Source: Cohnella sp. SGD-V74
GTDB lineage: Bacteria > Bacillota > Bacilli > Paenibacillales > Paenibacillaceae
DNA length: 64,000 nt
Assembly (NCBI RefSeq): GCF_003001675.1
Contig: NZ_PVYW01000001.1
Location: forward strand, 124,001-188,000
Direction of reading: 5' to 3'
Position numbers and translations under genes: made by a program. The notes under the pieces are model-generated. The model did not search any database and had not been told where the DNA came from. It saw nothing but the letters and a program-made list of their open reading frames with translations. Shown here in pieces: positions 1 through 64,000 of the stretch (within the stretch, counting starts at the first letter, position 1; every line of letters begins with the position of its first letter).

Positions 1-340
1 ATGTTAGATTTGAAGACCCCGCGAATGCCATATCAGGCTCACTGTTTTCCCCTTGCCATAACACAGCCTTTGCGTGTATTGGAGGGGTACCATTATAGTA
101 ACGAACACGCAATCTGCCAGTATTACGAACCAGATTCACATATTCATTGTGGTCCCATATTGTAATTGGTTGTTGCTTTACCATTCCTAATACTACGTCA
201 ATCGAGATTCTATCGTATGTATATAAAAGATGATGAACAAAAGCAGACGATCCATATCCAGTAAGTACACGCAGATTCATTCTGCCTTCCTCATACGGAT
301 TCTTTATAATTTGAGTGTAGATATGCGGCCATTGCGGCAT
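1..340 (-). CDS. PLD-like (NgoFVII-type) restriction endonuclease, 3' end off window
   Basis: An open frame runs leftward from ATG at 340 and leaves the window still open, giving 113 residues. An AGGGAGG ribosome site lies 8 bases before the ATG, so this is a genuine start. The protein begins MPQWPHIYTQ; residues near 25-35 read LRVLTGYGSSAFVHHLL and residues near 87-113 read IHAKAVLWQG followed by AFAGSSNLT. The H-x-K with the following GSSN is the phospholipase-D (HKD) half-site as arranged in NgoFVII/BfiI-like Mg-independent restriction nucleases. The family assignment is from these motifs by eye. Gene context, an integrase and an IS remnant just to the right, suggests an accessory or defence region. 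The rest of the protein and any partner methylase lie outside the window. Confidence 0.6.
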   Translation of the reverse strand, partial: MPQWPHIYTQIIKNPYEEGRMNLRVLTGYGSSAFVHHLLYTYDRISIDVVLGMVKQQPITIWDHNEYVNLVRNTGRLRVRYYNGTPPIHAKAVLWQGENSEPDMAFAGSSNLT

Positions 341-449
341 TACATTTTCCTCCCTGTAGAGCGTCAGAACACTGATATAATAGGTGGTCCTGTAAGTAAA
401 TATCAATGTTTTAATATTCGACATGGGCGGACGAATCCCCTTCTTATAT

Positions 450-475
450 AAAAATAAAAGCGCCGCGTGGGCGCT
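450..475 (-). terminator. Rho-independent terminator (minus strand)
   Basis: Read on the minus strand, a perfect 6-bp stem AGCGCC/GGCGCT with a 5-base loop is followed by TTTTATTTTTAT. It lies downstream of the integrase remnant and upstream of the PLD-nuclease gene, so it would separate these transcripts. Confidence 0.55.
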
Positions 476-508
476 GTGGGCGCTATTACTGCCTTTTCAT
501 GGTTGTAG

Positions 509-720
509 TGTTGAAATCCGATTCGTACGTCATAGTCTGCTACGCTTAAGAAAGAGAAGCTCTACAAAATCAAAACCGAGCAATATACGATGGCGCATAT
601 CAAATCGATCAGCTTCAGATACGTCATGGTCTACTACAACAGGCGGCGGATCTACACCACGAATCCAGGGGCTGGCCCCAACGATTTATCGCGAACGAAT
701 GCTGGCTCGCGGGTGGAAAT
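509..720 (+). pseudogene. IS3-family transposase (OrfB) C-terminal remnant
   Basis: The plus-strand frame through 509-680 reads ATLKKEKLYKI, then FRYVMVYYNRRRIYTTNPG. After a frame change near 680 it continues as APTIYRERMLARG. This is the typical tail of IS3-type OrfB integrase-core transposases, whose usual form is a K-E-LY segment, then a YYN-x-x-RI-x-x-x-NPGG-PP-x-YR segment. No start, no DDE aspartates and an internal frameshift are present, so it is a decayed fragment. It abuts and is antisense to the cut 3' end of the integrase gene, which suggests that the element inserted there and later eroded. Confidence 0.55.
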
Positions 721-1210
721 CTCCTTCATCCAGGCTAAATGCTTCCTTGGACCTTATCCCACAGTCAAGGAATAGAAGGAATAGGGTATAGTCCCTTAAT
801 CCCGCGAACGTCTCTCGGTTCGGAAGAGCTATCAGACGAGCAAGCGTATCCTCATCAACACTGACATGCCTTCCCTCATCCTTGCGCTTCTTAAACCCAA
901 TCAACGGGTTATCGGAAATCATACCGTGCTCGACACACCAAATAAAGAATGTGCGGAGGTAGACCGATCGATTGTTATAGGTTGCAGGTTTTATCTCCTC
1001 CTGACTAAGGTGGGAAACCATAGCCTTCTCAAGCTGTTCAAATGAACTCCCCGCATCGGGATACCTCTTGGACAACAAATTAACATGAGTCGTGTAATCC
1101 AAGATCGTCTGATCGCTAATCCCATTTGCTTTCTTCCATGTAATAAACCGATCCAGTGCCTCTTCCATCGTCTCTGGTGCTCTTCTTACCTTATTCATTC
1201 TTACCGCCAT
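686..1210 (-). pseudogene. Tyrosine recombinase/phage integrase, 3'-truncated
   Basis: The start is taken as ATG 1210, because AAGGAGGA sits about 10 bases upstream; an upstream in-frame ATG at 1237 lacks a good site. The first 95 residues form a SAM-like, core-binding integrase N-domain. The catalytic domain then begins (LRDYTLFLLFLDCGIRSKEA, with the first catalytic Arg in GIRSKE) and stops after HPRASIRSR. The remaining catalytic motif (H-x-x-R and Tyr) is missing, since full-length relatives have about 300 residues. The break coincides with the IS3 remnant. Position directly downstream of tRNA-Leu is typical of an element integrated at a tRNA gene. Non-functional as a recombinase by inference. 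Confidence 0.7.
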
Positions 1211-1264
1211 AACCAAAAAATCCTCCTTCGCCATCATCTGTATTTTGCGGATACAGATAGTACG

Positions 1265-1289
1265 AAAAAGGATCTCACGCTGTGAGTCC
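1265..1289 (-). terminator. Terminator of the tRNA operon
   Basis: On the minus strand GGACTCAC, a 3-base loop, GTGAG and TCC (one bulged base) form a hairpin followed by TTTTT. It lies just past tRNA-Leu in the direction of tRNA transcription. Confidence 0.6.
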
Positions 1290-1387
1290 TGTGTGTCTAG
1301 CAGAAGTAACTTCTACTGCACAGGATTCATCATAATTTATGGTTTTTAGGATTGCTACAAAAAAGGGAAAACCCCTTATGTATGTAG

Positions 1388-1476
1388 TGGTGCCGAGAAC
1401 CGGGGTCGAACCGGTACGGTAGTCACCTACCGCAGGATTTTAAGTCCTGTGCGTCTGCCAATTCCGCCATCCCGGC
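1388..1476 (-). tRNA. tRNA-Leu (TAA)
   Basis: The 89-base cloverleaf starts GCCGGGATGGCGG and ends with encoded CCA. Its long variable arm is typical of class II tRNAs. The anticodon loop CTTAAAA between CAGGA and TCCTG gives anticodon TAA. It is the last of three tRNAs transcribed leftward, and it borders the integrase remnant. Confidence 0.93.
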
Positions 1477-1534
1477 ATGCGAGTCTCTGGCAACCGAGAA
1501 CGATCGGTCAACGAGCGCTGCCCCACGAACTCCG

Positions 1535-1611
1535 TGGTGGGCCTTGAGGGACTCGAACCCCCGACCAATCGGTTATGAGCCGACCGCTCTAACCAACTGA
1601 GCTAAAGGCCC
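1535..1611 (-). tRNA. tRNA with CAT anticodon, probably tRNA-Ile2
   Basis: The 77-base cloverleaf runs from GGGCCTTTAGCTCAG to GGCCCACCA with CCA encoded. The loop CTCATAA gives anticodon CAT. It lacks the initiator features of its neighbour (first base pair G-C, not C-A mismatch). Its body resembles the Bacillus minor isoleucine tRNA, whose C34 is changed to lysidine by TilS. Elongator Met cannot be ruled out without identity scoring. Confidence 0.85.
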
Positions 1612-1635
1612 CCGTAAAGGTCCAGAGAAAGGTGT

Positions 1636-1712
<77 letters not shown>

Positions 1713-1750
1713 TCGTTAAAGCATTATAGAATTTATTGGCGACAAGTAAT
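1713..1750 (-). promoter_or_regulatory. Candidate promoter of the tRNA cluster
   Basis: On the minus strand a consensus -10 TATAAT (1723-1728) lies about 10 bases before tRNA-fMet, in an AT-rich block. The -35 is weak (TTACTT at 15-base spacing), so only the -10 is secure. Confidence 0.4.
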
Positions 1751-1785
1751 AATATACTATAGAAAATAGCCTGCAGTCAACACTT

Positions 1786-1968
1786 TTATTCACTTTTCTT
1801 TTCTTCCGTTTCCAGATGCTGCTTGTCCTCGCCCGTTTGCGCCTTCGCCATCTCGCCCAGCTTCTGCAGCAAAATATGCTGTGGCATGTGCATCAAATGC
1901 TCCAACGGCACCTTCATGTATTCGGCCAATTTAACGGCTGTTTCCGCGGATAACGGCATTCTTCGCAT
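1786..1968 (-). CDS. yycC: YycC family protein
   Basis: This 60-residue protein contains LSAETAVKLAEYMKVP and LMHMPQHILLQKL, the hallmarks of the small Bacillales protein YycC, whose function is unknown to me. An AAGGAGG site stands 7-8 bases before the ATG. The acidic, lysine-rich tail from about residue 45 is probably flexible. It has no obvious operon partner; a 54-residue gene lies 100 bases upstream in the same direction. Confidence 0.75.
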   Translation of the reverse strand: MRRMPLSAETAVKLAEYMKVPLEHLMHMPQHILLQKLGEMAKAQTGEDKQHLETEEKKSE

Positions 1969-2066
1969 CGCTGCTTCCTCCTTCGTCCGATCCTTCCGGA
2001 CACCAGCTTAGCACAAAAACCGTCCCTTTGCCAATATGCAGCAGCTCAACCTCCTGTACAAGCCGC

Positions 2067-2231
2067 TCAGGGCATGTAGCGAACGCCATACTTCCCTTTT
2101 TTCGAACGGAATACTTCGATCTCCTGCGGCGCCTCAAGGCCGAATACCCAGCTGTCGTGCTCCATGCGCTGAACGAGACATCCCGCTTGAAATTTGCTGT
2201 CGTACAATCTCGACCAGTATACCCATTTCAT
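2067..2231 (-). CDS. Small hypothetical protein (54 aa)
   Basis: ATG at 2231 follows CGGGGGAAG. The frame encodes MKWVYWSRLYDSKFQAG, then CLVQRMEHDSWVFGLEAP, and ends GKYGVRYMP. Aromatic-rich N-terminal residues, a sensible ribosome site and amino-acid usage unlike random GC-rich reading support a real gene. I recognise no family. It shares direction with yycC, and no hydrophobic segment long enough for a membrane helix is seen. Confidence 0.5.
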   Translation of the reverse strand: MKWVYWSRLYDSKFQAGCLVQRMEHDSWVFGLEAPQEIEVFRSKKGKYGVRYMP

Positions 2232-2310
2232 GCGTCTTCCCCCGCTTTTGTAGAGATGTGGATGCTCCTAGCATGCTCGGCTTTGGCGGATTTGAATCCG
2301 TCTCCCGGGA

Positions 2311-2350
2311 AATTTAAAGCAAACGCCCCATCCATATGAATGGGGCGCCT
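2311..2350 (-). terminator. Terminator of the ABC operon
   Basis: A strong stem CGCCCCAT/ATGGGGCG around a short AT loop (2324-2347) is followed on the minus strand by TTTGCTTTAAAT. It sits 15 bases past the solute-binding protein gene. Confidence 0.75.
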
Positions 2351-2364
2351 GAGAACTTCCTCGT

Positions 2365-3945
2365 TTAATCGATAATGACCGCTTCGCCGGCCGCTTCCAT
2401 AATCGCTCTCTTATCGAGAGGAATAACTCCACCGCCACCGCCGTTGTCCGTATTGATTCCATCAAACGGATTTTCGATGTTGCCTTTCGGGTTCGTCTTG
2501 ATCTTCTGAAGCAGATCGTTCCCCTTCTCCTGCCACAACGCCAGCGCGTCCTTGGCGGACTTGCTTCCCTGCATCACTTGCGAGAAGAGCATCGAGCCCA
2601 TCTCGTTGATCAAGTTCAGATTCGGCTTTTCGCGGTACAACTCCTGTTCCTTGATCGAAGAGCCTTGCAGCGGAGCCGGCTTCATCTTCGTGAACGCATC
2701 GATGTTGTAGCTCATGCCGTCGCGCACTTTGACGAATTCTTTGCGCGCGGACAGCTCGTAAGTGCTGCGGGACTTCAGCTTCGCCCACTCTTTGCCGTTC
2801 ATGAACTTGACGAATTCCCAAGCGTCGTCGGTATTTCTCGCGTTGGCGTTAATACCGGCCAGTTGGTTCAAATAGATATTGCCTCCGAACCCTTCCTTGC
2901 CGATATGGTACGGCACCGTGACGACGTCCCACTCCAGCTTCTCCATCTTCAGCTTATCGCTGTTGTCATTCATTTGCTGGATCTGGTTGATCATACCGTA
3001 GTCCCCGATCGTCATGGCCACTTTACCGTTGAGGAACAATTGGCCTTGGAACGGATTATAGCGGTAATTCTCTCCCTGAGGCTGCTCGTAGTTCATATCC
3101 TCCTGGCTTGGCGTTACGCGGTCTTTCTTCATCTGGGCTATTGTCTCCCAGAGGTTTTGCCATTGCGGAGTGTTGACCGTCATCGTCTCGCCCTTCTCGT
3201 CGAACATCCTGAGCTGAAGAGGCGCAGCGAACGATTGGAAATCCCAGAAGTTATCTCCTGCCCCCCACTGATTAAAGGTGAATCCGAAAATAGCGTCCTT
3301 GCCGCTTCCCGACTTCATCCTTTTCGCCAGGTTGAATACGTCGTCCCAGCTCATGCCGTCTTGAGGGAACTCGACTCCCTGCTTCGTAAACAGCTTCTTA
3401 TTATAGTAGAGAGCGGATGATTGGAACGTCGGCGAGAGTGCGTACAGGAAGCCGTCTCCCTGCTCCTTGATCCCGTCGATGACCGTCGGCACGAACTCGC
3501 TGACGTCGATTTTGTCTTCGTTGATCATCGGGTCGAGCTGCTTCAGAAGATTGTCGTTCACGAGCTGCCCGAGCATGCTCATGTCATTGATGATCATGAC
3601 GTCTACCGGGTTGCTTCCGGTCATGATTTCCTTGAGCTTCGCCATTTGGTCGACCGGTTCCTGTTGCTTCGAGTAGTCCTCGAACTGCATTTCCGAATAA
3701 TCGATCGCGGGCACGACCTCGATGTCGATGTTCGAATGAGTGAACTCGAACATGTCCGTGAATTGCTGGCGGAACCAGCTCTCATCGGATTTGCTGCCGT
3801 ACATCGTGCCGATGCGCAGCGTACGGCGATTATCCGGATCGTTCGCGCTGTCCCCCGAATTACACGCCGCGAGCATCGGGACTAGTAAAGATAGGCTCAT
3901 TCCGGTGAGCACCCATTTTCGGGTTTTTCCTGCTTGTTTGTTCAT
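2365..3945 (-). CDS. ABC transporter solute-binding lipoprotein (family 1)
   Basis: A signal peptide with lipobox LAAC (Cys about residue 28) anchors this 526-residue protein outside the membrane. The body is a bacterial type-1 extracellular solute-binding fold: LRIGTMYG, the segment VDVMIINDMSMLGQLV near residue 115, ALYYNKKLF near 180, and a C-terminal helical lobe. A glycine run (GGGGG) near residue 500 precedes the tail. The ATG overlaps the stop of the upstream ATPase gene (ATGA), and AGGAGG precedes it. Such proteins usually serve sugar importers. Here the gene ends an FtsX/MacB-type operon, so its ligand and role (sensor, stress lipoprotein) are not predictable. Confidence 0.8.
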   Translation of the reverse strand: MNKQAGKTRKWVLTGMSLSLLVPMLAACNSGDSANDPDNRRTLRIGTMYGSKSDESWFRQQFTDMFEFTHSNIDIEVVPAIDYSEMQFEDYSKQQEPVDQMAKLKEIMTGSNPVDVMIINDMSMLGQLVNDNLLKQLDPMINEDKIDVSEFVPTVIDGIKEQGDGFLYALSPTFQSSALYYNKKLFTKQGVEFPQDGMSWDDVFNLAKRMKSGSGKDAIFGFTFNQWGAGDNFWDFQSFAAPLQLRMFDEKGETMTVNTPQWQNLWETIAQMKKDRVTPSQEDMNYEQPQGENYRYNPFQGQLFLNGKVAMTIGDYGMINQIQQMNDNSDKLKMEKLEWDVVTVPYHIGKEGFGGNIYLNQLAGINANARNTDDAWEFVKFMNGKEWAKLKSRSTYELSARKEFVKVRDGMSYNIDAFTKMKPAPLQGSSIKEQELYREKPNLNLINEMGSMLFSQVMQGSKSAKDALALWQEKGNDLLQKIKTNPKGNIENPFDGINTDNGGGGGVIPLDKRAIMEAAGEAVIID

Positions 3946-4832
3946 GCTGTTTCGTCCTCCTCCAAGGATTTGGGTTTTGTAATGACAATCTTGTCTCCGT
4001 CGAACTCCATCGTTGCTTTGTCGCCGATCGCAAGAGCGGACAAGTATTCTTTCGGAATTTGCAAGCGGCCAACCCGGTCGACAACGACGAAAGCTTCGTG
4101 CGCTTCTTCCGGCGTCCGCCCGCCCGAGAGCGGCAAGGAATGATCCAGGTTGGGGTTCCTCTTGATAAACTCGGTGCTCGTCAGCCCGTCGCGGATCGCC
4201 ACGACCCGGTCCACTTTGCTTGCTAGCGACAAATCGTGAGTAACGATTACGATCGTCAAGCCAAGCTCCCGATTAAACTTGCGGAAAATATCCATGATAA
4301 TATCGGACGTTCGCGAATCTACCGAACCCGTCGGTTCGTCGGCCAGCAGCAGCTGCGGACGGTTCGCCAGCGAGATGGCGATCGCCACCCGCTGCTGCTC
4401 GCCCCCGGACAGCTGCTGCAGCTTGTTATGCATGCGATCCTTCAAGCCGACCCATTCGAGCAGTTGCTTGGCATAAGCCCGGTCCAGCTTGCCGGAAAAC
4501 ATCATCGGCATCTCTACGTTCTCAAGAGCGCTCAGGAACGGCAGCAGGTTGCGGGCGTTGTTCTGCCAGATAAAGCCGACCGTATCTCGCTTGTACTTCA
4601 CGAGATCGTCGTCGTTGACCTTCAGCAGATTCCACGGCCCTACTTGCACCTGGCCGGCGGAAGGGCGGTCGAGCCCGCCGAGAATGTTCAGCAAGGTCGA
4701 CTTCCCGCTTCCGCTGTTCCCGATAATCGCCATCATTTCTCCGGCTTTGACGGATAAGTTCAAGCCTTGAAGGGCGACGACCTCCAGATCGTCGGCCTTG
4801 TAAATTTTCACGAGACCTTCGCATGTAATCAT
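3942..4832 (-). CDS. ABC transporter ATP-binding protein with AbrB-like C-terminal domain
   Basis: LolD/MacB-class ATPase of 296 residues. Walker A GNSGSGKST lies at 38-46, signature LSGGEQQR at 141-148, Walker B LLLADEP at 161-167 and the H-loop VTHD near 197. After the ATPase ends (about 225) there is an extra domain at about 247-287: FVVVDRVGRLQIPKEYL then GDKATMEFDGDKIVITK. This matches the swapped-hairpin fold of SpoVT/AbrB regulators by pattern. That addition is unusual and may regulate the ATPase or allow dimerisation. It is coupled to the permease upstream (6-base gap) and to the solute-binding gene downstream (4-base overlap). Confidence 0.85.
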   Translation of the reverse strand: MITCEGLVKIYKADDLEVVALQGLNLSVKAGEMMAIIGNSGSGKSTLLNILGGLDRPSAGQVQVGPWNLLKVNDDDLVKYKRDTVGFIWQNNARNLLPFLSALENVEMPMMFSGKLDRAYAKQLLEWVGLKDRMHNKLQQLSGGEQQRVAIAISLANRPQLLLADEPTGSVDSRTSDIIMDIFRKFNRELGLTIVIVTHDLSLASKVDRVVAIRDGLTSTEFIKRNPNLDHSLPLSGGRTPEEAHEAFVVVDRVGRLQIPKEYLSALAIGDKATMEFDGDKIVITKPKSLEEDETA

Positions 4833-4838
4833 GCTTGC

Positions 4839-7673
4839 TTACCGCTCCTCTCCCAGCTTGACGGCCTGATGAACCTTCAAGCGTCTAATGTGCGTGATGA
4901 GAAGCGCCACGCCGATCGTCATCATGACGCCGACAACGATATACAGCCTGTTCGTGTCGGTCGCTTCGAAAATGACGCGGAACGGAGGAACCTGATTCGT
5001 CGAATTGTCCGTCGTCTGCAGGAAAGGCAGGAACAGCAAGCTCGCAAGCTTACCGATGCCTATGCCGAGACCGATCGACAAGCCGGCGGTAAAGATTTGC
5101 TCGAGCAGCAGCATGCCCGTCAGTTGCTTACGAGAAAGCCCCATGGCGCGCAAAATACCGATCTGCACGACCCTACGCGACAAGTTAAAGAACCAGAACA
5201 GAATGTAGCCTGACAACGAAACGATAATCGTCACCAGGAAGCCCAGGCTGAGAATTCCGAATACGCCTCCCCTGGCCGGGTGCTTGCTCTGTGTCGTCAA
5301 TTCGGATCTCATGCTGTTGATCGCCGCCAGCTCGACGCCTTTCTCCTGAAGCACCGGGATAATCTCCTGCACTTTAGCGTCCGGATCCATCTTGAGCCAC
5401 ACGTCATAAGGAATCAGCGGCGCTTGATCGTAGATATAGCCCAGATTCGCGATCAGGAACGGCGTTTGGTCCGGGTACAAGCTAGGCCAGTAAGGCAAAA
5501 CATCCAAAATGATAAACTCGATCGTCTGCTCCTGAATGACCGTCTGGACCGTATCTCCCCGCTTCAAGTCGAACTTCTTGGCTACGTTGGAGGAGATGAA
5601 AGCTCCCTCCGGCACTTGCCCCATCCATTCGAGATATTTGTACGGATTGATCTGGTACATGTCTTTGCGAAGCCATCCGACGCGGGCGAAATCGACGTTG
5701 TCGATGCCCATGATGGTCGCTTGCCCCGCCGTCTTGCCGGAGATCGTCAAGCTGCTCTTCGTCTGCAGCACGCGCGCCGCGTGCTCGACGCCCGGCAGCG
5801 TGCGGAAAATCTCGAACGGAGGCTCATTGTAGTTAAACTTCGTCGGCGCAGGGCGATCTCCCTGACCTCCGCCACCGCCTCCGCCGTTGCCGCCGCCTTG
5901 CTGAGTCGGAGGCTTGAATTCCGGCGTGCCTTCCCATACGGTCTGGACGACGACGTCCGTTCCGTATTTGTACATGATCCTCTCTTCCGAGTTCAGCCCG
6001 ATCGTCCGCGCTGCGGAGGAATTGTACACCCCAAGGCCCAGCGTCAAGATGAGCAAAATCATGAGCGGATAATACGATTTGGACGACCGCGACAACTGCG
6101 TAAGCGTCAAATAAAACGACACCGGCAAAATCTTTTTCCACATCAGATTAAACAGCTTGAGCAGGAGCGGGAACAGCCTGAGAAACACAAGTCCCGCGGC
6201 AAAAATGCTGAGCGCCGGAACGAAGAACAGAAACGGCTGCACGTTGAGCTGGTCCGTCGTCATTCCCGTCTTGAAAGTAACCATCTGCCGCTCGTTGAAC
6301 AAATACCAGCCGTAACCGGCAACGCCGAGCAGCAGCACGTCGATAAACCATTTCTGCCAGAACGGCTTGCTGTCTCCCCTCGCCATCTGCCTCTTGTAAT
6401 CGACGATGGACGTCCTCGTGAAGACGAGAGCCGGAATGACGGTCGCCGCGATCGCCACAATGACGGCCGCAACGCCGGCCAGCACGCCGTCGATCGAGAA
6501 TCCGACCGGGATCGCCTTGCGGTCTACGAAATGCAGAAACCCGCTGGCCGATCCGATGCTCTTGGCCATGAACCAGCCAAATAACGGACCTATTACCAGC
6601 GCAACGATGCCTAGCAGGGTCCCTTCCAGAAGGAACAGCATAAAGATCTGTCTCGTGCTCGCCCCCCGGCTTCGCAGTACCGCGATGTCGGAGCGCTGCT
6701 TCTCAAGCGCCTGCTGCGTGTTCATCGTAATGAAGTAGAACACCATGGCGATCATCGGAGCTGCGAGGGTGAAGAGCATCGTTTGCAGTTGAATGCTGTC
6801 CCGGCGAAAATCGCTCAGCATCTCGGCGAAACTGAGTTCCAGGCGCGTGTCCTTCAGCTTCTTATACACTTCGATGTCGATGCGGTTCAGCTTGCTCGAC
6901 AGCGGAGAGAGCTGGCTCGTTTGAATCTCTCTCAGATCGAATGCGGAATACCAGCTTGCGATCTGAATCGGAATGCCTCGTTTGGCCGATAGATCGTCAA
7001 GAAAGACCGGATCTGCCACGTACAAATAATTCATGAGTCCTTCCAAACCTTGATACCAATAAGAGCTCGTGTCGTCGACAGGTTTGAACGCTCCGACGAT
7101 CTGAACTCGCAGCGTCTCCCCAGCAGCCGAGTACAGCAGGACGTCGCCTACGTGCAGGTCGTTGCGGAACAGCGCTTCCTCCATCATAACGGCCTGGATC
7201 GTGCCGTCCGCATCGGAACTGTCCGCGAACCACTTGCCTCCTGCCATCTCGACTTGTTCCTTTAATCCTTCCAGGGAAGCGATCGTCAGCTTCCTCGTAC
7301 GGCTCGCATCCACCTTCGTCGGATCTTCGGGAGACACTTCCGAGCTGCGAATCGTCAAGCTCCGCTGGGAGACCTCCACCGGAAAACCGATGTCGGACCT
7401 GACGTCCTCGCGAATATACTGATCGACGTTACGGAAGCTTTCCAAATCCGTCTTGCCGTCCGTCGACTGGTAACGAATCAACATCGAACCCGCGGGCAAC
7501 CCTTCGCTGTTGTCCTGCAGAGATTGCGAGACGACCCGCTTGAGCGCGCCGTCCGCGTACATCGGAATACTCGTCGTGAAAGCGACCGCGACGAACAATC
7601 CGGCAAGCGTGCTGAGCGTCATCCAGCGCGTGTTCCACATTTTGCGGAAGAGAAACCGAATCAGCGCGTTCAT
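4839..7673 (-). CDS. FtsX-like ABC transporter permease
   Basis: This 944-residue membrane protein has a first helix near residues 17-38 and a large extracellular domain to about 300. A first FtsX block of helices follows (about 300-420), then helices to about 560. A second extracellular region contains a low-complexity glycine stretch near 605-620, and a second FtsX block lies at about 800-935. The two FtsX modules and ORF size fit the large MacB/LolCDE-type permeases of Gram-positives, which couple ATP hydrolysis to movement outside the membrane. It starts 3 bases after the adaptor gene with a poor ribosome site, so translational coupling is likely. Substrate unknown. Confidence 0.85.
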   Translation of the reverse strand: MNALIRFLFRKMWNTRWMTLSTLAGLFVAVAFTTSIPMYADGALKRVVSQSLQDNSEGLPAGSMLIRYQSTDGKTDLESFRNVDQYIREDVRSDIGFPVEVSQRSLTIRSSEVSPEDPTKVDASRTRKLTIASLEGLKEQVEMAGGKWFADSSDADGTIQAVMMEEALFRNDLHVGDVLLYSAAGETLRVQIVGAFKPVDDTSSYWYQGLEGLMNYLYVADPVFLDDLSAKRGIPIQIASWYSAFDLREIQTSQLSPLSSKLNRIDIEVYKKLKDTRLELSFAEMLSDFRRDSIQLQTMLFTLAAPMIAMVFYFITMNTQQALEKQRSDIAVLRSRGASTRQIFMLFLLEGTLLGIVALVIGPLFGWFMAKSIGSASGFLHFVDRKAIPVGFSIDGVLAGVAAVIVAIAATVIPALVFTRTSIVDYKRQMARGDSKPFWQKWFIDVLLLGVAGYGWYLFNERQMVTFKTGMTTDQLNVQPFLFFVPALSIFAAGLVFLRLFPLLLKLFNLMWKKILPVSFYLTLTQLSRSSKSYYPLMILLILTLGLGVYNSSAARTIGLNSEERIMYKYGTDVVVQTVWEGTPEFKPPTQQGGGNGGGGGGGQGDRPAPTKFNYNEPPFEIFRTLPGVEHAARVLQTKSSLTISGKTAGQATIMGIDNVDFARVGWLRKDMYQINPYKYLEWMGQVPEGAFISSNVAKKFDLKRGDTVQTVIQEQTIEFIILDVLPYWPSLYPDQTPFLIANLGYIYDQAPLIPYDVWLKMDPDAKVQEIIPVLQEKGVELAAINSMRSELTTQSKHPARGGVFGILSLGFLVTIIVSLSGYILFWFFNLSRRVVQIGILRAMGLSRKQLTGMLLLEQIFTAGLSIGLGIGIGKLASLLFLPFLQTTDNSTNQVPPFRVIFEATDTNRLYIVVGVMMTIGVALLITHIRRLKVHQAVKLGEER

Positions 7674-7676
7674 CGA

Positions 7677-8774
7677 TTACCGACCTACGACTTTCTGTCC
7701 CGGTGTCAAGCCGTTCAAGATTTCCGCGTCGGTCGAAGTTTGTTGTCCGACTTCCACGTCGACCTCGCGCTTGCTTCCGTCCGCTTCCGCCACTTGAACG
7801 TAAGAACGCGCTCCGATCGTCCGCAGGGCAGCCAGAGGAATGACAACCGCGTTCTCCTTGCGGTTGATAATGACGGAGATGGACAGCGGAGTTCCGCGAG
7901 TGACCTCCTCAGGCAGCTTACCGACGTCGACCAGCAAATATTTGTTGATGCTGTCCGTTTTGCCGCCGTTGTTGCCGCCGTTCTGATTGTCCGTCGAAGG
8001 AATCGGCATCTGCTTGATCTTGCCCGGAAGCTGTCCGACGTTGTTAATGTCGACCCGCACTTCCATGCCGACGGCAACCTTCTCCAGATCGTCCTTGGAC
8101 AGCTCCGCGGCGACGACGAGACTGCTCGGATTGGCGATTACGGCGACCGTGTCGTACGCTTTGACCATGTCGCCTTCTTGCACCGGCACCGATACGACCG
8201 TTCCGGAGAATGGAGAGGTCAATACCGCTTTACCGATATCCTCGCGCATATCGGCGAGTTGCTGACGCGCTTCCTCGAATTGCAGGGATTTCATCTCGAA
8301 TTCGATCGGGTCCATCTCGTCTTTCTTGCGCAGCGTTTCCTTCATCTCAAGCTCGCGCTGCTTGAAGGAAAGCTCCTGCGAGCGAAGGCTCTTCTTTAAT
8401 TCGTCGACGTCCAGCTCGGCCAGCGTCTCTCCTTCTTTGACGCTGCGGCCGGATTCTATGTAAAGCTTCTTAAGACGTTTTCCGTCCAACGTAAAATAGA
8501 CCTGCTTCTCCTGGGAGGACAGTATTTTGCCGGAACCCGACACTTTCGTTTCCAGCGTTTTCGTTACTACGTCGTACTGCGGTTTTTCGGAAATTTTCGG
8601 AAGTTGGATCGCGGACAGATCTTCCTCCTCCGGTTCGTCGGGCAGCAAGCTGCACCCCGAGAGCGCCAAAGACAATGCCAGCGCGGCGATCACTCCGGCC
8701 CTCTTGCGGCTGCGGCGTCCGTGCGCCTGACGGTCAATTGGCGACGAATACGCCGTCCACCATTTCATAGACAT
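7677..8774 (-). CDS. HlyD/MacA-like adaptor lipoprotein
   Basis: The ATG at 8774 follows GGAGGT by 8 bases, and the gene overlaps the end of the upstream ATPase by 41 bases. The N-terminus has a basic stretch, a hydrophobic segment and lipobox LSGC (Cys about residue 41). An acidic linker follows, then lipoyl/barrel-sandwich halves (KVSGSGKILS near 75 and SPFSGTVVSVPVQEGDMV near 190) around a charged coiled coil (about 115-165). A beta-barrel region and a conserved tail ending in GLTPGQKVV complete it. This is the membrane-fusion adaptor architecture that partners MacB-like permeases. Length 365 is normal. Confidence 0.82.
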   Translation of the reverse strand: MSMKWWTAYSSPIDRQAHGRRSRKRAGVIAALALSLALSGCSLLPDEPEEEDLSAIQLPKISEKPQYDVVTKTLETKVSGSGKILSSQEKQVYFTLDGKRLKKLYIESGRSVKEGETLAELDVDELKKSLRSQELSFKQRELEMKETLRKKDEMDPIEFEMKSLQFEEARQQLADMREDIGKAVLTSPFSGTVVSVPVQEGDMVKAYDTVAVIANPSSLVVAAELSKDDLEKVAVGMEVRVDINNVGQLPGKIKQMPIPSTDNQNGGNNGGKTDSINKYLLVDVGKLPEEVTRGTPLSISVIINRKENAVVIPLAALRTIGARSYVQVAEADGSKREVDVEVGQQTSTDAEILNGLTPGQKVVGR

Positions 8775-9552
8775 GGTCTGCTACCTCCATAATCGTAGGA
8801 TCGTGCGTCGTCATGCAGAGCGAGATGTTCTCGGCTGCGACGACTTCTTTGAACACCTGCATAATTTGCGCGGTCATCTGGCTGTCCAGCTCCGCCGTCG
8901 GTTCGTCCGCCAGAATGAGGCTCGGCTTGTGGGCGATCGCCTTGGCGATGGCCACCCGCTGTTGTTCTCCCCCGGAAAGCTCGAACGGACGGTGATGCAT
9001 TCTCTTGGTGAGGCCGACCAGATCCAGACAGGCTATAATTCTCTCCTTCCATTCCGAGCGCGGGGTGTTCGCCATGCGAAGAGACAATTCGACGTTCTCG
9101 TAAGCGGACAATAAGGGCATCAAGGCGAACGCCTGGAAAATAAAGCCGATATCCTTGCGGCGCACGACGGTGCGCTTGTCGTCATCCCACTTGTGGAACG
9201 GACGGTCCTTGAAAAATATTTCTCCCTTCGTCGGCGTGTCCAGTCCGCCCATCAGATTCATCAGCGTCGTCTTACCCGAGCCCGAGCGACCTCTCAACAT
9301 AACGAGCTGGGACGGATAGAGATTGAGATTGATTCCTTTGAGCACCTTGATTTTCTGGCTTCCGACGTCGAAGGATCGTTCCACGTTGCGCACGGACAAG
9401 ATCGGTTCGTTCGCGACCAGGCGTTCACTTTTGGACGCTTCAGCTGCAGCCTCCGTATCCTTGGCCTGCGCCTTCTCGGACGGTTTCGTCAAATCTTCTC
9501 TCTGTTCGCCTGACTTCTCAGCCGTGGACCCCCGACTTAGCCATGACAGCAT
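8734..9552 (-). CDS. ABC transporter ATP-binding protein (MacB/LolD class)
   Basis: The ATPase of 272 residues opens with about 50 polar, Ala/Glu/Lys-rich residues that look disordered. Walker A GRSGSGKT lies at 88-95, signature LSGGEQQR at 192-199, Walker B LILADEP near 210 and H-loop TTHDP near 250. It heads a five-gene leftward operon with adaptor, FtsX permease, second ATPase and solute-binding lipoprotein. Two different ATPases in one operon suggest a heterodimeric nucleotide-binding pair serving the single permease. Confidence 0.87.
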   Translation of the reverse strand: MLSWLSRGSTAEKSGEQREDLTKPSEKAQAKDTEAAAEASKSERLVANEPILSVRNVERSFDVGSQKIKVLKGINLNLYPSQLVMLRGRSGSGKTTLMNLMGGLDTPTKGEIFFKDRPFHKWDDDKRTVVRRKDIGFIFQAFALMPLLSAYENVELSLRMANTPRSEWKERIIACLDLVGLTKRMHHRPFELSGGEQQRVAIAKAIAHKPSLILADEPTAELDSQMTAQIMQVFKEVVAAENISLCMTTHDPTIMEVADHVYEMVDGVFVAN

Positions 9553-9576
9553 TCATCTTCCTCCCTTGCCAATCTC

Positions 9577-9610
9577 TTCAATGATTATAACGAGGCGTCT
9601 ATCTGAAAAG
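9577..9610 (-). promoter_or_regulatory. Candidate promoter of the ABC operon
   Basis: On the minus strand TATAAT (9585-9590) lies about 35 bases before the first ATPase ATG. The -35 region (ACTTTT at 16 bases) is weak. This divergent gap also serves glnS. Confidence 0.35.
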
Positions 9611-9786
9611 TTACTGAAAAAATTAAATCTTTATCATTTTTTTAGGAGAAATATACCCGATCGTGCGTCCGCCCAATCGACGAGACCCGACATTTTTCCG
9701 TTTTTTCGCTTAGCCCTTTATAAGAAGCCGCCTTTTTGTGTATTATTAGAGGATATAACGATTTATTGCGAGGAAGGTTGGTCACC

Positions 9787-11439
9787 TTGGAAACTAAGAC
9801 GTCGTCATCGAACTTTATTCGGAACATCGTATCCGAAGATATCGCTTCGGGAAAAGTGAAAGAGATCGTCACCCGGTTCCCTCCCGAGCCGAACGGTTAT
9901 TTGCACATCGGTCACGCCAAATCGATCTGCCTGAACTTCGAGCTCGCCGACGAGTTCAAAGGAAGAACGAATCTGCGGTTCGACGACACGAATCCCGTCA
10001 AGGAAGACGTGGAATACGTAGAGTCGATCAAAAAGGATGTCGAGTGGCTCGGCTTCAAGTGGGACGGGTTGTTCTTCGCGTCGGACTATTTCGGAGAAAT
10101 GTACGAGCGCGCCGCTCTCCTTATCCGCAAAGGCTTGGCCTACGTCGACGACCAGTCCGCGGATCAAATCCGCGAAGCTCGCGGAACGCTCACTTCTCCC
10201 GGAACCGAGAGCCCTTATCGGAACCGCTCTGTCGAGGAGAACCTCGACTTGTTCCGCCGCATGAAGGAAGGCGAGTTCGCCGACGGGGAAAAGGTGCTGC
10301 GCGCCAAGATCGACATGGCTTCCCCGAACGTCAACCTGCGCGATCCCGTGCTGTACCGGGTCGTGCATGCTCATCATCACAATACCGGCGACGCTTGGTG
10401 CATCTATCCGATGTATGCTTTCGCTCACCCGCTTGAAGACGCCATCGAAGGCGTGACGCACTCGATCTGCACGCTGGAGTTCGAGGATCAGCGCCCGTTC
10501 TACGATTGGGTCGTCCGCGAATGCGAAATGCCTTGGGTACCGCACCAATACGAATTCGCTCGTCTGAACATCACCAATACCGTCATGAGCAAAAGAAAGC
10601 TCAAGCTCCTCGTCGACGAGAAAAAAGTGGACGGCTGGGACGATCCCCGCATGCCGACGATTTCCGGCTTGCGCCGCAAAGGCTATACGCCGGAAGCGAT
10701 CCGCGCTTTCTGCCGCGAGATCGGCGTCGCGAAGAGCTACGGCGTCGTGGACGAGCGGATGCTGGAGCATTTTATCCGTGAGGATTTGAAGCTCAAAGCG
10801 CTGCGGACGATGGCCGTTCTGGCCCCGCTGAAAGTCGTCATCACGAACTATCCCGAAGGCGAGACGGAATGGCTGGACGCCGAGAATAATCCCGAGAACC
10901 CGGAGATGGGTCACCGCAAAATTCCGTTCTCCAGAGAGATCTACATTGAACGGGACGATTACATGGATAACCCGCCTCCGAAATATTTCCGGCTGTTCCC
11001 GGGCAACGAAGTACGCCTCAAGCACGCGTATTTCATCAAATGCGAGGAAGTCATCCATGATTCGGAAGGCAACGTCGTCGAGCTTCGCTGCACGTATGAT
11101 CCCGAGACGAAGAGCGGCTCCGGCTTTACCGGACGCAAAGTAAAAGGAACGCTCCATTGGGTGGACGCTTCGCATGCGGTGCCTGCCGAGTTCCGTCTGT
11201 ACGAGCCGCTCATCTCCGACGAGTCCGAGGAAGAGGGGCAATCGTTCCTCGACCATCTGAATCCGAACTCCCTTCAAGTGCTGAAGGGCTTCGTGGAGCC
11301 GGATATGAAGGAAGCTTCCGGAGGGGACAAATTCCAATTTTTCCGTCACGGGTACTTTAACGTAGACCCTAAGGATTCCGCCCCGGATAAGCCCGTCTTT
11401 AACCGCATCGTGTCTTTGAAAAGCTCGTTCGAAGTGTAA
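9787..11439 (+). CDS. glnS: Glutaminyl-tRNA synthetase
   Basis: The class I synthetase attaches glutamine to tRNA-Gln. [16 protein letters not shown] holds the HIGH motif, and VMSKRKL is the KMSKS loop. RFDDTNP and the C-terminal anticodon-binding beta-barrels ([20 protein letters not shown] onward) are present. I place the start at TTG 9787, 9 bases after AGGAAGG. The frame is open upstream to 9736, but no ribosome site supports that. The 550-residue length is standard. Most Firmicutes use GatCAB with a non-discriminating GluRS, so GlnRS is patchy there and probably acquired, although it is known in several Paenibacillaceae. Confidence 0.95.
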
Positions 11440-11449
11440 AAATAGCAGA

Positions 11450-11490
11450 ACTCCCGGCTTCCTTGTTCAGGAACCCCGGGAGTCTTTTGT
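11450..11490 (+). terminator. Terminator of glnS
   Basis: The perfect stem ACTCCCGG/CCGGGAGT with an 18-base loop is followed by CTTTTGTT. It lies 10 bases past the glnS stop. Confidence 0.75.
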
Positions 11491-11508
11491 TAAGGAGGAT
11501 TCGTATCG

Positions 11509-12804
11509 ATGAAAATCGCCATCTCCAACCGCGGAGTGTTGCTGGGAATTTGTTGTCTGCTTGCGATTCTGGTCGTCGGATGTTCGCGCGGCTCGGGCAA
11601 TCCTGACGCTTCCCCTGCTCCCTCTGCTCCGACGGAACAGCAACCGCCTGCAGCGTCGTCGCCTTCCGGCAGCGCATCCCCGGAAACAACGCCGCCGGCG
11701 GAAGAAAATCCGGTCGAACTGTTGTTGGAACACATGACATTAGAGGAGAAAATCGGCCAGGTGATCGTTGCCGGCATCGATGGAACGAAGATCGATGAGA
11801 AGATGAAGAAGCTCATTGATGAGCAGCACGTCGGAGGCTTGATTTGGTACAAGGACAACTTCTCCGACTTGAGCGGCTCGGTCCAGCTCGTCAACGCTCT
11901 TAAGCAGGCGAACGGGGGCAATCCGCTCCCCCTCTTCATGAGCGTCGATCAGGAAGGCGGGAAAGTCAGCCGGCTGCCCAAAGATTTCACGGCTATGCCG
12001 GACGCGGTCAAAGTCGGACGCACCGGAAAGCCTGAATTGGCTCAGGAGATGGGCGCCTTGCTGTCCGACGAACTGCGATTAATGGGCTTCAACATGAACT
12101 TTGCACCCGTTCTCGACGTGAACAGCAACCCCGCCAACCCGGTCATCGGCAGTCGGGCGTTCGGCAGCGACGCCGATCTCGTCGCCAGCATGGGCGTCGC
12201 CGTCATGCAAGGGCTTCAGCAAGGCGGAACGGTTGCCGTCGTCAAGCATTTTCCCGGCCATGGGGATACGTCCGTCGACTCTCACCTGGAGCTTCCTTCC
12301 GTACACAAAACGACCGCGGACCTGGAAAAGCTTGAGTGGATTCCGTTCCAAGCGGCCATCAAGGAGGGGGCAGACGCGGTGATGATCGCGCATATCCTAT
12401 TCCCTTCGATCGATCCCGACTCTCCGTCGTCGCTGTCCAAAACCGTCATCACCGACCTGCTGCGCGACCGGCTCGGCTACGACGGCGTCGTCATTACGGA
12501 CGACATGACAATGGGCGCCATCGCCCGCAACTACGGCATCGAGGACGCCTCGCTCCAGTCGTTTCTGGCCGGCAGCGATCTCATCCTCGTCGCCCACGGC
12601 TACGACACGGCCCGCAAAGTATACGACAAGCTGCTCTCCGCGGCCAAATCCGGAGAAATTTCCGAATCCCGCCTCAATGAAAGCTTGCGTCGAATCATCG
12701 CCTTAAAACTGAAGTACAAGCTATCCGACGAATCAATCCCGATCCCGTCCGCTAACGATCTCCCCAACGACGAAATCAGCCAGTGGCTCAAACGTCTGCA
12801 GTAG
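11509..12804 (+). CDS. nagZ: Beta-N-acetylhexosaminidase (GH3) lipoprotein, NagZ-like
   Basis: GH3 enzymes of this type release N-acetylglucosamine from muropeptide fragments. The protein (431 aa) starts with a lipoprotein signal (lipobox VVGC, Cys about residue 24), a Pro/Ser/Ala linker, and then the (beta/alpha)8 domain. The catalytic signature VAVVKHFPGHGDTSVDSH lies near residue 245 and supplies the His of the His-Asp dyad. FMSVDQEGG and VITDDMTMGAI are further family blocks. AAGGAGGA precedes the ATG. No second GH3 domain is present, so it matches the short, one-domain NagZ/YbbD class. Confidence 0.88.
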   Translation: MKIAISNRGVLLGICCLLAILVVGCSRGSGNPDASPAPSAPTEQQPPAASSPSGSASPETTPPAEENPVELLLEHMTLEEKIGQVIVAGIDGTKIDEKMKKLIDEQHVGGLIWYKDNFSDLSGSVQLVNALKQANGGNPLPLFMSVDQEGGKVSRLPKDFTAMPDAVKVGRTGKPELAQEMGALLSDELRLMGFNMNFAPVLDVNSNPANPVIGSRAFGSDADLVASMGVAVMQGLQQGGTVAVVKHFPGHGDTSVDSHLELPSVHKTTADLEKLEWIPFQAAIKEGADAVMIAHILFPSIDPDSPSSLSKTVITDLLRDRLGYDGVVITDDMTMGAIARNYGIEDASLQSFLAGSDLILVAHGYDTARKVYDKLLSAAKSGEISESRLNESLRRIIALKLKYKLSDESIPIPSANDLPNDEISQWLKRLQ

Positions 12805-12929
12805 CACGCTGCCTCGAATTGGGTCTGACGCTTTACGGTCTGCCCCATACGGTCTATCTCTTCCGCCACTTAACGGACCGGCGCTTAGGTCCGACGCCAT
12901 AGGGTCTGCCATCACTTGAATAGCACGCA

Positions 12930-12986
12930 AGGTCTGCCGCTGCTGAACGGTATTTTCCCTCTCCGGTCGGCAGACCTCCTTTTTTC
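12930..12986 (+). terminator. Candidate terminator after nagZ
   Basis: GGTCTGCCG (12931-12939) pairs with CGGCAGACC (12968-12976), and CTTTTTT-type thymines follow. The loop of about 28 bases is long. It lies 125 bases past the nagZ stop. Confidence 0.5.
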
Positions 12987-12990
12987 GTAC

Positions 12991-13201
12991 CTATGGCCAT
13001 TATCCCGTTCACTCAGAATAACCGGTCCGACAACCTCTCTCTATTTTGACGCTTACGACCACTATCCCTTTCACTCAGAAACAGGAGGTAAATGACTTCC
13101 TTCCTCTGTGTCTTCTGCCCATTATCCCGTTCGCTCAGAACAGTCCGGCAGAGAACTTCCTTCTTTCTGTACCTTATATCCATTATCCCATTCACTCAGA
13201 A
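12991..13201 (+). repeat. Intergenic repeat family, locus 1 left array (4 copies, 60-bp period)
   Basis: Four copies of a 30-bp motif start at 12991, 13051, 13111 and 13171. The best-kept part is CCATTATCCC, then 5 variable bases, then CTCAGAA. Spacers of 30 bp between copies resemble each other only loosely (CTTCC/CTTTCTGT-like). All copies read rightward. The array lies between the converging nagZ and ABC-2 permease genes, where no gene is expected. Confidence 0.85.
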
Positions 13202-13400
13202 ATGGTATCGTCCGAAGTAGTCGCTATCCGCAACTCCATGTTTCTCTTTCCAATTCCATAGGCGTTTCTGCTCAAGGCTGATTTCCATTTTCTTCAGAAG
13301 GTAGCATAAACAAAAGAGTAAACGATCTTTGAATCTCGGAGACATTTCCCATAGCTACGCTAGTCAGAAAGTCAGATATTCATCAACAAAAAAACGAGTT
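13202..13400. other. Gap between the two halves of repeat locus 1
   Basis: About 200 bases lie between inward-facing repeat arrays. I see no open frame with a ribosome site, no tRNA and no clear hairpin terminator here. Confidence 0.5.
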
Positions 13401-13490
13401 CTGAGACATGGGGATAATGGCCATAGGAGCGCTGAGCTACCTGCAACGTGGGCGAGAGCCTGAGGCATGGGGATAATGGCCATAGGTGGG
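13401..13490 (-). repeat. Intergenic repeat family, locus 1 right copies (2, inverted)
   Basis: Two copies in the opposite orientation start at 13401 and 13460 (plus strand CTGAG, variable bases, GGGGATAATGGCCATAGG). They are 59 bp apart and face the left array at 12991-13201. Together the locus is an inverted pair of arrays about 100-200 bp apart, close to the 3' end of the ABC-2 permease gene. Confidence 0.85.
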
Positions 13491-13595
13491 GAAATGGGGA
13501 CAAAACAAGAAGAAAGGCCTGCAAGGACCAGATCGAGAAGCGCTTAAGATGCGCCGGCGATCGGGTCCCGCAAGCCTTGGTGAATGCCTGTAAGA

Positions 13596-14711
13596 CTAGC
13601 GAACCTCTATTTTGGTTTTGCGGTAGATCAGTACGCCGAGGGCGAAGGCGACGATGCCCCATGCGCCGAGAATGCCGATGCCTGCCCAGAAGTCGGCGGA
13701 AGCGATGCCGCTGCCGTACACCATGCCGTCGCGAATGCCGTTGACGAAGTAAGTCAGCGGAAGCACCTGCGATACGGGAACGAGCCATTCCGGGAAGCCG
13801 CTCGTCGGGAAGAAAATACCGCTCAGGAACATCATCAGGAAGCTGGCGATGTTGGCCATCCCCATGTAAGCTTCGATCGATTTGCTGAAGGAAGAGAACA
13901 GATAACCGAGCGCGTTAAAGGCAAGAGCTCCGACGAGGAAGCCTACGATAAGCGTCGGGAAGTCCAAGTGGAGCTTGGCCCCGAACCCGAATACGCCGAT
14001 CAGGGACAGAATGACGATCTGCACGATGCCCAGTATGAAACGCACCATCATGCCGCCCACTCCGAACAGCCCCATTTTCACCGGAGTGAGTCTCAGCCTT
14101 TTCAGCAAGCCTTTCCTTCTCATTTCTACCATATCCACCATGCCGAACAGTCCGCCCTGCGCCACCGCAAGCGCGATCATCCCCGTCAGCAGGAAGTCGA
14201 CGTAGCTCAGATCCTCGCTGCCGCTCGATACGGCGGTCGTTTCTACCGAGAATGTCGGCGTTACGCCGGCCACTTGGTAGTTCGTCTGCTGCACGAACTT
14301 GTCCAGAATGCCCGCGATGGCTTGAGTCGTCGCGCTTCTCTCATTCTCCTTGTTAACGATGATTCCGAGCGTAGTCTCGTTCTCTCCAGGCAAAACGATG
14401 ACGGCGTCGACATCTTTGTCCTTAACCCATTCGTCCGCTTCTTCCGCCGTGATCGGCTGCTCCGACTTCCATTCGAGAACCGGCACCTGGCGCAAGTAAC
14501 CCTCCAGCATATCCGATGCTTCGGTTGCGCTCGGCTTCACGACTGCGATTTTCGCTTTGAAGTCGCTGCCGCCGCCCCCGCCGAAAATCACCATAAAAAT
14601 GACCATCAAAATAATCGGGAAGAAGAGATTCCAAAACCAGACCTGCTTTTCCCGAAACATCATTTTAAGCTGCGCTCCGAACAATTTGCCGAGCTGTTTG
14701 CCGTTGCTCAC
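13596..14711 (-). CDS. ABC-2 type transporter permease
   Basis: The start is GTG 14711 behind GGAGGG. The N-terminal helix (about 25-43, ending in a GGGGG run) is followed by an extracellular domain to about 175. Five further helices follow, with the ABC-2 signature around FLMMFLSGIFFPTSGFPEWL near residue 300 and YFVNGIRDGM shortly after. This is the standard layout of daunorubicin/linearmycin-type exporter permeases (371 aa). The ATPase gene upstream ends 1 base before it, so the two form one transcription unit. Substrate unknown; an antimicrobial or lipid-like compound is usual. Confidence 0.87.
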   Translation of the reverse strand: MSNGKQLGKLFGAQLKMMFREKQVWFWNLFFPIILMVIFMVIFGGGGGSDFKAKIAVVKPSATEASDMLEGYLRQVPVLEWKSEQPITAEEADEWVKDKDVDAVIVLPGENETTLGIIVNKENERSATTQAIAGILDKFVQQTNYQVAGVTPTFSVETTAVSSGSEDLSYVDFLLTGMIALAVAQGGLFGMVDMVEMRRKGLLKRLRLTPVKMGLFGVGGMMVRFILGIVQIVILSLIGVFGFGAKLHLDFPTLIVGFLVGALAFNALGYLFSSFSKSIEAYMGMANIASFLMMFLSGIFFPTSGFPEWLVPVSQVLPLTYFVNGIRDGMVYGSGIASADFWAGIGILGAWGIVAFALGVLIYRKTKIEVR

Positions 14712-14712
14712 C

Positions 14713-15642
14713 TTAGTCCCTCCACTCTTTGCCCGTAAAGGCGATGAATACGTCCTCGAGGCTCATCTCGCGAATGGAGACTTGCTCGACCCGATACCCT
14801 TTTTCCTTCGTGAAACCGAACACTCCGTACAGCGTTTCCTCCGGCCTCACCGACCAAAGCTTCAGCGAAGAGCCGTCCAGCTCCGTGCGAACGACCGTCG
14901 AATCGCCCTTGGCGACTTGTTCCGTCTCGGCAGCGGCCGATTCTCCGTCTTGGAAGTACAGTCGGACTTCCCGTTCCTTCGTCAAACTGTCGATCAGATT
15001 GGCGGGCGAGTCGAGGGTGACGACTCTGCCTTGATCGACGATGCAGACGCGGTCGCTCAGCTTCTCCGCTTCCTCCATGTAGTGGGTCGTCAAAATCGTC
15101 GTCTTGCCCAGTTCCTTCAGCTTCAGAACGATGTCCCATATGTTGCGGCGGGCCTGCGGGTCCAGACCAGTCGTCGGTTCGTCGAGAAAAATGATTTGCG
15201 GATCGCTGATCATCGCCAGTCCGATCGCCAGACGCTGACGCTGTCCGCCGGAGAGCGACTTGACGTTTTTGCGACGGTGATCGGTCAGATTGATCATCTC
15301 CAGCACCTCGGACGACTGCTTCGAGTGCGGATAGAACGAGCCGAACAGGTCCAGGTTCTCTTCCACGGTGAGCAGATCGAACAGGGCGCTCGATTGCGGT
15401 TGAACGCCGATGATCGTTTTGATGCGGTCGGCATCCTTATCCCACGTCATCCCGCTGATCGAGATCGTTCCTCTGTCGGGCGCCTGCATGCCTTCGATCA
15501 TCTCCAGAGTCGTCGTCTTGCCTGCTCCGTTCGGACCGATGATCGTGAACACTTCCCCGTTCTCGACGGAGAAGCTGATTTCCTCTACGGCTTGCACGGA
15601 TCCGAAAGCTTTGCGCAAGCCCTTCACTTCCAGAATGGCCAC
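14713..15642 (-). CDS. ABC-2 exporter ATP-binding protein (DrrA/CcmA-like)
   Basis: The start is GTG 15642 behind AGGAGAG. Walker A GPNGAGKTT lies near residue 36, the signature LSGGQRQR near 135, Walker B IIFLDEPTTGLDPQ near 155 and the H-loop TTHYMEEAE near 190. The C-terminal 90 residues form the regulatory extension typical of DrrA-like proteins. It forms an exporter with the permease gene immediately downstream. Confidence 0.9.
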   Translation of the reverse strand: MAILEVKGLRKAFGSVQAVEEISFSVENGEVFTIIGPNGAGKTTTLEMIEGMQAPDRGTISISGMTWDKDADRIKTIIGVQPQSSALFDLLTVEENLDLFGSFYPHSKQSSEVLEMINLTDHRRKNVKSLSGGQRQRLAIGLAMISDPQIIFLDEPTTGLDPQARRNIWDIVLKLKELGKTTILTTHYMEEAEKLSDRVCIVDQGRVVTLDSPANLIDSLTKEREVRLYFQDGESAAAETEQVAKGDSTVVRTELDGSSLKLWSVRPEETLYGVFGFTKEKGYRVEQVSIREMSLEDVFIAFTGKEWRD

Positions 15643-15736
15643 AATTGCACTCTCCTTTTTTTGCCAAACCTCTTAAGATAATCCCATTGTAACCGAAGAG
15701 AAGGAGCCGTTCGACGGTCCCGGGCACGCTTTTGAC

Positions 15737-15754
15737 CTCGGTCTCGAGACCGAG
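15737..15754. repeat. 18-bp perfect palindrome
   Basis: CTCGGTCTCGAGACCGAG is its own reverse complement. It lies between the ABC-2 ATPase start and the pyrE terminator, about 95 bases upstream of the ATPase GTG, where an operator would be expected. Confidence 0.6.
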
Positions 15755-15762
15755 TAATCGAC

Positions 15763-15800
15763 AAAAAGGCGACCCTCCCACGGGAGAGCCGCCAGTCGCC
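15763..15800 (-). terminator. Terminator of the pyr operon
   Basis: On the minus strand GGCGAC pairs across an inner CTCTCCC/GGGAG stem and is followed by TTTTTG. It lies 15 bases past pyrE. Confidence 0.75.
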
Positions 15801-15814
15801 GATCGTTATATCGC

Positions 15815-16462
15815 TTACTTGCCGAACGCTTGGGGGTTTTCGCGCCAAGATTTCAGCAGGCTGACGTCGGATTCGCTAATCGTGCCGCGTCTAAGCGCTT
15901 CGTCGACGAGCGCCGAATAGTTCGACAGCGTCTTCAGCTCGACGCCTTCTTCGCTGAAAGCTTGCTCGGCCAGAGCGAACTGGTAAGTGAAAATCGCCAG
16001 CACTCCCTGTACGTCTCCGCCTGCTTCCATGACGGCCAGCGCCGCTTTAAGCGAGCTGCCGCCGGTGGAGATCAAGTCCTCGATGACGACGACCTTCTGT
16101 CCGTCTTTGATCAAGCCTTCGATCTGATTTTGCTTGCCGTGGCCCTTCGCCTTGTCGCGAATGTAGGCCATCGGAAGGTTCAGCTTCTGCGCGACCCACG
16201 CGGCATGCGGAATGCCCGCGGTCGCCGTGCCGGCGATCACTTCGGTGTCCGGGTAATGCGTGCGAATGAGCGTCGCGAAGCCTTCGGCGATCGCGTCGCG
16301 GATGTCCGGATAGCTCATCGTGAGCCGATTGTCGCAATAGATCGGGGATATGATCCCGGAAGTCCAAGTGAACGGGTCGTTCGGACGCAGGGCGACCGCC
16401 CCGATGTCCAGCAGATTGCCCGCGATAACGGCCGGCAGCTGCTCTACGGAATATTGGCTCAT
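15815..16462 (-). CDS. pyrE: Orotate phosphoribosyltransferase
   Basis: The enzyme joins orotate to PRPP to give OMP, the fifth step of UMP synthesis. The PRPP loop [15 protein letters not shown] lies near residue 115, and the flexible-loop lysine segment [15 protein letters not shown] near 95. Length 215 is usual. The gene overlaps pyrF by 4 bases (ATGA), so the two are translationally coupled. It is the last gene of the operon and is followed by a terminator. Confidence 0.96.
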
Positions 16463-17199
16463 GATTCGGTCATCTCCTTCAAAATGTTGTCCAGCGCTTC
16501 AGACGACGATTCGGCGGCCGTAATCGGCCGTCCGATGACGAGATAATCGGTGCCGCCTGCCACCGCGTCGCGAGGCGTCGTAATACGCGATTGGTCTCCT
16601 GCATCCGCTCCGCGCGGACGAATTCCCGGCGTCACGGTAATAAAGCCGTCTCCGCAAGCTTGCTTGATCGCTCGAACTTCCAACGGGGAGGCGACGACGC
16701 CCTGCAGGCCTGCTGCTTGCGCCAGCTTGGCATAATGGACGACGGCGTCCTCCAGCCCGCCGGGAATGCCGATCTCGTCGTTTAACACGCGCTGGCTCGT
16801 GCTCGTGAGCTGCGTCACCGCGATGACGAGCGGAGCGCGCTCGGCGTCGCCCGCCTCCAATGCATCCCGCACGCCTTCGGCAGCGGCGCTCATCATCGCC
16901 AGCCCTCCGGCTCCATGGACGTTAAACAAATCCACGCCAAGTCTGGCGATGCTTCTCGCTCCACCGCGAACGGTGTTCGGGATGTCGTGCATTTTCAGAT
17001 CGAGGAAGATGCGGAAGCCTCTGCTCTTCAGTTCCCGGACGATCTCCGGTCCTGCCGCGTAGAACAGCTCCATGCCCACCTTCATCCAACAGCCGGAGCC
17101 TTGCAGTTGATCGGCCAGCTCCACGGCGGCTTTCGCGTCGGGCTTGTCGAGCGCGACCATGATTTTGCCTGCCGCCTCATTGCGGGATAGCAATGTCAC
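16459..17199 (-). CDS. pyrF: Orotidine-5'-phosphate decarboxylase
   Basis: The enzyme converts OMP to UMP. Type I family signature ALDKP near the N-terminus and [13 protein letters not shown] near residue 60 hold the catalytic Asp-Lys-Asp network. [15 protein letters not shown] near 185 is the phosphate-binding part. The start is GTG 17199 with GGAGGA 7 bases before. pyrK and pyrD, usual upstream neighbours in Bacillus, are absent; carB lies 80 bases upstream. Confidence 0.96.
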
Positions 17200-17237
17200 T
17201 GTTATTCCTCCCTCTGATTGAAGTATTCATATAGAAG

Positions 17238-17266
17238 CCCGATCCCCTTAAGGCTCGGGGACCGGG
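17238..17266 (-). other. Hairpin between carB and pyrF
   Basis: CCCGATCCCC and GGGGACCGGG form a 10-bp stem (one G-T pair) with a 9-base loop. No thymine run follows, so it is more likely an mRNA processing or stability element than a terminator. Confidence 0.5.
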
Positions 17267-17279
17267 CGGCCTGCTCGTA

Positions 17280-20484
<3,205 letters not shown>

Positions 20485-20498
<14 letters not shown>

Positions 20499-21630
20499 AC
20501 AGCAGTTCTCCTCTCAGCGTCTCCGACAGTTGCGCTTGGCGCGGGCGTTCCGGGTTGGCTTGCTTGTTGTCGCGAATCATTTGCAGGAAACGGTCGAACA
20601 AGTAGCTGTTGTCGTAAGGCCCCGGAGCCGCTTCCGGATGGTATTGAACCGTAAAGGCAGGGTAACGTTTATGCTTCAAGCCTTCGATCGTTTTGTCATT
20701 GTTGTTGATGTGCGTCACTTCCAGTTCGGTGCCGGCGATCGATTCTTCGACGACCGTATAGCCATGGTTCTGGGAAGTGATGAAGCAGCGGCCGGATTCG
20801 AGCTCCTTGACCGGATGGTTGCCGCCGCGGTGACCGAACTTCAGCTTGCCCGTATCCGCTCCGCAAGCGAGCGCGAACAGCTGGTGTCCGAGGCAGATGC
20901 CGAAAATCGGGTATTCGCCGAGAAGCTGACGAATCGTCTCGACCGCATGAGGCACGTCCTTCGGATCCCCAGGGCCGTTGGACAGCTGAATGCCGTCGGG
21001 GTGAAGGCGGCGAATCTCGTCCGCAGTCGTGTCCTGAGGCACGACGATGACGTCGCAGCCGCGCTTCGTCAGATCGCGCAGAATGCCGCTCTTCGCGCCG
21101 TAGTCGATCAGCACGATGCGCTCTTTCTCGCCCGGGCTGGAGAACACGTTCTTGGTCGACGTGCGGGCGACTTGATCGCGCATCAGAGGGGCAGCGCCCA
21201 AGCGCTCCATCAGCTCTTCGACGCGCTCGTTGCCCGTCGTAATGATGCCCTTCATCGTGCCATGCACGCGAAGGATTCTCGTCAGCATGCGGGTATCGAT
21301 GTCGCTGATGCCCGGAATGCCGTACTCCTTGAGCAGTTGGTCAACCGTATATTGCGCCCTCCAGTTGCTCGGCACGTCCTCATGGCGACGAACGACGAAG
21401 CCGTGAACGTAGGGGCGGATGCTTTCGAAATCATCGCGGTTAATGCCGTAGTTGCCGATGAGCGGATAAGTCATCGTTACGATTTGTCCGCAGTAAGAAG
21501 GGTCGGACAGCACTTCCTGATAGCCCGTAATCCCCGTATTAAACACCACTTCGCCGACGGATCCGGCTTCGGCTCCGAAGCTCTGTCCCGTAAACAGCGT
21601 ACCGTCTTCCAACAACAATCTAGCTTGCAT
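20485..21630 (-). CDS. carA: Carbamoyl-phosphate synthase small subunit
   Basis: The glutamine amidotransferase subunit hydrolyses glutamine and channels ammonia to CarB. The class I triad is visible: nucleophile Cys in [10 protein letters not shown] near residue 240, and His/Glu in [11 protein letters not shown] near 350. The N-terminal CPSase-small domain has [12 protein letters not shown] prefer ATG 21630 over GTG 21639, because AAGGAG lies 8 bases before it. Operon order is pyrC-carA-carB. Confidence 0.96.
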
Positions 21631-21642
21631 TCCAATCACTCC

Positions 21643-22947
21643 TTAGCGGTTAATGCCGTTCTCTTCGGTCCAGACCACTTTGCCGCCGACCATCGTCATC
21701 GTCGGCCAGCCGTATAGTTTCCAACCCGTAAACGGGGTATTGCGGCCTTTCGTCAGGAACTTCGCGGGATCGACTTCCCGCTCGTTCTCCAGATCGATCA
21801 GGATCAGATCCGCGGGCGCTCCGGCGTCCATCGTGCCGTAAGGCAGGCGGAACACCTTCGCCGGATCGCTCGTCATCCTGCGCAGCAGGAAGTCGAGACT
21901 CCATCGCCCGGTGCGGACGAATTTCGTGTACAGCAGCGGGAATGCCGTCTCGAATCCGACGATTCCGAACGGAGCCCGTTCCATGCCCCGCGCCTTCTCT
22001 TCCTCACTGTGTGGAGCGTGGTCGGTCACGATAATGTCGATCGTCCCGTCCTCCAGCGCCTGGATGCACGCCTCGACGTCGCGCGGCGTTCTGAGCGGCG
22101 GATTCATTTTCCAGTTCGCGTCCATGTTGTCCGGAATATCTTCGTCCGACAGCAGCAGATGGTGCGGACATACTTCAGCGGTGACGTTCACGCCGACCGA
22201 CTTGCCGAGCCGGATCAAGCGAACCGACTGCTCCGTGCTGACGTGGCAGACGTGGTAGTGTACGCCCGTCGCCTCGGACAGCAGAATGTCCCGGCCGACA
22301 TGGATCGCTTCCGACTCGTTCGGAATGCCCTTAAGCCCGTGCTTGCGGGCGAACGCCCCGTCCGTGACCGCCGCGCCCTCTACCAGCGAGTCGTCCTCGC
22401 AGTGGGCGATAATCGGCATGTCGAGCGATTTGGCGAGCGCCATCGCGTTCTTCATCATCTGCGCGTTCTGCACGCCGACGCCGTCGTCCGTGAAACCGAT
22501 CGCTCCGGCTTCCTTCAGCGCCGGGAAGTCCGTCAGCTCGCGGCCCAGCTCGTTCTTCGTGATCGCGGCATAAGGCAGCACGCGCACGACGCCTTCCGTC
22601 TTCGCCTTGTCGAGCACGAGCGAGATCGTCTCCGGCGTGTCCATGACCGGCCGCGTATTCGGCATCGGCGCGATGACTGTGAAGCCGCCCTTCGCCGCCG
22701 ACTCCGTTCCGCTGGCGATCGTCTCCTTATATTCGAAGCCCGGTTCGCGCAAGTGAACGTGCATATCGATCAACCCCGGCGAGATTAGCTTGCCCCGAGC
22801 GTCGATCACTTCCGCTCCCGATGTATCGGGAGTCGCTTCTCCGGCGCGCCATTCCGCGATAATCCCTTCCTCGATGCGCACGTGCGCGACTTCGAGACCT
22901 CCGGTTTCCGCGCTCCATCTGCTAGCGTTAATGATCCATGTCGTCAT
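21643..22947 (-). CDS. pyrC: Dihydroorotase
   Basis: The zinc amidohydrolase closes carbamoyl-aspartate to dihydroorotate. Metal ligands are visible in LIDMHVHLREPG (near residue 55), and the conserved TDHAPHSEEEKARG lies near 300. I start it at ATG 22947 (MTTWIINASRW), because a 13-residue upstream extension has no ribosome site. Length 434 fits the class I (PyrC/AllB-like) enzymes. The upstream neighbour is pyrR, where pyrB would be expected. Confidence 0.95.
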   Translation of the reverse strand: MTTWIINASRWSAETGGLEVAHVRIEEGIIAEWRAGEATPDTSGAEVIDARGKLISPGLIDMHVHLREPGFEYKETIASGTESAAKGGFTVIAPMPNTRPVMDTPETISLVLDKAKTEGVVRVLPYAAITKNELGRELTDFPALKEAGAIGFTDDGVGVQNAQMMKNAMALAKSLDMPIIAHCEDDSLVEGAAVTDGAFARKHGLKGIPNESEAIHVGRDILLSEATGVHYHVCHVSTEQSVRLIRLGKSVGVNVTAEVCPHHLLLSDEDIPDNMDANWKMNPPLRTPRDVEACIQALEDGTIDIIVTDHAPHSEEEKARGMERAPFGIVGFETAFPLLYTKFVRTGRWSLDFLLRRMTSDPAKVFRLPYGTMDAGAPADLILIDLENEREVDPAKFLTKGRNTPFTGWKLYGWPTMTMVGGKVVWTEENGINR

Positions 22948-23020
22948 CTGTTCCCTGGCGCCTCCTCTGCTGTGGTTAACTGCCATTACGTTTAAGTAGA
23001 TAGTGGGTACTGTCCATTGG

Positions 23021-23053
23021 CGTCCGTTTATCGTCCGTTTATCGTCCGATTAT
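23021..23053. repeat. 11-bp tandem repeat, three copies
   Basis: CGTCCGTTTAT occurs at 23021 and 23032, and CGTCCGATTAT at 23043. The run fills the short gap between pyrR and pyrC, where most related operons carry pyrB. Confidence 0.8.
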
Positions 23054-23056
23054 CGA

Positions 23057-23734
<678 letters not shown>

Positions 23735-23799
23735 TCAGCCTAAGCAGAAGATGAGCATGTACGGTCGCATGTCCCGGGATATGTGTCAATTCTGCGCCA

Positions 23800-23825
23800 C
23801 CTTGCCAGTCTCTCTGGACTGAATT
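23800..23825 (-). promoter_or_regulatory. PyrR-binding loop of the pyr leader
   Basis: The minus strand reads TTCAGTCCAGAGAGACTGG then CAAGG, close to the known PyrR-binding (anti-antiterminator) hairpin with AGTCCAGAGAG-CT. It lies about 30 bases into the transcript and 120 bases before the terminator, which leaves room for an antiterminator. Confidence 0.8.
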
Positions 23826-23850
23826 AAAGGTACCCGTTTCATTAACAATG

Positions 23851-23879
23851 ATTATCCCATGTTCGACATGAAGTGTCAA
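23851..23879 (-). promoter_or_regulatory. Sigma-A promoter of the pyr operon
   Basis: On the minus strand TTGACA, a 17-base spacer and GATAAT form a near-consensus promoter. It lies about 25 bases upstream of the PyrR-binding loop. Confidence 0.85.
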
Positions 23880-23892
23880 GGAATTCCGATGC

Positions 23893-25146
23893 TTAAAATT
23901 CGAATTGAACGTCGGTCAAACGACGCTTGATCTCGTCGATGACGCGCGCTTCTTCCGCCTCGCCCTGAGCGATGAAAGTAACGGAGAAACGGACGAACTT
24001 GCCGGCGTCATCCCAAGGCACGGTAGAGATCAGCTTCTCGCGAATCAGGAACTGCGAGAAATCTTCCGCGGATTCGAACCGCTGTCCGCCGACGATGCCT
24101 TTAGGCGCTTCGACGTACAGGAAGAAGGAGCCTTTCGGTTTCTCCGCGCGGAAGCCGATTTCGTTCAGCGCCGCGACGAGCATGTTGTGGCGGCGGGAAT
24201 ATTTCGCCGAGATCGCCTCGGTAATTTGCGGATTGGCCAGACCGTAAGCGGCCGCCTTCTGGATCGCGATGAATTGTCCGGAATCGTTATTGTCCTTCAC
24301 GTCGCCGAAAGCCTTCACAATCAGCGGGTTGCCGGCGATGAAGCCGATCCGCCAGCCGGTCATGTTGTAAGACTTGGACAGGGAGTGAAGCTCCACGCCG
24401 ACGTCTTTCGCGCCCGGAACGGACAGGAAGCTGAACGGCTTGACTCCGTCATAGGTCAGCGCCGCGTACGGAGCGTCGTGAACGACGACCACGTTGAACT
24501 TCTTCGCCCAAGCGACGACCTTCTCGAAAAACGCCACAGTCGCCGCGGCGCCCGTCGGATTGTTCGGATAGTTCAAGTACAGCAGCTTGGCGCGGCTTGC
24601 GATTTCTTCCGGAATCGCATCCAGATCCGGCAGGAAGTTGTTTTCCTTCGTCAGTTGGACGTTGTACACTTCGCCGCCGAGATATTTCGTATGCGTGCCC
24701 ATAACCGGGTAGCCCGGAACGGTCATGATCGTCACGTCGCCCGGGTTGATGAACACCGTAGGCAGCATAGCCAGAGCCGGCTTGGCCCCGATCGTGTGCA
24801 GCACTTCCGTCTCCGGATCAATGCCGTCCACGGAGAACACTTCCTTCAAATACTTCGCAGCGGCTTCCTTAAACTCGGCGATGCCGTTGTCCGCGTACCC
24901 GCGGTTTTCCGACTTGGCCGCTTCCTCCGCCAGCTTGGCGACGATGCCCGCGTCCGCCATCTCATCCGGCTCGCCGACGCCCATGTCGATCAATTCAACG
25001 TCCGGGTGGGCTTGCCGCGCCGCGGCTTTCGCCCGCTTGATTTTCTCGAATTTATAAATGTTCGTATCTTTGCCGTAATTGGAACCGCCGATGCGATTCG
25101 CGAACTGCTCCTGAATGTAAGTCGACTGGTATTGTTCCACGCTCAT
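23893..25146 (-). CDS. dapL: LL-diaminopimelate aminotransferase
   Basis: This PLP enzyme of fold type I makes LL-DAP directly from tetrahydrodipicolinate in the lysine/peptidoglycan route. YLNYPNNPTGA (about residue 175), VVVVHDAPYAALTYDG and the PLP-lysine region ELHSLSKSYNMTGWRIGF (about 245) are conserved. ATG 25146 follows AAGGAG by 8 bases, and GTG 25155 upstream is less likely. Length (417 aa) and the N-terminal SNYGKDTNIYKFEKIKRAK support DapL, though other class I/II aminotransferases are close relatives. The gene runs toward the pyr promoter with no visible terminator. Confidence 0.82.
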   Translation of the reverse strand: MSVEQYQSTYIQEQFANRIGGSNYGKDTNIYKFEKIKRAKAAARQAHPDVELIDMGVGEPDEMADAGIVAKLAEEAAKSENRGYADNGIAEFKEAAAKYLKEVFSVDGIDPETEVLHTIGAKPALAMLPTVFINPGDVTIMTVPGYPVMGTHTKYLGGEVYNVQLTKENNFLPDLDAIPEEIASRAKLLYLNYPNNPTGAAATVAFFEKVVAWAKKFNVVVVHDAPYAALTYDGVKPFSFLSVPGAKDVGVELHSLSKSYNMTGWRIGFIAGNPLIVKAFGDVKDNNDSGQFIAIQKAAAYGLANPQITEAISAKYSRRHNMLVAALNEIGFRAEKPKGSFFLYVEAPKGIVGGQRFESAEDFSQFLIREKLISTVPWDDAGKFVRFSVTFIAQGEAEEARVIDEIKRRLTDVQFEF

Positions 25147-25288
25147 TCGAGACACTCCTTGTATCGTTACATGTTAACATGCTTCACATTCAAACTATGA
25201 ACGATACGCGGAAAGTCCGCCATGGATTATTGCGCCGATCATTTGCAGTTATCGCAGCGCCTGTCCCGAACGGCCCATTTCGTGCCTT

Positions 25289-26269
25289 TTACCTCGTCCT
25301 TAAAATGCCGAGCGAATGCTCCATATCCTCCGGAAGAGGCGCGGAAAACTCCATATATTCTCCCGTTCTCGGATGCTTGAAGCCGAGCGTTTCCGCGTGC
25401 AGCGCCTGTCCCGTCATGCCGAGCGTCCGGCCGCTCTTGCCGCCGTATACCGGATCGCCGACGAGCGGATAGCCGATGTACTTCATGTGCACCCGAATCT
25501 GGTGCGTCCGCCCCGTCTCCAGCTTCAGATCGAGCAGCGTATACTCGTCGAACCGTTCGTTCACGGAGAAATGGGTCACCGCATGCTTGCTGTTCTTGTC
25601 CGTGACGACGTACAGCTTGCGATCGTGGTTGGCACGGCCGATCGGCGCGTCCACCGTCCCTTTGTCATGCTGCATGACGCCGTGGACCAGCGCGCGATAT
25701 TTGCGCGTTACGCTATGCTCCTTGAGCTGTTCCGCGAGCGATGCGTGCGCCAAGTCGTTCTTGGCGACCATGAGCAGCCCGGACGTATCCTTGTCGATCC
25801 GGTGCACGATGCCCGGTCTCATGACGCCGTTAATGCCGGACAAGTCCTTGCAATGGTACAGCAGCGCGTTCACTACCGTCCCGTTCGGATGACCGGCCGC
25901 AGGATGAACGACCATGCCCCGCGGTTTGTTGATGACGATAACGTCGGAATCCTCGTACGCGACTTCGAGCGGAATATTTTCCGGGTACGCCTCGACCGGC
26001 TCCGGTTCTGGAAGCACGATGCGGATGACGTCTCCGACCGCCAGCTTGGCGTTCGCTTTAATCTCCGCGCCGTTAACGGTTACCGCGCCCGTGCGTATCC
26101 ACTCCTGAATCTGCGATCGCGAGAAGGATTCCCCTTGCTCCGCCAGCGCTTGAGCGATATGCTTGTCCGCCCGCTCACCGGCCTGGCCTTCCTCGATCGT
26201 CCATTCGAAATCGTCTTCAGACGGAGGGTTGTTCAGGGGACTGATCTTGGGATTGCTCTCCATTGCCAT
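25289..26269 (-). CDS. rluD: RluA/RluD-type pseudouridine synthase
   Basis: It isomerises specific uridines of 23S rRNA. An S4 RNA-binding domain (about residues 30-100, with GESFSRSQIQEWIRTGAVTV) precedes the synthase domain. The catalytic Asp lies in HRIDKDTSGLL near residue 160. The ATG at 26269 follows AGGAGA and lies inside lspA (53-base overlap), a coupling common for this gene pair (lspA-ylyB in Bacillus). Length 326 is typical. The exact target uridines cannot be read from sequence. Confidence 0.9.
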   Translation of the reverse strand: MAMESNPKISPLNNPPSEDDFEWTIEEGQAGERADKHIAQALAEQGESFSRSQIQEWIRTGAVTVNGAEIKANAKLAVGDVIRIVLPEPEPVEAYPENIPLEVAYEDSDVIVINKPRGMVVHPAAGHPNGTVVNALLYHCKDLSGINGVMRPGIVHRIDKDTSGLLMVAKNDLAHASLAEQLKEHSVTRKYRALVHGVMQHDKGTVDAPIGRANHDRKLYVVTDKNSKHAVTHFSVNERFDEYTLLDLKLETGRTHQIRVHMKYIGYPLVGDPVYGGKSGRTLGMTGQALHAETLGFKHPRTGEYMEFSAPLPEDMEHSLGILRTR

Positions 26270-26759
26270 TCGATTTATTCTCCTGTTTCATAGTCAGCAG
26301 CGCGTCCAAAATAACCATTCCGACGCCTACGAATATTGCGGTATCCGCGAAATTGAAGATCGGGAACGTGTACGATCCGAAGTTAAACTGCAAGAAATCG
26401 ACGACTTCGCCGTACAGCGCGCGATCGAGGAAGTTGCCGACGGCGCCTCCCAATATTGTAGCCAATGCGGAAAGAAGCAGTACGGTGCCCGTGCGGTAGG
26501 AACGGTGCAAATACCAGATTATGCCGATTACGACGATCGTCGTAATCACGATAAAAAACAGCCGCTGCTCCTGCAGCATCCCGAAAGCCGCGCCTCTATT
26601 GCGGATATGGGTAATCATGAAGAAATCCCCGATCACGGAAATTCTCTCCGTATCCAGCTCGACCGTGCGGCTGATAATCTTCTTGCTCGCGTAATCGATC
26701 AGAAAAGCGATAACCGCAATTCCGTAATAAACCCATATCGGCCAAATCCGACGTTGCAT
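26217..26759 (-). CDS. lspA: Prolipoprotein signal peptidase (signal peptidase II)
   Basis: This membrane aspartyl protease removes signal peptides of lipoproteins after lipid attachment. Four helices are visible (about 8-26, 65-85, 93-112, 133-155). The two catalytic Asp lie in GNFLDRALYGEVVDF (near 120) and FNFADTAI (near 142). NRGAAFGML is the usual third motif. The polar C-terminal tail (Gln/Ser/Pro-rich) extends beyond the family core and overlaps rluD. Its clients in this window include the adaptor, solute-binding, NagZ-like and DUF4349 lipoproteins. Confidence 0.95.
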   Translation of the reverse strand: MQRRIWPIWVYYGIAVIAFLIDYASKKIISRTVELDTERISVIGDFFMITHIRNRGAAFGMLQEQRLFFIVITTIVVIGIIWYLHRSYRTGTVLLLSALATILGGAVGNFLDRALYGEVVDFLQFNFGSYTFPIFNFADTAIFVGVGMVILDALLTMKQENKSNGNGEQSQDQSPEQPSV

Positions 26760-26955
26760 TGCCTTTTTCCGCCCTTCGTCTCATTCTCCTGCCTGTTGAT
26801 TTTATCATACCGCGACAGGGAGCGTCCACGAAGCGCAAGTAAAAATCGACAAATCCCCCAGACAAGTCCGGCGGCCGTCCGCACGTAAAACCGGGCGCAT
26901 CCGTGAAAACTACAATCGACCGAACCATTCGAATGCACCTCGTTAAAGGGAGTGG

Positions 26956-27696
26956 ATGACGTTGCCGAAGCATCTGGATCAGGAAACATTCCAATCGTTA
27001 AAGCGCAGGCTGGTACAGGAAAGATGCGAGCTCGAGCGGCGCGTGAACGATAACGGGCATTTCGGCCTCGCCGCCTCATACCGCGATTCGACCGGCGAGC
27101 TTACCGGCATCGACAATCACCCGGCCGATGCGGGTACGGAGATGTTCGAACGAAGCAAGGATTTGGCCCTGCTGGAAAAGGAAGCGTTCCGGCTGGAGCG
27201 GGTGGACGCCGCCCTGGAACGGATGGATACGGGAGAATACGGACATTGTGCCGCGTGCGGGAAGTTTATTCCGGTCGACAGGCTCGAAGCGCTGCCGACG
27301 GCCATCTATTGCATCGAGCATGAACCCCGTCAGGAGCCTTCCAACGACCGTCCGGTCGAGGAGCCGTTCCTCGCTCCTCCGTTCGGACGAACCAGCTTGG
27401 ACGACAGAGACGACCAGAACGGCTTCGACGGAGAGGACGCCTGGCAGATCGTCGAGTTCTGGGGCACCTCCAACACGCCGGCGATGGCCGAGGACAACAA
27501 TGTGGAAGATTATAACCATATGGAGATCGAAGCCGACGAGAACGACGGATTCGTCGAGTCTTACGAAAGCTTCGTCGCCACCGATATTACCGGCACTCAC
27601 GTCTCCATCGTTCGCAACCACGCTTACCACCGGTACATGGACGACAACGAAGGCGATCATCTGCTCGAGCCAAGCGAGCTTTCCGATTCTTATTAA
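26956..27696 (+). CDS. yteA: YteA-like protein with DksA/TraR zinc finger
   Basis: The N-terminal half is a charged helical region (about 1-85). A C4-type zinc finger follows near residue 98-121 (CAACGKFIPVDRLEA, then CIEH in place of the fourth Cys-x-x-Cys). The acidic C-terminal part matches the YteA sporulation-associated family, of about 240 residues. YteA proteins are made late in sporulation in Bacillus, but their role is not established. It is the only plus-strand gene between glnS-nagZ and the IS1595-like gene, transcribed away from lspA. Confidence 0.75.
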   Translation: MTLPKHLDQETFQSLKRRLVQERCELERRVNDNGHFGLAASYRDSTGELTGIDNHPADAGTEMFERSKDLALLEKEAFRLERVDAALERMDTGEYGHCAACGKFIPVDRLEALPTAIYCIEHEPRQEPSNDRPVEEPFLAPPFGRTSLDDRDDQNGFDGEDAWQIVEFWGTSNTPAMAEDNNVEDYNHMEIEADENDGFVESYESFVATDITGTHVSIVRNHAYHRYMDDNEGDHLLEPSELSDSY

Positions 27697-27736
27697 ACGG
27701 CGTTCCAACCCCGTTCGGCGGCAGCGACCCGTAAGC

Positions 27737-28186
27737 TCAATACGGATTGATCTCCAGCTGCCGCTGAACGATTCTTACGATGTCCGCGATGTAATCCCCC
27801 ACGATCGGCAAATTCAGCGCCCCGAGCAGCTGCAGCAAATAAACGATCGTCGCGGCGAAAAACGTAAATCCGAGCGCGATACCGACCCCGCGCGCCGTTC
27901 CCGCGATAAAATTTTTGAAGATCAGCTGCCACGGACGATGCATCAGGTTGACGTATTCCTTGAGCTGCGCCTTCTCCATGTCGATGGACAGCCTCTCCAG
28001 CTTGTCGGACAGGAAGAGCAGCGTCCCCTTCAAATCCTTCGTCTCCTCCGCCAATCTCTCCGCCGGTTCATTCGGCTCTATCGGTTCATTCGGCTCTATC
28101 GGTTCATTCGGCTCTGTCGGCCGCCTGGAAGCCAGCTTGACCTGGATCGAATTCGGCTTTCCTTTGTTTTTCGAATTGCCGGCCAT
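27737..28186 (-). CDS. DUF5665 membrane protein
   Basis: The 149-residue protein has a polar N-terminus with a tandem PNEPIE repeat (18-bp DNA repeat, three copies), an amphipathic region and a hydrophobic stretch near residues 95-125 (VGIALGFTFFAATIVYLLQLLGAL). This is the DUF5665 pattern, a small membrane-associated family with no known function. ATG 28186 follows AAGGGGGAG; ATG 28210 has no such site. It converges with yteA. Confidence 0.75.
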   Translation of the reverse strand: MAGNSKNKGKPNSIQVKLASRRPTEPNEPIEPNEPIEPNEPAERLAEETKDLKGTLLFLSDKLERLSIDMEKAQLKEYVNLMHRPWQLIFKNFIAGTARGVGIALGFTFFAATIVYLLQLLGALNLPIVGDYIADIVRIVQRQLEINPY

Positions 28187-28245
28187 AGCCGCACTCCCCC
28201 TTTCGGACATCCTTTAACCGGTCATTACCCGGGGCTGCCGAACGC

Positions 28246-28299
28246 AAAACGAGCCCGGCCCGAGGCGGATGCCATCCGCCTCGGAACTCTGGAGCTCGT
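28246..28299 (-). terminator. Terminator of ileS
   Basis: A long hairpin has ACGAGC/GCTCGT outside and CCGAGGCGGAT/ATCCGCCTCGG inside, followed by TTTT. It lies 43 bases past the ileS stop. Confidence 0.8.
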
Positions 28300-28341
28300 C
28301 TTATCGGTTACCCTATTATGTTTAGCTTACAGCCGCACGAA

Positions 28342-31300
28342 TTATGCTTTCGACGCGATCGCTACGCCGATCGTTTTCTCCCCGGCTTGCACCGCTTCCG
28401 TCGCATCCGTCTTGCCGAACGAGACTTCGTTCACCAGCACGTTTTCCCTCAGCACATGATCGAACGCGCGCAGCGCCGCTTCCAGCTCGGCGTCGACGTC
28501 GAGCACGAGATCGATACGCCGCTCGATCGGCAGGTCGAGCTTCTTGCGCGTATCCTGCACGGCGCGGATCACTTCGCGCACCCAGCCCTCCTGCTCCAGC
28601 TCCGGCGTGATCTCCGTGTTGAGCGCCACGGTCAGGCCGCCGCCGGATGCGGAGGCGAAGCCCGTCTTCGCTTCCTTCTCGACGAGAATTTCCTCGAGCT
28701 CGACGGTCAGCGCTTCGTCGTCCGGCGATACGAACTCGAACTTGCCCGCTTGGACGACGCCGCGCGTCTCGTCGCTCGACATCGCCTTGAACGCCGCCTG
28801 GATCGGTCCGACGTTTTTGCCGTATTTCTTGCCCGCGACTTTCAGGTTCAGCTTCAGATTAAAGTTGACGAAGCCTCCGTCGTCGCTGACGATCGTAATC
28901 CGCTTGACGTTGATCTCGTCCTGCACGATCTCCTCGTAGCCCGACAGATCGAAGCTTTCGCTCAGCGACACGAGCAGCTCGGACAGCGGCTGGCGCGTCT
29001 TCAAGCCGGTCTCGTTGCGGATGTTCCGCGCCAGCTCGACGATGCCGCGCACCGCGGCCATCTCGCGCTCCAGCTCCGCGTCGATCGCCGTCGGGTCCGC
29101 CTGCGGATAGTCGGCGAGATGCACGCTGCCTTCTCCGCCCAAGTTGCCGTAAATATCCTCGGCGACGAACGGCGTATACGGCGCGATCAGCTTGGACAGC
29201 GTCAGCAGCACTTCGCCCAGCGTCTGATAGGCTGCCACCTTCGTCTCCGTCAAGCCGCTGCCCCAGAACCGATCGCGCGAACGACGCACGTACCAGTTCG
29301 ACAGCTCGTCGACGAACGTCTCGATCGCCTTCGCCGGATTGAGGAAGTCGTTGGTGTCCAGCCCTTTCACAACTTCCTGGATCAGCGTATTCAGCCGGGA
29401 CACAATCCAGCGGTCCAGCTTGTTGTCCGATTGGACCCGCGCATGTTCCGACGGAACGTATCCGTCGATGGAGGCATACAGCGCGTAGAAGGCGTGCGTG
29501 TTAACGAGCGTATCCACCACTTTGGACTTCGCTTCGCCGACGATGCCCCTGGAAAATCTCTTGCTGTTCCACGGCGCGCTGTCCGCCAGCAGAGACCAAC
29601 GGAACGCATCCGTACCGAACTCGTCGATGATTTCCCAAGGATCGATGACGTTGCCCTTCGATTTGCTCATCTTCTGGCCGTTCTCGTCGAGCACGTGCCC
29701 GGTCGAGATGACCGACTTGTACGGCACCTGGCCGTTGTACAGCGTCGATACCGCCAGCAAGCTGAAGAACCAGCCGCGCGTCTGATCGATCCCCTCGCAG
29801 ATGAAGTCCGCCGGATACTGCTCCTGGAACTTCTCCTCGTCCCCGTAAGGGTGGAAATATTGCGCGAACGGCATCGAGCCGCTGTCGAACCAGACGTCGA
29901 TTACTTCGGACGCCCGGTTCATCTTGCCGCCGCATTCACAGCGCAGATGGATGTCGTCCACATAAGGCTTGTGCAGCTCGATCGTCTCCGGCACGTCTTC
30001 GATCGCCAGCGACCGCAGCTCGGCAATGCTGTGCGGCGCTTTCTCCTTGCCGCAGCTTTCGCACGTCCACACGTTAAGCGGAGTGCCCCAATAGCGGTTC
30101 CGGCTGATGTTCCAGTCGACCAGGTCTTCGAGGAACTTGCCGAAACGGCCGTCTCTCAGATGCTCCGGATACCATTGGATCTGCTTGTTGTTCTCGATCA
30201 GTTGGTCCTTGACCGCGGTCGTCTTGATGAACCAGCTCTCCGTCGCGTAATAGAGCAGCGGCGTTTTGCAGCGCCAGCAGAACGGGTAGCTGTGCTCCAT
30301 TCTTTCCTTGTGGAACAGCAGGCCGCGCTCCGACAGCATCTTGACGATGTCGACGTCGCAGTCTTTGACGAAGCGGCCGGCCATGTCCGTCACTTCCGCG
30401 ATATACTTGCCCTCGCCGTTGACGACCATCAGCATCGGAATGCCGTGTTGACGCGCTACCCGGTAATCGTCCTCCCCGTGAGCGGGAGAAATATGAACGA
30501 TCCCTGTACCGCTGGCATCGGTAACGTACTCCGCGTCGATGACGCGATAAGCGTTGTCCACCGTCACGTAAGGGAACAGCGGCTCATACGTCAATCCGAC
30601 GAGCTCGCGTCCTTTTACCGTGCCAAGCGTTTCGTACTCGCCCTTCAGCACCTTGTCGGCGAGCGCTGCCGCTACGACATACACTTCGCCGTTCTGCTTC
30701 GCCCGCACATAGTCGAGCTCCGGATGAACGGCCAGCGCCACGTTCGCCGGGAGCGTCCAAGGCGTCGTCGTCCAGGCGAGCACGTAGTCGCCGTTCTCCT
30801 TCAGCTTGAACTTGGCCGTCGCCGTCAAATCCTTGACGTCCTCGTAGCCTTGAGCGACCTCGTGCGAGCTGAGCGTCGTCTGGCAGCAAGGACAGTATGG
30901 GCTGACGCGATGGCCGCGGTACAGCAACCCTTTCTCATGGATCGTGGCCAGGATGTGCCATACGCTTTGGATATAGTTGTTGTCGAGCGTGATGTACGGA
31001 TCATCTAGATCGGTCCAATACGCGATCGCTTCGGTCAGCTCGCGCCACTGGCGCTCGTACTCGAACACGCTCTCCTTGCACTTGATGATGAACGGCTCCA
31101 CGCCGTACTTCTCGATCTCCTGCTTGCCCGAGATGCCGAGCTGCTTCTCTACGCCCAGCTCGACCGGCAGGCCGTGCGTATCCCAGCCGGCTTTGCGGAT
31201 GACGCGGTAGCCGGCCATCGTCTTGTAGCGGCTGACGAAATCCTTGATGACGCGTCCGAGCACGTGGCCGATGTGCGGCTTTCCGTTCGCCGTAGGCGGC

Positions 31301-31434
31301 CCTTCGTAAAAGACGAAGTTCGGCTTGCCCTCCCGATTGGCGATCGAGCGGCGGAACGTATCCTCCTTCCTCCACTGTTCCAGAACGCGCTGCTCCCGGG
31401 CTCGCGCTTTTTCCTTGACGTCGACTCTTTGCAT
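28342..31434 (-). CDS. ileS: Isoleucyl-tRNA synthetase
   Basis: The class I synthetase charges tRNA-Ile and edits valine. GPPTANGKPHIGHVLGR near residue 50 is the HIGH region, and KMSKSKGNVIDP near 600 the KMSKS loop. A Cys-rich region near 455 (CRCKT-like pair WRCKTPLL) and a C-terminal zinc-like CxxC segment (WTCESCGKEK near 505) also appear. The start is ATG 31434 (MQRVDVKEKA); the longer open frame to 31575 runs through the T-box terminator and is rejected. The 1030-residue length is the eukaryote-like, longer IleS type found in some Firmicutes (IleS2 resembles this), which may resist mupirocin. Confidence 0.94.
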   Translation of the reverse strand: MQRVDVKEKARAREQRVLEQWRKEDTFRRSIANREGKPNFVFYEGPPTANGKPHIGHVLGRVIKDFVSRYKTMAGYRVIRKAGWDTHGLPVELGVEKQLGISGKQEIEKYGVEPFIIKCKESVFEYERQWRELTEAIAYWTDLDDPYITLDNNYIQSVWHILATIHEKGLLYRGHRVSPYCPCCQTTLSSHEVAQGYEDVKDLTATAKFKLKENGDYVLAWTTTPWTLPANVALAVHPELDYVRAKQNGEVYVVAAALADKVLKGEYETLGTVKGRELVGLTYEPLFPYVTVDNAYRVIDAEYVTDASGTGIVHISPAHGEDDYRVARQHGIPMLMVVNGEGKYIAEVTDMAGRFVKDCDVDIVKMLSERGLLFHKERMEHSYPFCWRCKTPLLYYATESWFIKTTAVKDQLIENNKQIQWYPEHLRDGRFGKFLEDLVDWNISRNRYWGTPLNVWTCESCGKEKAPHSIAELRSLAIEDVPETIELHKPYVDDIHLRCECGGKMNRASEVIDVWFDSGSMPFAQYFHPYGDEEKFQEQYPADFICEGIDQTRGWFFSLLAVSTLYNGQVPYKSVISTGHVLDENGQKMSKSKGNVIDPWEIIDEFGTDAFRWSLLADSAPWNSKRFSRGIVGEAKSKVVDTLVNTHAFYALYASIDGYVPSEHARVQSDNKLDRWIVSRLNTLIQEVVKGLDTNDFLNPAKAIETFVDELSNWYVRRSRDRFWGSGLTETKVAAYQTLGEVLLTLSKLIAPYTPFVAEDIYGNLGGEGSVHLADYPQADPTAIDAELEREMAAVRGIVELARNIRNETGLKTRQPLSELLVSLSESFDLSGYEEIVQDEINVKRITIVSDDGGFVNFNLKLNLKVAGKKYGKNVGPIQAAFKAMSSDETRGVVQAGKFEFVSPDDEALTVELEEILVEKEAKTGFASASGGGLTVALNTEITPELEQEGWVREVIRAVQDTRKKLDLPIERRIDLVLDVDAELEAALRAFDHVLRENVLVNEVSFGKTDATEAVQAGEKTIGVAIASKA

Positions 31435-31459
31435 GGGTTTCATCCTTTCGATTGCTTCA

Positions 31460-31768
31460 TTGCTGCTGCGACAAAAACAAAAAGACCCGCCCCCAAAAAA
31501 GGGACGAGTCGAACTCGCGGTACCACCCTTGTTCCACCCGCTCGCAAAAGTAGCGAAGAGACGGCAACTCAGCATCCGGTAACGGCGGACTTCCGGCCTC
31601 GCTTACTGATCGCGGCTGCATAACAGCAACGCGTCGTTCGGCAGGCGTCTCGGGGAGGATATTCGGCGCATCCTTCGCATTGGCTCGCACCTTCCGCCAA
31701 CTCTCTGAGCTTGGGTATCGCGCTTACTCGTTCCCGTCTTCAACGTTGCAGTTCATTCATAATACCCT
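31460..31768 (-). promoter_or_regulatory. T-box riboswitch leader of ileS (isoleucine)
   Basis: The minus strand carries Stem I features (AGAGAGTTGGCGG, GGTGCGAGCC), the T-box AGGGTGGTACCGCG (31516-31529) and then a terminator hairpin (GACTCGTCCC with GGGGCGGGTC, 31484-31510) followed by TTTTTGTTTTT. GAATATC in the distal Stem I strand is the likely ATC specifier. Uncharged tRNA-Ile would favour the antiterminator. The element explains the entire gap between ileS and divIVA. Confidence 0.9.
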
Positions 31769-31797
31769 ATTATACTTCCCCGTTTCGTTCCCCGCAA
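31769..31797 (-). promoter_or_regulatory. Sigma-A promoter of ileS
   Basis: On the minus strand TTGCGG, a 17-base spacer and TATAAT (31769-31774) precede the T-box leader. The site lies just past the end of divIVA. Confidence 0.75.
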
Positions 31798-31801
31798 CCG
31801 C

Positions 31802-32287
31802 TCAGGCTTCAATTCCCCGCGGCTCGCGCCCTTCAAGCGATTCCCAGCCGTCCTGCGACAGCAGCTCCATCTGGGATTCGATCAACGCGCGGAAACGCGC
31901 CCGGTAGATCGTCGCTTGCTTCTTCAGCTCTTCGACCTCGAGCGCGATTTTGCGGGATTTCGCCAGCGCGTCGTTGATGATGCGGTCGGCGTTCTTCTCC
32001 GCTTCCTTCACGATCAGATGCGCTTCCTTCTTCGCGTTGTTCCTCAGCTCGTCCGCCGCTTCTTGCGCAACGATGATCGTTTTGCTCAACGTCTCTTCGA
32101 TGTTCGAGAAATGGCCCAGCTTATCCTGGGAAGCGGCGACCATATTTTGCAATTCCTTGTTCTCGCGGATCATCGCTTCGTAATCCTTGATAATCTGATC
32201 GAGAAACTCGTTGACTTGATCTTCGTCGTAACCGCGAAGGCGGCGGGCGAATTCTTTGTTATGGATGTCTAGTGGTGTCAGTGGCAT
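31802..32287 (-). CDS. divIVA: DivIVA, pole/septum placement protein
   Basis: DivIVA binds curved membrane and recruits division-site and sporulation partners. The N-terminal membrane-binding block PLTPLDIHNKEFARRLRGYD has the family's Phe/Arg core, and coiled coil extends from about residue 25 to 140. I use ATG 32287 (MPLTPL), 7-8 bases behind GAGGAGGT, not the upstream ATG 32317. Length 161. It is the end of the ylm operon. Confidence 0.95.
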   Translation of the reverse strand: MPLTPLDIHNKEFARRLRGYDEDQVNEFLDQIIKDYEAMIRENKELQNMVAASQDKLGHFSNIEETLSKTIIVAQEAADELRNNAKKEAHLIVKEAEKNADRIINDALAKSRKIALEVEELKKQATIYRARFRALIESQMELLSQDGWESLEGREPRGIEA

Positions 32288-32371
32288 CGGTGCACCTCCT
32301 CGGTTCCTGATTTCCAAGTAGCCTATTCACAACATCAATTCGACGAAAGCTGAAAAATTCCTTCTGCAATT

Positions 32372-33157
32372 CTACACAAATTTCCCGATGCGCACCCGGG
32401 TTCTGCCGCTTTTCGACACGCCCTCCACGTCGATGATCTTAAATCGGCCGAAGCCTTTCATCGACACGACGTCGCCGACTCTGAGCGGATGCGACGGATC
32501 CTCCACCGGCTTCCAGCTCACGCGGCATCTGCCCGCCTTGATCGGATCCACGATCTTCGCCCGGCTGAGCCGGAAAACGTCGCTCGCAATCCCGTCAAGC
32601 CGCATCGAAGCGACGGACAGCACCTGCTCCTGCAGCTCGACTTTGGCTTCGCGCAGCTCGAAGAGCGGCCTTACGGAGACACTGACGTCTACGCGGTGCG
32701 CCTGCTTCATATGCCCGACGAGAAAATCCCCGATTTCCTCCGCGATCAGCGCATGGCAGCCCGCCTCGCTGACGTGGAGATCGCCGATTTTGTCCCGCTT
32801 GATGCCAAGACCGAGCAAAGCGCCCAAGTAATCTCCGTGATCCAGATCGGCAATTTTCCGATCGTCCGAAGCGATGTCGAGGACGACGATTCCCATATCC
32901 TCGTCGTCCAGCACACGGTAGTCGGGAGCGACCAACGCCCGCTTCCTCTCGGAGTGCGGGCTTCCGCCGTCCAGCCGCACCTGGGCGTCCGGCTCCCGGT
33001 TCGCCAGCGTAAACAAAATATGCGCCTGGCGCGGATCGAGAAAATCCGTCCGCTTCGTCTCGTGACGTTCGGCGGCTCTCTCGACCCACTCCAAGGCGCG
33101 ATCCACGAATGCTTTTTCATCGGGATGAAAATGCTCGTAAAGACTTGTACGCGACAT
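32372..33157 (-). CDS. ylmH: YlmH, S4-domain RNA-binding protein
   Basis: The 261-residue protein ends in an S4 RNA-binding domain (about 185-255, with PLRVGDVVSMKGFGRF). The N-terminal part (HFHPDEKAFVDRALEWVERA) is typical of YlmH. Family members bind rRNA or tRNA-peptide complexes and help ribosome quality control; the gene's proximity to division genes is conserved in Bacillales. It lies 6 bases downstream of ylmG. Confidence 0.9.
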   Translation of the reverse strand: MSRTSLYEHFHPDEKAFVDRALEWVERAAERHETKRTDFLDPRQAHILFTLANREPDAQVRLDGGSPHSERKRALVAPDYRVLDDEDMGIVVLDIASDDRKIADLDHGDYLGALLGLGIKRDKIGDLHVSEAGCHALIAEEIGDFLVGHMKQAHRVDVSVSVRPLFELREAKVELQEQVLSVASMRLDGIASDVFRLSRAKIVDPIKAGRCRVSWKPVEDPSHPLRVGDVVSMKGFGRFKIIDVEGVSKSGRTRVRIGKFV

Positions 33158-33163
33158 AGGCGC

Positions 33164-33433
33164 TTACCCGAACAGGAATCTCAGCACGGCGATCAACCCT
33201 TGCGCGACGAAACCGAGCGCGAAGTAGGCGATGATCGGGGAGATGTCCAGCATGCCGCCGATCGGAGGAATCAGCTTGCGGAAAGGTCTCAAATACGGTT
33301 CCACCAATTTGCCGAGCAGCTCGCCGACGAAGCTCTCCTTCACGGCAGGCAGCCAAGACATGAGCACGTAAATGATGATCATGTATGAGTAGATGCGGTA
33401 CACAATGCCAATATAAGTTTCTAATTGCTCCAA
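33164..33433 (-). CDS. ylmG: YlmG/YggT membrane protein
   Basis: The 89-residue protein has two hydrophobic helices (about 8-27 and 64-88) around a basic loop with [13 protein letters not shown], the YggT pattern. TTG 33433 is the start with GAGGTG 8 bases before. Its chloroplast relatives affect nucleoid and membrane layout; the bacterial role is unclear. Confidence 0.9.
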
Positions 33434-33440
33434 CCTGGTG

Positions 33441-33902
33441 TCACCTCATTTTGGGATAGTCGACGGATTCCTCGGACAACATTTCCGTGATCGTTCCCGA
33501 CACTTCCACCGAATCCGGCGTACAGAGGAAAATGTCCGATCCCAGCTTGGAGATATGGCCGCCGAGGGCGTACACGGTGCCGCTCAGAAAATCGACGATC
33601 CGAATCGCCTGATCTCTTCTGACGCGCTGCAGATTAACGACGACCGAGCGTCGCGACTTCAAGTGATCCGCGATTTCCTGCGCTTCATCGTAAGAACGGG
33701 GCTCCGTGAGAACGACGCGGGCGGCCTTCTGGGAATGAATGCTCACGACGTTGTTCTTACTCGAATGTCTACGCGTTTCGAACGCGGGGGTTTCAATTTC
33801 CTGCTCCTCGTTCTCGGCGGCGAAACGTTCGCGCTCCGCCTCCTGCTGTTCCTGTTCTTCCTGCAACCCCAAGTAATTAAGAAACCGATTCATGACACCC
33901 AT
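33441..33902 (-). CDS. sepF: SepF, FtsZ-anchoring division protein
   Basis: SepF bundles FtsZ and ties it to membrane. ATG 33902 ([13 protein letters not shown]) follows GGAGGG. The N-terminal amphipathic helix anchors to membrane. A Glu/Gln-rich linker follows, then the core domain (about 65-150) with [19 protein letters not shown] and [14 protein letters not shown]. The 153-residue size is usual. It sits in the conserved ylmE-sepF-ylmG order, and acts redundantly with FtsA. Confidence 0.94.
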
Positions 33903-33904
33903 GC

Positions 33905-34603
33905 CTATCCCTCCTCTATTTCTTCTTTCCCTACGAGCACCGTTCCCAAACGCACCCAAGTCGCGCCTTCTTCCACGGCCACCTCGAAATCGTTGGACAT
34001 TCCCATCGACAGCTCCGTCAACGGCTCGTCTAGAGCGGAAGATGCGTTCAATTCATCCTTTAGCTGTCTTAACGCTCGGAAAACCGGCCTGGTCTCCTCG
34101 GGTTCGCTTTCGTACGGCGCCATCGTCATCAGGCCGATCGGCTTGATGCGATCGAACCTTCGCAGCTCCTCCAGAAAAGATTTGACCGCTCCCGGCTCCA
34201 GTCCGTGCTTGGACTGCTCGCCCGAAACATTCACCTGCAGGAGGCAGGGGACCGACAAGCCGAGCGTCTGCGCCCGCTTGTGGATCGCTTCGGCCAGCGA
34301 AGCGCGGTCCAACGAATGGACGTAGTCGAATTTGCCGATAACGTCTTTGACTTTATTCGTCTGCAAGGAACCTATGTAGTGGAAAACGGCTTGTCCCTTC
34401 AGCGCTTCCCATTTCGCCTTCGCGTCGGGCCAGCGGTTTTCTCCGATATGAGTCACGCCTTCACGCACGACGGCTTCCGCCGTGGCGGTCGATACGTACT
34501 TGGTGACCGCGATAATGCGCACATCCTCGCGTCGCCTGCCGCTCCTCGAACATGCCTGCTCCAGCCGGTTTTCCACGTCTCGCAGACGGCCTTCCAATGC
34601 CAC
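33905..34603 (-). CDS. ylmE: YggS/YlmE PLP-homeostasis protein
   Basis: This PLP-binding TIM barrel keeps free PLP in balance (PLPBP family). The PLP-lysine region [10 protein letters not shown] lies near residue 30; [14 protein letters not shown] and GLMTMAP are family blocks. GTG 34603 follows GAGGTGA. It ends 2 bases before sepF. Confidence 0.94.
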
Positions 34604-34610
34604 GAAACGA

Positions 34611-35423
34611 TCACCTCGATTTTCTGCCCAACCAGCTCATCATCCGCCCCGTCGCTCCCTTTTCTTTCCGATGGGAAAACAACAGGTCCGTGCGACAGCT
34701 CGTACACCATGAAGATATTTCGATGCGGCTCGGCAATATTCCTGCTTTTATCATAAGTTGTCGGTTCAAATGTTTCAAGTTAAGCTGTGCCCGATCGCCA
34801 ATTTCGTTCGGTCTGACGATTTCTTCCGTCGAAGTATCCAATAAAGGCCGCACGTGTTTCAACACCGATTCATCCACTTCGTAGCAGCAATCGCCGATCG
34901 ACGGTCCGATGGCCGCTCTCATGTTTTCCGGCCGGACTCCGTATATCTCGCGCATCTTCTCGACCGTCTTGACTGCAATTTCGGACACGGTTCCCTTCCA
35001 GCCGGCATGGGCCAGTCCCATCGCTCCCGTTACGGGATCGTGAAAATAAAGCGGAACGCAATCGGCGTAAAACATCGCAAGCAGCACGTCCGGCTTGTTC
35101 GTAATCATCGCGTCTGTGTCGGCAATAGCCGTCTCCCGGCTCGTTCGTCCCCGTCCGATATCCTCCGTCTTAACCACGTAAACGTCGTTTCCGTGCACCT
35201 GCTCCGCGCAAGTGAAGGCCGCAAAATCCCAGCCCAGCGACTCGGCCATCGTCTCCCGGTTCGAGACGACCGCCAGCGGGTCGTCCCCGACGTGCAGAGC
35301 CACGTTCCCGGCGCGTCTCGTCGTAAAACCCGCGGTCAGCCCGTCGTCCGTCCCGCACCAAATCTGCAGCATAAACAAAGACGAAGGCTGTCCCTTCTCT
35401 TCGCGCAATACAAAAGGCTCCAA
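34611..35423 (-). CDS. pgeF: PgeF (YlmD), peptidoglycan editing/polyphenol oxidase-like protein
   Basis: This copper/zinc-type laccase-domain family (DUF152) is now linked to removing mis-incorporated L-serine from peptidoglycan precursors. HGNDVYV, ADCVPLYFHDP and LAHAGWKGTV carry the His/Cys ligands near residues 80, 125 and 145; AIGPSIGDCCYEV follows. TTG 35423 is supported by GGAGGT. Length 270 is typical. Confidence 0.92.
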   Translation of the reverse strand: MEPFVLREEKGQPSSLFMLQIWCGTDDGLTAGFTTRRAGNVALHVGDDPLAVVSNRETMAESLGWDFAAFTCAEQVHGNDVYVVKTEDIGRGRTSRETAIADTDAMITNKPDVLLAMFYADCVPLYFHDPVTGAMGLAHAGWKGTVSEIAVKTVEKMREIYGVRPENMRAAIGPSIGDCCYEVDESVLKHVRPLLDTSTEEIVRPNEIGDRAQLNLKHLNRQLMIKAGILPSRIEISSWCTSCRTDLLFSHRKEKGATGRMMSWLGRKSR

Positions 35424-35495
35424 CCTATCGCACCTCCGACCCCAAGTGTACCATAGCCGCGGCGCAAGCGGAAGAAAAGCGCGCCCGCCGGCACG

Positions 35496-35774
35496 CTATC
35501 TCCCCGAGTGCGCATCCCCGTCCTCCAGCCGGTACACCTTCGCATCGTCCAGCCGGACCAGCACGACGTCGGTTCCGATCTTGACGATGTTCCGCCATGG
35601 AATAACGACGTCATTGCCCCCGCCAAACATCCCGAACAGCCTCGTCGAAGTCGGCACCACAATCGAATCGATGCGCCCCTGCCGCAAATCAAGCTCCAGA
35701 TCGCTCACCTGCCCGAGCTTCTTCCCGTCGACGATGTTGATTACGTCCTTCGTCTGAAAATCCGATATTTTCAT
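35496..35774 (-). CDS. ylmC: YlmC/YmxH PRC-barrel sporulation protein
   Basis: The 92-residue protein holds a PRC-barrel (GKKLGQVSDLELDLRQGRID near residue 18 and VIPWRNIVKIGTDVVLV near 60). This is the YlmC/YmxH pattern. ATG 35774 follows GGGGG. It heads the ylm operon, although Bacillus places ylmA before it. Function unknown. Confidence 0.87.
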   Translation of the reverse strand: MKISDFQTKDVINIVDGKKLGQVSDLELDLRQGRIDSIVVPTSTRLFGMFGGGNDVVIPWRNIVKIGTDVVLVRLDDAKVYRLEDGDAHSGR

Positions 35775-35879
35775 CCGTTCACGCCCCCAGTCCGCCCCGG
35801 GCACTCGTACCCTGCTATTAAATATATGATCCTCCTGGGAAAAATGTACGATGCCCCTTCATTCTCTCGCATTTTCTTG

Positions 35880-36048
35880 CCTTACAGCCATTATCCCGTT
35901 CGCTCAGTTAGCCAGCCCTATCGGCGGCGCCTTATTTCACTCGCCTGGCTCCTATCGCCATTATCCCGTTCCTTCAGGACACCACACTGCGGCGCAACTC
36001 ATGAGCTCTTTTTTTCTCCTTACGGCCATTATCCCCTTGACTCAGTGA
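35880..36048 (+). repeat. Intergenic repeat family, locus 2 left array (3 copies)
   Basis: Copies start near 35881, 35951 and 36019. Each has CCATTATCCC and then CTCAG (the middle one has TTCAG). Spacing is about 70 and 68 bp, unlike the exact 60 bp at locus 1. All read rightward, toward the IS1595-like gene. The gap 35775-36384 between the divergent ylmC and IS1595-like genes holds these repeats and AT-rich sequence, with no other gene seen. Confidence 0.85.
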
Positions 36049-36252
36049 GAGAGCTTCTTAAGACTTTTCAGAGAAGTGCAGATAGATCCAGGAAAGCCTG
36101 GATAAATTCAAGCACATCCAAACGCACGCTCCCATACCAGAAAAAGCTGCAAGCAATTAACCATAGCTGGAGAAGTCCAGATACAACTAAATTCAGCTAA
36201 TTGAATTGATTTTACCAGATTCACCAGATTCACAACTTCAACTAAGCTCCGC

Positions 36253-36282
36253 TAGATGCCCACTATCCCATCGGCTCAGAAT
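36253..36282 (+). repeat. Intergenic repeat family, single diverged copy
   Basis: AGATGCCCACTATCCCATCGG then CTCAGAATC is a weaker copy about 100 bp upstream of the IS1595-like gene. It is inverted relative to the copy at 37437 beyond the gene's 3' end. Confidence 0.75.
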
Positions 36283-36311
36283 CCTTATAAATCTCGAATA
36301 AAAGTTAAAAT

Positions 36312-36366
36312 GCACTTGAAAAACTAGAAAAAATAGTATATTCTAAAACAAGAACAAACGTTCGCG
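36312..36366 (+). promoter_or_regulatory. Promoter with LexA-like (SOS) box
   Basis: TTGAAA, a 17-base spacer and TATTCT form a plausible sigma-A promoter, and GAAC-AAAC-GTTC lies at 36352-36363. The 14-base block differs from the Bacillus consensus CGAAC-N4-GTTCG only at the first base (A for C). It sits where a repressor would block initiation. The IS1595-like ATG is 22 bases downstream, behind GGGGAGGG. Confidence 0.65.
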
Positions 36367-36384
36367 AAAGGGGAGGGTTAGGGA

Positions 36385-37308
36385 ATGGAAAACGGCGTAA
36401 CTTTCGAGCAATTTTGCGACAAATTTAAGGATGAACAATCTTGCATCCAAGCCTTGTTTGCTGCGCGTTGGCCGCATGGATTCCGTTGTCCGCAATGCTC
36501 TCACCCGCATTTCTATGAGATTCGGACACGACGCCTGCCCTTATACGAGTGCCGTTCCTGTCGAGTGCAAACCTCGCTAATTACCGGCACAATCATGGAA
36601 GGCAGCCGCACACCTCTCCGCTTATGGTTCCAGGCTATCTTCCTTCATGCCCGCCCGCGGGGCATCAGCGCGTTAAGACTCGCCGAAATCATCGGGACAA
36701 CTTATAAAACAGCCTGGCTTATCTGCCAAAAAATACGACAAGCCATGTCTACGGCCGATTCCAAGGAGCTTCTGGGCGGATTCGTGCGAATCAATTGCGG
36801 CGTTTACGGCCGCCCTTACAATCCGACCGTATTTCGCCATCCGCAGGAACAGCCTTTGCTTGCAGCGGCAACACTAGACGACAACGGGCAATTTTCTTAC
36901 GTGAAAATCAAGCAGGTCCCCGACAACTATTTGATTCACGACCGGATTACGAACGGGGGCAAGCACCATTTTGTGGACCACCATGTCTCCCCCGATGCGA
37001 AAGACGTTCGCGCCGTTATTTTGAGATTCAGCGGCGATCGTTACTGGCCGCTAATTGAGCTGTGCAAGCGTGCAAGCAACTGGATCAATTATACGTTTAG
37101 CGGAATCGGACCCAAGCATCTGCAATCCTATCTTGACCAGTTCTGTTTCGGCGTGAACAATCTCGACAGGCCCTCCAGCCTGTTCCTCCATCTGCTTCAA
37201 TGCGCCGTCTCATCAACCGCCGTGACCTACCCTCAGTTGACCAGCCGTATCGACCACTCCGACAAACACAAACTCATCTACAACAAGTTGCTTAAAGAAG
37301 CCGTTTAA
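36385..37308 (+). CDS. IS1595-family-like protein, apparently lacking catalytic residues
   Basis: The 307-residue protein begins with the transposase zinc-ribbon of IS1595 elements: C35-x2-C38 (CPQC) and C56-x2-C59 (CRSC). A helix-turn-helix-like region follows (about 92-120), and then an ISXO2-like domain (about 131-270). That domain keeps late features such as SGIGPKHLQSYLDQFCF. The place of the first catalytic acidic pair reads GFVRINCGVYG instead of the usual VEVDETYIGG, and I find no obvious second Asp or final Glu. It is an intact frame with good codon choice, so it looks maintained, not decaying. It is preceded by a LexA-like box and bracketed by repeats. Function unknown; DNA binding is likely. 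Confidence 0.75.
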   Translation: MENGVTFEQFCDKFKDEQSCIQALFAARWPHGFRCPQCSHPHFYEIRTRRLPLYECRSCRVQTSLITGTIMEGSRTPLRLWFQAIFLHARPRGISALRLAEIIGTTYKTAWLICQKIRQAMSTADSKELLGGFVRINCGVYGRPYNPTVFRHPQEQPLLAAATLDDNGQFSYVKIKQVPDNYLIHDRITNGGKHHFVDHHVSPDAKDVRAVILRFSGDRYWPLIELCKRASNWINYTFSGIGPKHLQSYLDQFCFGVNNLDRPSSLFLHLLQCAVSSTAVTYPQLTSRIDHSDKHKLIYNKLLKEAV

Positions 37309-37436
37309 ACCTTCCTTTCTCTCTTCGAATTCTAACCATCACTTGTTCCGAGGGTGACTGGGTTTATTTCCTGCATTTATAGGTATGAGTTACCTTTCTG
37401 CTCCGCCAACCCTTTTGAAGAAAATGCTGAGCTCCT

Positions 37437-37467
37437 GAGCCAAGGGGATAATGGCTATAAGGGCCGA
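37437..37467 (-). repeat. Intergenic repeat family, locus 2 right copy 1 (inverted)
   Basis: Plus-strand CTGAGCCAAGGGGATAATGG then CTATAAGG is the inverted counterpart of the copy at 36253, so the two could be ends of one element enclosing the IS1595-like gene (about 1.2 kb). Confidence 0.8.
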
Positions 37468-37516
37468 GATGAGCTACATGAGCCTGAGCGGCTAGATGGC
37501 CTGAGAGCCTGTGGGG

Positions 37517-37548
37517 CTTGAGGACTTGAGGACTTGAGGACTTGAGGA
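37517..37548. repeat. 8-bp tandem repeat CTTGAGGA, four copies
   Basis: Four perfect CTTGAGGA units in a row lie in the non-coding gap between the IS1595-like gene and sigG. The surrounding G/A-rich sequence holds looser CTGGA/CTTGA variants. The rest of 37309-37914 holds repeat copies but no gene I can support. Confidence 0.8.
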
Positions 37549-37800
37549 GTCTTGGGGACTCGAAGAGAGCTTAAAGACTGGATAGGCGGCAGGCTAGACG
37601 GGTTGGAAGGTTGGCGGACTGAAAGGGCTGGAGAACTGAGGGGATTCTGCCGATGTCGAGCGGTGCAGAAAATGTGCAGAGTACATGTAAAGTTAACGCG
37701 TAGTGATTGTAGAGTCGCTGCAGAGTAGATGCACAGTGGATGGAGGCAGATAGGATGAATGAAGGTGGAGAATGCAGAGAAGCTGCCTCAGGCGTTTTGT

Positions 37801-37832
37801 TCTGAGTCGACGGGATAATGGCTATAAGAGAG
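37801..37832 (-). repeat. Intergenic repeat family, locus 2 right copy 2 (inverted)
   Basis: Plus-strand TTCTGAGTCGACGGGATAATG then GCTATAAG is a well-kept inverted copy about 85 bases past the end of sigG. Confidence 0.8.
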
Positions 37833-37914
37833 AAAAAAGAAGATGGCGCCATCAGGCATCCATCCTCTTCTTCGTGTGCTGCTAATTAAATTTTGATGTG
37901 CTTGCTCTTGGTAA

Positions 37915-38697
37915 TCAGGTTTTGACGTGCTTCTGCATTTGTTGTATGGCCGACTTCTCGAGGCGGGAAACCTGGGCTTGCGAGATGCCGATCTCGTCGG
38001 CGACTTCCATCTGGGTTTTGCCTTCGAAGAACCTCATGGACAAGATCATTTTTTCGCGGTCGTTAAGCTTTCTCATCGCTTCGCGCAGAGCGATCTCCTC
38101 GATCCACTGAATGTCCTTGTTGCGTTCGTCGCTGATCTGATCCATCACGAAGATCGGGTCTCCTCCGTCGTGATAGATCGGCTCGAACAAAGACACGGGA
38201 TCTTGGATGGCGTCCAAAGCGAACACGATGTCTTCCTTCGGTACGTTCAGCACTTCCGATATTTCCAGGATGGTCGGTTCCCTGGAGTGCTGATTCGTCA
38301 GTTGATCCCGGACCTGCAGCGCTTTGTAGGCAATATCTCTGAGGCTTCGGGATACGCGGATCGGGTTGTTATCCCTGAGATAGCGGCGGATCTCTCCGAT
38401 GATCATCGGGACGGCGTAAGTGGAAAACCGGACGTTCTGGCTCAGATCGAAATTGTCGATCGCCTTCATCAGTCCGATGCAGCCGACCTGGAAAAGGTCG
38501 TCCACGAATTCTCCGCGATTGTTAAATCGCTGAATTACGCTGAGTACGAGCCGCAAGTTGCCATTCACTAATTTTTCCCTGGCGGAAATCTCTCCACGGG
38601 TTTGCAGAGCGAGAAACAACTCCCTCATTTCGGCATTGGTGAGGACAGGCAGCTTTGAGGTGTCCACTCCACAAATCTCCACTTTGTTACGGGTCAA
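37915..38697 (-). CDS. sigG: RNA polymerase sigma-G (forespore)
   Basis: Sigma-G drives late forespore transcription. RNKVEICGVDTSKLP at the N-terminus is the SigG signature, and region 2 (VNGNLRLVLSVIQRFNNRGE, then DDLFQVGCIGLMKAIDNFD) and region 4.2 (MEVADEIGISQAQVSRLEKSA) are intact. TTG 38697 sits 7 bases behind GGAGGA and gives 260 residues, the same as Bacillus SigG; upstream Mets are unsupported. It follows sigE with a short gap. Confidence 0.95.
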   Translation of the reverse strand: MTRNKVEICGVDTSKLPVLTNAEMRELFLALQTRGEISAREKLVNGNLRLVLSVIQRFNNRGEFVDDLFQVGCIGLMKAIDNFDLSQNVRFSTYAVPMIIGEIRRYLRDNNPIRVSRSLRDIAYKALQVRDQLTNQHSREPTILEISEVLNVPKEDIVFALDAIQDPVSLFEPIYHDGGDPIFVMDQISDERNKDIQWIEEIALREAMRKLNDREKMILSMRFFEGKTQMEVADEIGISQAQVSRLEKSAIQQMQKHVKT

Positions 38698-38730
38698 AGG
38701 CAATTCCTCCCGGGGAGCAGCATTAATGTA

Positions 38731-38759
38731 AAGTATCTCCGGGAAGGGGGTTTTTATTC
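38731..38759 (-). promoter_or_regulatory. Candidate sigma-F/G promoter of sigG
   Basis: On the minus strand GAATA and GATACTT are spaced about 17 bases apart, close to the forespore promoter pattern (GNATA and CATNNTA). The site lies between sigE and sigG, about 35 bases before the sigG start. Confidence 0.4.
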
Positions 38760-38793
38760 CCATGGACAAGAACCCCGAATTTTCTTACAATTT

Positions 38794-39516
38794 CTAAACC
38801 ATCTTGTTGAACTCCTTGCGAAGACGCTTGATAATGCGCTTCTCCAGACGGGAAATGTACGATTGCGAAATGCCGAGCAAGTCCGCTACGTCCTTCTGCG
38901 TCTTCTCCTCACCGTCGGCCAGACCGAAACGGAGCTCCATAATCGTCCGCTCTCTCTCGCTCAGCTTATCGAGCGCTTTGTGCAGCAGCTTTCGGTCTAC
39001 CTGCTCTTCGATGTTGCGGTAGATCGTATCGTTCTCCGTACCGAGCACGTCGGATAGCAGAAGTTCGTTGCCGTCCCAGTCGATGTTGAGCGGCTCGTCG
39101 AAGGAAACTTCGGTTCTCGTCTTGCTGTTTCTCCTCAAGTACATCAAAATTTCGTTTTCGATGCATCTCGAGGCGTAGGTGGCCAGCTTGATTTTTTTGT
39201 CCGGATCGAATGTGTTGACTGCCTTAATAAGCCCGATCGCGCCGATCGATACCAGATCCTCGATATGGATGCCGGTGTTCTCGAATTTGCGGGCGATGTA
39301 GACGACCAAGCGCAAGTTCCGCTCGATCAGCATGGCGCGAATGGCGGCGTCTCCCGTAGAAAGCCGCTCCAGCAAATACTCTTCTTCCTCGCGGCTGAGC
39401 GGCGGCGGCAACGCTTCGCTTCCGCCGATGTAGTACACTTCCTCGCTCTTCCAACCGAACCGGAACAACAGGCGATAAATCGACAATTGCGTCCTCAACT
39501 TCAAGTTCACGAACAT
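38794..39516 (-). CDS. sigE: RNA polymerase sigma-E (mother cell), pro-form
   Basis: Pro-sigma-E is activated by SpoIIGA in the mother cell. The hydrophobic pro-sequence (about residues 1-28, [20 protein letters not shown]) and the cleavage-proximal [16 protein letters not shown] are visible. Region 2 ends in [19 protein letters not shown] and region 4.2 is [20 protein letters not shown]. Length 240. The ATG follows AGGAGG. It is 15 bases past spoIIGA. Confidence 0.96.
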
Positions 39517-39531
39517 TTCTGCTACCTCCTG

Positions 39532-40494
39532 TCACGCAGGTTGAGATGGAGCCGACGATACGGGGTCGGCTTGAACCATGTCCGGATGGACGATGGCGCG
39601 ATAAGTTCCTTCGGATGACAAAGTGCCTCCATCTAAACCAATGAGCACCCGGTTCACTTGAAGAGGGGGCTGACCGTCCCGATGCAGCATGACGTGATCC
39701 GGCTTGACGGCCAGCATAAGCCGGCTGGATCCGTTCACGGCACGGTACGGGACCAGACGGAGCCTGCTCCCCCATGCGTAGTTCTCCGAAACTTGCGCGT
39801 CCAGCTCGGATATGAGCCGATCCGGAGATTCCTGTTTTAGCCGCTCGCTCCAGCCTGCCGGCAGCCGTTCTTTCCACACGTCGGCGTCCATGATCATGAC
39901 GGGAATACGCGTAAGCGGATCGTACAGCCGATTGCCTGTGTCAAGCAGCGCTTTGAGCGTCCAGCTCTCGTCGTCGATTCGGATTTCCGTGTCCCATACG
40001 AGTTGATCCAGCTCCTGTCGTTTGCGGCTCGTCTCGGAGGCGCTGCGGAACATCCAGACGGACAATAAAAACGTGACGGCGAACAGTCCGAGCTGCATTT
40101 GCCATTCCAGAATCAACCCGCCGTCTGCCGTAAACTCCATTCCGCCCCAGGGAGAATCCGCGCTCCGCAGCAAAAAAGACAGCCCGATCACTCCGCCCAA
40201 AGTAGCGAAATTGACGACGTAGAAAGCGGCGAAGTTGCGAAGGAAACGCAGCGGACCGCCATAGCCGAACGAGAGCAGCACCATCACGACAGAGACGAAT
40301 ACTTTGGCTCCGAAGGAATACATGTAAGGAATATGAGCCAGGAACATCAGCGCCGCGTACAAAGCTCCAAGGCATGCGGCCGCGAACAGACGAGGACGGG
40401 ACGGCTTAATGCGGCGCGCTCTGGCGGTCGCCATCAGCACCGCGCCGTCAACGGCCAAGTTGGTCAGAAACACAAGATCTACATAGACGGTCAT
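39532..40494 (-). CDS. spoIIGA: SpoIIGA, sigma-E processing protease
   Basis: The N-terminal half has five membrane helices, ending about residue 160. The C-terminal aspartyl-protease domain has the catalytic LLDTGNRLYDPLT near residue 178. ATG 40494 (MTVYVDLVFLTN) follows GGGGG by 6 bases. Length 320 is usual. The receptor SpoIIR, made in the forespore, activates it. It heads the spoIIGA-sigE-sigG row and follows ftsZ after a terminator. Confidence 0.94.
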   Translation of the reverse strand: MTVYVDLVFLTNLAVDGAVLMATARARRIKPSRPRLFAAACLGALYAALMFLAHIPYMYSFGAKVFVSVVMVLLSFGYGGPLRFLRNFAAFYVVNFATLGGVIGLSFLLRSADSPWGGMEFTADGGLILEWQMQLGLFAVTFLLSVWMFRSASETSRKRQELDQLVWDTEIRIDDESWTLKALLDTGNRLYDPLTRIPVMIMDADVWKERLPAGWSERLKQESPDRLISELDAQVSENYAWGSRLRLVPYRAVNGSSRLMLAVKPDHVMLHRDGQPPLQVNRVLIGLDGGTLSSEGTYRAIVHPDMVQADPVSSAPSQPA

Positions 40495-40561
40495 ACTGAG
40501 CCCCCATCCTTCATCGCCCGGTAAAGTCGCCAGCAAGCAGGCCGGGATGGATGAACCCAGT

Positions 40562-40628
40562 ATAATCGCTTTCAAATCCGGTGTCTGTCTAATCTTGCCA
40601 GCCCAGCTTACCTTTTTTTGTCGAGAAC
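40562..40628 (-). promoter_or_regulatory. Candidate spoIIGA promoter with a Spo0A-like box
   Basis: On the minus strand TATACT (about 40562-40567) lies 70 bases before the spoIIGA ATG, and plus-strand TTTGTCGAGAA (40618-40628), one base off the 0A box TTTGTCGAAAA core, lies upstream of it. The spoIIG promoter is Spo0A-activated in Bacillus, so the place fits. Only one clear box is seen. Confidence 0.4.
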
Positions 40629-40704
40629 GGAAGTATAGTCAGGTCGTTGATCCAAGCAAAAACGCCTTCGACGTCCTCTGGACGATGAATGTGTTTGGTC
40701 GGAG

Positions 40705-40747
40705 ACGATTCAGATAAGGATAGCGGATTTTATCCTTTCTGAATCGT
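40705..40747. repeat. Long inverted repeat between ftsZ and spoIIGA
   Basis: ACGATTCAGATAAGGATA (40705-40722) pairs with TATCCTTTCTGAATCGT (40731-40747) almost perfectly around an 8-base loop. It has no thymine run, and a separate terminator already lies next to it. Confidence 0.65.
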
Positions 40748-40749
40748 AC

Positions 40750-40792
40750 ATAAAAAAAAGCTCCCGTTCTACATAACGTAGAATGGGAGCTT
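40750..40792 (-). terminator. Terminator of ftsAZ
   Basis: On the minus strand AAGCTCCCATTCTAC and GTAGAACGGGAGCTT pair around a 6-base loop, followed by TTTTTTT. It lies about 50 bases past ftsZ. Confidence 0.85.
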
Positions 40793-40840
40793 GGTTTGCC
40801 GTAGAATGACAGCTTGATTGTTGCAATTGCGTTGAGCCGG

Positions 40841-41977
40841 TTAACGGTCTCCGCGAGGACGGTTCCGCAAAAACGCCGGAATGTCCAACTGGTCGTTCGA
40901 CAAAGTTTGATTGCCGAAAGGACGCAAATTGTTCGTCTGGCGAGTTTCGTTGCCGTGGCTGACCGGATCCGGCTGCGCTTGAGACATTGCCGAAGAGGTG
41001 AACGATGGACGCTGTGTTGGACTTTTGTGCTCGAATCCCGTCGCGATGACGGTAACTTTGATTTCTTCCTTCAAGCTGTCGTCGATACTTGCGCCGAAAA
41101 TCATATTGACTTCCGGATCGGAGGCGGCCATGACAATTTCAGCAGCTTCGTTGACTTCGTACAAGCTCAGGTTGGAACCGCCGGTAATGTTCATGATCAC
41201 GCCGCGCGCACCTTCGATGGACGTTTCCAGCAGCGGACTCATAATCGCCTTGCGGGCAGCCTCCATCGCGCGGTTCTCCCCGGACGCTTGTCCGATGCCC
41301 ATCAGCGCGGAGCCGCGCTCGGACATGATCGTCTTCACGTCGGCAAAGTCCAAGTTGATCAGGCCGGGAACGGCGATCAAATCGGAAATACCCTGAACCG
41401 CCTGACGAAGGACGTTATCCGCTTCGCGGAAAGCTTCCACCATCGGCGTTTTCTTGTCCACGATTTCGAGCAGCCGGTCGTTAGGAATCACGATCAGCGT
41501 GTCGACTTTGTCTTTCAAGGCTTCGATGCCCGCCTCGGCTTGCCTCGACCGCTTGGGGCCTTCGAACGTGAACGGCCGAGTTACGACCCCTACCGTTAAC
41601 GCTCCGCTTTCCTTTGCCAGTTCAGCAATGACGGGAGCCGCGCCGGTACCGGTGCCGCCGCCCATTCCTGCCGTTACGAATACCATATCCGCCGAACGCA
41701 GCGAGTTGGTAATGAATTCGCGGGATTCCTCGGCCGCCTTCTTGCCAACCTCAGGGTTCGCGCCCGCGCCGAGTCCGCGAGTCAGCTTGTCCCCGATCTG
41801 AAGCTTCTGCTCGGACTTCGTCAGGTGCAGCGCTTGAGCGTCCGTATTCACCGTTACGAACTCGACGCCTTTTACGCCGGTCTCGATCATTCGGTTTACA
41901 GCGTTGCTGCCGCCGCCGCCGACCCCAATGACCTTAATTTTTGCAAGTGGTTCCATCTCAAAATCAAACTCCAACAT
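40841..41977 (-). CDS. ftsZ: Cell division GTPase FtsZ
   Basis: FtsZ is the tubulin-like polymer that forms the division ring. The tubulin signature [16 protein letters not shown] lies near residue 106. The synergy loop [11 protein letters not shown] is near 207. The C-terminal peptide [14 protein letters not shown] binds FtsA/SepF/ZapA partners. Length 378 is normal; the ATG follows AGGAGG. It lies downstream of ftsA, as in most Gram-positives. Confidence 0.98.
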
Positions 41978-42027
41978 ATTAGTTAACTCCTCCTTGCTCC
42001 CATGAATGGTTCCTCATACGCGGCGGC

Positions 42028-43278
42028 TTAAATAAATTCCTTGAACATGTTTTTGAACCATTCAACAATGCCGGGTTTCGGCGCCGGTCCCGTGCTGCCT
42101 GCCGCCGCTTTGGCTTTCGGAGCGCGCTTCGGTCCGGCCGCGCCGCGCGTCCGAACGTATTTGGTCACGTACTGAATCATCCCGACACCGCTGCTGAAGG
42201 AAGGATCCCGCACGCCGATGTAATCAGGCACCGCAATTCTGACGTTGGATTCCAGTTCGAACTGGGCCAACGGAAGAACGCTCGGCAAAGAAACCGAACC
42301 GCCCGTTAGAACATAACCATTGATTTTGTCGTGATACCCGAGACGCTTTACTTCCTGCCGGATCATCTGGAAAATCTCCTGCATCCGAGGTTCGATAATG
42401 TTCGCGAGGTCGAACTGGGAAAATTCCTTCTCCATGTTGCTTCCGACTCTCATGACTTTGAACTTCTGATCCTCAGCGGCATCGTCGATACGGGCGCACC
42501 CGTATTTCAGCTTGATTTTCTCCGCATGTTCCGTCTGGGTCTTAAGCCCGTAACAGATATCGCTTGTCACGTAGTCTCCGCCGATCGGCAGGGTAGACAC
42601 GGCCGCAAGGCTTCCGCCTTCGAAAATCGCCAGCGTCGTCGAACCCGCGCCGATATCCGCGAGAACGGTGCCCATCTGCTTCTCGTCCTTCGTTAAAGCC
42701 ATCATTCCCGAAGCCAGCGACATCAAGATTAAACCGGATATTTTCAGACCCGCCTTCTCGACGCATCTCATCAGGTTATGTACGGCCGCTTTCGTTCCCG
42801 TAATAATCGTGCATTCGACTTCGAGCCGGACGCCGATCATGCCTCTCGGATCTTGAATGCCCGAAAGTCCGTCGACTAAAAACTGCTTCGGAACGAGTCC
42901 GATGATTTCCCGTTCGGGCGGCAGGGCAACCACTTTAGCCGCTTGCAGCACACGCTCGATATCTTCTTCGCCGATTTCCCTGTCTTCGTTGGAGACGGCT
43001 ACGACTCCGTGATTGCTCTGCAATGCGATATGATTGCCGGTAATCCCGACGTAAACCTCGCTGATTCCTATTCCGACCATGCGCTCGGCATGATCGACAG
43101 CGTTGCGGATGGATTGAACGGTTTGGTCAATATCGACAATGGCGCCTTTACGGATTCCGTCCGAATCGGCGGAACCGACGCCAATGATGTTAATGGCCCC
43201 GTTGCTGATCTCCCCGATAATCACCCGGATTTTCGAAGTTCCGATATCCAGGCTGACGATGAGGTCATTGTTGCTCAA
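42028..43278 (-). CDS. ftsA: Actin-like division protein FtsA
   Basis: FtsA tethers FtsZ to the membrane by its C-terminal amphipathic helix, visible at the end as GIVEWFKNMFKEFI. ATPase motifs SLDIGTSKIRVIIGE (N-terminus), ADIGAGSTTLAIFEGG near 205 and VLTGGSVSLP near 330 mark the actin fold. An Ala/Lys/Pro-rich linker precedes the tail. TTG 43278 is behind GGGAGGT by 8 bases; the longer frame to 43377 has no site. Length 416. A weak sigma-H-like pair (43454-43485) lies upstream. Confidence 0.96.
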   Translation of the reverse strand: MSNNDLIVSLDIGTSKIRVIIGEISNGAINIIGVGSADSDGIRKGAIVDIDQTVQSIRNAVDHAERMVGIGISEVYVGITGNHIALQSNHGVVAVSNEDREIGEEDIERVLQAAKVVALPPEREIIGLVPKQFLVDGLSGIQDPRGMIGVRLEVECTIITGTKAAVHNLMRCVEKAGLKISGLILMSLASGMMALTKDEKQMGTVLADIGAGSTTLAIFEGGSLAAVSTLPIGGDYVTSDICYGLKTQTEHAEKIKLKYGCARIDDAAEDQKFKVMRVGSNMEKEFSQFDLANIIEPRMQEIFQMIRQEVKRLGYHDKINGYVLTGGSVSLPSVLPLAQFELESNVRIAVPDYIGVRDPSFSSGVGMIQYVTKYVRTRGAAGPKRAPKAKAAAGSTGPAPKPGIVEWFKNMFKEFI

Positions 43279-43511
43279 CCGGTGGCACCTCCCGTAGATC
43301 GATGAAAATGGCTGCGAACAAGGGATGCTTCCTCTACATATTCCACATCCGCGAGGTTTTCCCTCTTTTTTCAACAATTTTTTTAGTTAATCCGGCAAGG
43401 CAGAAAACCGACTCTCCAGGCGGCTCCCGCTTTTGCCCATAAATGAAATTCTAGCATTCTTTTCGAGGATTGAGTAGAGTCCTTTTCCTTAAGTTTATCG
43501 GCCTCCGCGGT

Positions 43512-44252
43512 CTATTCTGTAACAATTTCCGTCGAATACGGAGAATAATAGTCCACATCCAACATCGTTATCTTTCCCGGCTCGCGGTTTTGCACGATAT
43601 CGCTCAAATAAGCGATTTTATCTTTTAATAGGTCGATCGATGTCGTCACTTCGAACCGCGAACGGGTGAACAGCTTGATCCTTTTCGGATAAGAGACGGA
43701 CGGATCCGGTTGAATCTCGGACAAGTCCGACAGCAGGTAGCCGGGCAAATCGCTGAGCGCCCTGCACAGCTCCGCCAAATTCGCGTCGTCGGCGCTCCAT
43801 CCCGACAGAATCGGCTTGTCCGGCAGCTTCCCTTCGGGCATGGGCAGCACCAGCCCGTTCGATAGAATCGCCGACATGCCTCCGTCCGAAGAAAGCCGAA
43901 CGGCCACATGCGGATACTCCTTCACTTCGACGCGCAACACTCCGGGGAAATTCTTGATGATCAGTACGCTCTCTATCGGTTCCAACTCTTCCGCGCGCTG
44001 CTTCAGCTTGCCGATGCCGGGAAAGAAGAATGAGTCTCCGGGCACTACGCCCAGCGCCTCTACGATCTCCTCGCGGCCGACGAACTCGTTGCCCGTCACT
44101 TGGATTTCGTCTATTTTCGACAAAGGGGAACGGAAGAAGAGCACGACGAGCAGGATGGCCGCCAGTGCGATCAACAGCCGAATCAGCTTTTTGCCGCGCT
44201 TGGAGCGCGGCGGCGCCGTCTCTTTCTTCAGCGCGGGAATTCTTTCGCTCAC
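43512..44252 (-). CDS. divIB: DivIB/FtsQ cell division protein
   Basis: This bitopic divisome protein has a basic N-terminal cytoplasmic tail, one helix at about residues 22-40 (LIRLLIALAAILLVVLFF), and then a POTRA domain starting IDEIQVTGNEFVGREEIVEALG and a beta domain. GTG 44252 follows GGGGGG. DivIB complexes with FtsL and DivIC. Length 246. It follows murA after a terminator, so it may have its own promoter. Confidence 0.92.
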   Translation of the reverse strand: MSERIPALKKETAPPRSKRGKKLIRLLIALAAILLVVLFFRSPLSKIDEIQVTGNEFVGREEIVEALGVVPGDSFFFPGIGKLKQRAEELEPIESVLIIKNFPGVLRVEVKEYPHVAVRLSSDGGMSAILSNGLVLPMPEGKLPDKPILSGWSADDANLAELCRALSDLPGYLLSDLSEIQPDPSVSYPKRIKLFTRSRFEVTTSIDLLKDKIAYLSDIVQNREPGKITMLDVDYYSPYSTEIVTE

Positions 44253-44292
44253 AATTGTCCCCCCTTCGCCCAACATGTCCTATGTCATCCAG

Positions 44293-44331
44293 CAAGAAAC
44301 CCCGCAGCGGAAGTGAGCTTCTGCAGCGGGG
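44293..44331 (-). terminator. Terminator after murA
   Basis: On the minus strand CCCCGCTGCAGAAG and CTTCCGCTGCGGGG pair, followed by TTTCTTG. It separates murA from divIB. Confidence 0.7.
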
Positions 44332-44350
44332 CCCCGTCACTGTTAGCCGA

Positions 44351-45625
44351 TTAGCTGTACACTTTGCTCCTGTGAACTTCGCGCTTGATATTGCCGCCGA
44401 TGCGCCGGAACATCTCCTCGATCCGATCGTAGCCCCGGTCGATATGATGAACCTGCTCGACGACCGTGGTGCCCTGCGCCACCAGTCCGGCGACGACGAG
44501 AGCTGCTCCCGCGCGAAGATCGGTCGCTTCGACCGTCGTGCCGTACAGCTGCGGCACTCCTCGGATGAAGGCGTTATTCAGATCCACCCGGATATCGGCT
44601 CCCATGCGGCACAATTCGTCCACGTGCTTAAAGCGGCCCTCGAACACCGTCTCCTTCAGCACGCTCACCCCGTCGGCGAGCGCCAGCAGCGTCATGACCT
44701 GGGCTTGCATGTCGGTCGGGAACGCCGGATACGGAGAGGTGACGATCCGGTCAACGGCCGTAGGCCGTTTGAAGGCGCCGACTCTCATTATATCATTGCC
44801 TACCTCGATTTGAACACCGGCGCGGCGGAGAACGTGAATAAGAGAAGTCAGATGGCCCGGGTTCGTGTTTTCAAGCGTGACTTCGCCCCGGGTAGCCGCG
44901 GTAGCGACCATGACGGTTCCGGTGACGATCCGGTCGGGAATGACCTCGAAGTCGCAGCCGTGCAGGCTCTCGACCCCGTCGATCGTGATCGTATCCGTTC
45001 CGGCTCCGCTCACTTGCGCGCCCATTCGGTTAAGAAACTGCTGCAAATCCTGGATTTCCGGCTCTCTGGCCGCGCCGATAATCGTCGTCCGGCCGCGAGC
45101 CAGAACGGCCGCCATCATAATGTTTTCCGTCGCTCCGACGCTGGGAAAATCCAGACTGATCTCCGCGCCCTGCAGCCTGCGGGCCGAGCATACGATTCTG
45201 CTGCCTTTCTCTTCGATTCTCGCTCCCAGCGCGGCCAAGCCGCGCAAATGCAAATCGATCTTTCTCTCGCCGATCGCGCATCCCCCTGGCTGATAGAGCT
45301 GGGCTTCTCCGAATCTCGCAAGAAGCGGCCCCATCAAAAACACCGAGGAACGCATTTTGCGCATCAGCGTCTCCGGAATGTGCGAGGATGTCGCGACTGC
45401 CGTTTCGACCGTCACCACCGTATCCTGATGCCGGGCTTTACACCCGAGATCCCGCAAAATGTCCAGCATGACCTCGATATCGAGCAGCCGGGGAACATTG
45501 CGGATCGTCACTTCTCCTTCCGCGAGCAAGCTGGCGGCCAAAATCGGCAAAGCGGCATTTTTGGCTCCATGGATACGGATGGTGCCCGAAAGCGGGTTCC
45601 CGCCTTCAATCACCAAATTGTCCAA
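44351..45625 (-). CDS. murA: UDP-GlcNAc enolpyruvyl transferase MurA
   Basis: MurA catalyses the first committed step of peptidoglycan synthesis, and is the fosfomycin target. GAKNAALPILAAS near residue 22 has the conserved Lys; the loop Cys (the fosfomycin target) lies in LYQPGGCAIGERKIDLHL near residue 117. TTG 45625 (LDNLVIEGG) follows GGAGGT; the frame is open to 45652. A MurA next to murB inside the dcw cluster (between murB and divIB) is a Gram-positive arrangement, and the second MurA (MurAB) is not here. Length 424. Confidence 0.94.
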   Translation of the reverse strand: MDNLVIEGGNPLSGTIRIHGAKNAALPILAASLLAEGEVTIRNVPRLLDIEVMLDILRDLGCKARHQDTVVTVETAVATSSHIPETLMRKMRSSVFLMGPLLARFGEAQLYQPGGCAIGERKIDLHLRGLAALGARIEEKGSRIVCSARRLQGAEISLDFPSVGATENIMMAAVLARGRTTIIGAAREPEIQDLQQFLNRMGAQVSGAGTDTITIDGVESLHGCDFEVIPDRIVTGTVMVATAATRGEVTLENTNPGHLTSLIHVLRRAGVQIEVGNDIMRVGAFKRPTAVDRIVTSPYPAFPTDMQAQVMTLLALADGVSVLKETVFEGRFKHVDELCRMGADIRVDLNNAFIRGVPQLYGTTVEATDLRAGAALVVAGLVAQGTTVVEQVHHIDRGYDRIEEMFRRIGGNIKREVHRSKVYS

Positions 45626-45641
45626 GGGATTCACCTCCGGG

Positions 45642-46547
45642 TTACCGCTCACCCATCATGCGAACCTCTGTCACGAGCGTTATTCCGTAGGTTTGTTCGA
45701 CGATTTGCTGCACTTTTCCGATGAGGGTGAGGACGTCCTCGGCCTTAGCGCCTCCGTGGTTAACGATAAAGTTGGCGTGCACTTGGGACACTTCCGCGGC
45801 TCCTTGACGAAGCCCCTTCAGCCCGGCCGCCTCGATCAGCCTTGCGGCGTGATCGTTCGGCGGATTGCGAAAGACGCTGCCCGCGCTTGCCATCTGCAGC
45901 GGCTGGGTGCGGCGCCGGCGATCCTTGTACGTCGCCATGGCCGCCGCGATCTCCTTGCGGTCTCCGCTCGCCAAACGGAACTCCGCCCGGGTGATGACGC
46001 CCCGGCGTTCCTGCAGAACGGAATGGCGGTAGGAGAACTTCATCTCCGCGTTCCCGAGTACTTCCCTGCTTCCGTCTTCCCACACGATGCTGGCCGACTG
46101 TAAGATGCGTGAAATGTCCGACCCGTGGGCTCCGGCGTTCATATAGACGGCGCCGCCTACCGACCCTGGAATGCCTCCCGCGTATTCCAGTCCGGTAAGC
46201 CCTTCTTTGCCGGCCATGACCGACAGCTTGATGAACGAATACGATGCGCCCGCGGTAACCGTCTCGCCATCGAATCGCACCTCGTCAAAGCCGTCTCCCA
46301 GCTTGATGACCGCCCCTCGGACTCCTTTGTCGGATACCAGCGTATTGGACCCGCGTCCCAGCACGGTCCACGGAACTTCGCGGGCCGCGCACAGACGCAG
46401 GGCTGCTTCGAGCTCTTCGTCGCTCGCGGGAACGATCAGCACGTCCGCGGGTCCGCCGATTTTCCAGGTCGTATGCGAGGATAACGGCTCATTCATCCGA
46501 ACCTGGCCGATTCCCGCCCGCTCCAGCTCGACAACCAATTGCTGCAT
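45642..46547 (-). CDS. murB: UDP-N-acetylenolpyruvoylglucosamine reductase MurB
   Basis: FAD-dependent MurB reduces MurA's product to UDP-MurNAc. FAD-binding TVLGRGSNTLVSDKGVRG near residue 62 and LTGLEYAGGIPGSVGGAV near 118 are diagnostic. The type II tail lacks the Tyr loop, as usual in Gram-positives. ATG 46547 (MQQLVVELE) follows AGGAGG by 7. Length 301. Confidence 0.95.
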   Translation of the reverse strand: MQQLVVELERAGIGQVRMNEPLSSHTTWKIGGPADVLIVPASDEELEAALRLCAAREVPWTVLGRGSNTLVSDKGVRGAVIKLGDGFDEVRFDGETVTAGASYSFIKLSVMAGKEGLTGLEYAGGIPGSVGGAVYMNAGAHGSDISRILQSASIVWEDGSREVLGNAEMKFSYRHSVLQERRGVITRAEFRLASGDRKEIAAAMATYKDRRRRTQPLQMASAGSVFRNPPNDHAARLIEAAGLKGLRQGAAEVSQVHANFIVNHGGAKAEDVLTLIGKVQQIVEQTYGITLVTEVRMMGER

Positions 46548-46697
46548 GGTCAATCCTCCTTCCAGGTCCTTCCGGGCTCGCGTCGCCGCCGCGGCCTCGC
46601 CTGCCGATCAGACATTCACGATCACGCTGTATCTTATGACGGCTGGGCGGGGGTGGTGACAAACGCCCAATTGCCTGCCCGTCGAAGGACGCTTCTT

Positions 46698-47807
46698 TTA
46701 TCTTTTGCGCTGCAATCTCGCGATTTGTTCGTAAATGATAGACGCCGATTCCGGCATGCCGAGACTCCGGGACGCCGAAGCCATCGCCTGTCGGCGCGCC
46801 TGGTCGCCCAGAATGCCGGAGATGCCCGCGAACAGCGTCTCGCCGCTCAGCTCCCGCTCCAGAATCATGTCCGCCGCTCCGGCGTTCATCAAGCTTCTGG
46901 CGTTCGCTTCCTGGTGATTGTTCGTCACGTTGGGCGACGGAACGAGCAGCGAAGGCAGCCCGAGCGAAGTAACCTCCGCAAGGAAGGACGCTCCGGCGCG
47001 GCCAACGTAAAGCGACGCCGCGGCCAGCACGTCGGGCATGTTGGCGATGTACGGCAGCACTTTGACGCGGCCCGCGGCCGCATGCGAACTGCCGGCTACG
47101 GCGCTCTCCGTCTCCTTGTAAAACCTCTCGCCGGTCACGAACACGAAGCGCACGTCCGGCAGCTTCCCGATGAGCGGAAGCATGCGGACGAACGCTTCGT
47201 TCAGCGCCCGCGCCCCGCCGCTGCCGCCGACGATCAGCGCGAACGGCGTGCCCGGGGCGAAGCCCAGCGAAGCGAAGCCGGCGCGGCCGTCCGCCTTCAG
47301 CACGCGCGTCGCGCACGGGTTGCCCGCATAGACGACGTCCGGACACTTGGCGAATTGCTTCTCCGATTCCTTAAAGCTGACCGCGACGCCGTCGACATAG
47401 CGGCTCAGAAATTTGTTCGTCAGCCCCGGCAGCACGTTCTGCTCGTGAATAAGCGTCGGGATGCCGAGCCTGGACGCCGCGTAAACGACGGGGCCGCAGA
47501 CGTAGCCGCCCGTGCCGACGACGACGTCCGGTTTGAACTTCCTCAGCAGCTCCTTCGACCGGGATACGCCCTTCAGAAACCGCATGACGGTTTTCACGTT
47601 CTCCAGCGACAGCGAGCGCCGAAAGCCGGTGATCGTTATATTTTCGAACGCGATGCCCTGCTCCGGCACGATTCGGCCTTCCAATCCGCGGCTTGTGCCG
47701 ATGTACAGCAGCGACGTGCCCGGATGTCTCTCCGATATTTCGCGGCCGATGGCCAGCGCGGGGTAGATATGCCCCCCGGTACCTCCTCCGGTCAACACGA
47801 CACGCAT
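46698..47807 (-). CDS. murG: UDP-GlcNAc transferase MurG
   Basis: MurG adds GlcNAc to lipid I on the membrane to give lipid II. The GT28 fold shows GGGTGGHIYPALAIGRE at the N-terminus and, in the C-terminal half, the donor motif FVGRAGASFLAEVTSLG-like stretch (YVGRAGASFLAEVTSLGLPS, near residue 260). ATG 47807 follows GAGGTG. Length 369. Confidence 0.95.
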   Translation of the reverse strand: MRVVLTGGGTGGHIYPALAIGREISERHPGTSLLYIGTSRGLEGRIVPEQGIAFENITITGFRRSLSLENVKTVMRFLKGVSRSKELLRKFKPDVVVGTGGYVCGPVVYAASRLGIPTLIHEQNVLPGLTNKFLSRYVDGVAVSFKESEKQFAKCPDVVYAGNPCATRVLKADGRAGFASLGFAPGTPFALIVGGSGGARALNEAFVRMLPLIGKLPDVRFVFVTGERFYKETESAVAGSSHAAAGRVKVLPYIANMPDVLAAASLYVGRAGASFLAEVTSLGLPSLLVPSPNVTNNHQEANARSLMNAGAADMILERELSGETLFAGISGILGDQARRQAMASASRSLGMPESASIIYEQIARLQRKR

Positions 47808-47812
47808 TGTAT

Positions 47813-48910
47813 TCACCTCGAATAACGGGATAAATTAAGCAAAATTCCGAGCGCCGTCAACAGCAGCGTCAGCGAAGAGCCTCCGTAGCTGACAAGCGGC
47901 AGCGTGACCCCGGTAATCGGGAGCAGGCCGATGACGACGCCGATGTTGATGAGCACCTGCACGGCGAAAATGCCGACGATGCCCGTCGCCAGCAGGCTGC
48001 CGAACGGATCGGTCAGCGTGATGGCCGTTCTCATGCCCCGCCAGATGAGCAGCAGGAACAATAAAATAAGCAGGGAGCCGCCGATGAAGCCGAGCTCCTC
48101 GGCCAAAATGGAAAAAATAAAGTCCGTCTGCGGCTCGGGCAAATAGTTGTATTTCTGGCGGCTCATTCCGAGTCCGAGTCCGACCAGGCCGCCCGGTCCG
48201 ATCGCGTACAGCGACTGGATCGACTGGTAGCCGGCGCCTTGCGGATCCTGCCACGGATCGAGGAATGCGGTAATCCGCTGCAGCCGGTAAGGAGCCGCCA
48301 GGATCAGCCCCACCAGGCCGGCCACGCCGATCATGGCTAGCCCCGCCAGATGGGACAATCTCGCTCCGGCGACGTAGATCGCCAGCAGCGCGGCGCCGAT
48401 CATGACGGTGCCCGTTCCGAGATCGGGCTGCAGCATAATGAGCGCGAACGCCGCCCCCAGTATGCCGAGGGGCGGCAGCAGCCCTTTGGTGAAATCGGTA
48501 ATCTGATTTTGCCGTTCGGACAGCAGCTTGGAGATAAACAGAATCATCGCCAGCTTCATGAACTCGGACGGCTGGATGCCGAACGAGCCGATGCCGAGCC
48601 AGCTTCGCGCGCCCCCGCGCACGACGCCGACTCCCGGCACGAGCACGATGACGAGCAGCCCGAAGCAGATCAGCAGCGCGGGCACCGCCCACTTGCGCCA
48701 GAACGTATACTCCACGTTCATCGTTACGAACATGGAGGCGATTCCCAGCACGGCGAAGAGCAGCTGCCTTTTTACGTAATAATACGAATCCCCATAGTCA
48801 TGAAAAGCCGCTACGGCGCTGGCGCTGTACACCATGACGACGCCGATGGCCAGTATGCCTAGCGTTGCGGCGATCATCCATACGTCTGGAACGGAGCGGG
48901 ATTTGGCCAT
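47813..48910 (-). CDS. spoVE: SpoVE/FtsW-type SEDS glycosyltransferase
   Basis: The SEDS polymerase of 365 residues has about ten membrane helices. The conserved YDLTG-type motif is not obvious, but ARSWLGIGSFGIQPSEFMKLA (near 100), LQPDLGTGTVM (near 160) and LPLVSYGGSS (near 345) are SEDS signatures. SpoVE makes spore-cortex glycan in the mother cell, but the division paralogue FtsW is not in the window, so it could serve both roles. It lies between murG and murD, as in Bacillus. Confidence 0.9.
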   Translation of the reverse strand: MAKSRSVPDVWMIAATLGILAIGVVMVYSASAVAAFHDYGDSYYYVKRQLLFAVLGIASMFVTMNVEYTFWRKWAVPALLICFGLLVIVLVPGVGVVRGGARSWLGIGSFGIQPSEFMKLAMILFISKLLSERQNQITDFTKGLLPPLGILGAAFALIMLQPDLGTGTVMIGAALLAIYVAGARLSHLAGLAMIGVAGLVGLILAAPYRLQRITAFLDPWQDPQGAGYQSIQSLYAIGPGGLVGLGLGMSRQKYNYLPEPQTDFIFSILAEELGFIGGSLLILLFLLLIWRGMRTAITLTDPFGSLLATGIVGIFAVQVLINIGVVIGLLPITGVTLPLVSYGGSSLTLLLTALGILLNLSRYSR

Positions 48911-48955
48911 GAATCGGACACCTCACGTAAAGCAAGAGTGGAGACAAGCCCCCTC

Positions 48956-50404
48956 TTACAACGTATGCGCCGATTGCTTAAAAATGCGGCCTCGAACCTC
49001 ATAGGACGGGAACATGTCCCAGCTCGCGCATGCCGGCGACAGGAGCACGATGTCTCCCGGCCCGGCCATGGCGGCGGCTTCCTGTACGGCTCTTCGGAGC
49101 GTCAGCTCGGCGTCCTCTACAGGTTCGACGATTTTCACGTCCGTTAAACCGGCCAGACCCGCGACGCGCGCAAGCTTCTCCCTCGTCTCGCCAAGAGCCG
49201 CCAATCCTTTCACCCGGTCGCGGAAAATCGGCAGCAGCTCCATATAATCTGAGCCGCGGTCCAGCCCTCCGGCGATCAGAATGAGCGGCGAAGGCAGCGA
49301 CAAAATCGACATCGTCGTCGCCATCGGATTCGTCGCCTTCGAATCGTTATAGAACTTCACGCCGCCGAACGAGCCGACGTACTCGAGCCGGTGCTCGACG
49401 CCGCGGAACGCGCGCAGCGGCTCCGCGAGCCGCTCCGGGTCGGCCCCGGCCGCCAGCGCGATGGCGATCGCCGCCAGCGCGTTCGCCGCGTTGTGGCGGC
49501 CCGGAATGCCGAGCTCGTCGACCCGCAGAATGCGCCGCTCCGCTCCGTTGCCGTCCCGGCTGACGATCCAGCGCTCGGCTTCATCGTCGGCGGCGTCGGA
49601 ATCGTCATCCGACGGACGAACGGCCGAGTACGGCGGATCGATCATGACGCCGGCCTCCAGCGTTCTCGTGACCGAGAACGGGAAGGCGCGGCCCTTGAAC
49701 GATGCCGAGAGTCGACGGCAAGTTTCGTCATCCTCGTTGTAGACGGCGACATCGTCCGCGGTCTGGTTCTCGAACAATTTCGCCTTCGAGCCGACATAAT
49801 CCTCCATAGAGCCGTGATAATCGAGATGCGTCTCGGCCACGTTCAGCAGGCAGGCGATGCGGGGGCGAAAATCCGCCGTCCCTTTCAGCTGGAAGCTGCT
49901 CAGCTCGGCCACGAGCCAGCCGTCCGGCTCCACCTCCAGCGCCGCTTCGCTGAGCGGCCTCCCGATGTTGCCGGCGACGAGCGGCTTCAAGCCCGCCTCT
50001 TCGAGCAGCACGCCGGTCAGCGTCGTTGTCGTCGTCTTGCCGTTGGAGCCGGTAATGCCGACGATCGGCGCCGGGGACAGCTGTCCCGCCACCTCCACCT
50101 CGCTCACCACCTCGACTCCGAGCCTGAGCGCTTCGACGATCGGAGGCGCGGAGTACGGGATGCCCGGATTTTTGACGAGCAGCGCCGTCTTCTCGGTCAC
50201 CAGCCCGTCCGGATGATGCCCGCACACAACAGAAATGCCCAAAGCCGCCAGTTCGTCGGCTTCGGGGCATTGGTCCCGCTCCTTCTTGTCGTTGACGACG
50301 ACGTCCGCGCCGGCGTCGTGGAACAGTTTGGCGGCGGCCACGCCGCTTCTTGCCAGACCGAGGACGACGACGTGCCGTCCGCGGTAATTAGTCAGCTGCA
50401 TCAT
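48956..50404 (-). CDS. murD: UDP-MurNAc-L-alanine:D-glutamate ligase MurD
   Basis: The ATP-dependent Mur ligase adds D-Glu. The P-loop [14 protein letters not shown] lies near residue 113, HLDYHGSMEDYVGSKAKLFENQ near 195, and HRLEYVGSFGGVKFYNDSKATNP near 350 is the C-terminal family block. A slightly long insertion (about residues 260-285, with repeated Asp/Glu) precedes the C-terminal domain. Length 482. Confidence 0.96.
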   Translation of the reverse strand: MMQLTNYRGRHVVVLGLARSGVAAAKLFHDAGADVVVNDKKERDQCPEADELAALGISVVCGHHPDGLVTEKTALLVKNPGIPYSAPPIVEALRLGVEVVSEVEVAGQLSPAPIVGITGSNGKTTTTTLTGVLLEEAGLKPLVAGNIGRPLSEAALEVEPDGWLVAELSSFQLKGTADFRPRIACLLNVAETHLDYHGSMEDYVGSKAKLFENQTADDVAVYNEDDETCRRLSASFKGRAFPFSVTRTLEAGVMIDPPYSAVRPSDDDSDAADDEAERWIVSRDGNGAERRILRVDELGIPGRHNAANALAAIAIALAAGADPERLAEPLRAFRGVEHRLEYVGSFGGVKFYNDSKATNPMATTMSILSLPSPLILIAGGLDRGSDYMELLPIFRDRVKGLAALGETREKLARVAGLAGLTDVKIVEPVEDAELTLRRAVQEAAAMAGPGDIVLLSPACASWDMFPSYEVRGRIFKQSAHTL

Positions 50405-50420
50405 TCGCGTTAAAACTCCT

Positions 50421-51383
50421 TTAAGTCGCTTTGAACAACAGCAGTCCGGCGCCGGCCAGCAGCAGCCCGACGAACCAGAAGGTCGTCACGACGCGCCATT
50501 CGGACCAGCCCGACAGCTCGAAATGGTGATGGATCGGGCTCATTTTGAACACCCGTTTGCCGCGCGTCTTGAACGAGGCGACCTGGATGATGACGGACAG
50601 CATCTCGAGCACGAACACGCCGCCGATGACGACGAGCAGCAGCTCGGTTTTCGTCAAAATCGCGACCGCGGCGATGCCTCCGCCCAAGCCGAGCGATCCT
50701 GTGTCTCCCATGAAAATTTTGGCGGGATGCGCGTTATAGACGAGGAAGCCGAGCACCGCGCCGACGACGGCCGCGCTGAACACCGCCGAATGAGGCTGCG
50801 TCGCCTCCACGGCGACGACGGCGAACGCGCCGAATGCCAGGGCGCTTGTCCCGGCCAGCAGGCCGTCGAGCCCGTCGGTGAAATTAACGGCGTTGGTCGC
50901 CCCCAGGAACATGACGACTACCAATAAATAGTATACCCAACCGAGATCCAGCGACCAATCCGTCCCGGGAACGCCGACGACGGTACTGTGACCCATATCG
51001 ATCAGAATCCAACAGAAAATGGCGGAAAACACAAGTTGGCCGAACAGCTTCTGCTTGGCGGTCAAGCCAAGCGAACGCTTAAACGCGATTTTGATATAAT
51101 CGTCCAGAAAGCCGATCAGGCCGAAGCCCAGACATCCGACGATCAGCGCCCAATATTGCGGTCCGCGGTCGGCGAACCGGAGGAACGCGATCGTAAGCGC
51201 GACGAGAATGATGATGCCGCCCATCGTCGGCGTTCCGGATTTCTTCAGGTGGGACTCGGGTCCGTCGGTGCGGACCTGCTGTCCGAATTTCAATCTGCGC
51301 AGGAGCGGGATGAACAGGGGACCGATCAACACCGCCAAAACGAAGGATACGCCTAACGTCCACAATACCGATGTGTAGTCCAT
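50421..51383 (-). CDS. mraY: Phospho-MurNAc-pentapeptide translocase MraY
   Basis: MraY moves phospho-MurNAc-pentapeptide to undecaprenyl phosphate, giving lipid I. Ten helices; catalytic Asp blocks GFLDDYIKI (near 90) and NFTDGLDGL (near 165) plus the HIHHHFE-type [11 protein letters not shown] near 280. Length 320 is standard. Confidence 0.97.
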
Positions 51384-51387
51384 TCCG

Positions 51388-52800
51388 TCACTCCGCGCCC
51401 CCTCTCTGCAGAGTCGTTACGATTTGCTCCATTTTCATGCCCCTCGATGCTTTGACGAGCACCAGATCTTCCGGCGCAAGCTCGGCCAGCAGCAGCTCGG
51501 CCAGCGCCTTCTTGTCGTCGAAATGGCGTACGTCATCTTCTCCGTATGTCTTTCTCGCTTCTTCATAAGCCGCCTCGGACAGCGGCCCGTACAGCAGCAC
51601 GCGATCGGCCTTCGAGCGGTCCAAATACCGCCCGATGCCTCCGTGCAGCTCCAGCTCGCCGTCGCCCAGCTCCAGCATGTCGCCGAGCACGACCCATTTG
51701 CGGCGGTAGCCGGTCAGCTCCGCCACCAGATCGATGGCCGCCCGGACCGACGTCGGGCTGGCGTTGTAGGCGTCGTTGAGAATCGCCGCCCCGTTCCAGG
51801 CCACGCTTCGCTCGATCCGCATGCCGGTCAGCTTCGCCTGCTTCAGGCCCGCGCCGATGACGTCCGGCGACAGGCCGAACGCCCTGCCCACCGCGACGGC
51901 CGCCAGCGCGTTCACGGCGTTGTGGCGCCCCGGCACCGGCAGCTCGAACGCCGCCTCCGTATCGCCCGCCGCCGTGAACCGCGTGCCTTCCGCGGTCACG
52001 CGAACGTAGCGCGCGACCCAATCGCCGCCCGCGTTCTCGCCGAACGTAACCAGCTTCGCCCCCGCCGCGGGCGGGTTCTCGCCCAGCGCTTCGGCGATCA
52101 GCGGCTCGTCGCCGCAATAGACGAGCGTGCCGCCCGGCTTCAGCCCCTCGGCGATCTCCAGCTTCGCCTTGGCGATGTTGCGCCGCGAGCCGAGCTGCAG
52201 CAGATGGGATTCGCCGATGTTCGTAATGACCGCGATATCCGGGCGGGCCAGCCGGGACAGCAGGGAGATTTCCCCGAAGCCGCTCATCCCCATCTCCAGC
52301 ACAAGCGCCTCGGTCTCCTCCGGCGCGCTCAGGATCGTCAGCGGCAAACCGATATGATTATTGTAATTGCCTTCGGTTTTATGTACAAGAAACGATGTCT
52401 CCAGCACGGACGAAATCAGATCCTTGGTCGTCGTCTTGCCGTTGCTGCCGGTGATCCCCACCACCTTGGCGGCGGTCAATCGCTCGCTCAGGTAAGCCGC
52501 GGCCAGACGCTGCAGCCCCTCCAGCGTGTCCGCCACGAGAATAAGCGGAAGGTCCAAGCCTTCGGGCTGCGGAACCGAAGCGTCCCACAGCGCTGCCGCC
52601 GCGCCCGCGTCCTTCGCCGCCCGGATATAATCGTGTCCGTCGAACCGTTCTCCCCTTAGCGGAACGAACAGCTGCCCCGGACGAATATGGCGCGTGTCGG
52701 TCGATACGCCGGACAGGCGCAGCTCCCCGTCCGCGGCCTCCCCGCCGCCGACTTGCGCGCCGATCCAATCGGCCGTTTCCCGAACCGTTGCCTGCATCAC
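51388..52800 (-). CDS. murF: UDP-MurNAc-tripeptide:D-Ala-D-Ala ligase MurF
   Basis: MurF completes the pentapeptide. P-loop [17 protein letters not shown] lies near residue 112; [20 protein letters not shown] near 205 and [17 protein letters not shown] near 315 are family blocks. It ends a few bases before mraY and overlaps murE by 4 bases. Confidence 0.95.
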
Positions 52801-54284
52801 CGCATTCGACTCCTTATCGCTTCTTTCGCCACAAGGCGATCGTCGAAATCGTGCGTTTCCCGTCCGATGATCTGATAGGTCTCATGGCCTTTCCCCGCAA
52901 TCAATACTACATCGCCGGGGCTTGCCCGATCAACCGCTTTTTCGATCGCCGCGCGCCGATTGGGCTCCAGCTCGTAACGATCGGCCGATACGCCGGCCTC
53001 CGTCAGCCCCGCTTCGATGTCTTTCAGAATGCGCTCCGGGTCTTCCGTGCGCGGATTGTCGCTCGTCACGATGATGTCGTCGGCCAGCTCCGCCGCGATC
53101 CGCCCCATGATCGGACGCTTCTTCGCGTCGCGGTCGCCGCCGCAGCCGAACACGCAGATGACTTTGCCGGAGGCCAGTTCCTTCACCGTGTTCAGCACGT
53201 TCTCCAGCCCGTCCGGCGTATGCGCGTAATCGACGATGACGGCGTACGCCTGCCCGGCGTCGACCGGCTCCACGCGTCCGGGAACGCCGGGGATCTGCTC
53301 GAGGCTGCGAACGGCCTCGTCAAGGCCGATGCCCTCGCACAGCACCGCTCCCAGCGCGGCCAGCGCGTTGTATACGTTAAACTTGCCAACGAGCTTCAGG
53401 TTCACCTGCCGGTCGCCGAAGGGCGATTCGAGCCGGAAAGACGTGCCCGATGCCGTAATCGCGACATCAGAAGCGCGCAACACGGCATCGCTTGCGATGC
53501 CGTACGTCAGCACCTCGGCGGAGGTCAGCTTGGCGAACCGGGCCGAAGCCTCGTCGTCGGCGTTCAGCACCGCGTACTTGCGCTCCCGCGGATCGTCCGA
53601 ATACGAGTTGCCGAGCCGCGAGAAAAACAAGCCCTTGGCCGCTTCGTAAGCTTCCATCGTGCCATGGTAATCGAGATGGTCCTGCGTCAGGTTCGTGAAG
53701 ATCGCCGTCCGGAAATCGCAGCCCTTCACGCGGCCCTGATGCAGCGCGTGCGAGGACACTTCCATGACGCAGCGCTGCGTGCCCGCTTCGGCCATGCCGT
53801 GCAAAATCGTCTGCAGCTCCAGCACGTCCGGCGTCGTCCCCGACATCGGGAAGCTCTGCCCGGCATAGCGGGTTTCGATCGTGCCGATAACGCCGGCGGA
53901 GACGCCCGCGTCCGCCCAGATGCGTTCGATCAGGTAGGTCGTCGTCGTCTTGCCGTTCGTGCCCGTCACGCCGATCGGCTTCAGCTTATGCGAAGGCCTG
54001 CCGTAGAAATAATCGGCGATCAGCGCCAGCGCTTGCCGCGTGTCCGACACGACGAGTTGCGGAGCGGAGACCGGGAGCTCGCGCGATACGACGAGCGCAG
54101 CCGCTCCCTGGGCCAGCGCCTGCTCGGCGTAATCGTGTCCGTCCACCGTATGGCCGGGCAGACAGAAGAACAGGCAGCCCTGCCGGGCTTTGCGGGAATC
54201 GGCCTCCAGGCTCCGAACGTCGACGGCAGCGTCTCCGACGACCTGGGCCAGCAGCAATTGTTGAGAGAGTTCGAGAAGTTTCAT
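52797..54284 (-). CDS. murE: UDP-MurNAc-dipeptide:meso-DAP ligase MurE
   Basis: MurE adds the third residue. P-loop GVTGTNGKTTTTYL lies near residue 110. The specificity motif SDNPRTEDP (near 400), DNPR-type, indicates meso-diaminopimelate, consistent with dapL in this window. FTNLTQDHLDYHG is the Mur-ligase core. ATG 54284 follows AGGAGG by 10 bases and shortens the open frame by 20 residues. Length 495. Confidence 0.96.
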   Translation of the reverse strand: MKLLELSQQLLLAQVVGDAAVDVRSLEADSRKARQGCLFFCLPGHTVDGHDYAEQALAQGAAALVVSRELPVSAPQLVVSDTRQALALIADYFYGRPSHKLKPIGVTGTNGKTTTTYLIERIWADAGVSAGVIGTIETRYAGQSFPMSGTTPDVLELQTILHGMAEAGTQRCVMEVSSHALHQGRVKGCDFRTAIFTNLTQDHLDYHGTMEAYEAAKGLFFSRLGNSYSDDPRERKYAVLNADDEASARFAKLTSAEVLTYGIASDAVLRASDVAITASGTSFRLESPFGDRQVNLKLVGKFNVYNALAALGAVLCEGIGLDEAVRSLEQIPGVPGRVEPVDAGQAYAVIVDYAHTPDGLENVLNTVKELASGKVICVFGCGGDRDAKKRPIMGRIAAELADDIIVTSDNPRTEDPERILKDIEAGLTEAGVSADRYELEPNRRAAIEKAVDRASPGDVVLIAGKGHETYQIIGRETHDFDDRLVAKEAIRSRMR

Positions 54285-54391
54285 CGTATAAAGGCCTCCT
54301 GACGACCTGATATGGCGCATCTGTTTTTCAGAAACAACGTACAATCATTATGGTCCAACGTACGGCCTTCATTCAAGAGGATGAGCAAAGT

Positions 54392-56317
54392 TTAATCCGC
54401 AGCGCCGAGATAGATGCGGATGACCGAGCCCTGCTCGACCCTCGCTCCGGCGGCCGGAGCTTGGCGCACGACCGTCGATCCGCTGCCCGAGGCCGACAGC
54501 TGGAAGTTCGAATTCATATCTTCATAGATGTCGGACACCGTCTTGCCGACGAGATTCGGCACGGTGACGGTACGCGGCTCGCCGTACTTGTATTCTTTCT
54601 CCACTTGAGTGCTGCGCGGCTGTACGCCGAGATAAGGGAGCGCGTCGGCCATAATATTGCGGACGATCGGCGCGGCGACGACGCCGCCGAACTGAATGCC
54701 CTGCGGGTTGTCGACGGCGACGTAGACGATGAGCTGCGGATCGTCCGCGGGAGCGAAGCCGATGAACGAGACGATGTGCTCGTTCTTCGAATAGCGTCCG
54801 TTCACGACCTTCTGCGCCGTTCCCGTCTTGCCGCCGACCCGGTAGCCGTTCAGGAACGCTTTCGCTCCCGTCCCTTGCGCGACGACTTTCTCCAGCGCGT
54901 CCCGCACCTTCTTCGACGTCTCCTCCGAGATCACCTGCCGGACGAGCTGCGGCTCGGTCTCCTCGAGCAGTATGCCGGTCTCCGGCTGAATCCACGACTT
55001 GGAGACGAACGGCTTGAACAGCTTGCCGCCGTTGATCGCCGCCGACACCGCCGTAATCTGCTGGATCGGCGTCACCGATACGCCTTGGCCGAACGAAGTC
55101 GTCGCCAGCTCGACCGGGCCGACCTGCTTCGGCTTGAACAGAATCCCGTTTTCTTCCCCTTGCAGGTCGATTCCCGTCTTTTTGCCAAAGCCGAAATTGT
55201 GAATGTACGAGAACAGCAACTCTTTGCCGAGACGGTTGCCCAGCGTCACGAAGCCGGGGTTGCAGGAGTTCTCGACGACTTCGAGGAACGTCTGGCTGCC
55301 GTGGCCGCCCGGCTTCCAGCATCTCAGCTTTGCGCCCGCCACTTCGATGTGGCCGGGATCGTAGAAGCGCTCGTTCTCCAGGTCGACCTTCTTCTCCTCG
55401 AGTGCGGCGGCCAGCGTGATGATCTTGAAGGTCGAACCGGGTTCGTAAGTCATCCAGATCGGCAAGTTGCGATTGTACACCTCGGAGGACACTTCCTGGT
55501 ATTTGTCCGGTTCGAACGTCGGACGGCTGCCCATCGCGTAGATCTCCCCCGTATTCGGGTTCATCGCGATGGCGATGACGCCGTCCGGCTGATACTGCAG
55601 CACCGCCTGGTCCAGCTCGCGCTCGACGACCGACTGGATCGTCTGATCGATCGTCAGCTGCAGCGTAAGCCCGTCCTGCGGCGGCACGTACTGGTCGGAA
55701 GACTGCGGCATCTTCCGGCCCGCGGCGTCCGACAGGTAGGAGACGCTGCCTCTCAGCCCGGTCAGCCGCTGGTCGTATCTGAGCTCCAGCCCCGTCAGCC
55801 CTTGGTTGTAGCTGCCCGTAAACCCGAGCACGTGCGAAGCCATATTGCCGTAAGGGTAATAACGCTTGTTGTCTTCCGTCACCATGATGCCGGGCAGACC
55901 GAGATTGCGGATTTCCTGCGCCTTCTCCGTCGTGATTTTCCGCCCTCCCGGCTTCAACTCGACGCTCGAGGCCCGTGTGGACAGCTTCTTGAACAGCTGA
56001 TCCTCGGACATGCCCAGATGCCCGGCCAATTGCTTGGCGGTTCCCCGCTTGTCCTTGATCTGCACCGGTACGGCATAGATCGTCGGAGAGCTGACGTTAT
56101 AGGCAAGGCGAACGCCGTTGCGGTCCACGATCTCGCCGCGCTTCGCCTCGAACGGGATGTTCCGCCTCCAGGAATCCTCGGCCTTCTTCGTAATTTCGTC
56201 TCCGGCCCACAATTGCACGTAACCGAGTCTGATCACGAGCGCCCCAAAGGCGAACACGGCGAACACAAGCGCGATATACAGCCGTTTGCGAACCGTCACC
56301 TGCGATATTTTTTTCAT
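54392..56317 (-). CDS. spoVD: SpoVD, sporulation class B penicillin-binding protein
   Basis: The class B transpeptidase of 641 residues has an N-terminal membrane helix (about 12-34) and dimerisation domain, then the transpeptidase with STFK at 295-298, SCN at 351-353 and KTGTA near 495. One PASTA domain (about 575-638) ends it. SpoVD is the cortex transpeptidase partner of SpoVE. The single PASTA repeat separates it from PbpB upstream, which has two. Confidence 0.93.
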   Translation of the reverse strand: MKKISQVTVRKRLYIALVFAVFAFGALVIRLGYVQLWAGDEITKKAEDSWRRNIPFEAKRGEIVDRNGVRLAYNVSSPTIYAVPVQIKDKRGTAKQLAGHLGMSEDQLFKKLSTRASSVELKPGGRKITTEKAQEIRNLGLPGIMVTEDNKRYYPYGNMASHVLGFTGSYNQGLTGLELRYDQRLTGLRGSVSYLSDAAGRKMPQSSDQYVPPQDGLTLQLTIDQTIQSVVERELDQAVLQYQPDGVIAIAMNPNTGEIYAMGSRPTFEPDKYQEVSSEVYNRNLPIWMTYEPGSTFKIITLAAALEEKKVDLENERFYDPGHIEVAGAKLRCWKPGGHGSQTFLEVVENSCNPGFVTLGNRLGKELLFSYIHNFGFGKKTGIDLQGEENGILFKPKQVGPVELATTSFGQGVSVTPIQQITAVSAAINGGKLFKPFVSKSWIQPETGILLEETEPQLVRQVISEETSKKVRDALEKVVAQGTGAKAFLNGYRVGGKTGTAQKVVNGRYSKNEHIVSFIGFAPADDPQLIVYVAVDNPQGIQFGGVVAAPIVRNIMADALPYLGVQPRSTQVEKEYKYGEPRTVTVPNLVGKTVSDIYEDMNSNFQLSASGSGSTVVRQAPAAGARVEQGSVIRIYLGAAD

Positions 56318-56404
56318 GAGAAAACCCCCTTACCCGGGAACGTCTGCAAGGCTTTCGCCTTGTTCCAGACTATTCCGCGGACAAGAGGGTTAGAACAAGC
56401 CCCG

Positions 56405-58735
56405 TCAGTCGATGCCGGCATCCTCCGCGAGCGGATCCGCATCCTGCGAAGATCCGTCGTCCGTCTCCTCGCCCGCTTCCGCATCGTCGTCCGCATCCGG
56501 CGGAGCGGCTTGTCCTTGCGGGGCGAGCGTCAGGCTGAGCGTCCAGCGGTCGCCCTCCTTGACCGCCTTCTGCGAGACGACGTAGCCCTCTCCTTCGACC
56601 TTGGCGGTCACCTGAAGCAGCGAGCACATTTCCAGCGCATCGCGCAGCGACAGGCCGGTCAAGTCCGGAACGTTGCCGGGTTTCGTGTCGGTCAGCAAGT
56701 AAATGCGCTGGGAGGCCGGCATCACGCTGCCGCCCTTCGGCAGCTGCTGCAGCACCTTGCTCCCCTTGCCGAGCACGCCGTACGGGAACTTGCTCTGCCC
56801 CAGCCGCTCGCGCGCCTGGGCGACCGTCATTCCCGCTACGTCCGGCACGGTCGCCGTCAGCACCGCATTTTTGCCACCGGCATGCGACGCGGCGGCGTCG
56901 ACGGGTTCCTGCTCCTGCTCGTCCAGCTTGGGCTCGATCCCCAGCTTCTGCAGCGACTTGATCATGATCTCTTTGAAAATCGGCCCCGCGACCGCGCCGC
57001 CGCCGGCGTTGTCGATCTGCGGCTCGTCGACGACGACGTACAGCACGACCTTCGGATTCTCGACCGGCGCATAACCGATAAACGATACGACGTATTTATT
57101 TTTGGCGTAGCCGCCGGCCTCTCCTCTCGAAACCTTCTGCGCTGTCCCCGTCTTGCCGGCGATCCGGTAGCCCGGCGTATAGACGATCCGTCCCGTCCCG
57201 ATATCCTGGTCGCTGACGACCGACTCCAAGTACTCGCCGACTTTGCGCGACGTCTCGGGGGAGATGACCTGACGGATGAGCTTCGGTTCCGTCACCGTTT
57301 TCTCACCCGTATTCGGGTCGCTGATCGACTTCACGAGATGCGGCTGCAGCAATTTCCCGCCGTTGGCGACGGCCGCGACCGCGGCTACCTGCTGAATCGG
57401 CGTGACCAATACTTTCCCCTGACCGAAAGTCGCCGTGGCGACTTCGGACGGCCAGTCGAGGCTGTACGGCCGAGACACTTCGTTCGGCAGCTCGATGCCG
57501 GTCTTCTGCCCGAAGCCGAAGTCGTTAATATATTTGACCAGCCGCTCTTTGCCCAGCATCTGATAGCCCAGCTTGACGAACGCCACGTTACTGGAGTGCT
57601 TCAGTCCCTCCAAGTAAGTGATCATTTGGTTCTCGCCCCAGCCGACCCCGTTGTTGTGGTCCTTGATCGGCTTGTCCTTCTCGCTGTACTTGATCGAACC
57701 GGACTTATAGTACGCGTTCGGGTCGAACAGGCCTTCCTCCACCGCTCCGGCCAGCGTCACGATCTTGAACGTCGAGCCTGGCTCGTACAGAGACTGGATC
57801 GCATTATTGCGGAAAGCGGACAGATCCTGCGCTTTCTCCCAATACGTGTTCGGATTAAAATCGGGCAAGCTCGCCATGCCGAGAATTTCCATCGTGTTCG
57901 GATCGGCGGCGATGGCCGTAATGCTGATCGGCTTATACTTCTCGTATCCGACGCGCAGCGCTTCCTCGATATAGAACTGAATGTCCTCGTCGATCGTCAG
58001 CGTTACATTCTTGCCGTCGAGCGCCTGCTTGTACTCCACTTTCCCGTTCGGCAGCTGCATTCTCGCGCCGTCTTTCTGATACTTGATATAGCCTTCGGAG
58101 CCGCTCAGCTCCTCGTTCAGCTTCTTCTCCAATCCCAGAATCGCCACGCCTTCCTTGTCCTCGTAGCCGAGAATATGGGAAGCCAGCGTCTCCTTCGGAT
58201 AATAGCGCTTTTTTTCCTCGAGAAAATAGAGTCCGACGTCCGTCTTGATGCCGGTGATTTTGCGCAATTCTTCGCGGAACGCTTCCAGTCTGTCCTTGAC
58301 CCTCTTGTCGACCTTCCATCCGTCCGGCCGAATCTCGCGCTGATCGCGGTAATCGCCGTTATCCTTCTTGGACGTAATCATCTTGCGCAAATCTTCCTCG
58401 GACGTGCCCAGCACGTTGTGGAGCTTGGACACGATGCGGTCCGTCATCTTCCACTCCGGGTGCTCCTGCTCGAACTTGGCGATCAGCTTCGGATTGACCG
58501 CGATCGTGTACGCGGCGGCGTCGGCGGCCAGCACCTTGCCGTCGCGATCGAGAATCATGCCGCGCTCCTGCCGGATCGTCTCGCTCGCGTTCCACGTCTT
58601 CATCGCCTCTTCCGCCCAGAAATCGGCCTTGACCACCTGGACCCAATAGACCCGAACGACCAAACCGACAAAAAGGAGGGTGAAGATCCCTCCCGCCAGC
58701 AGCGTTCTCAATTTGATTCTTTTCGTCATTGCCAT
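56405..58735 (-). CDS. pbpB: PbpB (FtsI-like) division penicillin-binding protein 2B
   Basis: The septal transpeptidase has a membrane helix (about 11-31), a pedestal domain, and a transpeptidase domain with STFK at 321-324, SSN at 381-383 and KTGTAQK near 520. Two PASTA domains follow (about 630-685 and 690-750), and an acidic tail (about 750-776) is rich in Asp/Glu. It forms the divisome core with FtsL and DivIB. Length 776. Confidence 0.93.
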   Translation of the reverse strand: MAMTKRIKLRTLLAGGIFTLLFVGLVVRVYWVQVVKADFWAEEAMKTWNASETIRQERGMILDRDGKVLAADAAAYTIAVNPKLIAKFEQEHPEWKMTDRIVSKLHNVLGTSEEDLRKMITSKKDNGDYRDQREIRPDGWKVDKRVKDRLEAFREELRKITGIKTDVGLYFLEEKKRYYPKETLASHILGYEDKEGVAILGLEKKLNEELSGSEGYIKYQKDGARMQLPNGKVEYKQALDGKNVTLTIDEDIQFYIEEALRVGYEKYKPISITAIAADPNTMEILGMASLPDFNPNTYWEKAQDLSAFRNNAIQSLYEPGSTFKIVTLAGAVEEGLFDPNAYYKSGSIKYSEKDKPIKDHNNGVGWGENQMITYLEGLKHSSNVAFVKLGYQMLGKERLVKYINDFGFGQKTGIELPNEVSRPYSLDWPSEVATATFGQGKVLVTPIQQVAAVAAVANGGKLLQPHLVKSISDPNTGEKTVTEPKLIRQVISPETSRKVGEYLESVVSDQDIGTGRIVYTPGYRIAGKTGTAQKVSRGEAGGYAKNKYVVSFIGYAPVENPKVVLYVVVDEPQIDNAGGGAVAGPIFKEIMIKSLQKLGIEPKLDEQEQEPVDAAASHAGGKNAVLTATVPDVAGMTVAQARERLGQSKFPYGVLGKGSKVLQQLPKGGSVMPASQRIYLLTDTKPGNVPDLTGLSLRDALEMCSLLQVTAKVEGEGYVVSQKAVKEGDRWTLSLTLAPQGQAAPPDADDDAEAGEETDDGSSQDADPLAEDAGID

Positions 58736-58757
58736 GCTCTTGTCCTCCGCGAACCGC

Positions 58758-59171
58758 TTAAGGCTTTATCGCAACCCCATTCCGATCGTTCTTGGAAGCT
58801 TCTATGCTCTCTCCCGTCACGGGAACGTAGCCCAGCTCCACAGCCTTCTTCCGGATCGCCCCAGGGTCGCTTAGTCGCTCTATTTCTCTCTGAAGCTCCT
58901 TCGTCTGTTCCGCCGTCTGGTTGTAAGTCTTGTTCGTCGTTTGCAGCTCGCCGTTGATCTGATAGATTTGCGCGTAGCGAAAAATAATCAATCCGGCTAC
59001 GAAAGCGACCGCCGCTACCGTGAACAGATAGATCAGCTTCTCCCCGATCGGCAGCTGCCGGCGCCGGGGAGACCTCGACGGGGGAGTCTGGTGACGCGGA
59101 CTTTGACTTGGCTTAACCTTCTGTTCTTCTACGCGCTCCGGACGAAGCGCCAAGTTACCGTAGTATGCCAT
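58758..59171 (-). CDS. ftsL: FtsL cell division protein
   Basis: This small bitopic protein has a basic, Pro/Ser-rich cytoplasmic tail to about residue 40, one helix at about 46-66 and a coiled coil at about 70-105. It has no catalytic site and is identified by topology and its place between rsmH and pbpB. It recruits DivIC and PbpB. Length 137. Confidence 0.9.
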   Translation of the reverse strand: MAYYGNLALRPERVEEQKVKPSQSPRHQTPPSRSPRRRQLPIGEKLIYLFTVAAVAFVAGLIIFRYAQIYQINGELQTTNKTYNQTAEQTKELQREIERLSDPGAIRKKAVELGYVPVTGESIEASKNDRNGVAIKP

Positions 59172-59224
59172 GCAGTGTTGGTGCCCCTCTCAGAATAAAA
59201 TAAACTTGCATATATACAGCCCGG

Positions 59225-60181
59225 TTATCCGAGCTTTTCGGCTACTCTTAGTTTGGAGGAACGGGCTCTCGGATTGGCTTCGAGCTCTTCCTCTGACGGC
59301 AGGATCGGCTTGCGCGGCGTCAGTCTGAGCCGCCCGTCGCCTCCTCCGCAGACGCACACCGGAAAATCCGGCGGACAGCTGCAGCTGGCGACTTCTTTCG
59401 TGAACGCCGTCTTGCAGATGCGGTCCTCCAACGAATGGAACGTAATGACCGCGATCCGGCCCGCGGGAGCAAGGCAATCGATCGATTGCGCAAGCGCCTC
59501 TTCGAAGGCGCCCAGTTCGTCGTTGACCGCGATGCGCAGCGCCTGGAAAGAACGCTTCGCCGGGTGCGGCCCCGTTCGCCGGGTCGCCGCCGGAATCGAG
59601 TTCTTCACGATTTCCGCCAGCTGCCCCGTCGTCTCGATCGGCGTCTTCTCCCGGATTTTCGCGATGTTGGCCGCGATCTTGCGGGCGAACTTCTCTTCGC
59701 CGTAATCCCGCAGGATGTCGGCGATCTCGCGTTCGCTCCACTCGTTCACGATCTCTCTGGCCGTGAGCGGCTGCTCCCGGTCCATCCGCATGTCCAGCTC
59801 CGCGTCATGGTTGTAGCTGAAGCCGCGGTCGGCTTCGTCGAGCTGCGGACTGGAGACGCCGAGGTCGAACAAAATGCCGTCGACCTGCGGCACGCCGTCC
59901 CGTTCGGGAACTCCGACGCGTCCCAGCTCCATCTTCAGGTGCCGGAAGTTGCTCTTCACCAACGTTACGATATCGCCGTAAGGGGCCAGCTTGTCCCGCG
60001 CGTTCGCGAGCGCGGCCTCGTCCTGATCGAACGCGATCAGCCGGCCCTGCGGGCCAAGCTGCGACGCGATCAGCGCGCTATGCCCGGCGCCGCCGAGCGT
60101 GCAGTCGACATAGATGCCGTCCTGCCGCACGTTTAATGCCTTCACGGATTCTTCTTTCAATACGGTAACATGGTGAAACAT
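59225..60181 (-). CDS. rsmH: 16S rRNA m4C1402 methyltransferase RsmH (MraW)
   Basis: SAM-dependent RsmH makes N4-methylcytidine at position 1402 of 16S r[21 protein letters not shown] near residue 23 is the SAM-binding part, and [15 protein letters not shown] opens it. [15 protein letters not shown] cysteine group near 265 is typical. ATG follows GGGAGG. Length 318. Confidence 0.96.
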
Positions 60182-60279
60182 AGTCGCTGCCTCCCGGCGC
60201 CCTGCAAGGGAACCGTCTTTCTGTTTGTTTATGTATGGTTAAAGGTGTTGTCAACGGAGCTGCAGGTGTTCTACACGGA

Positions 60280-60717
60280 TCAAAAATTAAAGTCGAAATC
60301 GACCAGCTTCTCCGCGATCTCGTTGAACGATTCGGCGGATTGACGCGAGTATTCTTCCCACGTCGCCTTGTCCCAAATCTCGACGCGGCTTGAGACGCCG
60401 ATCACGGTGCATTCCTTGTCCAGCTTGGCGTATTCGCGCAGGTGGTTCGGTACGTTTACCCTGCCCTGTTTGTCCCATTCACATTCCGACGCGCCGGAGA
60501 ACAACAGACGGGAGAACGCCCTGGCGTTCGCCGCCATGGACGGCAGGGTCTTGATCTTCTGCTCAAGCTGGGCCCATTCTTCGCGGGGATAGACGAACAG
60601 ACAGTTGTCCAGTCCGCGGGTAATGATGAAGTCGGTGCCGAGAGCTTCGCGGAATTTCGCCGGGATGATGATTCTTCCCTTGTCGTCGATCGTATGCTGA
60701 AATTCCCCTAAAAACAT
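60280..60717 (-). CDS. mraZ: MraZ transcriptional regulator
   Basis: MraZ binds the dcw promoter and represses it. Two AbrB-like MraZ halves are visible: [27 protein letters not shown] at residues 1-27 (quoted in parts: [24 protein letters not shown]), and [21 protein letters not shown] near 75. ATG 60717 is 5 bases past GGAG; upstream codons have weak support. Length 145 fits. It is the first gene of the cluster. Confidence 0.95.
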
Positions 60718-60732
60718 AAGCTCTCCACACCT

Positions 60733-60772
60733 CCCCCATTCTCCACCACTTTTCACCACTTTGAACCACTTA
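60733..60772 (-). promoter_or_regulatory. MraZ operator, direct repeats
   Basis: On the minus strand AAGTGGT occurs three times at exact 10-base intervals, followed by a weaker GAATGGGG. The period and the GTGG core fit MraZ boxes, which lie upstream of mraZ in many bacteria. The array ends 15 bases from the mraZ ATG. Confidence 0.75.
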
Positions 60773-60796
60773 TGATGATTATTCGCGGCGTAAAAT

Positions 60797-60826
60797 AAAA
60801 ATCCTGCCCCGAAGGCAGGATTTTAA
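60797..60826. terminator. Bidirectional terminator
   Basis: AAAATCCTGCC and GGCAGGATTTT pair around a 5-base loop, with A and T runs on both sides. It can serve the DUF4349 gene (minus strand). Confidence 0.7.
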
Positions 60827-60845
60827 TAAAAATTATTTTACGGGA

Positions 60846-62021
60846 TTAACGACTCTCGTCCGGCGAGTTGGAATCTTTCTTTTCCTCCGGCGCTCCTTCC
60901 GGGACGTCCTCCGAGACTTCTTCGGAGTATTCTCTCGAATTCCCCTTCTCTCCGTCCGGCTCGCCGGACTCCCCGCGCTCCAGTCGTTCGCGATTCCATT
61001 GCTTGCGCTTCTCCTCGGAAGCTTGGCGTCTTGCCGCGCCTCGTTTACGGACGATGTAATATGCCGGAATCCCGAGCGCTCCGAGAACGATCAGCACCGG
61101 AAGCATGGCCGCCAGCACGACGAGCAGCCCTTCGCCGAACTGCCGAAGCACGTTCGCGCTGCCGAGCAGCGCATCCGAAATGCGGTCGCTGAAGCTCTTC
61201 TCTTCCTTCTCTTCTTCCTTCTTGGGCTCTTCGATCCCGGACGCTTGGTACAACCGCAGATTCACCGTCGAGAAGGCGACGTTCTGATCGAGATAGCGCA
61301 TGCGCCCCTTGATCTGCTCGATCGTCCCCTGGACCTGCGCCAGCTCGTTCGCGAACCGCACCAGCTCGTCGGTCTTCGTCGCCTTGTTCATGAAGTCGAG
61401 ATATCGGGCTTCGAGCGTTGTCTGCGTCTTCAGCCGGGCTTCGAGATCGACGAATTCCTCGGTGACGTCGCTGCCTTGCACTTCGCGTTCGAACTTCAGG
61501 TTCTCTATCTTCTGCAGCTTCTCCAGAAACGAAGAGAAGCCTTCGGAAGGCACCTTGATCACGTAGGTGGCTCCGACTTCGTTCGCGTTGCGGCTGTCGG
61601 AGAACTGCAGCACATAAGCACCGCTCAGATGAATATGATCGAACAGTTGCTCCTGCGCGATCTGGAATTTCTCCACCTTCATGACCAGATCGGCGCGATA
61701 GATGACTTTGCGCCCGTAGCCCGCGTTAGCGTCGGCGATCGGCCCGATGCCGCCGACCGCGGAAGACGACGTCCCCCCGGCCGGCGAAGCCGACGTCGTC
61801 TGTATGGACGCGGAAGCCGCGGGGGCGGCCGCTTCGGACATCTGCATCGCTTCCATCTCCGCCGGCGCCGCAGCTTGATCCGCCATGGACATCGCCGACT
61901 TGTTCGCCGTGGAATCCTCGTCCGACGCCCCACTGCATGCGGCAAGCCCCGCGGCCAGCAACACCGCCGCCATCGCCAGCAGCAAGCTTCGGCTCCATGC
62001 CCCGATTCGTTTCCCCTTCAT
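60846..62021 (-). CDS. DUF4349 lipoprotein
   Basis: Signal peptide with lipobox LAAC (Cys about residue 29) is followed by a long Ala/Ser/Met-rich linker. A DUF4349 domain lies at about 105-255 (YRADLVMKVEKFQIAQEQL, then a coiled part) and a helix near 300-322. A charged, Glu/Arg/Ser-rich cytoplasmic tail ends it. The lipid anchor plus a later helix suggest a sensor or membrane-stress protein; family function is unknown. AAGGGG precedes the ATG. Length 391. Confidence 0.82.
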   Translation of the reverse strand: MKGKRIGAWSRSLLLAMAAVLLAAGLAACSGASDEDSTANKSAMSMADQAAAPAEMEAMQMSEAAAPAASASIQTTSASPAGGTSSSAVGGIGPIADANAGYGRKVIYRADLVMKVEKFQIAQEQLFDHIHLSGAYVLQFSDSRNANEVGATYVIKVPSEGFSSFLEKLQKIENLKFEREVQGSDVTEEFVDLEARLKTQTTLEARYLDFMNKATKTDELVRFANELAQVQGTIEQIKGRMRYLDQNVAFSTVNLRLYQASGIEEPKKEEEKEEKSFSDRISDALLGSANVLRQFGEGLLVVLAAMLPVLIVLGALGIPAYYIVRKRGAARRQASEEKRKQWNRERLERGESGEPDGEKGNSREYSEEVSEDVPEGAPEEKKDSNSPDESR

Positions 62022-62109
62022 CGAAATCTCCCCTTGTCATTTGTGTATGATACCGACTTCTAGATGGATAGACGTGAGCGAAAAGGAAAATGTTGCCGCG
62101 CGTTTTAAA

Positions 62110-62147
62110 ATTAAAAAGAACCGCCCCGCAACTGCTGCGGAACGGCC
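62110..62147 (-). terminator. Terminator downstream of ahcY and the repeat array
   Basis: On the minus strand CCGTTCCGCA and TGCGGGGCGG pair around 5 bases, followed by TTCTTTTTAATTTT. The 184-bp repeat array lies between ahcY and this site, so it is in the ahcY 3' untranslated RNA. Confidence 0.7.
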
Positions 62148-62169
62148 CCGAAAGCCTGTATTATGCACG

Positions 62170-62641
62170 TTCAAAAGCCCGGTCTACGGCACCGGCTGAA
62201 TGCAAGATTCGATGCCGAATCCGCTCCCCCGATATACTTCGTGATCAAAAGCGGACTTTTTGAACTACCTCTACAATGAAGGTTCAAAAAGTTCGGTTTT
62301 CAGCACCGAGAAGGTTGCATGAAGACCGGGTATGAGGAGCGGAGCGTAGTGGAAGCTACGTGAGCACCGGAAGAACCGGCTGAATGCAAGATTCGATGCC
62401 GAATCCGCTCCCCCGATATACTTCGTGATCAAAAGCGAACTTTTTGAACTACCTCTACAATGAAGGTTCAAAAAGTTCGGTTTTCAGCACCGAGAAGGTT
62501 GCATGAAGACCGGGTATGAGGAGCGGAGCGTAGTGAAAGCTACGTGAGCACCGGAAGAACCGGCTGAATGCAAGATTCGATGCCGAATCCGCTCCCCCGA
62601 TATACTTCGTGATCAAAAGCGGACTTTTTGAACTACCTCTA
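62170..62641. repeat. 184-bp tandem repeat array (about 2.4 copies) with nested complementarity
   Basis: CTGAATGCAAGATTCGATGCC recurs at 62196, 62380 and 62564, exactly 184 bp apart, and intervening sequence is nearly identical. The first copy is cut short inside (62170-62195). Each unit has an outer complement pair (GTTCAAAAAGT with ACTTTTTGAAC), an inner pair (GGAGCGGA with TCCGCTCC) and a small hairpin (CGTAG/CTACG). Copies differ at few sites; one is a G/A change that keeps the outer pairing. The gap 62022-62641 holds only this array and the terminator. Confidence 0.85.
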
Positions 62642-63904
62642 CTAGTGGGCGGTCCAGCTGTCCAGGTAAGCTTTCTGCTCTTCAGACAGCGTATCGATGC
62701 CGATGCCGAGCGACTCGAGCTTCGTGCGGGCGACCCGTTCGTCCAGCTCGTACGGTACGTTGATCACCTGGCTGCCGATTTTCTCGTAGTTCTCGTTCAC
62801 GTAACGCAGCGCCATCGCTTGCAGAGCGAACGTCATATCCATGATCTCGGCCGGATGTCCGTCGCCCGCAGCCAGATTAACCAGACGGCCTTCGGCCAGC
62901 ACGTAGATCTTGCGTCCGTCCTTCAGCTCGTATTCTTCGATGTTGCGGCGCACGACGCGCTTGGACACCGACAGCTCGGCGAGTTCCACCAAGTTGACTT
63001 CCACGTCGAAGTGGCCCGCGTTGGACAAGATCGCGCCGTCCTTCATGTTCGCGATATGCTCGCCGCGAATGACGTCCTTGTTGCCGGTCACGGTGACGAA
63101 GAAATCGCCGACCTTGGCCGCGTCCGCCATCGACAGAACCGCAAAGCCGTCCATATAGGCTTCGACCGCGCGAATCGCGTCCACTTCGGTGACGACAACG
63201 TTCGCGCCGAGCCCTTTGGCCCGCATCGCCACGCCTTTGCCGCACCAGCCGTAGCCGTTGACGACGACCGTCTTGCCGGCGACGACCAGATTGGTCGTCC
63301 GGTTGATGCCGTCCCAGACCGATTGTCCCGTTCCGTAACGGTTATCGAACAAATATTTGCAGTAAGCGTCGTTGACCGCGACCATCGGGAACTTGAGCGA
63401 GCCTTCCTTTTCCATCGCCTTCAGTCGCAGGATGCCGGTCGTCGTCTCCTCCGCTCCGCCGCGCACCTGCGCAAGCAGGTCCTGACGCTCCGAGTGAAGA
63501 ATCGACACGAGATCGCCGCCGTCATCGATGATGAGATCCGGCTTCGTCTCCAGCGTCTTGACCATCAGATCCTTGTATTCCTGCGGATCGGGATTGTATT
63601 TCGCGTATACCGCGATGCCGTCCTCGACGAGCGCCGCGCACACGTCGTCCTGCGTCGACAGCGGGTTGCTGCCGGTGATGACGACTTCCGCGCCTCCGGC
63701 TTGCACGACTTTGGCGAGATAGGCCGTCTTCGCTTCGAGGTGAAGGGAAATCGCGACGCGCAGTCCTTTGAACGGCTGATCGCGTTCGAACTCCTCGCGA
63801 ATCCGGTTCAATACCGGCATGTGGGCCTGCACCCAGTCGATCTTAAGCTTGCCTTCCGGCGCGAGCGAAGGATCGCGCACGATGCTTTTCAAGGCGGTTT
63901 TCAT
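62642..63904 (-). CDS. ahcY: Adenosylhomocysteinase
   Basis: The NAD-dependent enzyme splits S-adenosylhomocysteine to adenosine and homocysteine. The glycine-rich NAD loop [20 protein letters not shown] lies near residue 205; [15 protein letters not shown] near 155, NAGHFDVEV near 290 and SLHLEAKTA near 55 are conserved. GGAGGAATTTGGTAT precedes the ATG. The 420-residue length is shorter than plant-type enzymes, like many bacterial ones. Many Firmicutes use Pfs/LuxS instead. Confidence 0.96.
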
Positions 63905-63928
63905 ATACCAAATTCCTCCATCGTTCTA

Positions 63929-64000
63929 TTAGTTAAACTTCTGCCAGCCGCCCACGAGCCGATGGCCTCCGACCGCTTCGAACGGAACGTCGTGCCATAA
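63929..64000 (-). CDS. Partial CDS, C-terminal 23 residues only
   Basis: On the minus strand the last 23 codons read LWHDVPFEAVGG, HRLVGGWQKFN and stop, with no in-frame stop to the window edge. It lies 25 bases upstream of ahcY, and the spacing suggests one operon. I cannot name the family from the tail. Confidence 0.4.
   Translation of the reverse strand, partial: LWHDVPFEAVGGHRLVGGWQKFN

Follow-up and report, generated by a model that had tools for sequence, protein, structure and literature searches.

The ylmC–sigG interval

The window analysed here is a 64,000-nucleotide stretch of the genome of Cohnella sp. SGD-V74, and all coordinates are positions within it. An initial annotation, made from the letters of the DNA, drew attention to an intact IS1595-like gene lying between ylmC and the sporulation sigma factor gene sigG, and both its integrity and its placement are borne out by the open reading frame and by NCBIfam assignments of the two neighbours. 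The genes and the parts of the encoded protein are as follows.

35496–35804, minus strand: ylmC, flanking gene (NCBIfam YlmC/YmxH, TIGR02888; synteny)
36385–37308, plus strand: gene for a DDE-less IS1595-like protein of 307 residues (intact open reading frame, ATG start)
36427–36570, plus strand: zinc ribbon, residues 15–62, with C35, C38, C56 and C59 (Pfam; cysteine conservation)
36670–36765, plus strand: helix-turn-helix-like region, residues 96–127, with TYKTAW (AF2 helices 96–103 and 107–127; conservation)
36775–37167, plus strand: RNase H-like domain, residues 131–261, without the D-D-N-K catalytic set
36793–36795, plus strand: codon of Asn137, the first catalytic Asp position of IS1595 transposases (alignment)
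37915–38769, minus strand: sigG, flanking gene (NCBIfam SigG, TIGR02850; synteny)

Domains and catalytic positions of the protein

The CPQC/CRSC zinc ribbon, already recognized in the initial annotation, matches Pfam Zn_ribbon_IS1595 (PF12760) with an E-value of 2.7e-12. The DDE_Tnp_IS1595 domain scores 14.2 bits against a Pfam cut-off of 27, and over residues 227–256 only, while the NCBIfam IS1595 model scores 73.1, just below its cut-off of 75. The predicted structure indicates that the RNase H-like fold is retained. A Foldseek search of the protein against the PDB gave no match at an E-value of 0.001 or better, a Pfam scan to an E-value of 1 listed four families with no HUH/Y1 nuclease domain among them, PADLOC and Rfam gave no matches, and phage records yielded four, all weak.

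The segment GFVRINCGVYG corresponds to residues 132–142, and the column of Asn137 is Asp in all eight of the aligned annotated IS1595 transposases; alignment with these transposases places no residue of the second catalytic Asp or of the N-x-K pair in the 307-residue protein either, so that both the replacement of the acid and the lack of a later catalytic D or E stand as described. Neither D nor E occurs at the Asn137 column in any of 120 homologues (the best 120 of 717), and acids at both Asp positions together are found in none of these 120 closest homologues (again the best 120 of 717) and in none of 63 distinct loci. The proposition that the Asp is lost in every member is ruled out, as the first position is acidic in 19 of the 63 distinct loci and the second in seven; the full D-D-N-K set was found in no row of the alignments examined. 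By comparison, C35, C38, C56 and C59 are 100% conserved among the 120 proteins and present in all 77 rows of a second alignment, and T106, Y107, K108 and W111 are likewise invariant among the 120, with Y107, K108 and W111 also conserved across the 77 rows.

Because the catalytic loss is shared among the homologues examined, a domestication event at this one ylmC–sigG locus is rejected. The substitution reported for this locus is real and yet not specific to it. What survives of the proposal of a tamed transposase is the loss of catalytic residues, together with the predicted retention of the fold and the purifying selection on the gene; what does not survive is the placing of that event at this locus.

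Orthologues, selection and paralogues

The ylmC–sigG interval holds the best matches of the ten highest-scoring other genomes (L009–L018, 56–82% identity; loci L074 and L075 duplicate L016 and L018), and Cohnella kolymensis (L076 and the fragment L082) is an eleventh genome with the gene between ylmC and sigG. In Cohnella panacarvi (L083) ylmC and sigG are separated by about 110 bp and the gene is absent. Comparison with the nearest orthologue gives dN of 0.11 and dS of 2.33, and the ratio is thus about 0.05, the synonymous sites being close to saturation. Among the 15 orthologue pairs listed from a total of 55, synonymous sites are saturated in 11, and the other four give finite ratios of 0.05, 0.06, 0.09 and 0.13. 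These substitution patterns indicate purifying selection on the gene, which, like the orthologues found between ylmC and sigG in other Cohnella genomes, supports that part of the initial annotation.

There are 14 matches to the protein in its own genome, the window gene included. One is a full-length paralogue at C4 with 62% identity; nine are fragments at contig ends, four of them N-terminal and five C-terminal, and the last three are partial and weaker. The DDE_Tnp_IS1595 domain has no match in this genome (8.24 Mb) or in that designated G006, and none in 14 of 37 genomes. Genome G031 contains 16 dispersed elements about 90% alike (L128–L131 and L134–L145, among 18 fetched), one with an internal stop; all 16 have D at the first catalytic position and not at the second. 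Multiple mobile copies had been named as evidence against a tamed protein; there are paralogues in the same genome and multi-copy dispersed members of the clan, and the window gene itself sits at a fixed syntenic place.

Promoter and LexA-type box

36316–36344, plus strand: promoter-like pair TTGAAA-17-TATTCT (at chance level by itself)
36352–36363, plus strand: LexA-type box GAACAAACGTTC (GAAC-N4-GTTC), at the expected transcription start (conservation)

The box does lie just 3′ of the promoter-like pair, as had been noted. Judged on the window alone it is not significant, one being found against 1.59 expected, and promoter-like pairs are equally at chance (two found, 2.6 expected). Its weight comes from conservation across homologue loci rather than from window statistics. 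Of 62 distinct homologue loci, 58 have the core GAACRNRYGTTY in the 160 nt preceding the start (the four without it are L021, L022, L037 and L146; L082 was skipped for its short flank), and control counts are zero in the 181 nt downstream and zero within the gene, against a background rate of 0.006 per 181 nt. Because the motif is nearly palindromic, the upstream stretch also gives 17 occurrences when its opposite strand is read. A second box lies about 28 nt upstream of the first in many homologue loci, and the lexA promoter of the same genome has several GAAC-N4-GTTY boxes. The Firmicutes LexA consensus is given as CGAACRNRYGTTYC (PMC2248561), and the box at the gene promoter fits it. From its conservation upstream of homologues and the boxes at the genome's own lexA promoter, LexA control of the gene is therefore well predicted.

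Repeat arrays around the gene

The gene is flanked on both sides by short repeats. The initial annotation does not mention them, and they provide the best evidence of the protein's function.

35883–35907, minus strand: left-array unit 1, CTGAGCGAACGGGATAATGG...
35953–35977, minus strand: left-array unit 2, CTGAAGGAACGGGATAATGG
36021–36045, minus strand: left-array unit 3
36255–36279, minus strand: left-array unit 4, degenerate, GGGATAGTGG
37435–37459, plus strand: right-array unit 1
37802–37826, plus strand: right-array unit 2

All units point outward and share the consensus CTGAGCGAAGGGGATAATGG, with four on the left (minus strand, one of them degenerate) and two on the right (plus strand); the unit, a bipartite 20-mer, contains CTGA-N6-GGGATA. 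A longer pattern, GGGATAATGGC-N(0-2)-TAAG, occurs six times in the 8.24 Mb genome, four times at the window gene and twice at the C4 paralogue, and CTGAG-N5-GGGATAATGG-N3-TA, with two mismatches allowed, occurs 37 times against none for a reversed-pattern control. A short tandem repeat of GGACTTGA is also present in the right flank of the gene (37514–37545).

The orientation is general among homologues. Within 700 nt of the homologue genes CTGA-N6-GGGAT[AT] is found 263 times outward and never inward, at 61 distinct loci (those with full flanks, which excludes L076 and L082), with units on both sides in 55 of the 61 and on at least one side in all. The spacer is strict, with 263 occurrences for N6, five for N5, six for N2 and none for N7. 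The ten loci of the genus fetched for the DDE_Tnp_IS1595 domain have no repeat unit, and the canonical first-Asp motif was recognized by script in only three of them.

Units at the window gene end in ATGG and units next to the contig-end fragments of paralogues end in nCGGCAAAA; from these differing ends the repeat word seems to vary with the protein subfamily. This second word, CTGA-N6-GGGATANCGGCAAAA, occurs 162 times in the window's own genome (for example L089–L097 and L098–L127; control 0), both adjoining the contig-end fragments and in gene-less arrays. On visual inspection, one second-word orphan array, located at C3:373 kb, seems to retain a C-terminal coding remnant, and another orphan array (G000:C1:266193-266853; L084, L098) interleaves units of both words.

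Orphan arrays, spacing and clustering

An array without a gene lies 22.9 kb upstream of the gene, between genes for a beta-N-acetylhexosaminidase and an ABC-2 permease.

12992–13199, minus strand: left half of the orphan array, four units at 12992, 13054, 13114 and 13175
13401–13484, plus strand: right half of the orphan array, units at 13401 and 13460

Four other genomes (G006, G016, G023 and G028) have an array at this same intergenic site. Between species the local matches are the units of about 25 nt; unit number and spacers differ, and the other intergenic DNA hardly aligns, a pattern that fits either selection on the units or their continued homogenisation. In every one of 38 arrays with both orientations (listed places in ten genomes) the minus units precede the plus units; this count sets aside the single site of G035 and one site of G006. 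At a second locus gene and array occur together in G016, G023 and G010, and the array occurs without the gene in G000, from which we infer loss of the gene there. Beta-N-acetylhexosaminidase-like genes (40–46% identity) are near arrays also at L179, L180, L186 and L188, possibly by coincidence.

Fourteen of 17 gene-bearing arrays in ten genomes have an orphan array at 18–25 kb, and among the 24 orphan distances of 100 kb or less, 14 are in this range, against 1.7 expected if they were uniform. Several of the 14 are orthologous and, judged by flanking genes, they represent about five independent loci. Arrays so spaced are seen in G003, G006, G010, G012, G013, G014, G016, G023 and G028, and in the window (13484 to 36385). 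A constant 20-kb rule is ruled out, as G000-C4, G006-6342k and G012-C1 have no orphan at 18–25 kb. The count of 17 leaves out G033, G031 and G002; one G033 array fits the spacing and one does not, and among the arrays listed for G031 and G002 there is no 18–25 kb pattern.

First-word units are concentrated, by hand count in four genomes, in one stretch of about 400–530 kb per genome: 40 of 52 sites at 2.03–2.45 Mb in G006, 15 of 15 at 0.39–0.79 Mb in G016, 17 of 18 at 4.30–4.83 Mb in G013, and 21 of 28 at 4.20–4.62 Mb in G023. A terminus domain was considered and rejected: the cluster lies, by hand calculation, at about 0.75–0.77 of the path from dnaA to the opposite pole in the four genomes, and is therefore not at the terminus if the terminus is opposite dnaA.

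Proposed function and alternatives

We propose that the gene encodes a protein of IS1595 lineage without its catalytic positions, which DNA damage would free from repression by LexA and which likely binds the flanking CTGA-N6-GGGATA arrays, a reading to which we give a probability of roughly 0.6. It is the best explanation of a set of features read from the DNA: lost catalytic positions alongside conserved DNA-binding parts, the LexA-type box, strictly oriented arrays of units with a six-base spacer, the ylmC–sigG position and the purifying selection. LexA would repress the gene and DNA damage would lift the repression, after which the protein would bind the units of the arrays, whose halves are one helical turn apart and would suit contact by a single protein from one side of the double helix. 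Protein copies on the two half-arrays, left and right, could then pair in the way that a transposase brings its two ends together, forming a synapse unable to cut. Such a complex might act as a clamp or loop at the time of the SOS response, at its own locus and at orphan arrays such as that 22.9 kb upstream, and might also feed back on the gene's own promoter, which is located between the half-arrays.

The main competitor is a system that is still mobile, in which the protein, through an unrecognized active site or as an end-binding partner of a different enzyme, copies or moves the arrays in REPIN-like fashion while the SOS box times the movement. The gene-bearing elements of G031 are dispersed, with different flanks at about 90% identity, the second word is repeated 162 times in the window's own genome with an apparent coding remnant (by eye) in one orphan array, and an SOS-controlled transposase gene is known from ISCR (PMC13393415). 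Against movement, no row examined has the D-D-N-K set, the 16 aligned G031 copies have by eye no crisp ends or target duplications, and orthologous sites in Cohnella still hold the gene and several of the orphan arrays. A canonical IS1595 transposase acting in trans as the mover of the arrays is not supported in the window's own genome or in G006, where its domain has no match, and the ten domain loci of the genus are without the repeat. We regard mobility as unlikely.

An ordinary local regulator, for which the arrays are merely operators of ylmC, sigG or the gene itself, would account for the position of the left array, in the space from which ylmC and the gene diverge, and for the right array ending beside the 3′ end of sigG; it is improbable in view of the gene-less orphan arrays at other loci and of homologues elsewhere in genomes surrounded by the same array layout. 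A dead insertion sequence in decay, with end repeats that are residual or due to chance, would explain the missing catalytic residues. The open reading frame is nevertheless intact, its dN/dS is about 0.05 (synonymous sites near saturation), the ylmC–sigG synteny is shared across genomes, and the units are conserved where the remaining intergenic DNA hardly aligns. Synteny, dN/dS, and the strictly outward arrays and boxes across loci rule out a simple dead element in the main, and we consider it very improbable.

A bolder form of the array-binding proposal is a chromosome loop switched by the SOS response, in which the protein floods the outward arrays and pairs the gene-bearing array with a partner about 20 kb away. 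This we hold to be rather doubtful; if true, an SOS-switched architectural clamp that organises the chromosome would have arisen from the end-pairing machinery of a transposon. Should binding and induction both hold, the system would offer a natural test of what a transposase unable to cut is good for, and a readable code linking protein subfamilies to repeat words. Its significance lies in the combination of a catalytic set lost in the best 120 of 717 homologues and yet DNA-binding residues that are invariant, with a 20-base word in strictly oriented arrays and a LexA-type box ahead of the gene.

Comparison with known systems

With the IS1595 family the protein shares the zinc ribbon, the helix-turn-helix-like region, the RNase H-like fold and a C-terminal KHLQ-YLDEF-like motif; it differs in the loss of D-D-N-K, in a gap of about 20 alignment columns following the second Asp and in the presence of the LexA-type box. 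IS1595 insertion sequences have a single pair of terminal repeats, whereas here there are arrays of several units at each end. MatP/matS pairs one DNA-binding protein with a site of its own that recurs over a few hundred kilobases. The present system is similar in having one predicted DNA-binding protein and a dedicated site repeated on that scale, but here the arrays are inverted, one of them encloses the gene, and the protein derives from a transposase.

Control by LexA, predicted here from the box, has been shown for the transposase promoter of ISCR rcr; the transposase of ISCR is a different one, and the abstract on it mentions no such arrays (PMC13393415). Among the titles listed in the open-access literature we found neither a DDE-less IS1595 clan with arrays nor this pair of repeat and protein.

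Among bacterial transposases that have been domesticated together with their repeats, the best known is TnpA-REP (RAYT), an HUH single-strand endonuclease whose gene is itself flanked by its repeats. TnpA-REP is described as a transposase-derived protein with cognate short dispersed repeats (PMC8266576, PMC8049555), which still cuts DNA (PMC8266576), and REPINs as persisting in intragenomic populations (PMC8049555). Here too the gene is flanked by its own repeats, which occur also elsewhere in inverted pairs (all 38 two-orientation arrays). In contrast to the HUH enzyme, the protein has an RNase H-like DDE fold (as modelled) that has lost its catalytic set, and the units are bipartite 20-mers in tandem outward arrays around a gene behind a LexA-type box. 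The layout resembles that of TnpA-REP/REPIN systems; the protein does not.
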